Shown: positions 1 to 48,513 of the stretch, piece by piece
How positions within the stretch are numbered: the stretch's first letter is position 1
How the letters are laid out: the number at the start of each line of letters is the position of its first letter
NCBI GenBank assembly: GCA_025930755.1
Contig: JAICOJ010000016.1
Location: 1 to 48,513 of the forward strand
Direction of reading: 5' to 3'
DNA length: 48,513 nt
Source of the DNA: Gemmatimonadaceae bacterium
GTDB taxonomy: Bacteria > Gemmatimonadota > Gemmatimonadetes > Gemmatimonadales > Gemmatimonadaceae
Position numbers and translations under genes: made by a program
Notes under the pieces: generated by a model
Databases searched by the model: none
Seen by the model: only the letters and a program-made list of their open reading frames with translations
What the model was told of the DNA's origin: nothing

Positions 1-1197
1 GAGCTGCTGGGACAGAAGTACGAGTTCAAGATCATCAAGCTCAACAAGCGCCGTCGCAACATCGTCGTCTCGCGCCGCGTGATCCTCGAGGTCGAGCGGG
101 CCGGCAAGCGCGAGAAGCTGATGAAGGAGCTCCAGAAGGACCAGGTGCGGAAGGGCGTGGTCAAGAACATCACCGACTTCGGCGCGTTCATCGATCTCGG
201 CGGCGTCGACGGCCTGCTCCACATCACCGACATGTCGTGGGGCCGCATCTCGCACCCCTCGGAGCTGGTGCACATCGGGCAGGAGCTCGATGTGAAGATC
301 CTCGACATCGACTGGGAGCGCGAGCGCATCTCGCTCGGGCTCAAGCAGCTTCAGGCGTATCCGTGGAAGGATGTCGCCGCGAAGTACCCCGTCGGCACGC
401 GCGTGCAGGGCAAGGTCGTGTCGATCACGAACTACGGCGCGTTCGTCGAGCTCGAGCCCGGGATCGAAGGTCTCGTGCACATCAGCGAGATGAGCTGGAC
501 GCGCAACGTTCGGCACCCGTCGAAGCTGGTGTCGATCGGCGAGGTGATCGAGGCGGTGGTGCTCAAGGTCGACCCGAACGAGGAGAAGATCTCGCTCGGC
601 ATGAAGCAGACGGAGCAGGACCCGTGGATGGTGCTGCCGCTTCGCTATCCGGTCGGCACGCGCATCAACGGCAAGGTCCGCAACCTTACGAGCTTCGGCG
701 CGTTCGTCGAGATCGAGCCGGGAATCGATGGATTGATCCACATCTCGGACATGTCGTGGACCAAGCGCGTCCAGCATCCCTCCGAGGTCGTGAAGAAGGG
801 CGACGCGGTCGACGTGGTCATCCTCAACATCGACGCCGAGAACAAGCGCATCAGCCTCGGGCTCAAGCAGGCCGAGGAGGATCCGTGGCTTCGCATCGGG
901 GAGACCTACCCCGTCGGCACCGAGATGCGCGGCACCGTCGTCCGGCTGATGGAGAAGGGAGTGGTCGTCGACATCGGGAACGACATCGAGGGCTTCATTC
1001 CGATCAGCCAGCTGTCGCCGCAGGGGAAGCCGGTCCACGACGTCACCGAGATGGTGTACGAGACGATGAATCTCGACGTGCGAGTGCTCGAGGTGGATCC
1101 GATCCACCGGCGCATCGTGCTCGCGGTGACCAACGTGCCCGAGGAGCAGCCTCCGCGGCCGGAGACGCCGTCGAAGGTGCACGCCGGGGAAGAGTAG
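1..1197 (+). CDS. rpsA: 30S ribosomal protein S1 (3' part)
   Basis: S1 binds mRNA and brings it to the 30S ribosomal subunit for initiation. The reading frame is open from base 1, so the start lies upstream of the window; 398 residues are visible. Four complete S1 (OB-fold) repeats can be read, beginning near residues 48, 135, 222 and 308. The middle three carry the typical FGAF/YGAF strand followed by GLLHITDMSW, GLVHISEMSW and GLIHISDMSW; the last is more divergent (GFIPISQLS), as is usual for the terminal repeat of S1. The first 45 residues are the end of an earlier repeat. A strong intrinsic terminator follows 28 bp after the stop, so this is the last gene of its transcript. Identity is secure. 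Confidence 0.97.
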   Translation, partial: ELLGQKYEFKIIKLNKRRRNIVVSRRVILEVERAGKREKLMKELQKDQVRKGVVKNITDFGAFIDLGGVDGLLHITDMSWGRISHPSELVHIGQELDVKILDIDWERERISLGLKQLQAYPWKDVAAKYPVGTRVQGKVVSITNYGAFVELEPGIEGLVHISEMSWTRNVRHPSKLVSIGEVIEAVVLKVDPNEEKISLGMKQTEQDPWMVLPLRYPVGTRINGKVRNLTSFGAFVEIEPGIDGLIHISDMSWTKRVQHPSEVVKKGDAVDVVILNIDAENKRISLGLKQAEEDPWLRIGETYPVGTEMRGTVVRLMEKGVVVDIGNDIEGFIPISQLSPQGKPVHDVTEMVYETMNLDVRVLEVDPIHRRIVLAVTNVPEEQPPRPETPSKVHAGEE

Positions 1198-1225
1198 TCT
1201 CGCGATCTACGGTGATTCGTCGAAC

Positions 1226-1260
1226 GGGCGAGCCTCCTTGTGAGGCTCGCCCTTTTGTTT
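1226..1260 (+). terminator. Rho-independent terminator after rpsA
   Basis: A perfect 11-bp GC-rich stem (1226-1236 with 1242-1252) with a 5-nt loop is followed directly by TTTTGTTT. It lies 28 bp after the rpsA stop codon and has all the parts of an intrinsic terminator. Confidence 0.93.
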
Positions 1261-1309
1261 GCCCCTCGCTCTTGACCACCTCGCGCGGTAATATCGCGTC
1301 GCCGGTGTC

Positions 1310-1557
1310 AGGAGCCGCAGAAGGCCGCAGCCCTGCCATGGCAAACACATTCACCACGGATGAACACCGATAACGGCACAGATCGACCTCGTGGACGGAC
1401 TCGGCTCCGCGTAAGTGGTAGCAAGAACGATGGGAGCCTCATGTCGCGCGGAGACTCCCAGCTACGTTGAAGTATCGGTGTCGATCCGTGGCGCCATCGG
1501 CGGAATCCGTGGTAACCGCTTTTGCCGTTGCTGTGTTTGCGGCCTTCTGCGGTTCCT
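1310..1557. repeat. Large imperfect inverted repeat (element A)
   Basis: This fills most of the 390-bp space between rpsA and the amidohydrolase gene. The left arm (1310-1387) and right arm (1480-1557) are each 78 nt and are imperfect reverse complements. The outermost 20 nt match at all but one or two positions, and the inner part shares an ACCACGGAT core and the GATCGAC end. Around the core are GAT-bearing units about 10 nt apart. A nested hairpin in the middle (1431-1440 with 1451-1460) has the stem TGGGAG/CTCCCA, one mismatch and CTC/GAG. No protein is encoded here. It could be a non-autonomous mobile element or a structured RNA; no transposase is nearby. Confidence 0.7.
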
Positions 1558-1587
1558 ATAGCCCCTCCTCCCAATCTCGAACACGCC

Positions 1588-3201
1588 ATGCGCTATTGCC
1601 TGACGAGCCTTCTCGCGTTCCTCCTGGCGCCGGCACTAATGGCGCAGACGCCCCCACGGATGTCCGTAGCCCGGCTCGATTCGCTGAAGGCGGAGGTGAG
1701 TCGCGCGGTGGAAGCGGAAGCGACCATGACGCAGCAGATGGTCGACATGCTGTTCAGCTTCGGTGAGCTTGGCTTCCAGGAAGTCGAGACCTCGCGCTAC
1801 CTCACTGACATCCTTCGCAAGCAGGGATTCACCGTACGACAGAACGTCTACGGGCTGCCGACGGGATGGGTCGCAACGTGGGGGAGCGGGAAACCGGTCA
1901 TCGCCCTCGGGTCGGACATCGATGCGATTCCGCAGGCCTCGCAGAAGCCCGGCGTCGCCTATCACGACCCGCTCGTGGAGGGCGCGCCGGGACATGGCGA
2001 AGGGCACAACTCGGGGCAGGCGGTCAACATCACCGCCGCGATCGTCCTCAAGCGTATCATGGACCGCGACAAGCTACCCGGGACCATCATCCTCTGGCCT
2101 GGTGTCGCCGAGGAGCTGCTCGGCTCGAAGGCGTGGTTCGTCCGCGATGGTCTGTTCAAGGACGTCGACGCGGTGCTCTTCAGCCACGTCGACAGCGATT
2201 TCTCGACGTCGTATGGCGCGCCGACGGGGACGGGACTCGTCAGCGTCGAGTATACGTTCGAGGGAGAGACCGCCCATGCCGCCGGCGCTCCGTGGCGCGG
2301 GCGGAGCGCGCTCGACGCCGTCGAGCTGCTCAACTCCGCGTGGAACTACCGGCGCGAGCACCTGCGCCCGCAGCATCGCGTGCATTACGTCATCCGGAAC
2401 GGCGGCGATCAGCCTAACGTCGTGCCGCGACGCGCCAGCGTGTGGTACTTCCTGCGCGAGACGGACCATCCCCACATCACGGCCCTCTTTGCCGCTGGCG
2501 ACACGCTCGCGCGCGCGGCGGCGATGATGACCGGGACCAGACTCGCCGAGACACGCGTTCTCGGCGCGGCGTGGCCACGCCATTTCAACCGCCCGCTGGC
2601 GGAAGCGTTGCATGCGAACATCCGCCGCGTGGGGATGCCACGCTGGACGGCGCAGGACGTGACGCTCGCTCGCGCCGTACAGCGCGAGGTCGGGGGACGT
2701 GAGCGCGGGCTCGATACCGCGGTGTCCGCGATGGGCACCGGCGTCGACCCCGATCGGAACCCTGGCGGAGGATCGGACGACATCGGCGACGTCTCCTGGG
2801 TCGTCCCGACGATCACGCTCCGATATCCGTCGAACATTCCGGGTCTTCCCGGGCATCACTGGTCGAACGCCATTGCGATGGCTACGCCGATCGCGCACAA
2901 GGGGGCGACGGCGGGAGCGAAGGCCATGGCGATGACGATCCTCGACCTCATCGCGTCGCCCGCGCTCACTGACAGCGCGTGGGCGTACTTCCGCGATGTG
3001 CAAACCAAAGACATGAAGTACGCACCGGTCATTCGCCCCACCGATAAGCCACCGATAGAGATGAACGAGGCGACGATGGCCCGCTTCAGGCCGGCGATGC
3101 GCCGGTTCTACTACGATCCGACGCGCCATCGGACCTATCTGGAGCAGCTTGGGATCGCCTATCCCACGCTGCGTCCTGATAGTGCTGCACGCCGACGCTG
3201 A
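1588..3201 (+). CDS. Secreted M20-family amidohydrolase, AbgB-like
   Basis: A 537-residue putative metallo-amidohydrolase. The start at 1588 gives a clear signal peptide (about 20 residues ending in LMAQ), so the enzyme should be exported. An in-frame start at 1522 would place the N-terminus inside the repeat and was rejected. The C-terminal DVSWVVPT and GLPGHHW motifs and a GVAEE acid pair resemble AbgB (p-aminobenzoyl-glutamate hydrolase subunit B) and related M20D amidohydrolases. Odd point: the metal-binding motif that usually reads GxxCGHN reads GHGEGHN, with Glu in place of Cys. It is followed by SusC and SusD, so it may act on an amide or peptide taken up by that system. The substrate is not known. 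Confidence 0.8.
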   Translation: MRYCLTSLLAFLLAPALMAQTPPRMSVARLDSLKAEVSRAVEAEATMTQQMVDMLFSFGELGFQEVETSRYLTDILRKQGFTVRQNVYGLPTGWVATWGSGKPVIALGSDIDAIPQASQKPGVAYHDPLVEGAPGHGEGHNSGQAVNITAAIVLKRIMDRDKLPGTIILWPGVAEELLGSKAWFVRDGLFKDVDAVLFSHVDSDFSTSYGAPTGTGLVSVEYTFEGETAHAAGAPWRGRSALDAVELLNSAWNYRREHLRPQHRVHYVIRNGGDQPNVVPRRASVWYFLRETDHPHITALFAAGDTLARAAAMMTGTRLAETRVLGAAWPRHFNRPLAEALHANIRRVGMPRWTAQDVTLARAVQREVGGRERGLDTAVSAMGTGVDPDRNPGGGSDDIGDVSWVVPTITLRYPSNIPGLPGHHWSNAIAMATPIAHKGATAGAKAMAMTILDLIASPALTDSAWAYFRDVQTKDMKYAPVIRPTDKPPIEMNEATMARFRPAMRRFYYDPTRHRTYLEQLGIAYPTLRPDSAARRR

Positions 3202-3217
3202 GCACCGTGTGACGGTC

Positions 3218-3247
3218 TTGCGGCCCTGCCCAATGGCGCCGTATTAT
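3218..3247 (+). promoter_or_regulatory. Candidate sigma-70 promoter for susCD
   Basis: TTGCGG (3218-3223), an 18-bp spacer and TATTAT (3242-3247) lie just after the amidohydrolase stop. They would start transcription near 3254, about 90 nt before susC. Found by eye only. Confidence 0.5.
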
Positions 3248-3345
3248 TGCCGCCCGCATACGCGATAGCCTGACGAGTCCCACCGGTACGCGCGTCATCT
3301 CGACGCGCTCGATTTTCCTCGTCGCCCACCCTCAGGAGACCCCCC

Positions 3346-6300
3346 ATGCGTGCTTTCACCGTACGCGCCACGATCGGCGCGTCGGTCGCGCTGCTGTTCG
3401 CCAGCGTTCCGCTTTCGGCCCAGACCGTCGGGCGGATACGCGGTTCGGTGACCGACGCCGCGACGAATCTGCCCATCGCCGAGGTGCAGATCGCCGTCCT
3501 GGGAACGACGTTCGCGGCGGCCACCAACGCCGGCGGATCATTCGCACTGGACAACGTGCCCGCGGGGCCGCGCACCGTGCGCATCCGCCGCCTCGGATAT
3601 GCGCAGATCGATACCGGAATCACCGTCCCGGAAGGCGGCGAAGTGCGGCTCGATGTGGCGCTCCGGGCGGCCCCGTCGGTCCTCTCGCAGGTGGTCGTCA
3701 CCGGCACCGCGGAAGTGTCCACGCGGCGACAGCTCGGGAACTCCGTGACGATCGTCAACGCGGAAGAAGAGAATACGCGATCGGTCAATCAGAGCGTCAC
3801 CGACCTGCTCCAGTCAAAGGCTCCCGGCGTCTCGGTCCTGCCGGGGTCGGGGGCACCCGGCACGGCGGGCGAGATCCGGATCCGCGGCGCGAGCTCGATC
3901 AGCGGGTACAGGCCGGTCATCTATATCGATGGAATCCGGTACAACGATGGCCAGCTGGGGAATTTCAACCCCACGGGCAGCGGCCAAATCGGGCAGGCCC
4001 AATCCACACAGGTCACATCGGCGCTCGATTTTCTCAACCCTAACGACATCGAGTCGATCGAGGTCATCAAGGGTCCGGCGGCCGCGACGCTGTACGGCGC
4101 CGAAGCGGCGGCCGGCGTCATTCAGGTGATCACCAAGAAAGGAACGCGCGGACAGCAGGCCACCCGCTGGACGGCGCGTTATGAGCGGGGCGAGAACGAG
4201 TGGGCGCTCGACACGCCGGTGAACTACACGTTCTGCAATCAGGCCAAGGTGGACTCGACGAACGCGGCTGGACCGATCTGGCCGGGGTGCCAGGGGCGCC
4301 TGAACCAGTTCATTACCGATGAGCCCATGCGCCGCGATCCCGATGCGATGCGCGTCGGCGATCTCGAAAAGCTGTCGCTGTCGCTGCGCGGCGGCGGGGA
4401 GCGCTACTCATTTTACGTGTCGGGTGATCACGATCGCGACGAAGGGATCTTCTTCAACAGCTTCGCGCGCCGACGTTCCGGTCGCGGCAACTTTGGCTTC
4501 GTCCCGACGGAGAAGCTCGACTTCGGTGTGAACGTGTCCTACATCCACACCGATCTGCGCCTCCCCTTCCAGGATGAGACGGCGAATTCCGTGCTGCTCA
4601 GTGCAGCCCGGGGCAAACCCGGCCGGGTTTCGGTCGTTGGCGAAGGCTGGTCCACGTCGAGTCCGCGCGTGTCGAACCGCTACAAGAACAACACCGTGTC
4701 CGATCGCATGACCTTTGGTGCGACGGTGAATTTCCGGCCGAAGACATGGTTCCGGAACCGGTTCATCGCCGGTCTCGACTATACCGCGTCCGAAGCGACG
4801 CTACTCCTCCTGCCGGGCGAGTTCGACACGCCTGAAGGGTATTCCGCGAAGCGCGTTCCTCGCACGCGCGTGTACACCCTCGATTACACGGGCAGTGTCG
4901 ACAAGCAGCTCCCGTGGAACCTGCTGTCCACCACGTCCGTCGGCTCGCAGGTCATCTCGTCTCGAACCGAGCGGCTCGACGCCTCGGGCACGGGGCTGGG
5001 CGCGCCCGACGTGACGATCATTGGAACCGCGACGATCACCGCGGGCAATAACACCTTCAGCGAGCAGAACTCGGTCGGCTACTACGTGCAGGAGCAACTC
5101 GCGTGGCGTGACCGGCTGTATGTCACCGGCGCCGTTCGCGCCGACGACAACTCGTCGTTCGGAAAGGACTTCGACATCACGATCTATCCCAAGGCGTCGA
5201 TCGCGTGGGTGTTGAGCGAGGAGCCGCGCCTGGCCTCGTGGATGCAGGCGATACGCGCCGATGAGTTCAAGCTTCGCGCCGCCTGGGGCAAGGCGGGTCG
5301 CGCCCCGCTGCCGTTCTCGGCCGTGCAAACCTACACCATCGACAAGACCCCGTTCGCGACAGCGAGCGGCACCACCACGTCGGTGCCGATGCTGCGCGCA
5401 AATGCCTTCGGCAATCCCGGCCTCAAACCGGAGACGTCGCAGGAGCTCGAGGTCGGGTTCGACGCGGGCCTGTTCAATCACCGCGCGGGCGTCGACTTCA
5501 CCTTCTACACGAAGCGCACCGAGGACCTGCTGCAATCAACGGCGGCCGCGCCGTCGTTCGGTTTCCCCGGCAACCGCCAGGTGAACCTCGGGGAAGTCGC
5601 CAATCGGGGCATCGAGCTGTCGCTATTCGGCACGCCCGTCCAGCTCACCAACTTCGCGTGGGATACGCGAGTGAACCTTGCGACCAACCGCAATCGGCTG
5701 GTGAGCTTTGGGATTCCCGGCCGCCTCCGCGAGGCCGTTCCCACGCAACCCTACGGCGCCGTGCAGGAGCACCGGCCGGGCTACCCGCTCGGGGGCTACT
5801 GGGCGCGGCTTCCGCAGCGAAACGCTGATGGCTCTCCCGTTGTCGTGGGAAGCACGGTACAGCTCCAGACGGACGCCACATACATCGGTCCCTCGATGCC
5901 GACGCGGGAGATGGGGTTCTCCAACACGTTCACGTTCTTCAAGAATCTCCGCCTGTATGCGCTGCTCGATTACAAGGGTGGGCACTACATCTTCAATCTG
6001 AAGGAATCCAACCGCTGCATCTCCAACGACAACTGCGCTCGTGTCAACCAGAGCATGAATGCGAGGGTGCCAGTCAGCGCGGCGGACTCGGTCCTCTGGC
6101 GCGAGTTCCTGATGTGGCGGCAGGTGACGTCCGTGTACATCGAGAAGGCGGACTTCATCAAACTGCGGGATGTGTCGCTGTCGTACACCGTTCCGCGACA
6201 GTGGTTGGGCAGGATCGGCGCCGAGGGCGCAACGCTCACATTGACCGGAAAGAATCTCGCCCTCTGGAGCGATTACTCAGGCATCGACCCCGAGGTGAAT

Positions 6301-6390
6301 TCCTATGGTGGCCGGCTGTTCGGCCGAGTCGATGCCTACGCCTCACCGATGGTGCGGCGACTCACGATGTCCATGACCGTCAACTATTAA
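3346..6390 (+). CDS. SusC/RagA-family TonB-dependent outer-membrane transporter
   Basis: A 1014-residue outer-membrane protein. It has a signal peptide ending near SAQ (about residue 26) and an N-terminal carboxypeptidase-regulatory-like beta-sandwich (about 30-105, TVGRIRGSVTDAATNLPIAE). A TonB plug domain follows (about 115-265, IRIRGASSISGYRPVIYIDG and VIKGPAAATLYGAEAAAG), then a long beta-barrel ending in the hydrophobic/aromatic tail SMTVNY. It would import a bulky nutrient using TonB energy, with SusD as the surface lid. An AGGAG ribosome-binding site precedes the start. SusD follows 7 bp after the stop. The upstream secreted M20 amidohydrolase suggests a peptide-like or amide-containing substrate; this is inference only. 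Confidence 0.93.
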   Translation: MRAFTVRATIGASVALLFASVPLSAQTVGRIRGSVTDAATNLPIAEVQIAVLGTTFAAATNAGGSFALDNVPAGPRTVRIRRLGYAQIDTGITVPEGGEVRLDVALRAAPSVLSQVVVTGTAEVSTRRQLGNSVTIVNAEEENTRSVNQSVTDLLQSKAPGVSVLPGSGAPGTAGEIRIRGASSISGYRPVIYIDGIRYNDGQLGNFNPTGSGQIGQAQSTQVTSALDFLNPNDIESIEVIKGPAAATLYGAEAAAGVIQVITKKGTRGQQATRWTARYERGENEWALDTPVNYTFCNQAKVDSTNAAGPIWPGCQGRLNQFITDEPMRRDPDAMRVGDLEKLSLSLRGGGERYSFYVSGDHDRDEGIFFNSFARRRSGRGNFGFVPTEKLDFGVNVSYIHTDLRLPFQDETANSVLLSAARGKPGRVSVVGEGWSTSSPRVSNRYKNNTVSDRMTFGATVNFRPKTWFRNRFIAGLDYTASEATLLLLPGEFDTPEGYSAKRVPRTRVYTLDYTGSVDKQLPWNLLSTTSVGSQVISSRTERLDASGTGLGAPDVTIIGTATITAGNNTFSEQNSVGYYVQEQLAWRDRLYVTGAVRADDNSSFGKDFDITIYPKASIAWVLSEEPRLASWMQAIRADEFKLRAAWGKAGRAPLPFSAVQTYTIDKTPFATASGTTTSVPMLRANAFGNPGLKPETSQELEVGFDAGLFNHRAGVDFTFYTKRTEDLLQSTAAAPSFGFPGNRQVNLGEVANRGIELSLFGTPVQLTNFAWDTRVNLATNRNRLVSFGIPGRLREAVPTQPYGAVQEHRPGYPLGGYWARLPQRNADGSPVVVGSTVQLQTDATYIGPSMPTREMGFSNTFTFFKNLRLYALLDYKGGHYIFNLKESNRCISNDNCARVNQSMNARVPVSAADSVLWREFLMWRQVTSVYIEKADFIKLRDVSLSYTVPRQWLGRIGAEGATLTLTGKNLALWSDYSGIDPEVNSYGGRLFGRVDAYASPMVRRLTMSMTVNY

Positions 6391-6397
6391 CCCGGAC

Positions 6398-7780
6398 ATG
6401 ACGCCGATGCTCAAGCAGATCTCACGGCGCGCACGGGCCCTGGCCGTGATCGCAGCGCTCGTTCCGGCGCTGTCCGCGTGCGAGGACTTTCTCCGGGCGG
6501 AGAACCCGGGCGCGATTCCCGAGCCGGACCTCACCGATGTCGGATATATCCCGCTCATGGTGCAAGGCACCGTGGGCGAGTTCCAGCGCATGTTTCCGCA
6601 AGTCATCTATTACACGGGGCTCTTCACCGACGAGCTCCGCAATCATCACGTGTTCTTCGAAGAGCGGGACATCGACCGGCGGCTGGCGCTGCCCGAGCAC
6701 GGCACGATCAGCTTCTTTGCCTATCAACCGTTGCACCGTGCTCGGCACATGGCCGACACCGCGGCTGCTCGCATGAAGACGCTGTTGGGCGACTCGGCGG
6801 CGGTCGACACCCGGCTGGCTCGCGTGCTCGCCTATGGAGGGTATACGCACGTGCTCCTGGCCGAGCTCATGTGCGAGTCGCCTGTCAACGGGAGCGCACC
6901 CTACACGCCCGCGCAGCTGCTGACGGAATTCGCGATTCCCAGGTTCGAGGAGGCCATTCAGATCGCAACGCGTGTGCGTGGCGACACCACACGGACCGCT
7001 GCTGTCCGCGCGTCGGCGGATTCGATTCTCAATCTGGCGCGGGTGGGGGCGGCACGGGCGCATCTGAACCTGAACAACAAGACCGCCGCCCTCCAGTACG
7101 CGAACGATTTTCTCGCGGCGCTTCCCGCGGCGGCGGACTCTCTCTGGACGTTCCGCGCCTGGTATTCAGAGAACAGCACGGGCGAGGTGATGTACATCTC
7201 CGGTCGCCTCACCGGGACGTCGGGGTCGCTCACGGGCTCGGTGTCGAGCACACCGTTCGAACCCATGCGCGATCGTCGCGTGCCTCGCCCGATCGCGGCC
7301 GAGCGGACGCAGAACGCCCTCAATGGATTCGTCCCCAACTCGCCGCGCGCGTACAGCTCATATACCGGTGACGCAGCGGTATCGGACTCCGTGCGTCGCA
7401 TCGGCGCGGACTTCACGCGCGCCGGCTGGATTCGTATCGCGTCCTGGCGCGAGGCTCGGTACATCAAGGCGGAGGCGGAAGGCAATACCGCCGCGAACCT
7501 CGCATTCCTGAATGCGCAGAAGAAGCTCGGTGAGGATACGACCACAGTGGTTGCGCCGACGGATTCGGCGTACCTCGCGCTCGTTCGCGACCAGCGAAGC
7601 CGCGAATTCTATCTCGATGGACACCGCCTCGGAGATCTGCGCCGCTACAAGGCCTTCCATGGCGTCGATGAATTCCAGCGAGGATTGTACACCGGCGGGC
7701 CGGATTCCTACGGACCGCAGGAGTGCTGGGTGCTGCCGCTGAGCGAGATCAACGGCAACCCGAACGTCCCGCGACCGTAG
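6398..7780 (+). CDS. SusD/RagB-family substrate-binding lipoprotein
   Basis: A 460-residue partner of the SusC transporter. The N-terminus has a short basic and hydrophobic signal and a lipobox with the lipidated cysteine at residue 28 (PALSAC). The family's helical TPR-like architecture is suggested by repeated Ala-rich helices. The C-terminal region carries SusD-like motifs (WREARYIKAEAE; REFYLDGHRLGDLRRY). It should sit on the outer face of the outer membrane over the SusC barrel and hand over substrate. It is co-transcribed with susC (7-bp gap) and closed by a terminator. A second in-frame ATG lies at codon 4 and could be the true start. Confidence 0.92.
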   Translation: MTPMLKQISRRARALAVIAALVPALSACEDFLRAENPGAIPEPDLTDVGYIPLMVQGTVGEFQRMFPQVIYYTGLFTDELRNHHVFFEERDIDRRLALPEHGTISFFAYQPLHRARHMADTAAARMKTLLGDSAAVDTRLARVLAYGGYTHVLLAELMCESPVNGSAPYTPAQLLTEFAIPRFEEAIQIATRVRGDTTRTAAVRASADSILNLARVGAARAHLNLNNKTAALQYANDFLAALPAAADSLWTFRAWYSENSTGEVMYISGRLTGTSGSLTGSVSSTPFEPMRDRRVPRPIAAERTQNALNGFVPNSPRAYSSYTGDAAVSDSVRRIGADFTRAGWIRIASWREARYIKAEAEGNTAANLAFLNAQKKLGEDTTTVVAPTDSAYLALVRDQRSREFYLDGHRLGDLRRYKAFHGVDEFQRGLYTGGPDSYGPQECWVLPLSEINGNPNVPRP

Positions 7781-7799
7781 CGCACCACGTGGCAGACCG

Positions 7800-7830
7800 A
7801 GCCCCGGGGATGCACGTCTCCGGGGCTTTT
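7800..7830 (+). terminator. Rho-independent terminator after susD
   Basis: The stem GCCCCGGGGA/TCTCCGGGGC (7801-7810 with 7817-7826) has one G-U pair and a 6-nt loop, followed by TTTT. It lies 20 bp after the susD stop. Confidence 0.88.
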
Positions 7831-7885
7831 CGCATCCTCACGCCGACTGGATGCACGCCGACGTCCCGGGTACCTTTCGCCTCCC

Positions 7886-9436
7886 ATGACCATGCGCGAA
7901 AAGCTGGAGCTGCTCGAGCGCCGCCGGGCCGCGGCCGAGCTCGGCGGGGGTGCCGAGCGCCTGAAGGCCCAGCACGCGAAGGGCAAGCTCTCCGCGCGCG
8001 AGCGCCTCGATGTTCTCCTCGACGAAGGGAGTTTCACCGAGCTCGACCGGTTCGCTGTCTCGCGGTCGGATAGCGACGATGGCAACGGCGGCCCGATCTA
8101 TGGGGACGGCGTCGTCACCGGACACGGGCGCATCGACGGCCGCCTCGTGTACGTCTTCTCGCAGGACTTCACCGTGTTCGGCGGCTCGCTCTCCGAGACC
8201 CATGCCGAGAAGATCTGCAAGGTGATGGATCTCGCCGCGCGCAACGGCGCGCCGATCATCGGACTGAACGACTCGGGGGGCGCGCGCATTCAGGAGGGCG
8301 TCGTCTCGCTCGGCGGATACGCGGACATATTCCTCCGAAATACCCTCTTCTCGGGCGTCATTCCGCAAATTTCTGCGGTCCTCGGCCCCTGCGCCGGTGG
8401 TGCCGTCTACTCGCCCGCGATCACCGACTTCATCTACATGGTGCGCGGCACGTCATACATGTTCGTCACGGGGCCGAACGTGGTGAAGACCGTGACGCAT
8501 GAAGACGTGACGATGGAACAGCTCGGAGGCGCCGATACGCATGCGAGCGTGTCCGGGGTCGCGCACTTCGTTCACGACTCCGAGCTCGCCTGTCTCGCCG
8601 CCATTCGAGACCTCTTCCGCTTCGTGCCCTCCAACAACCTCGGTGATCCGCCTCGAGGGCGCGGGAGCGACCCACGCGACCGACGCGATGAGACGCTGCT
8701 CGACGTCGTTCCCGATCATGCGAACAAGCCGTACGACATGCACGAGGTCATTCAGCGCGTGGTCGATGACGGCGAGTTCTACGAGGTGCACCGCGACTAC
8801 GCGCAGAACATTCTCTGTGGCTTCGCGCACCTGGGTGGATACAGCGTGGGGATCGTCGCGAACCAGCCGGCGGTCCTGGCGGGGGTGCTGGACATCAGCG
8901 CCTCGCTCAAAGGGGCGCGTTTCATTCGCTTCTGCGATGCGTTCAACATTCCAGTGGTCACCTTCGAGGACGTGCCCGGATTCCTCCCCGGGGTCGCGCA
9001 GGAGCATGGCGGCATCATCAAGCATGGCGCGAAGCTGCTGTACGCGTATTGCGAGGCGACCGTCCCCAAGCTGACGGTGATCACGCGCAAGGCGTACGGC
9101 GGAGCGTACGATGTCATGTCGTCGAAGCACATCCGGGGCGACTACAACGTCGCCTGGCCAACGGCCGAGATTGCCGTCATGGGACCCAAGGGCGCGGTGG
9201 AGATTCTGAACCGGAAGGAGATTGCCGCCAGCAGCAATCCCGAGGGCGAGACCGAGCGTCGCATGGAGGAGTACCGCGCGAAGTTCGCGCACCCCTACAT
9301 CGCGGCCGGGCGCGGATTCGTCGACGATATCATCGACCCGCGCGAGACGCGCCCGCGCCTGATCGATGCGCTCGACACGCTGCGCGCGAAGCGCGACCAG
9401 AATCCGCCGAAGAAGCACGGCAACCTCCCGCTCTGA
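7886..9436 (+). CDS. pccB: Acyl-CoA carboxylase carboxyltransferase (beta) subunit
   Basis: A 516-residue crotonase-fold carboxyltransferase of the propionyl-CoA carboxylase beta/MmdA family. It transfers CO2 from carboxybiotin to an acyl-CoA, most likely propionyl-CoA. The N-terminal [17 protein letters not shown] signature, the oxyanion-loop motif [14 protein letters not shown], and the C-terminal [17 protein letters not shown] and GPKGAVEIL motifs are all present. Length is typical. Genes for a separate biotin carboxylase (10058) and biotin carrier (12825) follow on the same strand and complete the enzyme. The stop codon overlaps the ATG of the next gene (TGATG), so translation of the two is probably coupled. 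Acyl-CoA specificity cannot be fixed from sequence alone. Confidence 0.93.
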
Positions 9437-9933
9437 TGTCCCGTCCGAGTACGACGCTGCAGCTCGGCGACGCCGCTCCTGAGTTTCAGCTTCGCGACGC
9501 CGCCACCGGGGAGCTCCGGTCGCTCGGCGATCTTCTGCGCAATCGGCGCCGCCTGCTGGTAGTGTTTCACCGCGGGATGTGGTGACCCAACTGCCGCGGG
9601 CAGCTCGGGGAGCTGCGGGCCGGGTACGATGAGCTCCAGGAGCGCGGTATTGGAGTCGCGATGATTCTGGGACAGCGGTGTGCCGGCATCGCGAAGGGCA
9701 TGTCGAAGAGCTCTCAACAGCTGCCCTTTCCCGTCCTGTGCGACGAGGATCGCGCCGTCATCAAGCGCTATGGGGTCTGGCACCCGATTGGGATCGACGC
9801 AATCAACATGGCGCGGCCGGCGTCGTTCCTGATCGACGGCCTGACCCGCGCCATCCGCTTCATCTTCGTCGGCTCGACCCAGTTCGAGCGGGCGGATCTC
9901 GAGACGATTCTCGAGGCGTCGGACAGTAAATGA
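9436..9933 (+). CDS. Peroxiredoxin-like selenoprotein (in-frame UGA read as Sec)
   Basis: A 165-residue AhpC/TSA-like thioredoxin-fold protein. Codon 50 is TGA (9583-9585), and the frame then stays open to a second TGA at 9931. Upstream of codon 50 are GDAAPEFQLRDAATGE and LLVVFHRGMW; downstream are PNCRGQLGELRAGYDEL and later FPVLCDEDRAVIKRYGVW and ARPASFLID. All of these are usual for the family, where the active site reads RGxWCPxC. The TGA falls on the first Cys, giving W-Sec-P-N-C. A hairpin fitting a bacterial SECIS begins 14 nt after it. I infer a selenocysteine peroxidase or thiol oxidoreductase acting in the cytoplasm (no signal peptide). The alternative is an inactivating mutation or sequencing error. 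The start overlaps the pccB stop. Confidence 0.82.
9583..9625 (+). promoter_or_regulatory. Putative bacterial SECIS element
   Basis: UGA at 9583-9585 is followed by a hairpin with seven perfect pairs (9600-9606 with 9610-9616) and loop GGG. Weaker lower pairing is possible between 9593-9595 and 9618-9620 and between CCC 9586-9588 and GGG 9622-9624. The G-rich loop starts 22 nt after the UGA, close to its place in E. coli fdhF. SelB would bind the loop and deliver Sec-tRNA. Confidence 0.7.
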
Positions 9934-9935
9934 GC

Positions 9936-10055
9936 AGAGAGGAACGAGGAACGAGGAACGGGGAAGCGGCTGACCGCCCTCAGCGCGCGGGGCCCATCGT
10001 GGCAACTGCCTCGGTCCTCAGTCCCTCGTTCCCTGTCGCTTCCTCGTTCCTCTCT
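9936..10055. repeat. Inverted repeat with 7-bp tandem units (element C)
   Basis: The left end holds four head-to-tail 7-mers of the form GGAACGA (9941-9968). The outer 16 nt (9936-9951) pair perfectly with 10040-10055, and further GGAACGAGG-like units in the right arm pair imperfectly. The element starts 3 bp after the selenoprotein stop and ends 2 bp before the accC start codon. The sequence before that start is therefore CT-rich, with no Shine-Dalgarno motif. Confidence 0.75.
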
Positions 10056-10057
10056 CC

Positions 10058-11596
<1,539 letters not shown>

Positions 11597-11598
11597 GC

Positions 11599-12828
11599 AT
11601 GCGGACGGAGGTGACGATCGACTCGATCGCCACGGGCGGAGACGGCGTTGGCCGCGCCGACGGTCGGGTAGTCTTCGTTCCGCGGGCCGCGCCGGGCGAT
11701 GTCGGTGTCGTGGACCTGCCTGACACGGGGCGTTTTGCGCGCGCGGAGTTTCGTGAGCTTCGAGTGTCTTCGCCCCACAGGGTGCAGCCACCCTGTCTGC
11801 ACTTCGTGACCGATCGCTGCGGCGGGTGCCAACTGCAGCACATCAGCTACGAGGCGCAGCTCCAGGCAAAGTCGCGAATCGTTCGCGACGCGATGCAGCG
11901 CATCGGACGGCGCGATGTCGAGCTTCCCGTGGTCCATCCCAGCCCTACGCCGTGGCGGTACCGTCGGAAGCTCACACTCGCCATGCGGCGCCGCGGAGCG
12001 GATTGGATTGCCGGCCTGCATCCCTTCGACGACGCACGCACCATCTTCCGGTTGGAGGACTGCCCGATCACGCACCAGGACGTGCTCGAGGTGTGGCGGG
12101 ACGTGCTCGCCGCGGGGGATCACCTTCCGCACGCGCACGCGCTGCGGGGGGCTCTCCGGCTCGACGATGAGGACTCGGCATCGCTGACCATCGAAGGCGG
12201 ACGCGAATGGCGGGCCAGCCAGGCGTTCTTCACCGCCGTCCCACGTCTTGGCGCCCTCTGGTGGATCCCGGAGGCGCAGGGGCGGCGCCGCATCCACGCT
12301 CGTGAGGCGGCGAGCGCGCCTGGGGCGTCCTTCGCGCAAGTGAATCCAGCCGTCGCGCTCCCGCTGAGACGGCGAGTGATCGCGCTGGCCATGGCACACA
12401 GCCCCGCCAGCGCCGTCGACGCCTACGCCGGTCTGGGGCATACCGCCCGGGAGCTCGCCGGGCAGGGCGTGCGCGTGACCGCGATCGAGCTCGATCACGA
12501 CGCAAGCGCGTGGAGCGGCGAGCGGCTGCCGCCCGGATCACGCGCGCTCGCCGGACGAGTGGAGCAGCTCCTTGGGGACGCGCTTCCCACCGATCTGGTG
12601 ATTCTCAATCCCCCGCGTGGGGGAGTCGAGAAGCGCGTGACGGACCTTCTGGAGGCGGCGCAGCCGGCCCCATCGGCAATCGTATATGTCAGCTGCGATC
12701 CCGCCACGCTGGCCCGCGACATCGGACGCCTGCCGCGCTATCGCATCGCCTCTCTCGAGAGCTTCGACATGTTCCCCCAGACGGCGCACGTCGAAACCAT
12801 CTGCGAGCTCGTGCCGGAGGCGGCGTGA
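11599..12828 (+). CDS. 23S rRNA/tRNA (uracil-5-)-methyltransferase, RlmD/TrmA family
   Basis: A 409-residue SAM-dependent m5U methyltransferase. ATG at 11599 is used (2 bp after the accC stop); it opens a short TRAM-type RNA-binding domain (TEVTIDSIATGGDGVGRADG). A [4Fe-4S] cluster is implied by C-x7-C-x2-C (CLHFVTDRCGGC) and a later Cys (LEDCPI), as in RumA/RlmD. The methyltransferase core has VDAYAGLGHTAREL (SAM binding), NPPRGG, and YVSCDPATLARD with the catalytic cysteine. The target base (23S rRNA U1939, U747 or tRNA U54) cannot be told apart. It sits between two acyl-CoA carboxylase genes, an odd but tightly packed position: its stop overlaps the next start by 4 nt. Confidence 0.88.
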   Translation: MRTEVTIDSIATGGDGVGRADGRVVFVPRAAPGDVGVVDLPDTGRFARAEFRELRVSSPHRVQPPCLHFVTDRCGGCQLQHISYEAQLQAKSRIVRDAMQRIGRRDVELPVVHPSPTPWRYRRKLTLAMRRRGADWIAGLHPFDDARTIFRLEDCPITHQDVLEVWRDVLAAGDHLPHAHALRGALRLDDEDSASLTIEGGREWRASQAFFTAVPRLGALWWIPEAQGRRRIHAREAASAPGASFAQVNPAVALPLRRRVIALAMAHSPASAVDAYAGLGHTARELAGQGVRVTAIELDHDASAWSGERLPPGSRALAGRVEQLLGDALPTDLVILNPPRGGVEKRVTDLLEAAQPAPSAIVYVSCDPATLARDIGRLPRYRIASLESFDMFPQTAHVETICELVPEAA

Positions 12829-13325
12829 AGTACGTCGTCAGCGTGAATGGGGAGCGCCTGGAGGTCGCGACGGGCGCCGATGGACTGCGGATCGGCGAGC
12901 TGACCGTGGATGCGCGTCTGGTGGATGTCGACGGCACGCCGGTCAAGGTGCTGACCATGGGAACCGCGGTTCATCGCATCGTTATGCAGCGCGGAGAGCG
13001 TCGCGGAGAGTACGCGCTCTGGATCGATGGACATCGCTACGAGGTCGAAGCGCTCGACGAGCGAGCGCGCGCGATCCGCGACCTGTCGGGCGAGGGTGCC
13101 CGCGCGACGGGGCCGGCGCCCCTCCTCGCGCCCATGCCGGGGATGATCGTCCGGGTCAACGTGCAAGTGGGCGATGCTGTCCAGCCCGGCGCGGCCGTCG
13201 TCGTCATGGAGGCCATGAAGATGGAGAATGAGCTGCGTGCCCAGAGTGCTGGGACCGTGAGCGCGGTGCGCGTGCAGGCTGGTGCGGCAGTCGAGAAGGG
13301 TGCCATTCTGGTGGAGCTTTCGTAA
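12825..13325 (+). CDS. Biotin carboxyl carrier protein of acyl-CoA carboxylase
   Basis: 166 residues starting at GTG 12825, which overlaps the methyltransferase stop (GTGA). The C-terminal half is a biotinyl-lipoyl domain: PMPGMIVRVNVQVGDAVQPG, then EAMKMENE, whose Lys carries biotin (about residue 131), then a mirrored half ending AAVEKGAILVEL. The N-terminal half (about 1-85) is a beta-rich region like the BT-type linker found before the biotin domain in propionyl-CoA carboxylase carriers. It completes a three-gene carboxylase with the subunits at 7886 and 10058. Confidence 0.92.
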   Translation: MKYVVSVNGERLEVATGADGLRIGELTVDARLVDVDGTPVKVLTMGTAVHRIVMQRGERRGEYALWIDGHRYEVEALDERARAIRDLSGEGARATGPAPLLAPMPGMIVRVNVQVGDAVQPGAAVVVMEAMKMENELRAQSAGTVSAVRVQAGAAVEKGAILVELS

Positions 13326-13365
13326 GGCGCGTATTGTTGGGGAGCGATCCGCAGGAGCGCCCGCC

Positions 13366-15081
13366 ATGACCCGCCGCTTCACCATCCTCACCACGGTCGT
13401 CGTCCTCCTTGCGCCAGAGGCGCAGGGCCAGCTCGTGCGCGGCACGGCCCGTGAAGCCGAGTCGGGTCGCGCGATCGAATCCGGCGTCATTACCCTCGTC
13501 GACATCAGCGGGGCGGTGATTCGCGCTGTGCTCACCGACTCGCTGGGCGAGTTCGGCGTGCGCGCGCCGTCGCCGGGAGCCTATCGCTTACGCTTCGAGC
13601 GGCTCGGCTTCCGACCGATCACGACCGATCGATTCATCCTCGACGAAGGCGAGACGGAGACCAAGGCAATCCGTGCGGCGGCGGTCTCGATCAGCCTCGA
13701 CCGCATCGTCGTCACCGATCGTCCGCGCTGCCGCGTGCTGCCGGAAGCGGACACGCTGACCGCGCGCGTATGGTCGGCCGTGCGCGGGGTCCTTGCCTCA
13801 GCGGCGGCGGGAGAGAGCGGGTGGTACCCCTACGTCACGATCGAGCGATACGAGCGCGACTATGACTATCGCCGAAAGCTCGTCACCAAAGAGCGGAAGT
13901 GGACGCAAACGGGGGCGTCCACGGCTCCGTTCGTGGCCATCGCGGCGAGCGTTCTCGAGAAGAAGGGGTTCGTCGTCAGCGACGGCGATACGGTGACGTT
14001 CTACGCGCCCGAGGCGAGAACGCTCATCGCGGAGGAATTCCTTCGAACCCACTGCTTCCGCGTGCGGGACGAACGGACGGAACGCGGGCGCGTCGGCCTC
14101 GATATCGAGCCCGTTCCTCGGCGCTTCGTTCCGGATATCAAGGGGACGCTCTGGCTCGACGCGGCGACCGGCGAGCTCCGGCGGCTCGACTTCATCTACG
14201 TGAACCTCCCCCCCAATGTGCCCTCTGATCGCGCGGAGGGTTGGGTGGAGTTTCGCCGCCTTCCGCGCGGGGCGTGGATCGTGGACCGCTGGTTGCTGCG
14301 TCTGCCGCTCGTCGGACAACCTCCCCCGACGTCGGTGTATGGCTCTGGGGTGCCCGTCGCGGGTGAGCTGCCACCCGAGCGGGTTACCGAGCTCATTGGC
14401 ACGCACGAGGAAGGTGGGCGCATCGTCAGCCTCGACAAGGAACGGCCTCGCAGACCGGCGCCCCCGACCGTCGCTTACGCGGTGCAGGGGGTCGTGCGCA
14501 CCGCCGAGGGCGCGCCCGTTCCGGGCGCCCGTGCGTTTCTCTCGGGCACCGGTCACTCGTCCGTCACCGATCGCGACGGGCTGTTCGCGATGCTCGACGT
14601 GACACCCGGGAGATACCGCCTTTCGTTCACCCATCCGCGGTTCGACACGCTGGGCGTGGTGGGGCCCGTGGTCGAGCTCCAGGTTACGGGCGCGACGGAG
14701 CACCACCTCACGATGCCAACGGACGAGCAGATCGCTCGCTCCGTCTGCCCGGCACAGGAGGGCGCCGGCGCCGGGCAAGCGCCGACTCTGCTTTACGGGT
14801 ACGTTCGGGAGGGCTCATCGGCGGCCGTCGTCCCCAACGCCACGGTTACGGCGTCGTGGCGGGCTCCCATCGCCCGCGGACCGACTGTCGGGGTACGGGT
14901 CGAATCGTTCGAGGTCGAGAGTGACGCCACGGGCTACTACCACCTGTGCGGCGTGCCGAATGAGATTCCGTTGACCGTTCGCGCGACGCGTGAGACCCGT
15001 CGGGGCACCGAGCACAAAGTGGAGCCGATCGTGTCACCGATCACGCGACTCGACGTGCGACTCGGGCGGGGCGGTCCCTAG
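13366..15081 (+). CDS. Secreted protein with carboxypeptidase regulatory-like domains
   Basis: 571 residues. ATG 13366 is chosen because it gives a signal peptide ending at about EAQGQ and has GGAG upstream; starts further 5' would run into the biotin-carrier gene. A CarboxypepD_reg-like beta-sandwich covers about residues 22-105. The middle (about 110-360) is an unrecognised domain with conserved aromatic/basic character. A second regulatory-like domain lies at about 370-450 (VVRTAEGAPVPGARAFLSGT, GLFAMLDVTPGRYRL), and a third at about 475-571 (GYVREGSSAAVVPNATVTAS). No catalytic motif is evident. Such architectures are frequent among envelope proteins of SusC-bearing bacteria. Function unknown; perhaps sensing or adhesion at the outer surface. 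Confidence 0.75.
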   Translation: MTRRFTILTTVVVLLAPEAQGQLVRGTAREAESGRAIESGVITLVDISGAVIRAVLTDSLGEFGVRAPSPGAYRLRFERLGFRPITTDRFILDEGETETKAIRAAAVSISLDRIVVTDRPRCRVLPEADTLTARVWSAVRGVLASAAAGESGWYPYVTIERYERDYDYRRKLVTKERKWTQTGASTAPFVAIAASVLEKKGFVVSDGDTVTFYAPEARTLIAEEFLRTHCFRVRDERTERGRVGLDIEPVPRRFVPDIKGTLWLDAATGELRRLDFIYVNLPPNVPSDRAEGWVEFRRLPRGAWIVDRWLLRLPLVGQPPPTSVYGSGVPVAGELPPERVTELIGTHEEGGRIVSLDKERPRRPAPPTVAYAVQGVVRTAEGAPVPGARAFLSGTGHSSVTDRDGLFAMLDVTPGRYRLSFTHPRFDTLGVVGPVVELQVTGATEHHLTMPTDEQIARSVCPAQEGAGAGQAPTLLYGYVREGSSAAVVPNATVTASWRAPIARGPTVGVRVESFEVESDATGYYHLCGVPNEIPLTVRATRETRRGTEHKVEPIVSPITRLDVRLGRGGP

Positions 15082-15087
15082 CGACCG

Positions 15088-15116
15088 TTGACACGTCGTA
15101 AGTGCTTGCCTAGCTT
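15088..15116 (+). promoter_or_regulatory. Sigma-70-type promoter for rplM-rpsI
   Basis: TTGACA (15088-15093) with a 17-bp spacer and TAGCTT (15111-15116). The predicted start near 15123 leaves a leader of about 88 nt before the rplM ATG. Confidence 0.65.
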
Positions 15117-15151
15117 TCGAGTCTGTCAAAAATAGCGTCTGACTTGAAGCT

Positions 15152-15178
15152 GGTCCGCGAGCCGCCGGTTCGCGGACC
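15152..15178 (+). promoter_or_regulatory. Leader hairpin upstream of rplM
   Basis: A perfect 9-bp stem (GGTCCGCGA 15152-15160 with 15170-15178) with a 9-nt loop lies inside the predicted 5' leader of the L13-S9 transcript. Ribosomal protein leaders are often autoregulatory, so this is a candidate L13 or S9 binding site. It resembles no leader I can name. Confidence 0.45.
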
Positions 15179-15210
15179 GCGTTTCTGCCTTGGTTCCAAA
15201 TCCGAATTCC

Positions 15211-15660
15211 ATGAAAACGTTCAGCGCAACGCCGAAGGATATCGAGCGCCGCTGGTTTCTGATCGACGCGGATGGAATGGTGCTCGGCCGCCTCGCGTCC
15301 GAAGTCGCCAAGATCATCCGCGGGAAGCACAAGCCCACGTTCACGCCGCACATGGACACGGGTGATCACGTCATCGTGATCAACGCGTCGAAGGTGCGCG
15401 TGACGGGTCGAAAGGCCGAGCAGAAGGAGTATTTCCGGCACACGGGGTACATGGGGCACGAGCGCTTCACGCCCTACGCGACGATGATCGAGAAGCATCC
15501 CGAGCGCGTGATCGAGAAGGCCGTGTTCGGCATGCTGCCCAAGTCGACGCTCGGTCGGCAGAAGCTTCGGCTCAAGCTCAAGGTGTACGCGGGGGAGCAG
15601 CATCCGCACACCGCGCAGCAACCGACCGTGATCAACCTCAAGCAGAGCGAGACGAAGTAA
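15211..15660 (+). CDS. rplM: 50S ribosomal protein L13
   Basis: 149 residues, usual length for L13. The N-terminus MKTFSATPKDIERRW is followed by FLIDADGMVLGRLASEVAKI, the GDHVIVINASKV core and the C-terminal signature with GMLPKSTLGRQKLRLKLKVY. ATG 15211 is preferred over an in-frame TTG at 15190. It assembles early in the large subunit. Its TAA overlaps the ATG of rpsI (TAATG), the universal L13-S9 pair. Confidence 0.97.
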   Translation: MKTFSATPKDIERRWFLIDADGMVLGRLASEVAKIIRGKHKPTFTPHMDTGDHVIVINASKVRVTGRKAEQKEYFRHTGYMGHERFTPYATMIEKHPERVIEKAVFGMLPKSTLGRQKLRLKLKVYAGEQHPHTAQQPTVINLKQSETK

Positions 15661-16055
15661 TGGCGGAAGCGACGAACAATCACGCCATCGGCCGCCGCAA
15701 GGAAAGCGTCTGCCGGGTGTATCTGAAGCCGGGATCGGGAAAATGGGACGTCAATGGACGCACGCTCGGGGATTATTTCCCGCGTCCGACGCTCGTCTCG
15801 TCGATTCAGCAGCCGTTCACGGCCACCGATACGTTGGGGCGCTTCGACGTGCGCGCCCGCATCGATGGCGGCGGCGTGAGCGGTCAGGCGGGTGCGCTGC
15901 GTCTCGCTGTCGCTCGCGCACTCGTACGGCTCGATGAGGGATACCGTCGCAAGCTTCGCGACCTCGGCCTGCTCACGCGCGATGCGAGAGCGGTCGAGCG
16001 CAAGAAGCCCGGCCGTCCCAAGGCGAGAAAGCGGTTCCAGTTCAGCAAGAGGTAG
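15660..16055 (+). CDS. rpsI: 30S ribosomal protein S9
   Basis: 131 residues. The sequence has AIGRRKESVCRVYLKPGSG at the start, the GGGVSGQAGALRLAVARAL core, and the basic C-terminus RKKPGRPKARKRFQFSKR, whose last residues reach into the ribosomal P site. It is coupled to rplM by a 1-nt overlap. An inverted repeat (element D) begins at its stop codon, separating this pair from rpsB. Confidence 0.97.
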   Translation: MAEATNNHAIGRRKESVCRVYLKPGSGKWDVNGRTLGDYFPRPTLVSSIQQPFTATDTLGRFDVRARIDGGGVSGQAGALRLAVARALVRLDEGYRRKLRDLGLLTRDARAVERKKPGRPKARKRFQFSKR

Positions 16056-16156
16056 TGTAACGAAGGCGCTGGAAGCGCTGAACGCGCTGAAGGCGCTAGA
16101 GGTGTTCCAGCGCTTTCAGCGCCTCCAGCGCTTTCAGCGCCTCAGTAACTTCACAC
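16055..16156. repeat. Inverted repeat with 9-bp tandem units (element D)
   Basis: Four units of the form GGCGCTGAA start at 16065, 16074, 16083 and 16092, exactly 9 bp apart. The right arm (about 16106-16156) holds the complementary units (AGCGCTTTC, AGCGCCTCC) and ends in a near match to the left terminus (GTGTAA/TTCACAC). It lies between rpsI and rpsB and begins at the rpsI stop codon. The stem would be long and very stable, with no T-run after it. Confidence 0.75.
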
Positions 16157-16246
16157 GCTTCCCGAGTCGCAGCGGGTGCCGGCCTGACCGGTCGCATGCG
16201 ATGATGACGGAAGCGGCGGACTAACCCGAGAAGGATCTCGATTCGC

Positions 16247-17140
16247 ATGCAACCATCGTTGGAGCAGCTCCTCGAAGCGGGTGTTCACTTCGGCCATCAG
16301 ACGCGCCGGTGGAACCCCAAGATGCGCCGGTTCATCTTCGCCGAGCGCAACGGCATCTACATCATCGACCTGCAGAAGACGCTGCGTCAGCTCGAGCTCG
16401 CTCAGAAGCTCGTGCGCGACGTCGTCATGCGGGGTGACAACGTCCTCTTCGTCTGCACCAAGCGCCAGCTCAAGGCGATCGTGCAGGAGCAGGCCGATCG
16501 TTGCAACGCGATGCACGTGACCGAGCGCTGGCTCGGCGGCCTGCTCACGAACTTCCAGACCGTGAAGAAGCAGATCCGTCGCATGAAGGAGCTGCAGAAG
16601 GGCGGTGAGGAAGGGGGCGAGTTCGAGAACTACACCAAGAAGGAACAGCTGCTTCTCTCGCGCGAGCGTGAAAAGCTGGAGAAGAATCTCGCCGGCATCC
16701 GAAACATGTCGCGTCTGCCGGGCCTGCTCTTCGTCATCGACTCGAAGAAGGAAAAGATCGCCGTCAACGAGGCGAACAAGCTCGGGATTCCGATCGTCGG
16801 CATCGTCGATACGAATGCCGATCCCGATCTCATTACCGTGCCGATCGCCGGCAACGACGACGCGATTCGCTCCGTCGAGCTGATCACGAGGGCGATCGCG
16901 GACTCGATCGCCGAAGCGCGCCTTGCCGCGCCGGTGCGCTCCGACGAAGACGAAGGCGAGCAGACGACGTACAGCTCCGACCGCGGTGTCGAGCCGGCGG
17001 ACGATGCCGACAAGAAACGGCGTCGGCGTCCGCGCCGCCGTCGCGCGAAGCCGGAGGCGATCGCCGCGCGGCTCAAGACCGGCGGTGATGCGGCGGAGGG
17101 CGAGACACCGGCGGACGGTGGAGACACCACCGAGCAGTGA
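16247..17140 (+). CDS. rpsB: 30S ribosomal protein S2
   Basis: 297 residues. The core (about 1-225) has [24 protein letters not shown]-like [39 protein letters not shown] and [17 protein letters not shown], all standard for S2. The protein is about 55 residues longer than E. coli S2. The extra C-terminal tail is first acidic, then strongly basic ([16 protein letters not shown]), then acidic again. AGAAGGA precedes the start. S2 heads the rpsB-tsf pair found in most bacteria. Confidence 0.97.
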
Positions 17141-17187
17141 GGTACGCGGCGGGGTAGTGTCACCCGCGCGTTGGGAGTAGACTACAG

Positions 17188-17214
17188 CGCCGCCGGTGTG
17201 ACTCGCCGGCGGCG
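17188..17214 (+). promoter_or_regulatory. Strong hairpin between rpsB and tsf
   Basis: The stem CGCCGCCGG (17188-17196) pairs perfectly with 17206-17214 around a 9-nt loop. Only TT follows, so it is not a good intrinsic terminator. It may be an RNA-stability or attenuation element that lowers tsf expression relative to rpsB. Confidence 0.45.
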
Positions 17215-17238
17215 TTGACGTACCAGGGAGACATAACG

Positions 17239-17844
17239 ATGGCGACCGTGACATTTACCGCGAAGGATGTTCAGGAGCTCCGCCGCCGCACGGGCGCGGG
17301 GATGATGGAGTGCAAGAAGGCGCTGGAGGAGACGGCCGGCGACATGGACAAGGCCGTCGAATACCTGCGCAAGAAGGGAATCGCCAAGGCGGAGAAGCGC
17401 GCCGGCCGCACGACGTCCGAGGGCGTGATCACCAGCTACATCCATCCGCCGGGGAAGATCGGTGTCCTCGTCGAGCTCAACTGCGAAACGGACTTCGTCG
17501 CCCGCACGGACGACTTCAAGACGCTGGCGCGTGAGATCGCGATGCACATCGCCAGTGCCGCGCCGCTCGCCGTCGACAAGGATGGCGTTCCCCCCGATGC
17601 CGTCGACCGTGAGCGTCGCATCGCCGAAGAGCAGGTGCGGGCGAGCGGCAAGCCCGACCACCTTGTTCCGAAGATCGTCGAGGGCAAGCTGGAGTCGTAC
17701 TACAAGCAGGTGGCGCTGCTCTCGCAGCCGTGGATCCGCGAGGACAAGAAAACGATCGGCGACCTGGTCAAGGAAGCCTCCTCGCGACTCGGCGAGAACG
17801 TTCAGGTGCGGCGCTTCGTGCGATTCCAGATGGGCGAGGAGTGA
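17239..17844 (+). CDS. tsf: Elongation factor Ts
   Basis: 201 residues, the short form of EF-Ts (E. coli has 283). It exchanges GDP for GTP on EF-Tu. The N-terminal UBA-like domain has [21 protein letters not shown] and the [14 protein letters not shown] motif. The core has [15 protein letters not shown], and the C-terminal [15 protein letters not shown] and [12 protein letters not shown] are typical. ATG 17239 follows a GGGAG site; an in-frame start 24 bp upstream would add residues not found in the family. pyrH follows 7 bp after the stop. Confidence 0.97.
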
Positions 17845-17851
17845 CTCTCGC

Positions 17852-18565
17852 GTGACGGAGCTGCGCTATCGCCGGATTCTCCTCAAGCTGTCCGGTGAGG
17901 CGTTGGCCGGCGACAAGGGCTTCGGCTTCGATTTCGGAACGGTCGGCCGACTCGCCGACGAGGTAAAGCGTGTCTCCGACATGGGTGTCGCCGTCGGCCT
18001 GGTGGTCGGCGGCGGCAACATTGTCCGGGGCTCGCAGCTCGCCAAGATGGGCATGGATCGCGTCGGCTCCGACTACATGGGAATGCTGGGGACCGTCATC
18101 AACGCGCTTGCGCTGCAGGATGTGCTCGAGCGCAAGGGGGTGGTCACGCGCGTGATGACGGCCATCCGCATGGAGGAAGTCGCCGAGCCGTACATCAGGC
18201 GCCGGGCGCTGCGCCACTTCGAGAAGGGACGCACGGTCATCTTTGCGGCGGGTACGGGCAACCCGTACTTTTCGACTGATACGGCGGCGGTTCTGCGCGC
18301 CATCCAAATGAAGGCCGAGGTCATCATCAAGGCGACGAGCGTGGATGGCGTGTACTCGGCCGATCCCAAGACGGACCCCGCTGCGCGTTTCTACGAAACC
18401 ATCAGCTATCGGGATGTGATGCTGCAGGAGCTCCGGGTGATGGATCAGACCGCGATCACGCTCTGTGCGGAGAACAAGCTGCCGCTCATCGTGCTCAACA
18501 TCCACAAGAACGGCGCCGTCGCGAGCGCGGTCTCGGGCGAGCGCGTCGGCACTCTCGTCCAATGA
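17852..18565 (+). CDS. pyrH: UMP kinase
   Basis: 237 residues starting at GTG. It phosphorylates UMP to UDP in pyrimidine synthesis. Amino-acid-kinase fold motifs: [11 protein letters not shown] at the N-terminus, [47 protein letters not shown], and [15 protein letters not shown] at the nucleotide site. Usual length. The stop overlaps the frr ATG (ATGA), as in the conserved tsf-pyrH-frr order. Confidence 0.97.
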
Positions 18566-19116
18566 GCACCATACCCCAGATTCTGAAGGACACGCGTACC
18601 GCGATGGAGAAGGCGCTCGAGAGCTCGCGCCGGGAATTTGGATCCATCCGGAGCGGGAAGGCCTCGCCGAACCTCCTCGACACGGTACGGGTCGAGGCGT
18701 ACGGCCAGCACATGTCGCTGAATCAGGTCGCGGCGGTCGCTGCACCGGAGCCGAGGCTGCTGACCGTGACGCCGTGGGACAAGGGACTCGCGCATGCGAT
18801 CGAAAAGGCGATTCGCGATTCCGACCTGGGTCTGAATCCGGCAACCGCCGGCAACGTGATTCGGGTCCCGCTGCCAGCGCTCAACGAGGAACGGCGCCGC
18901 GACCTGGTGAAGATCGTGCACAAGCTGGCGGAGGAAGGACGCATCGCGGTCCGCCATGCGCGCACCCACGGCCGCGACGCCATCAAGAAGCTCGACAAGG
19001 TCTCCGAGGACGACAAGAAGCACGCCGAGAAGGATCTGCAGAAGCTGCACGACGATTTCATCCACAGAATCGACGAGCTGCTGAAATCGAAAGAGGCTGA
19101 GATCATGGAGGTGTGA
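18562..19116 (+). CDS. frr: Ribosome recycling factor
   Basis: 184 residues, standard length. With EF-G it splits post-termination ribosomes. Recognisable are the [19 protein letters not shown] segment, [15 protein letters not shown], the [19 protein letters not shown] motif and the C-terminal helix with RRDAIKK-like RDAIKKLDK. It overlaps pyrH by 4 nt, and uppS begins 7 bp after the stop. Confidence 0.97.
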
Positions 19117-19123
19117 GCAAGGA

Positions 19124-19867
19124 ATGACCTCCGATGAGCTCCTCGCGCGAATTCGTCTGAACGGCGCCGTTCCGCGTCACGTGGCCATCATCATGGATGG
19201 CAACGGGCGATGGGCGCGCGAGCGTCACTTGCCGCGGGCGCTCGGGCACCGCAACGGCATGAAGTCTGTCCGCGAGGCCGTCGAAGGCTCGATTCAGGCG
19301 GGGCTCGAGGTGCTCTCCCTGTTCGCCTTCTCGCAGGAGAACTGGCAGCGCCCCGTCACCGAAGTCACCGCGCTCATGTCGCTGCTCGAGGAGTACGTCG
19401 AGCGAGAGAAAGCCGAGCTCATCGCGAACGGCGTCCGGGTGCGAGTCATCGGCGACCTCGACCGGCTCTCCCCCGCGGCGCGCCAGGCGGTCGACGGAGT
19501 GATGGACGCCACCGCGCATAACGACCGACTGACGGTCCAGCTTTTTATTTCGTACGGGGCGCGGGCCGAGCTCGTTCGCGCCGCGAGACGCCTGGCCGCG
19601 GCAGCGGTCGAGGGGACGCTCGATCCGGCGGACATCGATGAGGACGCCTTTCGTGCGCACCTCTACACCAATGGCAGCCCGGACCCCGATCTCCTGATTC
19701 GTACGTCGGGCGAGCAGCGCATCTCGAACTTCATGCTCTGGCAGCTCGCCTACACGGAGCTGCACATCATTCCCGTGCTATGGCCGGATTTCACACGCCG
19801 CGATCTCTTCGCCGCGATCCTGGAGTATCAAAGCCGCGAGCGGCGCTTCGGTAAGGTCACCGCCTGA
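19124..19867 (+). CDS. uppS: Isoprenyl transferase (undecaprenyl diphosphate synthase)
   Basis: 247 residues. A cis-prenyltransferase that extends farnesyl diphosphate with isopentenyl units to make the C55 lipid carrier for peptidoglycan. Key motifs: HVAIIMDGNGRWARER with the catalytic Asp near residue 26, GHRNGMKSVREAVE, LFAFSQENWQRP, and DPDLLIRTSGEQRISNFMLWQ. It is cytoplasmic. It works in the same pathway as dxr (isoprenoid precursors) two genes downstream, and its product feeds the mreBCD/PBP2/RodA machinery encoded at 34157-39969. Confidence 0.97.
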   Translation: MTSDELLARIRLNGAVPRHVAIIMDGNGRWARERHLPRALGHRNGMKSVREAVEGSIQAGLEVLSLFAFSQENWQRPVTEVTALMSLLEEYVEREKAELIANGVRVRVIGDLDRLSPAARQAVDGVMDATAHNDRLTVQLFISYGARAELVRAARRLAAAAVEGTLDPADIDEDAFRAHLYTNGSPDPDLLIRTSGEQRISNFMLWQLAYTELHIIPVLWPDFTRRDLFAAILEYQSRERRFGKVTA

Positions 19868-19882
19868 CGGCGGCCCCGCATC

Positions 19883-20785
19883 ATGACGGACGCCAGCGCG
19901 CCGCCGCGGGAGCGCGGACTCTCGAATCTCGCACAGCGCACGCTGTTCGCCATCGTTGCCATCCCGGTCGTGCTCGGCGCCGTATGGCTGGGTGACTGGG
20001 CCCTTGCGAGCATCCTCGCGATCGCGAGCGCGCTCGCCGCATGGGAGTTCTACCGCATCGCCGAGAAGCTGGGCACGCGTCCGATGGCGCGCGCGGGTAT
20101 CGCGATCGCCGCGGCGGTCCCGCTCGCGATTCACGCTCGGTATCTCGGGCTCCCCGTCGACGCCGTCGTGTCGACGTCCGTCGGAGCGGTGCTGGTGATC
20201 GCGCTCTTCAGCGGCGCGATATTCGTTCGCGGCGTCTCCGGGCGCCCCCTGGAATCCGTCTCGCTCACGGTGTTCGGCATCCTGTACACCGGAGTCTTGC
20301 TGTCCTTCGCCTACGTCCTCCGATATCACCCCTACGCGATCGGGCAGGCGGCAGGAACCGCCCTGCTGATGCTGACGCTGCTCCTCGTCTGGATCTCCGA
20401 CACCGGCGCCTATGTCGTCGGCAGAACGATGGGAAGGCGCAAGCTCATTCCCTCGGTGAGTCCCGGAAAAACGGTCGCGGGCGCGGTGGGCGCCCTCGTC
20501 GTGAGCGCGGGAGCAAGCTGGGCGCTGGTGCGGTTCGTTCTGGTTCCGCAGGCGCAGCTGGGCCTTCGTCCGGTCCATGCGATACTCTTCGGCATCGCCG
20601 TCAGCACCGCCGTGCAGCTCGGGGATCTGGCCGAGTCGCTCATGAAGCGAGAGGCGGGCGTGAAGGACAGCTCGCACATCATCCCGGGTCACGGCGGTGT
20701 CCTGGATCGAATCGACGGAATGCTATTCGCCTTGCCTGTGGCTTACTGGCTCCTGAACGTATGGCTGATCCCGGCGCCGCGATGA
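19883..20785 (+). CDS. cdsA: Phosphatidate cytidylyltransferase (CDP-diglyceride synthase)
   Basis: 300 residues with about eight hydrophobic segments. It makes CDP-diacylglycerol from phosphatidate and CTP at the inner membrane. The CDS family signature is clear at the C-terminus: SVSPGKTVAGAVGAL, STAVQLGDLAESLMKREAGVKD and IPGHGGVLDRIDGMLFALP. The stop overlaps the dxr start by 4 nt. It is part of the conserved uppS-cdsA-dxr-rseP order. Confidence 0.95.
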   Translation: MTDASAPPRERGLSNLAQRTLFAIVAIPVVLGAVWLGDWALASILAIASALAAWEFYRIAEKLGTRPMARAGIAIAAAVPLAIHARYLGLPVDAVVSTSVGAVLVIALFSGAIFVRGVSGRPLESVSLTVFGILYTGVLLSFAYVLRYHPYAIGQAAGTALLMLTLLLVWISDTGAYVVGRTMGRRKLIPSVSPGKTVAGAVGALVVSAGASWALVRFVLVPQAQLGLRPVHAILFGIAVSTAVQLGDLAESLMKREAGVKDSSHIIPGHGGVLDRIDGMLFALPVAYWLLNVWLIPAPR

Positions 20786-21915
20786 CCCGGCGGGGCGTGG
20801 CGGTCCTCGGCTCCACCGGCTCGATCGGCACGACGGCGCTTCGCGTCCTCGGCCGGCATGCGGATGCGTTCTACGTCGCCGCCCTTACGGCACATTCCAA
20901 TGCCGCGCTGTTGCAGGAGCAGGCTCGCGAGTTCGGGCCGTCGTTCGTTGGCATCGTGCAGAACGGCGCGGAGGACCATCGGGAATGGCGTCATGGCCCG
21001 TCGTGCCTCGTCGAGGCGGCGACGCACCAGGACGCCTCGATCGTGCTGAACGCCGTGGTTGGCGCGGCGGGTCTCGATGCGACGCTGGCGGCGTTGTCGG
21101 CGGGGAAGCGCGTCGCGCTGGCCAACAAGGAAACGCTCGTCATGGCCGGCGCGCTCGTCGCCGATGCGTGCCAGCGGGGTGGGGGGGAAATCGTTCCGGT
21201 CGACAGCGAGCACAGCGCCATTCTGCAGTGCATCACGGGTCGCCGGGGAGCGGACGTGCGCCGTCTGGTTCTCACCGCTTCGGGCGGGCCGTTCCGCGGA
21301 TGGTCGCGCGAGCGTCTCGAGCGGGCGACGGTGGCTGACGCGCTGCGCCATCCGACGTGGCGGATGGGGCGGAAGATCACCATTGATAGCGCCACCCTGG
21401 CCAACAAGGCGCTCGAAGTGATCGAGGCACATTTTCTGTTTGGGCTTCCGTATGATCGCATCGAGGTGGTGGTGCACCCGCAAAGCGTCGTGCATTCGTT
21501 CGTGGAGTTCGTGGACGGGAGCGTGCTGGCGCAGCTCGGTGTTCCCAGTATGGAGCTTCCCGTGCTCTACGCGCTGACGCATCCGGGACGAATCGCCGAC
21601 ACCGGTGTACCACCGTTCGATCCCGTGGAGCTCTCGCCGCTGACCTTCGAGCGAGTGCGTCACGACGACTTTCCCGCGCTGCGGATGGGTGTGCAGGCGG
21701 GTCGGATGGGCGGCGCGGCGCCGGCCGTGTTCAATGCCGCCAACGAGCAGGCGGTGTCGTTGTTCCTGGAAGGGCGTATACAGTTTGGCGAGATTCCGCG
21801 CGCGATCGAATCGGCGCTCGCGGCAGAGGGAACGGCGCCGTCGCACTCTCGCGACGCGTTGCTGGAGGCCGATGCGGCCGCACGACGTCACGTGAGAGAG
21901 CTGTTCGCATGCTAG
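20782..21915 (+). CDS. dxr: 1-deoxy-D-xylulose 5-phosphate reductoisomerase
   Basis: 377 residues. It converts DXP to MEP with NADPH and a divalent metal, the committed step of the MEP isoprenoid pathway. Motifs: the NADPH loop LGSTGSIGTTALRVL, ALANKETLVMAG, PVDSEHSAILQC with metal-binding acids, LTASGGPFRGWS, WRMGRKITIDSATLANKALEVIEAH in two blocks, HPQSVVHSFVEFVDGS and AAPAVFNAANEQAV. The start ATG overlaps the cdsA stop. A long G-run near 21178-21187 does not break the frame. The 3' end overlaps rseP by 7 nt. Confidence 0.97.
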   Translation: MTRRGVAVLGSTGSIGTTALRVLGRHADAFYVAALTAHSNAALLQEQAREFGPSFVGIVQNGAEDHREWRHGPSCLVEAATHQDASIVLNAVVGAAGLDATLAALSAGKRVALANKETLVMAGALVADACQRGGGEIVPVDSEHSAILQCITGRRGADVRRLVLTASGGPFRGWSRERLERATVADALRHPTWRMGRKITIDSATLANKALEVIEAHFLFGLPYDRIEVVVHPQSVVHSFVEFVDGSVLAQLGVPSMELPVLYALTHPGRIADTGVPPFDPVELSPLTFERVRHDDFPALRMGVQAGRMGGAAPAVFNAANEQAVSLFLEGRIQFGEIPRAIESALAAEGTAPSHSRDALLEADAAARRHVRELFAC

Positions 21916-23396
21916 ACTGGTTCGATCCATTCCGGGTGATCCTGGCGTTCGTCTTCGTGCTCGGTGTCGTCGTCTTCGTGCACGAGCTCGGACATTTTCT
22001 CGCCGCCAAGCTGACGGGCGTCTACGCGCCGCGCTTCTCGATCGGGTTCGGGAAGTCGCTGTGGCGCCGGCGCTGGGGCGAGACGGAATACATCCTGGCG
22101 GCGATTCCGTTAGGCGGCTACGTCCGCATGGCGTCGAAGGAAGACGAGACCATGGCCGCGCTCGAGGGGGGCGGGGAGGCCCCCGCGACGGCTCCGGAAA
22201 CCGTTGGCGGTAGCGGCGCGCGCGTCGTGGAGGAGGAAACGCGTCCGTCCGACTGGGATCCGAACGCGCTCGCGCCGTTCGGCCCGGTTCCCGTGCCGGA
22301 GCATCGGCTCTTCGAGTCGAAGAGCCTTCTCGCGCGACTCTTCATCATGGTGGCCGGGGTCACGATGAACATCGTGCTCGGCTTCCTCGTGCTGAGCGCG
22401 CTCGCCGCGTACTACGGCCGGCCCATCATTCCGACGACGGTCATCGGAGCGGTGACGGACGCCGACTGGGCGCGGCCGTACGTCTCCCGGTTCCAGCGTG
22501 GCGATACGGTCGTCGCGATCGATGACCGCGCGATCCGGACATGGGGCGACATTCTCGAAGGATTCGCCCGTGCCGAGGGCGACTCGGTGGTCGTTCGCAC
22601 GTCGCGTGGCGTCATCCTTCTTCCGCTCGAGGGAGACAGCGCGGTGGCGCGTCGCGATCTCGTCACGATGCTGACGCCGCAACTTCCGGCAGTGATCGAT
22701 CGAGTCGAGGCTGGGTCCCCCGCGGATCGGGCGGGAATTCGCGCGGGCGACAGCCTCGTCGCCGTGGGCGGCCAGCCCGTAGACGGATGGTCGGCGGCCG
22801 TCGAGCAAATTCGTCGCTCGCCCGGTCGTGCACTCCCGGTCGAGGTCATGCGTGCGGGCGAACGTGTCACCGTGACCGTCATTCCCGACTCCGCGCATCA
22901 GCGAGACGACAACGGCCGCGAGGTGCTCACGGGGCGTATCGGCGTCGGCAATCGCGTGGAGAACCGGCGCGAGCCGGTGTCCGTTGGTGCGGCAATCGCT
23001 TCCGGATGGGAAGCAACGTGGGACATGGCAGGGTCGGTCGTGGACGTCCTGCATCGCCTGGTCACGCGGCGCCTGTCGACGGATCAGCTCGGCGGTCCGA
23101 TTGCGATCGCGCGCGCATCGGGGGAGGCGGCAGCCGGCGGATTCGCGCAGCTGCTGCAACTCACGGCGTTCCTCAGCATCAACGTCGCCATCTTCAATCT
23201 GTTGCCGATTCCGATTCTCGACGGCGGCCAGATCCTGATCAATCTGTTGCAAGCCGTGAAGGGGTCTCCGTTCAGTCTGCGCTCGCGCGAGTACATGATG
23301 CGGTTTGGGCTGGCGATGATCGCGCTCATCTTCGCCCTGGCGATGTTCAACGACCTCCGTCGTGTCGCCGGTGATCTCGCCCGATGGATCCGCTAG
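21909..23396 (+). CDS. rseP: RIP metalloprotease RseP (site-2 protease)
   Basis: 495 residues. An inner-membrane zinc protease that cuts transmembrane segments, for example anti-sigma factors. The HELGH motif is at residues 25-29 in the first membrane helix, and NLLPIPILDGGQ (third metal ligand) is near residue 438. Two PDZ-like regions lie between (about 180-250 and 255-340; the second has VEAGSPADRAGIRAGD). Compared with E. coli RseP there are about 40 extra, mostly acidic and Gly/Pro-rich residues at about 76-118. It follows dxr directly, as in many bacteria, and its end overlaps the next gene by 13 nt. Confidence 0.95.
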   Translation: MLDWFDPFRVILAFVFVLGVVVFVHELGHFLAAKLTGVYAPRFSIGFGKSLWRRRWGETEYILAAIPLGGYVRMASKEDETMAALEGGGEAPATAPETVGGSGARVVEEETRPSDWDPNALAPFGPVPVPEHRLFESKSLLARLFIMVAGVTMNIVLGFLVLSALAAYYGRPIIPTTVIGAVTDADWARPYVSRFQRGDTVVAIDDRAIRTWGDILEGFARAEGDSVVVRTSRGVILLPLEGDSAVARRDLVTMLTPQLPAVIDRVEAGSPADRAGIRAGDSLVAVGGQPVDGWSAAVEQIRRSPGRALPVEVMRAGERVTVTVIPDSAHQRDDNGREVLTGRIGVGNRVENRREPVSVGAAIASGWEATWDMAGSVVDVLHRLVTRRLSTDQLGGPIAIARASGEAAAGGFAQLLQLTAFLSINVAIFNLLPIPILDGGQILINLLQAVKGSPFSLRSREYMMRFGLAMIALIFALAMFNDLRRVAGDLARWIR

Positions 23397-23803
23397 TGCG
23401 ATGGGTGCGCACCGCGCTTCTCCTCGCGGCGGTCGCGGGCGCAGTGCCGGACGAGGCCCGCGCGCAGGAGACGTCGGCACGATTCGAGATCGCGAGCGCG
23501 GGCGATAGCACGTTCACGCTCGTGGTCGGGAGGCATCCGTGGGTGCGTCCCGGCTTGTACGGCATCGTCGTCGATCCGCGACAGCGCGACATCCTGATCG
23601 CGCGCTTTCAGGTCATTGCCGCGGATTCCGCCAACGCGATGGGTCTCGTGACCGGCATGACGACGCGGGTGACCACCGAGCACGTGGCGCTGCTGGACCA
23701 GCCACCGCCTCCGGCTCCGCCCTGGCACAAGCGGCGGTCGTTCTGGCTGGGGGTGCTGTTCGGCGTCGCGGCGGGGTTTGGGCTGGGAGTCGCGGGTCGT
23801 TAG
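23384..23803 (+). CDS. Small exported/membrane-anchored protein, unknown function
   Basis: 139 residues. An N-terminal signal-like segment (about 8-28, ending near EARAQ) precedes a soluble beta-rich region with an SH3-like look (about 30-105). A PPPPAPPWHKRR linker and a C-terminal hydrophobic, glycine-spaced helix (FWLGVLFGVAAGFGLGVAG) follow. The start overlaps rseP by 13 nt, so it is probably co-translated. I do not recognise a family. If the first segment is cleaved, the protein would be held in the inner membrane by its C-terminus with the soluble part outside the cytoplasm, where it could be a partner of RseP. Confidence 0.6.
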   Translation: MDPLVRWVRTALLLAAVAGAVPDEARAQETSARFEIASAGDSTFTLVVGRHPWVRPGLYGIVVDPRQRDILIARFQVIAADSANAMGLVTGMTTRVTTEHVALLDQPPPPAPPWHKRRSFWLGVLFGVAAGFGLGVAGR

Positions 23804-23815
23804 GCGTGAACGACG

Positions 23816-23876
23816 GAGGTGATCGAGGGACCGCCGTGACTGCTCCTCGATCACCTCGACACCCTCGACTACCTCG
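23816..23876. repeat. Hairpin with 9-bp tandem units between convergent genes (element E)
   Basis: A perfect 13-bp inverted repeat (23816-23828 with 23845-23857) has a 16-nt loop. The right side continues as CTCGA-starting units at 23846, 23855, 23864 and 23873, exactly 9 bp apart. It lies between two converging genes and may act as a transcription barrier on both strands, although neither side has a T-run. Confidence 0.6.
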
Positions 23877-23878
23877 GC

Positions 23879-25450
23879 CTATTCGCCCGTCTTCTCCTGG
23901 GGCGTCTCGCAGAGCATGCGAATGTGCTGCCGGTTCGTCTTTCCGGATTCGATGCGCACCGAGTCGTTGAACTCGGTGCAGTACCGCGCCTGCACGCGAA
24001 GCTTGTAGCGTCCGACGGGCAGCAGCAACGAGTCGACGAAGGGCAGCATCTCCTGGCGTACGCTCGACCCGGCCGGAGTCATCACGACGAACTCCGCCAC
24101 TTCCGGTGTCGAGGACACAGCCAGAAAGCCGCACGGCAGCGGGCGCAGCGTCACGGTCGTGTCGCCCGTCTCGCGAACGTAGATCGTATCGACGGCGCGC
24201 GCGCTTCCGCAGCGCGTGAGGGAGCGGACGCTGGCCGCGAGCACGTACTCCCCGGGCTTGAGCGTGTCAGAGCGCCAGCGTCCGCGCCCGACGTCGAGGC
24301 CATTGACCGATACCGTGGCTTCCCCTGGGGCGACGATCTCGACCACGGGACGCGGTGGCGGCGTCACGGCAACGGGCGGCGCCGAATCCAGCTGTCGGCC
24401 GCTGTTGACCGTGATCGGCGCGGCGGCGGCTTCCGAGTCGGGACGACGGGAGCGCAAGGTCGCCGAGAGAACGCCGACGGCCGCGACCGCGGCGACGGTC
24501 GCAAGCACGACCCCTCTGCGTCGAAGCCGACGCACGGCACGCCGTACGGGATGGCGACCGGTCGTCTGCTCCAGCGTGTCCGTCGCGGGAATCATTAGCG
24601 TACGCGCCGACGTGACCTCGCCGCGATCGGGCAGCAGATGCGAAAGCTCCGTGCACAGGGCTTCCCCGTTCGCGAAGCGCTCGTCAGGCTCCTTCTCCAG
24701 GCAGCGGAGAACGATGCGCTCCAGCCCCTTCGAGAGCGACGGATTGAGGTCCCGGGGCCGCGGGGGTTCATCCTCGACGTGCTGGCGGGCGATCTCGTAC
24801 CAGTCGTCACCCTGGAAGGGGAGGACGCCGGTGGCCGCCTTGAAGAGCGTGACGCCGAGCGAATACAGATCGGCGCGGCCGTCGAGCGGGAGGCCGCGGG
24901 CCTGCTCGGGGGAGAAATACTGGGGTGTCCCCACCACCATGTTCGTCCCGGTCTGCTCGGCGTACTTGGTGACGGCGCGAGCGATGCCGAAGTCGGTGAC
25001 GACGGCGTTGCCGTGGTCATCGAACATGATGTTGTCGACCTTCACGTCGCGATGGATGACGCCCTGGCGGTGGGCGAAGCCAAGCGCGCTGGCGACGTCG
25101 AAGCCCACCCGCACGAGCATGTGCTCGGGCAGCGTGCCCATCACCCGGAGCCGGTCGACCAGCCCCTGCGACAGGTAATCCATGACGAAATAGACCGCCT
25201 CGCCCTCCCGGCCGACCGCCAGGATCTTGATGATGTTCGGGTGCCGGAGCTTGGCCGCCGTCGAGGCCTCACGGCGGAAGCGCGTCTCGAACATCTCGTC
25301 GCCGGCGAACTGCGGCTTGAGGACCTTGAGCGCGACCGGGACGTCGAGCTCGGGGTCGTATCCCTTGTAAACCCAGGCGAATCCGCCCGACCCGACGAGC
25401 GCGTCAATGCGGAAACGGCCGAGGTAGCGGCCGATATAGCGCTCAGGCAA
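23879..25450 (-). CDS. Transmembrane Ser/Thr protein kinase with extracytoplasmic PEGA-like region
   Basis: 523 residues from a TTG start (only internal ATGs exist downstream; AAAGG lies 9 nt before it). The Hanks-type kinase domain covers about 12-275: ATP loop GSGGFAWVYKG (20-30), Lys42 in VALKVLK, HRDVKVDN (catalytic loop), DFGIAR, GTPQYFSPEQ and the GRADLYSLGVTLF helix. An Arg-rich stretch and one membrane helix follow (about 315-335, VVLATVAAVAAVGVLSATL). Outside the cytoplasm is a PEGA-like beta domain (about 380-450, EATVSVNGLDVGRG) and a second beta region with two Cys. It is transcribed away from rpsO. The ligand and targets are unknown. Confidence 0.92.
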   Translation of the reverse strand: MPERYIGRYLGRFRIDALVGSGGFAWVYKGYDPELDVPVALKVLKPQFAGDEMFETRFRREASTAAKLRHPNIIKILAVGREGEAVYFVMDYLSQGLVDRLRVMGTLPEHMLVRVGFDVASALGFAHRQGVIHRDVKVDNIMFDDHGNAVVTDFGIARAVTKYAEQTGTNMVVGTPQYFSPEQARGLPLDGRADLYSLGVTLFKAATGVLPFQGDDWYEIARQHVEDEPPRPRDLNPSLSKGLERIVLRCLEKEPDERFANGEALCTELSHLLPDRGEVTSARTLMIPATDTLEQTTGRHPVRRAVRRLRRRGVVLATVAAVAAVGVLSATLRSRRPDSEAAAAPITVNSGRQLDSAPPVAVTPPPRPVVEIVAPGEATVSVNGLDVGRGRWRSDTLKPGEYVLAASVRSLTRCGSARAVDTIYVRETGDTTVTLRPLPCGFLAVSSTPEVAEFVVMTPAGSSVRQEMLPFVDSLLLPVGRYKLRVQARYCTEFNDSVRIESGKTNRQHIRMLCETPQEKTGE

Positions 25451-25461
25451 TGCGGGGTGCC

Positions 25462-25490
25462 TTTACAAGGGGGTCAGCGACCGGTAAATT
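25462..25490 (+). promoter_or_regulatory. Sigma-70-type promoter for rpsO
   Basis: TTTACA (25462-25467), 17-bp spacer, TAAATT (25485-25490). The transcript would start near 25497, with a 50-nt leader that contains a GGCGC/GCGCC hairpin and a GGAG site before the ATG at 25547. It lies just outside the divergent kinase gene. Confidence 0.65.
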
Positions 25491-25546
25491 ACTCTGCTTC
25501 AACGAATTCGGCGCTGAGCGCCTGATGGTGTCGGAGAATATACATA

Positions 25547-25807
25547 ATGCCCTTCGAAAAAGCATCGACGATCCAGAAATACAAGGCGCACGCGTCGGAC
25601 ACCGGGTCCGCCAAGGTGCAGGTTGCACTGCTCACCGAGCGCATCAACTACCTCACGGACCACTTCCGTACCCACCAGAAGGACCATCATTCTCGGCAGG
25701 GCCTGCTGAAAATGGTCGGCAAGCGACGCCGGCTCCTGGAGTACATGAAGCGGACCGACCTGGAGACCTATCGGCAGCTCATTCAGGATCTTGGTCTCCG
25801 GCACTAA
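25547..25807 (+). CDS. rpsO: 30S ribosomal protein S15
   Basis: 86 residues, near the usual 89. The motifs [40 protein letters not shown] and [15 protein letters not shown] identify S15, which binds the central domain of 16S rRNA. It is followed by an intrinsic terminator and then pnp, the common rpsO-pnp order. Confidence 0.97.
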
Positions 25808-25826
25808 TTTCGCGGTCTTTCACATT

Positions 25827-25860
25827 CGCGCGGGCGCCATCAATGGCCCCCGCGCGTTTT
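25827..25860 (+). terminator. Rho-independent terminator between rpsO and pnp
   Basis: The stem CGCGCGGG (25827-25834) pairs with 25849-25856, with a further 3 bp after a one-base mismatch, a 6-nt loop, and TTTT following directly. Partial read-through would allow pnp expression. Confidence 0.82.
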
Positions 25861-25885
25861 GTGTTTTCTCCTACCTGATCCACTC

Positions 25886-28186
25886 ATGATGCAACGCATC
25901 GAACGCGTCTTCGCCGGACGCAAGCTCACGATCGAGACCGGACGCATGGCCAAGCAGGCCGCGGGGTCGGCGATGGTGCAATACGGCGACACGATGGTCC
26001 TCGCCGCCGTCACCGTCAGCGAGAACCTGAGCCCGCTCCCGTTCTTCCCTTTGACGGTCGAGTACAAGGAGAAGTCATACGCCGCGGGCAAGATTCCCGG
26101 CGGATTCATCAAGCGCGAGGGGCGCCCGCACGACGAGGAGATCCTCTCGGCGCGGATCATCGACCGCTCGATCCGCCCGCTCTTCCCCGAGGGGTTCAAG
26201 AACGAGGTGCAGGTCTTCGTCTACGTGATCTCGGCCGACCAGGAGAACGACGCCGACGTCCTCGCCCTCATGGCGGTGTCCTTTGCGCTGAATGCGTCGC
26301 GCATTCCATTCCTGGCTCCAATCGCCGGCGTCCGGCTCGGCAGGCTGCAGGACAAGTGGGTGATCAACCCGACCTTCCAGCAGCTCGAGTTCAGCGACAT
26401 CGACATGGTGATCGCCGGATCCCGCGACTCGATCGTGATGGTCGAGGGCGGCGCCCTCGAAGTCAGCGAGGAAGATGTCATCGAGGGGCTCACGATCGCG
26501 CAGAAGGGCATACGCGAGCTGATCGGCATCCAGGAAGAGCTGCTCAAGAACACGCGTGTCGAGAAGATGAAGTGGACGAAGGTGACGCACCCCGACGATC
26601 TGGTTGCCAAGGTCAAGGAACTCGCCAAGGGCAAGATCGGCGAGGCGATCAACACGCCGGAGAAGCACGCCCGCGTCGACGCGGTCGAGATGGTCAAGCG
26701 CCAGGTCATCGAGCTGCTCACGCAGGACTTTCCCGACAACACGAAGGACATCGCCGATCTCGTCGGCGAGGTCGAGTACCACCAGCTGCGATCGCAGGTG
26801 ATCGAGCGCGGTGAGCGGGTCGACGGTCGCAAGCCGACCGAGGTGCGACCGATCACGGTCCAGGCGCCGATCCTTCCCCGAGCACATGGGTCCGCGCTCT
26901 TTACGCGTGGCCAGACGCAGGCGCTCGTGGCGGCGACGCTCGGGACCGAGCAGGACGTCCAGCGGCTCGACTCGATCGATAACCCTGACGAGTCGACCAA
27001 GTCGTTCATGCTGCACTACAACTTCCCGCCGTTCTCCACCGGCGAAGTTCGCCCGGTCCGCGGCACCAGTCGCCGCGAGATCGGCCATGGCAATCTGGCG
27101 GAGCGGGCGCTCCAGGCGCTCCTGCCGCCGTACGAGGAGTTCCCCTACACGATTCGCATCGTGTCGGACATCCTCGAGTCGAACGGCTCCTCGTCGATGG
27201 CCTCGGTGTGCGGTGGCTCGCTGGCGCTCTTCGATGCTGGCGTCCCGATGCGCGCCGCATGCGCCGGGGTCGCAATGGGCCTGATCACCGAAGGCGGGAA
27301 ATACGCGATCCTCACCGACATCCTGGGGACCGAGGACCACCTCGGCGACATGGATTTCAAAGTCGCCGGGACCGAGAACGGCATCACCTCGATCCAGATG
27401 GACATCAAGGTCGAGGGCCTCGATCTCAAGATCATGCGCGAGGCACTGGCGCAGGCGAAGGACGGACGCCTGCACATTCTTCGCGAGATGAGCAAGGCAC
27501 TGCCCGAGCCGCGCGCCGACCTCTCGCCGTATGCGCCGCGCATCGTCACTGTCCAGATCAGCCCCGAGAAGATCGGCGATCTCATCGGTCCGAAGGGCAA
27601 GACGATCCGGGGCATTCAGGAGGAGACCGGCGCCGAGATCACGGTGGATGATACCGGTCGCGTGACGATCGCCGCCGTGGGCGGCGAGGCACTCGAGCGG
27701 GCCAGGGCGATGATCAAGGCCCTCACCGCGGAGCCGGTGATCGGCGAGATCTACGAAGGCACGGTGAAGAGCACGACCGCGTTCGGCGCGTTCGTCGAGA
27801 TCATGCCCGGTACCGAGGGGCTCGTTCACATCTCGGAGCTCAAGCACGGCCGCACGGAGAAGACCGAGGACGTCGTGAAGAAGGGCGATCGTGTGAAGGT
27901 GAAGCTGCTGGATCGCGATGAGCGCGGCCGTCTTCGTCTCTCGATGAAGGCGCTGCTCCCCAAGCCGGAAGGCATGACCGAGGACGAGGGGAATGGCGGC
28001 GGGCGGGGTGGTCGAGGCGACCGGGGTGGAGAACGCCCGCGGCGATCGGATGAGCATCGTCGCGAGGCGGCCGAGCCGCGCGCGGCGCGGGGCGGTGACG
28101 GGGAGCAGGAGGGCGACGGAAGCCCCGGCGTCGAGCCCGCTGAGCGCGGTCCGCGGCGCTCGTCCCGCGGCCGTACGCGGCGGTGA
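25886..28186 (+). CDS. pnp: Polyribonucleotide nucleotidyltransferase (PNPase)
   Basis: 766 residues. A phosphorolytic 3'-5' exoribonuclease, core of RNA decay. Two RNase PH domains (about 1-230 and 300-545; YKEKSYAAGKIPGGFIKREG, then RTSRREIGHG-like GTSRREIGHGNLAERAL) flank a helical region. A KH domain (about 550-610, KIGDLIGPKGKTIRGIQEE) and an S1 domain (about 618-690, GTVKSTTAFGAFVEIMPG) follow. The tail (about 700-766) is Gly/Arg/Glu-rich and disordered, longer than in E. coli. Two adjacent ATGs (25886 and 25889) are possible starts. The stop overlaps the GTG of the peptidase gene. Confidence 0.96.
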   Translation: MMQRIERVFAGRKLTIETGRMAKQAAGSAMVQYGDTMVLAAVTVSENLSPLPFFPLTVEYKEKSYAAGKIPGGFIKREGRPHDEEILSARIIDRSIRPLFPEGFKNEVQVFVYVISADQENDADVLALMAVSFALNASRIPFLAPIAGVRLGRLQDKWVINPTFQQLEFSDIDMVIAGSRDSIVMVEGGALEVSEEDVIEGLTIAQKGIRELIGIQEELLKNTRVEKMKWTKVTHPDDLVAKVKELAKGKIGEAINTPEKHARVDAVEMVKRQVIELLTQDFPDNTKDIADLVGEVEYHQLRSQVIERGERVDGRKPTEVRPITVQAPILPRAHGSALFTRGQTQALVAATLGTEQDVQRLDSIDNPDESTKSFMLHYNFPPFSTGEVRPVRGTSRREIGHGNLAERALQALLPPYEEFPYTIRIVSDILESNGSSSMASVCGGSLALFDAGVPMRAACAGVAMGLITEGGKYAILTDILGTEDHLGDMDFKVAGTENGITSIQMDIKVEGLDLKIMREALAQAKDGRLHILREMSKALPEPRADLSPYAPRIVTVQISPEKIGDLIGPKGKTIRGIQEETGAEITVDDTGRVTIAAVGGEALERARAMIKALTAEPVIGEIYEGTVKSTTAFGAFVEIMPGTEGLVHISELKHGRTEKTEDVVKKGDRVKVKLLDRDERGRLRLSMKALLPKPEGMTEDEGNGGGRGGRGDRGGERPRRSDEHRREAAEPRAARGGDGEQEGDGSPGVEPAERGPRRSSRGRTRR

Positions 28187-29451
28187 GCCGCGAGCCCTTC
28201 GATGCGGAGGGCGCGCTCCACCGGACTGTCCTGCCTAACGGGTTGACCGTACTCTCCGAGCACATGCCGGGGGTGCGGTCGATCGCCTTCGGCGCGTGGG
28301 TGCGCGCCGCGTCGGTGCACGAGCCGCGCGATCGCATGGGCGTGTCGCATCTCCTCGAGCACATGGTGTTCAAGGGGACGCCGACCCGCAGCGCCAGGGA
28401 CATTGCGCTGTCGCTCGAGACGTTGGGCGGCGCGCTCGATGCGTACACGGCGCGCGAGCACACGTCCTATCAGGCGCGCGTCCTGGACGAGCATCTCGAG
28501 CACGCGGCCGACGTCATCGCCGACCTGGTCTTCCGCCCCCTGCTGCGCCCCGAGGATCTCAAGCTCGAGCGGCGCGTGGTCCTCGAGGAGATCAGCATGG
28601 TCGAGGACACGCCCGACGATCTGGTCTTCGAGCTGCATAACGAGGCGCTGTGGGGGCAGCATCCCTACGGCTACTCGATTCTCGGGACTCGGGATACGGT
28701 CTCGGCCCTGGGCGTGCGCGAGCTGCGAGAGCTCCACGAGCGAGCGTACCACCCGCCGCAGCTCATCGTCGCGGCCGCGGGCAACGTGCAGCACGATCGT
28801 CTGCTGGAGGCGCTCGAGCGCACAGGCTGGGCGGCGGTGGCCCGCGGGGATGCGACCCCACTCTCGGCGCCGGCGCCCGTCGCTGCGTCGCCTGGCTACC
28901 GCCACGTCGCGAAGGAGGCCGCGCAGACCCACATCGTCTACGGCTCGCCGATGATGGCGCACGGCCACCCGCTGCGGTACGCCGCCGTGCTCGTGAGCAC
29001 GGTGCTCGGTGCCGGCATGAGCTCACGGCTGTTTCAACGCGTGCGCGAGGAGCTGGGCCTCGCCTATTCGGTCTACACGTTCCAGTCGTTCCACGCCGAC
29101 ACGGGCGTCCACGGCGTCTACGTCGGGACGGCGCCCGAGACAGCCGCCGACGCGGCGGCGGCCATTCGTGAAGAGCTGTCGCGCGTCGCTGCCGACGGGC
29201 TGACACCGGAGGAAGTCGAATCGGGGAAGAGTCAGCTCAAGGGGCAGAGCACGCTGTCCCTGGAGAGTGTGTCCTCGCGGATGTATCGTGCCGCGGGCGT
29301 CGACCTCTACGGGGAGCCGTACCGGACACTGGATCAGCTGCTCGTGGAGATCGACGCGATTACCGAGGAGCAGGTGCGCACCGTGTGCCGGGACTATTTT
29401 TCCCCCGGCGCGCAGACGGTGGTGAGCCTGGGGCCCAAAGCCATTCAGTAA
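28183..29451 (+). CDS. M16-family zinc peptidase (processing-peptidase-like)
   Basis: 422 residues from a GTG start overlapping the pnp stop (GTGA). It carries the inverted zinc motif HxxEH in [14 protein letters not shown] (about residues 50-63), a downstream Glu in the [12 protein letters not shown] region, and the C-terminal half with the usual R/Y pair ([15 protein letters not shown]) that completes the active site. It is similar to YmxG/PepR and mitochondrial processing peptidase beta, which often follow pnp in bacterial genomes. It lacks a signal peptide, so it is presumably cytoplasmic. The natural substrate is unknown. Confidence 0.92.
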
Positions 29452-29483
29452 GCGCGTTCACCCTTCTACTCCATCCGACACGT

Positions 29484-30599
29484 ATGAAGATCGGCGTTCC
29501 GAAGGAGATCAAGACCAACGAGAACCGTGTGGCGCTGGTGCCGGCAGGAGCGGAGGCGCTGGTCGCGGCGGGGCATTCGGTGGTCATCGAGCGGGGCGCT
29601 GGCGAAGGAAGCGGGTTCAGCGATGAATTGTACGCCAAGACCGGTGCGCGCATTGCCCCCGATGCGGATGCCGTGTGGCGTGACGCGGACATGATCATGA
29701 AGGTGAAGGAGCCGATCGAGCCCGAGTGGCCGCGCATGCGCCGCGGCCAGACGATCTTCACGTACTTTCACTTCGCCGCCGATGAAGCGCTCACCCGCGC
29801 TCACCTCGAGAGCGGGGCGGTGTGCATCGCGTACGAGACCGTCGAGCTGCCCTCGCGAGAGCTGCCGCTCCTGACGCCGATGTCGGAGGTGGCCGGCCGC
29901 ATGGCGGTGCAGGAGGGCGCGAAGTATCTCGAGAAGCTGTACGGTGGCCGCGGCGTGTTGTTAGGCGGCGTGCCGGGCGTGCTGCCGGCACGGGTGGTCA
30001 TCCTCGGCGGCGGGATCGTCGGGATCAATGCCGCGAAGATGGCGGCGGGGATGGGCGCGCACGTCGTCATTCTCGACATCTCGCTCGAGCGGTTGCGGTA
30101 TCTCTCGGACGTCATGCCAGCCAACGTCTCGCTCCTGCACTCGAACCGGTTCGCGGTTCTCGAGCAGATTCAGACGGCCGATCTGGTGGTCGGGGCGGTG
30201 CTGATTCCCGGAGCGAAGGCGCCATCGCTGGTGCGGCGGGAGGATCTCAAGAAGATGCAGCCCGGCAGCGTCATCGTGGACGTCGCGGTGGACCAGGGTG
30301 GGTGCGTCGAGACGATCAAGCCGACCACGCATGAGAATCCGACCTACGTCATCGACGGCGTCATCCACTACGGGGTGGCGAATATGCCCGGCGCGGTGCC
30401 GCGAACGTCGACCCTGGCACTCACCAACGCGACGCTGCCCTATGCGCTGCAGCTCGCGAACAAGGGGTGGAAGGCCGCCGTACGCGACAATCCCGCGTTG
30501 CGGAAGGGACTCAACATGATCGATGGCAAGGTCGTCTATCCCGCCGTCGCCGAGGCGTTCGGACTCGAGTCGATGGACGTCGAGAAGGTGATCGCCTGA
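29484..30599 (+). CDS. ald: Alanine dehydrogenase
   Basis: 371 residues, standard length. It interconverts L-alanine and pyruvate plus ammonia with NAD. Features: the N-terminal [18 protein letters not shown] motif with substrate-binding Arg and Lys, the KVKEP loop with a catalytic Lys, [13 protein letters not shown] with the catalytic His, the Rossmann fold [20 protein letters not shown] (about residues 168-188), and [15 protein letters not shown]. The start is set by alignment of the conserved N-terminus. It could help use alanine as a nitrogen or carbon source or recycle peptidoglycan amino acids. Confidence 0.96.
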
Positions 30600-30621
30600 T
30601 CGGCGGGGAGGAGGCTGCGTC

Positions 30622-31407
30622 ATGATGCCGTCTGTGCCGCGCATCCTCTGCTATCACAAGGTCGATCGACGTCTCGAGCTTGGCGTCACGCGCATCTCGC
30701 CGCGCCGTTTTGCCCGGCACATCGAGCGCCTGGCGGCGGACGGCTGGCGAACGTTGACGCTCGATGAGCTCGCCTCGTGCGCGCGCGGCGAGCGCGCGGC
30801 TGCACCGAACGAGATCGCGATCACGTTCGACGACGCCTACCGCGGGCTGCGGCAGCACGCGTTCCCGGTTCTCGAAGCGCACGGCTTTGCCGCGACGTGC
30901 TTCGTCATCACCGCGTACGCCGGCCGACTCAACCGATGGGACGTCGCGTACGGCGGCCGGCGCTTCGCGCATCTCGCGTGGCGCGACATGCGCCGCTGGC
31001 AATCCCGCGGCATCACCTTCGCATCGCACACCGAGACGCACCCGCGCCTCACGTGGATGAGCGATGCCGGAGCGGCAGAGGAGCTGCAGCGGTCGCGTGA
31101 CGATCTCCGCCGAGCCCTCGACGAGGAACCGCGGGGCGTGAGCTATCCGTTCGGCGCGTGCGCGTCGCGGGAGTATGCTCTGGCGCGTGACGCGGGGTAC
31201 GACGTGGGCTTCACCCTGGCGTCGACGTGGACCGGGGATGCGATGGCCATTCCGCGGTTGCCGGTGTATGTCTGGGCGCCTCCGCGGCCGGGAACGGGGC
31301 CGCTGCGACACGTCGAGCGCGCCGTCGCCACGCTTGCCAATCGTGCCTCGGTGGGAACGGCGTTGATTCAGCGCGGGGCCGGGCGAACGATCTCGGTAGA
31401 ATCCTGA
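30622..31407 (+). CDS. Polysaccharide deacetylase (carbohydrate esterase 4 family)
   Basis: 261 residues. NodB-homology fold: the first motif ITFDDAYRGL (about 69-78) supplies the catalytic Asp and a metal Asp, SHTETH (about 135-140) the two metal His, and SYPFGACASREY (about 172-183) the substrate groove. The N-terminal ILCYHKVDRRLELG is typical of the YadE/PgaB-like branch. No signal peptide is evident. It removes acetyl groups from an N-acetylated sugar polymer or lipid-linked sugar; the real substrate is unknown. It lies 22 bp after ald, apparently in the same transcript. Confidence 0.88.
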   Translation: MMPSVPRILCYHKVDRRLELGVTRISPRRFARHIERLAADGWRTLTLDELASCARGERAAAPNEIAITFDDAYRGLRQHAFPVLEAHGFAATCFVITAYAGRLNRWDVAYGGRRFAHLAWRDMRRWQSRGITFASHTETHPRLTWMSDAGAAEELQRSRDDLRRALDEEPRGVSYPFGACASREYALARDAGYDVGFTLASTWTGDAMAIPRLPVYVWAPPRPGTGPLRHVERAVATLANRASVGTALIQRGAGRTISVES

Positions 31408-31413
31408 GTCCAA

Positions 31414-31432
31414 CGCCGGGGATAGCCCGGCG
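31414..31432 (+). other. GC-rich hairpin between deacetylase and PAP2 genes
   Basis: The stem CGCCGGG (31414-31420) pairs perfectly with 31426-31432 around a 5-nt loop. The T-run after it is poor (CACCTCTTGCTT), so termination here would be weak. Confidence 0.35.
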
Positions 31433-31459
31433 CACCTCTTGCTTTACGGTGGCCCCGTG

Positions 31460-32362
31460 ATGGCCATCACGGAGCGAACCAGCGTGCGGGCGCTGACCGC
31501 ACATCTCCTCGCCGTTGCGTGCGCAACGGCGTGCCTTGCGAGTAGTGCCGACGCTCAACGGACTCTGAAGAGCGTCGGCCGCGATTTCGAGTATGGCCTA
31601 CGCGACATCCTGCACGTATGGGCGTCCCCCCTTCGCGCCGATCGTGATGAGTGGATGACGTTCGCCGCGAGTGCCGCGGTCGTGGGGGCGACACTGGTCA
31701 TCGACGATGACGTGCAGCGCGCGATGGCGCGCCACCCGCGCTCGGCATTCATGCGCGGCCTCGAGGTGTTCCGCGAAGGGCACAAGACCGGACTCATCGA
31801 TCTCGGCAGCGGCAAGCGCTTGCAGCCGATTTCAGGTGTTCTGTACCTGCTCGGGTTTGCGTTCGATTCTCGTGCGCTGCGCGATGCGGGCATGGGGTGC
31901 GCCAGCACGCAGCAGGCGAACATACTGGTTCATCACGGCTCATACGCCATCATTTCTCGCGAGCGCCCGCTCACGGCGAACGGCGATCAGTACGACATCG
32001 AGCTCGGCGCGGGCCCATGGCGCGAGCATTCGTTCTATGGCGGGCATGCCGGCAACATCATGGGATGCGTGACGTACTGGAACGAGCGCTTCGATCTCGG
32101 CCCGGCGGAGCCGGTGCTGTACCTGGTGGCGATCGGCGTAGGATTGGGCCGCGTGGCCGATCAGCGCCACTGGCTGTCCGACACATTCACCGGAATGCTG
32201 GTGGGCCACGCCTTTGGCCGGGTGATTGGGCGCCGAGCGCGCGCGCGTGCGGATGGCGCACCTCCGCAGGCCCTGGGGCCGTTCGGCGGAGAGCTCCTTC
32301 TCAGCACGGGCCGCTCGTCAGGCGACCAGACCGTCGTGGTCGGGTGGCGCCGAGCCTTTTAG
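31460..32362 (+). CDS. Exported PAP2-superfamily phosphatase
   Basis: 300 residues from ATG 31460, which gives a signal peptide (about 1-34, ending SSADAQ). The PAP2 active site is present in divergent form: SRERPLTANG (motif 1, R-x-R-P), SFYGGHAGNIMG (motif 2, usually PSGH) and GRVADQRHWLSDTFTG (motif 3, R-x5-H-x3-D). Hydrophobic helices surround them. The family hydrolyses lipid phosphates such as undecaprenyl or phosphatidylglycerol phosphate, or haloperoxidase-type substrates. The C-terminus (GELLLSTGRSSGDQTVVVG) has a beta-strand look, so an outer-membrane or periplasmic place is possible. Upstream GTG 31457 and another start at 31439 are alternatives. Confidence 0.8.
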   Translation: MAITERTSVRALTAHLLAVACATACLASSADAQRTLKSVGRDFEYGLRDILHVWASPLRADRDEWMTFAASAAVVGATLVIDDDVQRAMARHPRSAFMRGLEVFREGHKTGLIDLGSGKRLQPISGVLYLLGFAFDSRALRDAGMGCASTQQANILVHHGSYAIISRERPLTANGDQYDIELGAGPWREHSFYGGHAGNIMGCVTYWNERFDLGPAEPVLYLVAIGVGLGRVADQRHWLSDTFTGMLVGHAFGRVIGRRARARADGAPPQALGPFGGELLLSTGRSSGDQTVVVGWRRAF

Positions 32363-32381
32363 TCACACGAGCCAGCGGGCT

Positions 32382-32581
32382 GGCATCCAAGTTCACAGTG
32401 GGACGCGGATTTCGCGGATGCAGCGGATCAGGCGGATTATTGCTCGCGCCACCCAGTCTCCGCGCGCAGCCCAAGGACTGGTTTTTTTGTTGCTGTAGAG
32501 GGGGAATCAATGCGCGAGAAGCGATCCGGCCGTTTCCGCTGCATCCGCGAAATCCGCGTCCCAACTGTGAGCTTGGATGCC
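32382..32581. repeat. Long near-perfect inverted repeat with 9-bp units (element F)
   Basis: The left arm 32382-32449 and right arm 32512-32581 are reverse complements with only a few mismatches and indels over about 70 bp. The left arm holds four GCGGAT units at 32405, 32414, 32423 and 32432, exactly 9 bp apart; the right arm holds the complements. The central 62 nt contain CCAGTC (32453-32458) and GACTGG (32476-32481) followed by seven Ts, a terminator-like core. It lies between the converging PAP2 and reductase genes and fills nearly all of that space. Confidence 0.85.
32453..32488 (+). terminator. Terminator-like hairpin inside element F
   Basis: A six-bp stem with a 17-nt loop followed by TTTTTTT, downstream of the PAP2 gene. 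The stem is short, but the T-run is the best in the window. Confidence 0.45.
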
Positions 32582-32609
32582 GGAATGCCGAGCCCGTTCC
32601 GCCTAGCGC

Positions 32610-33782
32610 TTACACGAAGAACCGCGCCGCCACCGGAACGAGGGTTGGATGATGCACGAGCGCACTGGCGAAGATGCGGCCGAGCGTTCGTCGCTGCGTG
32701 GGAATCTCGTTGACGGTACGGGCGAGGTCGTCGAAAAAGGCATCGTCGAACTTGCTGATCGCCTCCTTGAGCCGGTAATAGCGAAGGTGATCGTCGCCGA
32801 GCATGCGCATCCATTCGTCGTGGTACGTCTGGAGGCGCGCCGCTGACGTATCCCCCGCGGCGATCGCCTGGGCGGACACGCGCGCGGCCAGACGACCCGC
32901 CTTCATGGCGTTCACGATGCCGCCGCCGCTGAGCGGGTTCACCATGTGGGCCGCGTCGCCACAGACGAGCAGCCCATCGGTGACCGTCTGCTTGATTGTC
33001 GGGTGGACGATGACACCGCCGACCGTGTAGCCCGTCGTTATGCCCTGCGGGAAGTACCGCGCCATGTAGTCGTCGAGCCATGCGCGTGCGTGCCGGCCAC
33101 CCGCTCGTAAGGCGACAATGCCCAGGCCGACGTTCGCCACCCCGACGTCCTTGGGAAAGATCCACGCGTAGCCGCCCGGCGCCACGCGATGGCCGAAATG
33201 CAGGTAAATGGCGTCAGGGTCGAAGGCGATGTTGGAGACGACGTACTGCGCGCAGCTCTCCATGTCGCGAGCCGGGACTCGTGTATCGAGGCCAGCCCAT
33301 CGCGCGACGAGCGCCTCGACGCCATCCGCGGCGATGACGATGCGGGCGTCGATGTCGCTCCCGCCGTGGGGTCCGCGAAGGGAGACGCGCCACCGATCGC
33401 CCTGGCGCGCGAGGGCGACCGCCTCGGTCCGGACGCGAATGTCCGCGCCCGCTCGTCCCGCCTCGGCGGCGAGCGCCGGCTCGAACCGCGAGCGGTCGAG
33501 AATGTAACCCACATCACCTTCTGCGACGCGGACTTCCGTTCCATCGGGCGCCCAGAAAATCACTCGCGTGATGCGGCGGGCCACCCAGCTCGCTCCCTCG
33601 GGAGCGATGAACTCGCTCAGGCCGCGGCTGCCGACGCCCTCGCCGCATCGCACCGGCGCGCCGATCGCCCGATCGCGCTCGACCAGGACCACGTCGAGCC
33701 CCGCCGTGGCCGCCTCACGGGCCGCGATGAGCCCCGCCGGCCCTCCACCCACCACGACCACATCGGCCCGCTCGAGCGTCAT
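32610..33782 (-). CDS. Geranylgeranyl-reductase-family FAD-dependent oxidoreductase
   Basis: 390 residues from ATG 33782, which overlaps the ferredoxin stop by 4 nt. The FAD-binding Rossmann motif VVVVGGGPAGLIAAREAA lies at about 8-25. The family's GAPVRCGEGVG segment follows (about 43-53), then IIAADG-like IVIAADGVEA, and the second FAD motif LLVCGDAAHMVNPLSGGGI (about 285-303). It resembles geranylgeranyl reductases and the FixC/ETF-quinone oxidoreductase branch. Together with the adjacent 2x[4Fe-4S] ferredoxin it likely reduces double bonds of an isoprenoid (lipid tail or quinone side chain) or passes electrons to a quinone. No signal peptide. Confidence 0.88.
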   Translation of the reverse strand: MTLERADVVVVGGGPAGLIAAREAATAGLDVVLVERDRAIGAPVRCGEGVGSRGLSEFIAPEGASWVARRITRVIFWAPDGTEVRVAEGDVGYILDRSRFEPALAAEAGRAGADIRVRTEAVALARQGDRWRVSLRGPHGGSDIDARIVIAADGVEALVARWAGLDTRVPARDMESCAQYVVSNIAFDPDAIYLHFGHRVAPGGYAWIFPKDVGVANVGLGIVALRAGGRHARAWLDDYMARYFPQGITTGYTVGGVIVHPTIKQTVTDGLLVCGDAAHMVNPLSGGGIVNAMKAGRLAARVSAQAIAAGDTSAARLQTYHDEWMRMLGDDHLRYYRLKEAISKFDDAFFDDLARTVNEIPTQRRTLGRIFASALVHHPTLVPVAARFFV

Positions 33783-34009
33783 GCCAGGAGCGGCGCGGGC
33801 ACATCCACGGGACGCGGCACCATCGCGAGAGCGCCCACCGGACATGGCGCGATGCACTTCTGACACGCCGTGCACGTTCGATCGTCAATGACAAGTCCAT
33901 CGCGACGCATGGCGATCGCCATCGGTGGGCAGAGCGGAAGACAGAGTCCACACGCGTCGCAGAGCTGAACGTCGACGACCGCCACGAGAGCGGGGAGGGA
34001 GCGGGGCAT
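33779..34009 (-). CDS. 2x[4Fe-4S] ferredoxin
   Basis: 76 residues from ATG 34009. Two cluster motifs: CDACGLCLPLCP (about 18-29) and CTACQKCIAPCP (about 46-57), each C-x2-C-x2-C-x3-C-P. A longer reading from 34045 exists, but its start would lie within the -35 box of the gene's own promoter, so the shorter form is preferred. The predicted transcription start coincides with this ATG, implying a leaderless mRNA. It overlaps the flavoprotein gene by 4 nt, so the two are surely made together and the ferredoxin is its probable electron donor. Confidence 0.9.
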   Translation of the reverse strand: MPRSLPALVAVVDVQLCDACGLCLPLCPPMAIAMRRDGLVIDDRTCTACQKCIAPCPVGALAMVPRPVDVPAPLLA

Positions 34010-34015
34010 GCGCGC

Positions 34016-34045
34016 GATATATCCGAGTGGTGTAGGTTGTGTCAA
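34016..34045 (-). promoter_or_regulatory. Promoter of the ferredoxin-reductase operon
   Basis: On the minus strand TTGACA (34045-34040), 18-bp spacer, TATATC (34021-34016). The start would fall about 7 nt further, at the ATG itself (34009). Confidence 0.65.
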
Positions 34046-34053
34046 GCCAATGC

Positions 34054-34083
34054 CTTGCTGTAGCTGTAGTGCGCCGCTAGACT
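34054..34083 (+). promoter_or_regulatory. Candidate promoter for mreB operon
   Basis: TTGCTG (34054-34059), 18-bp spacer, TAGACT (34078-34083), leaving a leader of about 65 nt. A second choice using TTGTGT at 34037 is equally possible. A small hairpin (34125-34130 with 34135-34140) precedes the mreB start. Confidence 0.35.
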
Positions 34084-34156
34084 TTCAGCCGACCGTGCAG
34101 GACCGCCTGCCTTCTCATCGCTGCCGTTCCGCTCGGAACGCCGGATCCGCTTACTA

Positions 34157-35194
34157 ATGCGCTGGCCATTCTTCAAGTCGCGCTCGCTCTTTCCCGCCAA
34201 CGCGATCGCCGTCGACCTCGGAACCGCCAACACGCTGATCTACGTGAAGGGCGAGGGTATCGTGCTCAACGAGCCCTCGGTCGTGGCGATCGATCGCGCA
34301 TCCGGCAAGATCAAAGGCGTGGGCCTCGAAGCAAAGCGCATGCTCGGCCGCACGCCGGAGGGCGTGATCGCCGTGCGTCCCATGAAGGACGGCGTCATCG
34401 CCGACTTCGATGTGACGGAGAAGATGCTCCGGTACTTCCTCCAGCTCATCATCGACAATCACGTCTTCAAGGTGAAGCCGCGGGTGATCGTGTGCGTCCC
34501 CTCGGGGATCACCGAGGTGGAGAAGCGCGCGGTCCGCGATTCTGCGATAGGCGCGGGCGCGAAGGAAGTCTTCATGGTCGCGGAGCCGATGGCGGCGGCG
34601 ATCGGCGTCGGGCTGCCGGTGGAGACCCCCACCGGGAACATGGTGATCGACATCGGCGGCGGCACGACCGAGATCGCCGTCATCGCGCTCTCCGGCATCG
34701 TCAGCGACACGTCGATCCGGACCGGGGGCGACGAGCTCGACACGTCGATCGTGCAGTTCATGCGCAAGAACTACAATCTGCTCATCGGCGAGCCCACCGC
34801 CGAGCAGATCAAGATCCAGATCGGGTCCGCGGCGCCGGTGGGGGAAGAGCGCGAGATGGAAGTGAAGGGACGCGATCTCGTCAGCGGCATCCCCAAGACG
34901 GTTCGCGTGCACTCGAGCGAGATCCGCGAAGCGATTCAGGAGCCGATCCAGCAGATCGTCGACGCCGTGCGTCGCGCGCTGGAGATCACGCCACCCGAGC
35001 TCGCCAGCGACATCGTCGACCGCGGGATCGTCATGACGGGCGGCGGCGCGCTCATTCGCGGGCTCGACCTCCTGCTCTCTCAGGAAACCAGCCTTCCGAT
35101 TCATGTCGATGAGGATCCGCTCACCTGCGTGGTGCGCGGGACCGGACGCATTCTCGACGACGAGGAGAAGTACTGGTCGGTCCTGAGCACCTGA
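34157..35194 (+). CDS. mreB: Rod shape-determining protein MreB
   Basis: 345 residues. An actin-like ATPase that forms membrane-bound filaments steering wall synthesis. Phosphate 1 motif [15 protein letters not shown] (about 14-28), then [32 protein letters not shown], phosphate 2 [14 protein letters not shown] (about 162-175), and adenosine motif [18 protein letters not shown] (about 292-309). The N-terminal WPFFKSR segment may be an amphipathic membrane anchor. There is no clear Shine-Dalgarno sequence before the ATG. First gene of the elongasome operon. Confidence 0.97.
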
Positions 35195-35202
35195 GCTGAC
35201 CC

Positions 35203-36417
35203 GTGGCATCGCGCGTTTCGGGACGGCGCGACACGCTGCTGTTAGGCGCCTGCGTGGCGCTGTCGATCGTCACGCTCACGCTCCCGCAGGCGGTGCGCGA
35301 TCCCTTCGCGGCGGCCATGCGCCGCAGTGTCGTGGCGCCCTTGCTCTCCCTGCAATACAACGCCGAGCTCACGCGCCGCGCGTGGGAAGCGCGCGAGCGC
35401 ACGCGCGCGGAGCGCGACTCCGTCGTCCTCGCCGCGATGACGGCCCCCGAGCTCGAGCGGGAGAATGCGAGGCTCCGGCGCATGCTCGGACTCGGTCGAC
35501 GCCTCCGCTGGGGCTTCGTCCCGGCCGAAGCGCTCTTCAGCCGCAGTCCGGGCGAAGAGTACACGGTCGTCCTCTCCGCGGGCTCGCGCGCCGGCGTGCG
35601 ACAGTTCAGTCCCGTCGTGGCCGCAGAGGGACTCGTCGGGATGGTCAGAATCGTCGATCCGACGAAGAGCATCGCGATCGTTTGGCCGCACACCGATTTT
35701 CGCGTCAGCGCCCAATCCGCGGATGGCAGCGCATTTGGCATCGTCGGCCCGCACCTGGGTGACGAGCCGGATCGCTATCTCCTCGAAATGCGCGGTGTCC
35801 CGCTGCGGACGTCACTGACGCCCGGCACGCTGATCGTGAGCTCCGGGCTCGGCGGCGTCTATCCACGCGGCATTCCCATCGGAGTCGTCCAGCGCGAGCT
35901 GCGCACCTCCGAGGTCTGGGCGAACACGTATCTCCTGCGGCCGGCGGTGCTTCCGGCAGACGTCAGCAGCGTGATGATCCTTCACCCGCAGCGTGCCAGC
36001 TCGGGCGTCGATGGCGTGTGGGAGCTTGCCTCACCGGACAGCCTCGCGGCCGACTCGGCTCGGCGCGCGGATTCGCTCGCCAGGGCGCGGGCCGACACTG
36101 CGCGCCAGCGCGCGGCACGTGCGGCCGCGACACGGGTAGATACTGCTCGACGTACGCCAACGCCTGCGCGTCGGGACAGCGTGCGGCGCGACACCGTTCG
36201 GCGACAGGCACCCGTTCGGCGGGACACTGCACCTGCACGACGCGATACCGCTCCGGTGCGCCGCGATACGACGCCGGCGCGGCGCGACACGGCCCGGCGC
36301 GACACCGTGCGACGGGACACGGCAGCACCGGTGATACCCGTGACACCAATAACACCGGTGCCGCCTGCACCGCGTCCGGATACGACTCCTCGGGACACCA
36401 CGCCTGCGACGCCATGA
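35203..36417 (+). CDS. mreC: Rod shape-determining protein MreC with RRDT-repeat tail
   Basis: 404 residues from GTG 35203, 8 bp after mreB. One N-terminal membrane helix (about 10-25), a coiled coil (about 55-92, AWEARERTRAERDS, ELERENARLRRMLG) and the two beta-barrel periplasmic domain (about 95-265) match MreC, a scaffold linking MreB to PBP2. Beyond residue 270 comes about 130 residues of low complexity not seen in E. coli MreC: Ala/Arg/Asp-rich, then at least eight RRDT or RRDS units (bases about 36168-36330), then a Pro/Thr-rich end. The stop overlaps the mreD start. Confidence 0.93.
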   Translation: MASRVSGRRDTLLLGACVALSIVTLTLPQAVRDPFAAAMRRSVVAPLLSLQYNAELTRRAWEARERTRAERDSVVLAAMTAPELERENARLRRMLGLGRRLRWGFVPAEALFSRSPGEEYTVVLSAGSRAGVRQFSPVVAAEGLVGMVRIVDPTKSIAIVWPHTDFRVSAQSADGSAFGIVGPHLGDEPDRYLLEMRGVPLRTSLTPGTLIVSSGLGGVYPRGIPIGVVQRELRTSEVWANTYLLRPAVLPADVSSVMILHPQRASSGVDGVWELASPDSLAADSARRADSLARARADTARQRAARAAATRVDTARRTPTPARRDSVRRDTVRRQAPVRRDTAPARRDTAPVRRDTTPARRDTARRDTVRRDTAAPVIPVTPITPVPPAPRPDTTPRDTTPATP

Positions 36418-36902
36418 AGAGCATCGATGTGCTGCGGATCATGATCGCGTTCGGGCTGCTGCTCGTGCTCCACTACACGCTGCGGCCGCTGCTCGCATGG
36501 CGGTCATCGCCCGACTTCCTGGTCATCGCCCTGCTCCTCGTGTCGATCCGCGTGCGTCCCGGGTCGGCGGCGGTCGTCGGCTTCATCACCGGCCTCATCG
36601 CGGACAGCATCTCGATCGATGGGCTCGGAGCCGGGGCGCTTGCCATGAGCGTCGTGGCCTTCGGCGCGTCGTGGCTCAAGGCGGTTTTCTTTGCCGACAA
36701 CTTGCCTCTGATCGCGTTCTTCATTTTCCTTGGCAAGTGGGCACTCGACATCATGTATCACGTGGCCTCCGGCAACCTCGGCGGCGGTGAGCTCGCGATG
36801 CAGCTCCTCGTGTGGTCGCCGCTCGCGGCCGCGGTCACGGCGCTCTTCGGGCTGATCGTGCTGGCCTTGCTGCGTCCGATTCTGCGGACGTCTCCCGCAT
36901 GA
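36414..36902 (+). CDS. mreD: Rod shape-determining protein MreD
   Basis: 162 residues with about five hydrophobic segments, usual for this small inner-membrane protein. The GLIADSISIDGLGAGALAMS segment (about 60-80) resembles the conserved GLlxDxxxxxxLGxxal motif of MreD. It sits between mreC and mrdA with 4-nt overlaps on both sides, the standard order. Confidence 0.9.
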   Translation: MKSIDVLRIMIAFGLLLVLHYTLRPLLAWRSSPDFLVIALLLVSIRVRPGSAAVVGFITGLIADSISIDGLGAGALAMSVVAFGASWLKAVFFADNLPLIAFFIFLGKWALDIMYHVASGNLGGGELAMQLLVWSPLAAAVTALFGLIVLALLRPILRTSPA

Positions 36903-38716
36903 GCTTCCATCCCAATGATCTCGCGCGGCGTGCGCGCGGGGCATCGTGGATGCTCGTCCTGCTCTTCCTCGTGCTCCTGGGCGCGTTCTTTCGGACGCAG
37001 GTTCTTCGAAACTCCGAGTACGCCCTGAAGTCCGAATCCAACCGGTTGCGAGAGGTACCGCTCCCCGCGCCGCGCGGAATCATTTACGACCGCAACGAGC
37101 AGATCATCGCCGAGAACGTGCCGGGTTACTCGGTGTCGATGCTGAGCCCCGCGGGCGATTCGCTGCGCGCATCGCTCCGGCGTCTCTCGGCGCTCATCCC
37201 GCTGTCGAGCGAGCAGATCGAGTCCTCGGTGCGCCGCTTCCGACGCGCGCCGACGCGTCCGACGGTCGTCCTTGCCGACGCGCCGTTCGACGTCATCTCG
37301 GTGCTCGAGGAGCACCGCGTCGAATTCCCCGGACTGATCATTCAGTCGGCGCCCAAGCGCTACTATCCGGACGGCGAGGCGGTCGCGGCGTTCGTCGGAT
37401 ATACCGGCGAGATCACGGAGAACGAGCTGGCCCAATCGGAGTACGAGAGCTACAAGGCCGGTCAGCAGATCGGGAAGGGCGGGCTCGAGAAGCAGTACGA
37501 GAAGCAGCTGCGCGGACAGGAAGGTGTTCGCTTCGTCGAGGTCGATGCGCGTGGCCGGGTCGTGCGCGAGGCGGGCGCGCGTCAGGACCTTCGCCCCCTT
37601 CCCGCGCCGGCGCTGCACACGAACATCGACCTCGATCTCCAGCGTTACGCGGCATCCCTGTTCGGCGACTCGCTCCAGGGCGGCATCATCGCCATGGACC
37701 CGGTGTCGGGTGGCGTGCTCGCGCTGCACAGCGCGCCGTCGTTCGATCCGAACCGCTTCATCGGCGGCATCCCGGCCGAGTATTGGCGGCAGCTCAACAC
37801 CGACCCGCGTCGGCCTCTCTATAACAAGGTCATTCAAGGGCGCTACCCACCCGCGTCGACGTTCAAGCTCGCGACGGCGGTTCTGGCGCTGAACGACAAG
37901 GTCGCCACGCTCGACACGCACATGCCGCAGTCGTGCACCGGCGGCTACCAGTTCGGCAACCGGTACTTCCGCTGCTGGGAGAAGAAAGGGCATGGCGACG
38001 TGTCGCTGGCACGTGCCCTGGAAGTCTCCTGCGACACGTACTTCTACCAGCTGGGGCTCAAGATCGGCCTGACGAGACTCATCGCCGGCGGAATTCGTCT
38101 TGGATTCGACAAGCGGAGCGGAATCGACCTCCCCGGGGAAGTGATCCCGATCTACCCGTACGGTGAGGACTACTACAACAAGCGCTACGGCGCGCGCGGA
38201 TGGAGCTCGGCCGTGACGCTCAACCTCTCGATCGGGCAGGGAGAGAACGACCAGACGGTCGTCAACATGGCACGCTTCTACACTGCGCTCGCCACCGACG
38301 GCCTGGCGGCACGGCCGGAAGTCGTCCGGAACGATGACGAGCGCTCGCGGACGCGGGTGATCCAGCTCAGTGATCGCGAGCTGCAGGGGCTACGTAACGC
38401 GATGAAGAACGTCGTGTCGGAGCGTGGCACGGCCGGCAGTGCGCGCATCGCGGACATCGTGCTGGCGGGGAAGACGGGCACGGCCCAGAACGCGCACGAC
38501 GTGACGCGCGATCATGCGTGGTTCGTCGGCTTCGCCCCCGCGGACGATCCCAAGATCGTCGTCTCGGTGATGCTCGAGTTTGGCGAGCACGGGTACTACG
38601 CGGCGCGAATCGCATCCAAGATCATCGAGCGCTACCTCAAGGGAGCGCCCACGCTGGTGACCGGTTCTCCGACGGCACTCGCCACGCCGACTTCAGCGGA
38701 CGAGAGCACCCGATGA
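36899..38716 (+). CDS. mrdA: Penicillin-binding protein 2 (elongasome transpeptidase)
   Basis: 605 residues. It cross-links peptidoglycan during side-wall growth. One N-terminal membrane helix (about 17-36), then the PBP dimerisation region (about 50-230, with PAPRGIIYDRNEQIIAENVP and IGKGGLEKQYEKQLRG). The transpeptidase domain has the catalytic Ser in PPASTFKLAT (SxxK), SCD in EVSCDTYFYQLG (the SxN position), and KTGTAQ near residue 525. The stop overlaps the rodA start (ATGA). Confidence 0.96.
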   Translation: MSFHPNDLARRARGASWMLVLLFLVLLGAFFRTQVLRNSEYALKSESNRLREVPLPAPRGIIYDRNEQIIAENVPGYSVSMLSPAGDSLRASLRRLSALIPLSSEQIESSVRRFRRAPTRPTVVLADAPFDVISVLEEHRVEFPGLIIQSAPKRYYPDGEAVAAFVGYTGEITENELAQSEYESYKAGQQIGKGGLEKQYEKQLRGQEGVRFVEVDARGRVVREAGARQDLRPLPAPALHTNIDLDLQRYAASLFGDSLQGGIIAMDPVSGGVLALHSAPSFDPNRFIGGIPAEYWRQLNTDPRRPLYNKVIQGRYPPASTFKLATAVLALNDKVATLDTHMPQSCTGGYQFGNRYFRCWEKKGHGDVSLARALEVSCDTYFYQLGLKIGLTRLIAGGIRLGFDKRSGIDLPGEVIPIYPYGEDYYNKRYGARGWSSAVTLNLSIGQGENDQTVVNMARFYTALATDGLAARPEVVRNDDERSRTRVIQLSDRELQGLRNAMKNVVSERGTAGSARIADIVLAGKTGTAQNAHDVTRDHAWFVGFAPADDPKIVVSVMLEFGEHGYYAARIASKIIERYLKGAPTLVTGSPTALATPTSADESTR

Positions 38717-39969
38717 TGCGGCGGCGTGTCATCACCGCCGATCTGCCGCTGATCGGTGTCGCGCTCGCGCTGTCGCTGTTCGGGATCGCGATGGTGTACT
38801 CCGCGGGCCAGACCGACGTGCCGACCGTCGCGAGCCGCGCGTGGGTCTCGCAGATCAAGTGGCTGACGGTCGCGCTGGTCGCGGCATTCCTCGTCAGTCG
38901 CGCATCGGTACGGCTGATCGAGTGGCTCACGTGGCCGGCATTCCTGTTCACGATCGGGCTCCTCATCATCACGCTGATGTTCGGCACCGGCGCCGGGACG
39001 GCGGCGAGCGTGAAAGGGTGGCTCACGATCGGCGGCGTCAGGCTCGGCCAGCCGGCCGAGTTGGCGAAGATCACCGTGGTGCTCATGCTCGCCCGTATCC
39101 TTGGCGAGCGACGAGAGCCTCCGCGATCCATCCTCGAGCTATGGAAGCCGGCGCTGATCGTACTCATTCCCTGGGTACTGATCATGGCGCAGCCGGACCT
39201 CGGCACCGGCATCGCCTTCATCGGGATCTTCTTCGCGATGCTCTACTGGTCGGGCGTGCCCTGGCCGCTGCTCGTGCTCATCGCATCGCCCGCGGTCAGT
39301 CTCTTGCTCGCGTTCAATACGACGTACTGGGGCGCATGGTTCCTCCTGCTCATCGCGCTCGTCGTGCGCTATCGCCCATACCTCGTCGAGGGGGTGGGCC
39401 TCATGCTCGCGAACGTCGCGATGGGGGTCGTCGCTCCGCTTCTCTGGGAGCGTCTCGCGCCGTATCAGCGACACCGTTTACTCGTGTTCCTCGATCCGTC
39501 GATCGACCCGCGCGCCTCGGGCTGGCACGTCATCCAGTCGCAGGTGGCGATCGGATCCGGGGGCTGGTTGGGGAAGGGATGGACGGAAGGCACACAGAAG
39601 CGGCTCGCCTTTCTCCCCGCGCAGCATACGGACTTCATCTACGCCGTGGTGGGAGAGGAGCTCGGCTTCATCGGCGTGACGGTCACGCTCGCGCTTTTTC
39701 TATTCCTGCTGCTCCGCGTCGTGCGCGTCGCGGCGCGGGCGAACGACGGCTTCAGCAGTCTGGTCGCGTTCGGGCTCGCGTCGAGCTGGCTCGTGCACAT
39801 CCTCGTGAACATCGGCATGACGCTGAATCTCATGCCGATCACCGGAATTCCGCTCCCGTTCTTCAGCTACGGCGGATCGTTCCTGCTGGCGTCGTGGCTC
39901 TCGATAGGCATTCTCGTGCGCATATCGAGTGAGGGACGCGGGGGAAGGTTCGGGGAGCTGGCGATCTAG
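38713..39969 (+). CDS. rodA: Rod shape-determining protein RodA (SEDS glycosyltransferase)
   Basis: 418 residues with about ten membrane helices. RodA polymerises lipid II glycan strands together with PBP2. Conserved SEDS features: VKGWLTIGGVRLGQPAELAK (about 98-118), LIMAQPDLGTG with the catalytic Asp (about 157-167), QHTDFIYAVVGEELGFIG (about 306-323), and GIPLPFFSYGGS (about 377-388). Two ATGs in tandem (38713, 38716) can serve as start. Last gene of the mre operon; repeat element B begins at its stop codon. Confidence 0.96.
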   Translation: MMRRRVITADLPLIGVALALSLFGIAMVYSAGQTDVPTVASRAWVSQIKWLTVALVAAFLVSRASVRLIEWLTWPAFLFTIGLLIITLMFGTGAGTAASVKGWLTIGGVRLGQPAELAKITVVLMLARILGERREPPRSILELWKPALIVLIPWVLIMAQPDLGTGIAFIGIFFAMLYWSGVPWPLLVLIASPAVSLLLAFNTTYWGAWFLLLIALVVRYRPYLVEGVGLMLANVAMGVVAPLLWERLAPYQRHRLLVFLDPSIDPRASGWHVIQSQVAIGSGGWLGKGWTEGTQKRLAFLPAQHTDFIYAVVGEELGFIGVTVTLALFLFLLLRVVRVAARANDGFSSLVAFGLASSWLVHILVNIGMTLNLMPITGIPLPFFSYGGSFLLASWLSIGILVRISSEGRGGRFGELAI

Positions 39970-40116
39970 GGGTCAGGAGTCAGGAGTCAGGGATCAGGGA
40001 TGGAAAGGGGCCGCCGCGCTTCGCGCGGGCGGCCCTCATCAGATGAGCGCGGCTGGCTGCGAAGCAGCCGCCGCGCCTTTCCATCCCTGATCCCTGACTC
40101 CTGACTCCTGACCCCT
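39968..40116. repeat. Three-hairpin inverted-repeat element, copy 1 (element B)
   Basis: The outer arms (39968-40008 and 40076-40116) are perfect 41-bp reverse complements, built of 7-mers of the form TCAGGAG/TCAGGGA. Inside are three hairpins in a row: GGCCGCC..GGCGGCC with a TTC-type loop (about 40009-40034), CTCATCAGATGAG (40035-40047), and GCGCGGCTGGCTGC with GCAGCCGCCGCGC (about 40047-40076, one bulge). It begins in the rodA stop codon and ends 39 bp before accD. A second copy lies after guaA. Confidence 0.9.
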
Positions 40117-40155
40117 CCACTAGCCTGTGACCCCGCTCACACCCAAATTCCCTCC

Positions 40156-41019
40156 ATGGCCTGGTTTCGCAAAGAGAAGAAGCCTCGGCAGCCCCGCCGC
40201 GAGCGGCTCGAGATACCCGCGGACGTTTGGGAAAAATGCGAGGCGTGCGGGCATACCGATATTCGTGAAAAGTTCGAGCGCAACCTCAACGTCTGCCCGG
40301 AGTGCGACTACCACCGTCGCATCCGCGCCACCGAGTACGTCAACCTCCTGCTCGACGACGGGCAGTACGAGGAGCTCGATCCGGAGCTGCGCTCGGTCGA
40401 CCCGCTGACCTTCCCCGAGTATCCGCAGCGCCTCGCCCGCGCGACCCAGAACGCCGGCGAGGCTGATGCCATCATGACGGTCACCGGAACGCTCGGCGCC
40501 ATGCCGCTCTTTCTCGGCGTGATGGACTTCGCGTTCATGGGTGGCTCGATGGGGTCGGTTGTGGGGGAGAAGATCTCGCGCATGGGCCAACGCTCGCTCG
40601 AGCGCAAATACCCGGTCGTGCTCGTTTCGGCGTCGGGCGGAGCCCGTATGCAGGAAGGCGTGCTCTCGCTGATGCAAATGGCGAAGACGAGCGCGGTGCT
40701 CTCGCAGCTCGCCGAGCGACGTATTCCTTATATCTCCGTGCTCACCAATCCGACGACGGGCGGCGTCAGCGCCAGCTTCGCGATGCTCGGCGATGCCATC
40801 ATCGCCGAACCGGGCGCCGTCGTCGGATTCGCCGGTCCACGCGTGATCAAGCAGACGATCGGTCAGGATCTCCCCGAAGGATTTCAGACAGCCGAGTTCC
40901 TGATGGAGAAGGGAATGCTCGACGCCGTGGTGCACCGGCGAGACCTGAAGCGTACGATCGGTCAACTGCTGCGCCACATGAGCGGGCAGCCCGCGGCCGC
41001 GGGGTGGACGTCGCCCTGA
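40156..41019 (+). CDS. accD: Acetyl-CoA carboxylase carboxyltransferase subunit beta
   Basis: 287 residues. It forms the carboxyltransferase with AccA in fatty acid synthesis and makes malonyl-CoA. The N-terminal zinc ribbon has CEAC (about 28-31) and CPEC (about 47-50). The crotonase-fold core has GVMDFAFMGGSMGSVVGEK, VLVSASGGARMQEG, LTNPTTGGVSASFAMLGD and VGFAGPRVIKQTIG. The partner accA is not in the window. It overlaps folC by 16 nt, as in many bacteria. Confidence 0.97.
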   Translation: MAWFRKEKKPRQPRRERLEIPADVWEKCEACGHTDIREKFERNLNVCPECDYHRRIRATEYVNLLLDDGQYEELDPELRSVDPLTFPEYPQRLARATQNAGEADAIMTVTGTLGAMPLFLGVMDFAFMGGSMGSVVGEKISRMGQRSLERKYPVVLVSASGGARMQEGVLSLMQMAKTSAVLSQLAERRIPYISVLTNPTTGGVSASFAMLGDAIIAEPGAVVGFAGPRVIKQTIGQDLPEGFQTAEFLMEKGMLDAVVHRRDLKRTIGQLLRHMSGQPAAAGWTSP

Positions 41020-42287
41020 CGACGTACCGCGCCGCGATCGATGCGCTGTTCACGCGCACGACCGGCGTCTGGAAGCTCGGGCTGGAGCGCGTGAATGCGC
41101 TCCTCGAGCGACTTGGGAACCCTCACCGGACGCTCACGGTGCTGCACGTGGGCGGCACGAACGGGAAGGGCAGTGTCGTCGCCACGGCGGAAGCGATCCT
41201 GCGCTCGCGCGGTCTACGCGTCGGGCGTTACACGTCCCCCCATCTCATCGACTTTCGCGAGCGGATTCTCGTCGACCGCGTGCCCATCGGTGAGCAGGAC
41301 ATCCTGGATTTTCTCGAGCGGTGGATGCCCGAGTCCGAACGATTGGGCGCCACCTTTTTCGAGATCACCACCGCCCTCGCTCTGGAGCATTTCGCGAAAT
41401 CCGCCGTCGATGTCGCGGTCGTCGAAGTGGGGCTCGGGGGCAGACTCGATGCCACCAACGTGGTGGATCCGCGGGCGGCCGTCGTCACCTCGATCGCTCT
41501 CGATCACACCGAGTGGCTCGGCGACTCGATCGAAGCGATCGCCGGCGAAAAGGGAGGCATCTTCAAGGCGGGACGTCCCGCGGTCGTCGGCGAGCGCGAC
41601 GCCGCCATCGCGGCGGGCCTGTCCCGCATCGCCAAGGCGCGAGGGGCGGAGCCGGTCGTCATCGCGCGCGATCGGGGAGAGATAGGCGGCATCCGAACGA
41701 CGGTGGAGGGCACATCGTTCGTCATCGGTGGCGACCAGTCCATCAGCGTGTGCACTCCGTTGCTTGGCGCGCATCAGGCGGGCAACGCCGTAACGGCGCT
41801 GGTCGCGCTGGACGCAGCCGGTCTCGTTCCGTGGCCCGAGGGGCGGAGCGTGGTGAGCATTCCGAGTGTGGCGCTGCCAGGGCGATTTCAGGCGGTCGGC
41901 CGCTGGATCTTCGATGTCGCGCATAATCCCTCGGGGGCAGCAGTGCTCGCGGAGACGATCGTCGCACTCTCGCCGCCGCGGCCGCTCGTGGCCGTGCTCG
42001 GCGTCCTGGGCGACAAAGATTGGCGCGGCATAATGAAGGCCCTCTCGCGCGTCGTCGATTCGGTCGTGTTGACGCGACCGCCGTCCGCGCCCGACGCTCG
42101 GGTGTGGGACGTCGGTGAGGCGCTGGAGTTCGCGCGCACGCTGTCGTGGAGTGCCGTCGCCGAGCACCGCTTGGACGATGCGCTCTCGCGTGCCGAGGAC
42201 ACGGGAGCGACCATGCTCGTCACGGGCTCATTTCACACCGTCGGCGATGCGATGGCGCGCTTGCAGGTGAATCCGTTGGCCGGGTAG
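41004..42287 (+). CDS. folC: Folylpolyglutamate synthase / dihydrofolate synthase
   Basis: 427 residues from GTG 41004. It adds glutamate to folate (or makes dihydrofolate from dihydropteroate). The P-loop is VGGTNGKGSV (about 48-57). Other Mur-ligase-like motifs are YTSPHLIDFRERI, FFEITTALALEHF, VEVGLGGRLDATNV (metal-binding Glu), SIALDHTEWLG, AGEKGGIFKAG and FDVAHNPSGAAVL. It overlaps accD by 16 nt and lies 9 bp before hisS. Confidence 0.95.
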   Translation: MDVALTTYRAAIDALFTRTTGVWKLGLERVNALLERLGNPHRTLTVLHVGGTNGKGSVVATAEAILRSRGLRVGRYTSPHLIDFRERILVDRVPIGEQDILDFLERWMPESERLGATFFEITTALALEHFAKSAVDVAVVEVGLGGRLDATNVVDPRAAVVTSIALDHTEWLGDSIEAIAGEKGGIFKAGRPAVVGERDAAIAAGLSRIAKARGAEPVVIARDRGEIGGIRTTVEGTSFVIGGDQSISVCTPLLGAHQAGNAVTALVALDAAGLVPWPEGRSVVSIPSVALPGRFQAVGRWIFDVAHNPSGAAVLAETIVALSPPRPLVAVLGVLGDKDWRGIMKALSRVVDSVVLTRPPSAPDARVWDVGEALEFARTLSWSAVAEHRLDDALSRAEDTGATMLVTGSFHTVGDAMARLQVNPLAG

Positions 42288-42296
42288 ATTCCGCGC

Positions 42297-43577
42297 ATGT
42301 CACTCGACGCGCTGCCCGGGTTCCGCGAGTTCTACCCTGCGGAGCTCGCCGAGCGAAATTTCATCATCGGGGCGTGGCGCGAGGTGGCGCGGCGATACGC
42401 CTTCGCGGAGTACGACGGACCGCCGCTCGAGCCGCTGGAGCTGTACACGAAAAAGAGCGGCGATGAGATCGTCGGACAGCTGTACTCGTTCACCGACAAG
42501 GGTGGTCGCGAGGTCGCGCTGCGTCCGGAGATGACGCCGACGCTGGCGCGCATGGTGGCGGCGAAAGCCAACGCGCTCCGCAAACCGGTTCGCTGGTTTT
42601 CGATTCCGCAGCTGTTTCGGTACGAGCGCAAACAGCGGGGGCGCCTTCGCGAGCACTTCCAGCTCAACGTCGACATCATCGGTGAGGCCGATGTCACCGC
42701 GGACGCGGAGCTGTTGTCGGTCGCGATCGATATCATGCGCGCGTTCGGCCTGACCTCGTCGGACGTGCGGGCGCGCGTCTCGGATCGGGGGCTGCTGCGC
42801 GGATTGTTGGTGCTCACGGGGATCACCGACGACATGCTGCCTGGCGTGTATGCGGTCGTCGACAAGATGGACCGGGAGCCCCGTGCCTCGCTCGAGACCA
42901 AGCTCCGCGCCGCCGGGTTGCACGACGTGTTCATCGCACGCGTGTTCGAGGTGCTCAAGCACCCGGATCTCGCCACGCTCCGCGAGCGCTATGGGGATGT
43001 GCCGGAGCTGCGCGAGGACTTCACGCGCCTGTCGCGCTACTTCGAGTACCTGGACGCCCTCGGCGTCGGCGATTGGGTAGAATTCGACCTGTCCATCGTT
43101 CGCGGCCTCGCCTACTACACGGGGATCGTGTTCGAGCTGTTCGATGCCAAGCGCGAGCTGCGGGCGATCTGTGGAGGCGGCCGGTACGACTCGCTCCTCA
43201 AGCAGCTGGGCGGCGCCGACCTCCCCGCGTTAGGCTTCGGCATGGGCGACGTCGTGCTCGGGGAGCTCCTTCGCGCGCGTGGACGGATGCCGGAATGGAA
43301 GCCCTCGGTGGACGTGTGGGTGGCGTACGGCGATGCCGCGCTGCTCGACGACGCCATGCGCATTGCCCGGCGACTGCGCGACCAGGGGCGCGCGGTCGAG
43401 TACGCGTCCGGCGGCCAGCAGCTCTCGCGCCAGCTCAAGGCGGCGGATGCGGCCGGCGCGCGGGAGGTGTTGGTGCTGCAACCGGCGGATCTGGAGCGCG
43501 GTGAGGCGGTCGTTCGGCGTCTTGCCGATGGCACGGAGACCCGCGTTCGGCTGGACGAGTGGATCGGCGGCCGGTGA
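42297..43577 (+). CDS. hisS: Histidine--tRNA ligase
   Basis: 426 residues. A class II synthetase with catalytic core (about 1-320) and anticodon-binding domain (about 335-426). Motif 1 region ALPGFREFYP and motif 2 FRYERKQRGRLREHFQ (about 114-129) are present. The His-specific loop reads IVRGLAYYTGIVFE, with Ala where many HisRS have Asp (GLDYY). Motif 3 region is LPALGFGMG. The presence of the anticodon domain and GGGRYD argue for a real HisRS rather than the HisZ regulatory paralogue, but the Ala substitution leaves slight doubt. proS follows 19 bp downstream. Confidence 0.9.
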   Translation: MSLDALPGFREFYPAELAERNFIIGAWREVARRYAFAEYDGPPLEPLELYTKKSGDEIVGQLYSFTDKGGREVALRPEMTPTLARMVAAKANALRKPVRWFSIPQLFRYERKQRGRLREHFQLNVDIIGEADVTADAELLSVAIDIMRAFGLTSSDVRARVSDRGLLRGLLVLTGITDDMLPGVYAVVDKMDREPRASLETKLRAAGLHDVFIARVFEVLKHPDLATLRERYGDVPELREDFTRLSRYFEYLDALGVGDWVEFDLSIVRGLAYYTGIVFELFDAKRELRAICGGGRYDSLLKQLGGADLPALGFGMGDVVLGELLRARGRMPEWKPSVDVWVAYGDAALLDDAMRIARRLRDQGRAVEYASGGQQLSRQLKAADAAGAREVLVLQPADLERGEAVVRRLADGTETRVRLDEWIGGR

Positions 43578-43596
43578 CCTCGAACTTTCGGACCCG

Positions 43597-45066
43597 ATGA
43601 GTGACGACAAGAAGCTGACGACACGCGCCGAGGACTTCAGCGCGTGGTACAACGAGGTCGTGCTCCGCGCGGAGCTCGCCGACTATTCGCCTGTTCGCGG
43701 CTGCATGGTGATTCGTCCGTCGGGCTATGGCATTTGGGAGCGGATGCAGCGCGCCCTCGATGACATGTTCAAGGCGACCGGCCACCAGAACGCCTACTTC
43801 CCGCTGTTCATCCCCGAGAGCTTCCTTCACAAGGAAGCGGAGCACGTTCAGGGCTTTGCCCCGGAAACGGCGGTCGTGACGCACGGCGGTGGCAAGGAGC
43901 TGGACGAGCCGCTGGTCGTACGGCCGACATCGGAGACGATCATCTATTCCATGTTCGCGAAGTGGGTGCAGAGCTATCGCGACCTTCCCATCCTCATCAA
44001 CCAGTGGGCGAACGTCGTCCGGTGGGAGATGCGTACGCGCCTCTTTCTGCGAACGCTCGAGTTCCTCTGGCAGGAAGGCCACACCGCGCACGTCACGCAC
44101 GATGAGGCCGAGGAGGAGGCGCGGAAGATCCTCGGCCTCTACAGCGATTTCATGGAAGGCTGGATGGCGATGCCGGTGATCACCGGGCAGAAGACGGAAA
44201 GCGAGAAGTTCGCCGGCGCGCTGCGAACGTATGCCTGCGAGGCGATGATGCAGGACAATCGCGCGCTCCAGGCGGGCACATCACACAACCTGGGGCAGAA
44301 TTTCGCCAAGGCGTTCAATCTCACCTTTCAGGCGGAAAATGGAGAGATCGCGCACGCCTGGAACACGAGCTGGGGCGTGTCGACGCGGCTCGTGGGCGCC
44401 CTGGTCATGACTCATGGCGACGACAACGGCCTGCGCATTCCGCCGCTGCTCGCGCCCACGGAGCTCGTCATCGTTCCGATCTGGAAGAGCGACGATGAGC
44501 GCGGGCGAGTGCTCGAGACGGCGCGACGCGTCTACGACAGCCTGCGCGACTGGGAGCGTCGCGAGCCCAATCGGCTGCGCGTGCATCTCGATGATCGCGA
44601 GAGCATGAAGCCCGGCGCCAAATACTACGAGTGGGAGCTCCGCGGTGTGCCGCTCCGGATGGAGCTCGGTCCGCGCGACATCGACAAGAATCAGTGCGTG
44701 CTCGTGCGGCGGGACACACGAGCGAAGGCGACGGCGAGTCTCGACAGCGTCGGCGAGGACGTCGAAACCCTGCTCGAGGCAATCCAGGACGATATGGTCG
44801 CCGCGGCGCTCGACCGTCGTGAGAAGAACAGCCATCGCGGACCGATCACGTACGACCGGTTCCGCCAGCTGATGGATGGGGAAGGGGGGTTTGTGTACGC
44901 CGGGTGGTGCGGCGATCCCGCGTGCGAGACGACGGTCAAGGAGGACACCAAGGCCACCATCCGCGTCATGCCTGACGAGGAGTTTCGGTCTGCCGAGCCC
45001 CCTCGCACGTGCGTCCGATGCGGCCGGCCGTCCACCACCGAGGCCCTGTGGGCGAAGGCGTATTGA
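43597..45066 (+). CDS. proS: Proline--tRNA ligase, eukaryotic/archaeal type (ProS type 3)
   Basis: 489 residues. A class II synthetase without the inserted editing domain of the bacterial-type ProRS. The core has AELADYSPVRGCMVIRPSGY and motif 1 WERMQRALDDMFKATGH. Motif 2 region VVRWEMRTRLFLRTLEFLWQ and motif 3 GDDNGLRIPP follow. The anticodon domain is about 285-390. The C-terminal zinc domain has Cys pairs (CGDPAC, CVRCG) and ends in Tyr (KAY), a hallmark of this type. Length agrees. The short C-terminal overlap with lysA suggests coupled translation. Confidence 0.95.
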   Translation: MSDDKKLTTRAEDFSAWYNEVVLRAELADYSPVRGCMVIRPSGYGIWERMQRALDDMFKATGHQNAYFPLFIPESFLHKEAEHVQGFAPETAVVTHGGGKELDEPLVVRPTSETIIYSMFAKWVQSYRDLPILINQWANVVRWEMRTRLFLRTLEFLWQEGHTAHVTHDEAEEEARKILGLYSDFMEGWMAMPVITGQKTESEKFAGALRTYACEAMMQDNRALQAGTSHNLGQNFAKAFNLTFQAENGEIAHAWNTSWGVSTRLVGALVMTHGDDNGLRIPPLLAPTELVIVPIWKSDDERGRVLETARRVYDSLRDWERREPNRLRVHLDDRESMKPGAKYYEWELRGVPLRMELGPRDIDKNQCVLVRRDTRAKATASLDSVGEDVETLLEAIQDDMVAAALDRREKNSHRGPITYDRFRQLMDGEGGFVYAGWCGDPACETTVKEDTKATIRVMPDEEFRSAEPPRTCVRCGRPSTTEALWAKAY

Positions 45067-46343
45067 CCGCCGCGCACCACGTCGCCGCCGGCGGCGGCTC
45101 TCCGGCAGCGCGCTGCGAGGACATCGAGCTGGAAGAACTCGCGCGCGCGGTCGGAACGCCCGCCTATGTGTACAGTGCGACGCACATTCGGGATCAATAT
45201 CGACGGCTCGCGTCGGCGCTCGCGGGTGCGCGCCATCGCATCCATTACAGCGTGAAGGCGAACTCTTCACTGGCCGTCCTGAGCCTGTTGCGCGAGCTGG
45301 GCGCTGGCGTCGACATCGTCTCCGGTGGCGAGCTCGCGCGCGCGTTGCGCGCGGGATATACGGGATCGGATGTCGTCTTCAGCGGAGTGGGGAAGACAGA
45401 GGAGGAGCTGCGGGCGGCGCTGGCCGCCGACGTGCTGCTCTTCAACGTGGAGTCGGAAGCGGAGCTTCGGCAGCTCGACCGCATCGCCCACGCGATGGGG
45501 CGGATGGCGCCGGTGGCGCTGCGCGTGAATCCCGAGGTCACGGTCGATACGCCGCATCCGTACACGCGGACTGGCGAGCGCGGGATGAAGTTCGGTATTC
45601 CGTACGATGAGGCGCTCGATGTGGCGCGCCGCGCCGTGCGCATGCCCGGCGTCTCGCTGCGTGGCGTCGACATGCACATCGGCTCGCAGGTGACCGTGCT
45701 CGATCCGTACGAGGAGGGAATTGGACGCCTCCTCGAGCTGGTATCGGCGTTGCGCGCCCTCGGTTGCGCCGATCTCGAGTTCCTCGACGTCGGGGGCGGC
45801 CTGGCGGTCACCTACGACGACGAGGCGCCGACGAATCCGGAGGCGTTCGCCGCCACGATCGTTCCGCAGGCGGTGACATCGGGGCTCACACTCATCGTGG
45901 AGCCCGGTCGCTATCTCGTCGGCAACGCGGGAATCCTCCTCACGCGCGTGCTGTACCGCAAGCGAAGTGGGGGACGCGAATACGTCATTACCGATGCCGG
46001 AATGAACGACCTGCTGCGCCCGTCGCACTATCAGGCATACCATCACATCTCGGCGGTGCGCCCGAGCGGCTCATCGGCGACCTATGATGTCGTGGGCCCC
46101 GTCTGCGAGAGCGGTGATTTCTTTGCGCTGAACCGCACGATGGACGCGGTGGTCGAGGGCGACCTGTTGATGGTGCACTCAGCCGGCGCATACGGCTTCG
46201 TGATGGCATCCAACTACAACAGCCGCCCGCGGCCACCGGAGGTTCTCGTCGACGGCGATCGGTACGCCATCATTCGCGAGCGTGAGACGTTCGACGATCT
46301 CGTCCGCCACGAGCGAACGACTCCGCAATGGAGCCGCGTCTGA
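45048..46343 (+). CDS. lysA: Diaminopimelate decarboxylase
   Basis: 431 residues. A PLP enzyme that makes lysine from meso-DAP. The fold-III barrel has HYSVKANSSLAVL with the PLP Lys (about residue 71), DIVSGGELARAL, RVNPEVTVDTPH, KFGIPYDEA, MHIGSQV, VGGGLAVTY and EPGRYLVGNAG. The C-terminal domain has CESGDFFALNR (catalytic Cys) and SAGAYGFVMASNYNSRPRP. The start is uncertain: GTG 45048 (19-nt overlap with proS), TTG 45063 (TTGA overlap with the proS stop) or an earlier ATG at 45009. Confidence 0.95.
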   Translation: MGEGVLTAAHHVAAGGGSPAARCEDIELEELARAVGTPAYVYSATHIRDQYRRLASALAGARHRIHYSVKANSSLAVLSLLRELGAGVDIVSGGELARALRAGYTGSDVVFSGVGKTEEELRAALAADVLLFNVESEAELRQLDRIAHAMGRMAPVALRVNPEVTVDTPHPYTRTGERGMKFGIPYDEALDVARRAVRMPGVSLRGVDMHIGSQVTVLDPYEEGIGRLLELVSALRALGCADLEFLDVGGGLAVTYDDEAPTNPEAFAATIVPQAVTSGLTLIVEPGRYLVGNAGILLTRVLYRKRSGGREYVITDAGMNDLLRPSHYQAYHHISAVRPSGSSATYDVVGPVCESGDFFALNRTMDAVVEGDLLMVHSAGAYGFVMASNYNSRPRPPEVLVDGDRYAIIRERETFDDLVRHERTTPQWSRV

Positions 46344-46858
46344 TGCGCGTGGGCCTGCTCGCCGATTCCCATGATCGCGTCCCCGCCATCGCCGAGTTCG
46401 CGCGGCGATTCGCGGAGGCAGGGGTGGGGTTCGTCCTGCACGCCGGCGACTGGTGCGCGCCCTTTTCGATCGCTCCGCTTCGAGCCGCGAACGTCGCCGT
46501 CGCCGGCGTTTTCGGCCGCAACGACGGGGATCGCCAGGGTCTCCAGGCCGAAGCCGCAAAAGGGATGGGCTTCGAGCTCTACGAATCGCCGCACAGCGTA
46601 GAGCTCGGCGACATGAGCATCCTCGTCGTGCACGACATTGGCGACGTGCAGAAGCGCTCGCTGGCCGCGCACGCCATCGTCGTCCACGGATGCACGCACA
46701 AGCAGGAGATGCGCGTCCGCGGCGACACGATGATCATCAATCCCGGCGAAGCGTGCGGATGGCTCTACGGCCAGCCCACCGCCGCGATCCTCGATCTCGA
46801 CTCCAAGTCCCTCGAGGTCATTCGGCTCGACGGACCTGAGTGGGGCCACCGTGGGTAG
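46343..46858 (+). CDS. YfcE/MJ0936-family metallophosphoesterase
   Basis: 171 residues. A calcineurin-like phosphodiesterase: GLLADSHDR (metal Asp and His, about 5-13), HAGDW (about 38-42), [10 protein letters not shown] (GND-type motif), VVHDIGD (His), and HGCTHKQEM (GHTH-type motif, with Cys) near the end. The ATG at 46343 overlaps the lysA stop (TGATG). The family includes phosphodiesterases of unsettled physiological substrate. guaA starts 8 nt before its stop. Confidence 0.88.
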
Positions 46859-48392
46859 CCGGATCCTCATTCTCGACTACGGCTCGCAGTTCACTCAGCT
46901 CATCGCGCGGCGCGTGCGTGAAGCTCGGGTGTACTCCGAGATCCATCCGCCGACGCGCTCGCTCGAGTGGATTCGAGCGTGGCAGCCGACGGGCATCATC
47001 CTGAGCGGCGGGCCAAGCTCGGTGTACGACGATGATGGCCCGAGCGCGGATCTGGCCCTTCTCGACGTCGCGCCGGTGCTCGGCATCTGCTATGGGATGC
47101 ACCTCATCGCTCATCTCGAGGGCGGAAAGGTCGCGCCCGGTCCCCGTGAATACGGCCGGGCCGAGCTCGAGATCCTCGCGCCCGACGGATTGTTCGGCGG
47201 GTTTGACGAGAGCGAGCGGGTGACGGTCTGGATGAGTCACGGCGATCACGTCGAGACGCCCCCGTCCGGGTACGAGGTGACGGCGCGGAGCTCCACCGTC
47301 CAGGTAGCGGGCATGCGCCACCGGACTCGACCGGTTTTCGGCGTGCAGTTCCATCCGGAGGTCGCGCACACACCCCGCGGTGGGGAAGTGATCGCGAACT
47401 TTCTTTTCGAGGTGTGCGGCGCGGAGCCGACGTGGACGGCCGGCGCCTTCATCGATGAAGAGATAGGCAAGATTCGGCGTCAGGTGGGAACGTCGCGTGT
47501 GATCTGCGGGCTCTCAGGTGGCGTCGACTCGTCCGTCGCGGCGGCGCTGGTGCATCGCGCCATCGGCGATCAGCTCACGTGCATCTTCGTCGACACGGGC
47601 TTGCTGCGACTTCATGAGCGCGACCAGGTCGAACGGACCTTCCGCGCACACCTCGGCATAGACCTCATCACTGTCGACGCGAGCGATCGCTTCCTCACCG
47701 CGCTTGCGGGGGTGAGCGAGCCGGAGGAGAAGCGCCGGCGCATCGGTCACACGTTCATCGATGTCTTCGAGGACGCGGCCGACCAGGCCGGGCATGACGC
47801 ACGCTTCCTCGTGCAGGGCACGCTCTATCCGGACGTGATCGAGTCCGTGTCGCCGCACGGGGGTCCTTCGGCGACCATCAAGACGCATCACAATGTCGGC
47901 GGGCTCAAGCCGGGGATGAAGTTCGAGCTCGTGGAGCCACTGCGGGAGCTGTTCAAGGATGAAGTGCGGCAGGTGGGACGCGAGCTCGGGCTCCCCGAGG
48001 AGATCGTCGGGCGACACCCCTTTCCCGGTCCGGGCCTGGCCATTCGCGTTCTCTCCGACGTTACCCGCGAAAAGTTGGACACACTCCGCCACGCCGACGC
48101 GATCTACCTCGAGGGGATTCGTGAGGCGGAGCTCTACGATGACATTTGGCAGGCGTTCGCGGTGCTGCTCCCGGTGAAGAGCGTCGGAGTGATGGGCGAC
48201 TTCCGCACCTACGCGAACGTCGTCGGCCTGCGTGCGGTGACGAGCCGAGACGGGATGACCGCCGACTGGTACCCGTTTCCGCACGATGTGCTCGCACGCA
48301 TCTCGAGCCGGATCATCAACGAGGTGCGCGGCGTCAATCGGGTCGTGTACGACGTGAGCTCGAAGCCGCCGGCGACGATCGAGTGGGAGTGA
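46851..48392 (+). CDS. guaA: GMP synthase (glutamine-hydrolysing)
   Basis: 513 residues from GTG 46851. It converts XMP to GMP. The class I glutamine amidotransferase domain (about 1-190) has [18 protein letters not shown], the nucleophile in [12 protein letters not shown] (Cys about 83), and QFHPEVAH (His and Glu). The ATP-pyrophosphatase domain has the P-loop [16 protein letters not shown] (about 222-237). The C-terminal dimerisation domain has [13 protein letters not shown] and KPPATIEWE at the end. Last gene of the accD cluster; a copy of element B follows 12 bp after the stop. Confidence 0.97.
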
Positions 48393-48404
48393 GCGCGCGC
48401 GCGC

Positions 48405-48513
48405 AGGGGTCAGGAGTCAGGAGTCAGGGGTCAGGGATGGAAATGGGCCGCCGCGCTTCGCGCGAGCGGCCCTCATCAGATGAGCGCGGCAGCTTCGCTG
48501 CCGCGCCTTTCCA
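48405..48513. repeat. Three-hairpin inverted-repeat element, copy 2, cut by window end (element B)
   Basis: It matches copy 1 (39968) in the same orientation for 109 nt to the end of the window. The 7-mer left arm, the GGCCGCC hairpin and CTCATCAGATGAG are kept, with point differences. The third hairpin is shorter and different (GCGCGGCAGC with GCTGCCGCGC, loop TTC), but perfectly paired. The right arm begins (CCTTTCCA) and is truncated by the window. Confidence 0.88.

Follow-up and report, generated by a model that had tools for sequence, protein, structure and literature searches.

A dispersed family of long intergenic palindromes in Gemmatimonadaceae and its association with GxxExxY nuclease genes

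The window, meaning the whole stretch of 48,513 nucleotides that was analysed, contains a long palindrome built of phased repeat units. This raises two questions: what kind of element the palindrome represents, and whether its arms resemble each other because it formed recently or because they are actively maintained, these being the explanations offered when the locus was first described from its sequence.

Structure of the palindrome

The component parts of the locus are listed in Table 1. A palindrome was certainly present, but the description 'near-perfect' over 70 bp applied only to the outer 46 bp or so, as the inner third had diverged; the outermost 21 bp of the arms were 90% paired and all 29 bases of the core were complementary (29/29). 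A perfect inverted pair of 29 bp within 300 bp is expected by chance about 2e-9 times per window of this size. Other details of the original prediction were borne out: the element lies between converging genes, four GCGGAT units occur at exact 9-bp steps in the left arm (starting at 32405, 32414, 32423 and 32432), and the loop contains a small hairpin, in which CCAGTC (32453–32458) pairs with GACTGG (32476–32481) across a loop of 17 nt, with T7 following directly. In the right arm, exact copies of ATCCGC were left at two places only (32543 and 32552). When folded as single-stranded DNA, the palindrome reached -83.2 kcal/mol, compared with -43.6 ± 3.5 for shuffled sequences (z = -11.4).

Table 1. 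Coordinates of the palindrome, its parts and the adjacent genes within the window
Feature	Position	Strand	Description
Whole element	32382..32581	.	200-bp copy from a dispersed palindromic family of 194–205 bp
Left arm	32382..32449	+	Outer end GGCATCCAAGTTCA, then four GCGGAT units in 9-bp steps; perfect core 32399–32427
Right arm	32512..32581	-	Left arm inverted; 60/70 alignment columns identical; perfect core 32535–32563
Central segment	32450..32511	.	Small hairpin 32453–32481 and T7 32482–32488; conserved among full-length copies
PAP2-superfamily gene	31439..32362	+	Neighbour converging on the element, outside it
Geranylgeranyl-reductase-like FAD gene	32610..33875	-	Neighbour converging from the opposite side, outside the element

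Dispersal, arm matching and turnover

A sequence search of the window's own genome (G000; a 4.27 Mb draft in 275 contigs) identified further copies of the palindrome across its contigs. Copies were far more numerous in G001, a draft genome (81% complete) of a sister species and the single same-genus genome in the search; among the remaining 59 relatives searched, matches occurred in two only, both of them short. Mapping of both ends defined a tight length class of 194–205 bp, with the outer end GGCATCCAAGTTCAAAGG and 9-bp units of GCGGAT type, while flanking sequences differed from site to site. Three complete copies were seen in G000 and 14 were aligned from G001; these 17 full copies could be aligned end to end, including the centre, and so the element comprises more than two arms. 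In the commoner orientation of the family the central segment reads CTCCTCTACAG...CGCGAGGAG, which is reversed in the window copy. The survey of copy number and variation suggested originally thus revealed a dispersed family in the window genome and one sister species, of which the window palindrome is one member rather than an isolated structure. An assembly artefact was ruled out, as copies of the family occur across numerous contigs and an independently assembled genome has one at the orthologous site.

The 17-copy alignment showed that the two arms of a copy change together. In the consensus hairpin, 93% of cells were paired; changes on both sides affected 15 pairs (8.6 ± 1.7 in shuffles) and 44 cells (15.2 ± 3.6, with 0/500 shuffles as high). 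Mean identity between arms was 88% within a copy and 81% between copies, and none of 10,000 random arm pairings reached the observed mean. The window arms were 96% identical mutually, and 74–76% identical to the arms of the orthologous copy in G001. Because the arms change together, those of each copy are kept matched, and these results lend support to 'active upkeep' as first proposed. The coupling fits either arm-to-arm (hairpin-templated) correction or selection on pairing, and both would suffice; correction is a putative mechanism here.

The alternative of recent formation was not supported: the orthologous spacer in G001 is also occupied by a family copy, and the flanking genes have diverged to 75–83% identity. 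Judged from this comparison, the window insertion is probably older than the species split; two independent insertions at the orthologous site are another possibility, and the immediate flanks do not align. Near-identical recent copies were not seen among the family copies, and the family looks old. When the concatenated flanks of 14 G001 copies served as queries against G000, copies, whether intact or decayed, were common to both genomes at three sites (on G001 contigs C28, C18 and C137). At five others (C17, C55, C162, C25 and C178) the family was absent in G000 and a different phased palindrome was present instead; in the case of C162, the G000 spacer contained GTCAGGA heptamers. Given these other palindromes at unoccupied sites, intergenic spacers of this kind seem to act as hot spots where palindromes turn over. 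For the same reason, no clean empty site or target-site duplication could be defined at the several loci where they were sought, the flanks being unalignable up to the junction.

Several of these observations would also suit a structure that is no longer mobile, that is, a resident bidirectional terminator or mRNA-stabilising structure that was spread by ordinary duplication and is retained for its pairing. The location between convergent genes, the hairpin with T7, the compensatory changes between arms, the retention of an orthologous copy and the presence of other palindromes in spacers lacking the family all agree with this. However, scans for intrinsic terminators and promoters across 32300–32680 found no site; the terminator consensus requires a short GC stem, a loop of 3–8 nt and a T run, and the T7 hairpin failed it because its loop is 17 nt long. 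Moreover, 200 bp with a conserved centre exceeds the needs of termination, and GxxExxY genes within such arms (see below) would be left unexplained. As the whole account, therefore, a resident structure is rather unlikely, while a domesticated terminator role could exist alongside a mobile origin.

GxxExxY genes between inverted repeats

One G001 copy carried a gene. At 30905–31479 of contig C11 (JAICNG010000001.1, Gemmatimonadaceae bacterium isolate OF_bin.40), a 575-bp element contained a single intact gene of 132 codons belonging to GxxExxY (TIGR04256)/PDDEXK_3 (PF13366); the protein scored 109 bits against TIGR04256 (cut-off 35) and 114 bits against PF13366 (cut-off 22). The left end of the element was 91% identical to the window arm, and its right end, inverted, was 84% identical. 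An orthologous element with a shared left flank was identified on contig C153 of G000, where the GxxExxY gene is frameshifted upstream of the ExK motif. Among paired arms, the only longer elements found were 474, 575 and 577 bp in length, two of which contained GxxExxY and none a transposase. Hence, of the cognate transposase with similar ends that was originally suggested, the element with similar ends exists, but its gene encodes a PD-(D/E)XK nuclease. The window palindrome almost certainly belongs to the same family as this GxxExxY element.

A tblastn search with the GxxExxY protein found no remnant in the centre of the window copy or in the 474-bp G001 element. In G000, the site corresponding to that gene-less 474-bp element (L261; C274:4400–5300) contained a 17-residue match to a GxxExxY-like N-terminus, with 65% identity and E = 3e-4 in a search space of only about 1.4 kb. 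This match hints that gene-less copies may arise by gene decay.

The family has two features of a MITE derived from an insertion sequence (IS), terminal inverted repeats and constant length (194–205 bp), and the gene-less copies share inverted ends with a gene-bearing element, as IS-derived MITEs do. The identity that was initially named as a refutation, that of a MITE or IS end pair, was close to the truth, except that the cognate gene is no known transposase. It might be supposed that a conventional DDE or other transposase-bearing IS mobilised the family and that its full copy was missed or lost; the dispersed intergenic copies are in keeping with this and both genomes are draft assemblies. 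Yet a nuclease gene stands where a transposase would be expected, no transposase was found in the same-ended elements of the drafts G000 and G001 (the 474-bp element having no recognisable gene at all), and GxxExxY genes in other phyla are again associated with arms, there of different sequence, which is not expected of chance cargo. A conventional IS parent consequently seems improbable.

A second comparison is with REP/BIME/REPIN sequences, dispersed intergenic palindromes with RAYT (TnpA-REP) transposases (PMC2817692, PMC8266576, PMC3116915). The logic is shared: the gene for a DNA-cutting enzyme is bounded by the same palindromes that are dispersed between genes, and gene-less copies outnumber it. 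They differ in that the enzyme here is of Cas4/RecB-like PD-(D/E)XK type and not a HUH tyrosine transposase, the units are phased at 9 bp, and copies are about 200 bp long with arms of 46–70 bp. No Y1 transposase (PF01797) was found in G001, which is richest in copies and 81% complete, and the locus of the sole PF01797 gene of G000 has no phased GCGGAT array. An origin through RAYT, the HUH Y1 transposase of REP/REPIN palindromes, was therefore rejected as extremely improbable.

The nuclease assignment was examined at the level of structure. An AlphaFold2 model of the GxxExxY protein, made with 39 relatives, was predicted with pLDDT 91 and pTM 0.84. Its top Foldseek match was Cas4 SSO0001 (E = 2.6e-4), which again came first in a second structural comparison (Z = 9.8; the next match 7.8); 4ic1 is a Cas4 protein. 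In the 39-sequence alignment D71, K83, Q95 and Y99 were invariant and E81 nearly so, giving the layout D71, E81, K83 and Q95-xxx-Y99. The combination of D, ExK and QxxxY is the signature of RecB/Cas4-type nucleases. The predicted fold is therefore of Cas4/RecB PD-(D/E)XK type, shared with SSO0001, MGME1 and lambda exonuclease; GxxExxY differs from these in being a stand-alone protein of 125–150 aa with no relative in the PDB according to a sequence-profile search. The modelled proximity to Cas4, along with the potential for strongly folding transcripts, could indicate a toxin-antitoxin, defence or retron-like unit, in which GxxExxY would be a host-defence nuclease and the palindromes regulatory RNAs or recognition marks. 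This is very unlikely, given that PADLOC produced weak Cas4 matches only (E = 0.003 or worse), that gene-less copies are numerous and dispersed, and that arms stand on both sides of the gene.

To describe the association more widely, DNA upstream of the gene at each locus was matched locally to the reverse-complemented DNA downstream; the best match gave the score, and 34 or above counted as a pass. Inverted repeats flanked GxxExxY genes at 23/37 Gemmatimonadota loci, compared with 0/29 PIN-domain loci (Fisher p = 2.6e-8); the threshold was set after 14 of the 37 had been viewed, the controls came from the same phylum and partly from different genomes, and loci within each set are not independent. 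A multi-phylum set and a displaced control were added after the threshold was fixed: 42/71 loci passed, against 1/131 displaced intervals of the same loci (p = 5e-23) and 5.6% of swapped flanks. The 71 loci span Bacteroidota, Chloroflexota, Acidobacteriota, Ignavibacteria, one gammaproteobacterium, Patescibacteria and others; the wide scan of the genome collection used a profile from a three-sequence alignment. Multi-phylum arms frequently read GAACGCGGATnnnACGGATT, and the best period was 9 bp in 16/25 of them (300 shuffles averaged 2.2 and never exceeded 7). At this threshold, about 40% of GxxExxY loci lacked clear inverted repeats on their flanks.

The association was also apparent between genomes. 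Of the genomes rich in 9-bp-phased arrays in both orientations, 11/13 carried GxxExxY, compared with 37/121 genomes of the phylum overall (p = 3e-5, kinship ignored); within the window's own family the corresponding value was p = 0.06, again ignoring kinship, and two array-rich genomes lacked a GxxExxY gene. In G014, from another genus of the same family, a GxxExxY gene is bracketed by two complete palindromes of AACCACAGAG type, which recur without a gene elsewhere in that genome. GxxExxY relatives were present in seven plasmid records. It is quite likely that GxxExxY palindromes constitute a general class of mobile element. Individual loci varied in form: at L081 (G017, contig C3) GGACTGAAGAA 11-bp units make up complete palindromes on either side of the gene, forming a very long inverted repeat, while G125 (C4:217558–217688 and C29:2–132) has long one-orientation arrays of CGGAGCGGT 9-mers, which differ from the balanced palindromes elsewhere in the phylum. 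Intergenic inverted pairs of short, tandem G-rich repeats, many per genome, are described in Xanthomonas, where the heptamer GGGAATC is treated as a G-quadruplex repeat, and similarly in Nostoc (PMC4692102); the window unit differs in being 9 bp long and having no G4 run, and the part of that report available links no gene to the Xanthomonas repeats. No prior link of GxxExxY to repeats or mobility was found in the open-access literature, outside which most subscription journals lie, and an earlier description is possible.

Comparable arms enclose genes of a second kind in the same genomes as the window family. In Gemmatimonadota, 15/16 genes encoding PF05635 four-helix bundles lay inside inverted repeats (score of at least 34), with arm periods mostly of 7 or its multiple 14, and also of 8 and 9. 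The PF05635 (23S_rRNA_IVP) loci L089–L108 comprised 24 matches in three genomes, having inverted tandem-repeat arms mostly of 7–9 bp period. The window itself contains a second phased palindrome at 39968–40116, consisting of GTCAGGA heptamers in arms of 50 nt that are 94% complementary; these arms also flank the PF05635 genes L089 and L092 in G000, and a gene-less copy is found on contig C20. At 9927–10064, in spacer DNA upstream of a gene resembling biotin carboxylase, is a third inverted pair, whose 7-bp units are of GAACGAG type, and a GAGGAACGAGG palindrome recurs on G000 contig C1 near 71800.

In Coxiella burnetii, the 23S rRNA intervening sequence (IVS) comprises an S23p (PF05635) ORF between terminal inverted repeats with tandem GACAGAT heptamers; it sits in helix 45, from which RNase III removes it (PMC4990558). 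The resemblance is one of plan, a single small ORF between terminal inverted repeats containing tandem short units, whereas the window element is intergenic and its family goes with GxxExxY and 9-bp units. An IVS was rejected as the identity of the window element, which lies in the spacer between the PAP2 and geranylgeranyl-reductase-like genes and had no match in Rfam. Tentatively, GxxExxY and PF05635 (the latter with 7- to 9-bp units) might be the sole proteins of unrecognised, multi-phylum minimal mobile elements whose mobile unit would be the phased hairpin arms, without transposase, recombinase or reverse transcriptase, and of which the 23S IVS would form the rRNA-located branch.

Proposed mobilisation and its implications

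The explanation we favour is that the window palindrome is probably a non-autonomous derivative of REP/MITE-like kind whose spread is due to the GxxExxY nuclease. While the association of gene and arms is directly observed, mobility and the role of the catalyst are what we infer from it; on balance the nuclease is the candidate mobilising enzyme, with somewhat less assurance, and a hairpin or single-stranded DNA intermediate is conceivable but more doubtful. The process would begin with a copy being exposed as a single strand, allowing its arms to fold into a long hairpin. The nuclease would recognise either this hairpin or the phased GCGGAT units, the arms most likely being in hairpin form within single-stranded DNA, and would nick or trim the DNA at the hairpin foot. 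Either the copy released in this way or one synthesised during repair would then enter intergenic spacers through repair or ligation, in this case between convergent genes. Gene-less copies would be carried along and come to outnumber the gene-bearing element, and arms would stay alike either because the hairpin serves as a template for correction or because movement is confined to well-paired copies.

Annotations of GxxExxY proteins are widespread, and no role is known for them; their enclosure by arms in many phyla, alongside gene-less versions of the palindromes, suggests a function open to testing, that of supplying the enzyme for a minimal mobile element. The link likewise suggests where such long intergenic palindromes come from, and connects them with 23S rRNA intervening sequences, an old puzzle. 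Should the nuclease indeed move these elements, this would be transposition logic executed with a Cas4/RecB-like fold, and would bear on genome evolution and on the origin of Cas4-type enzymes.
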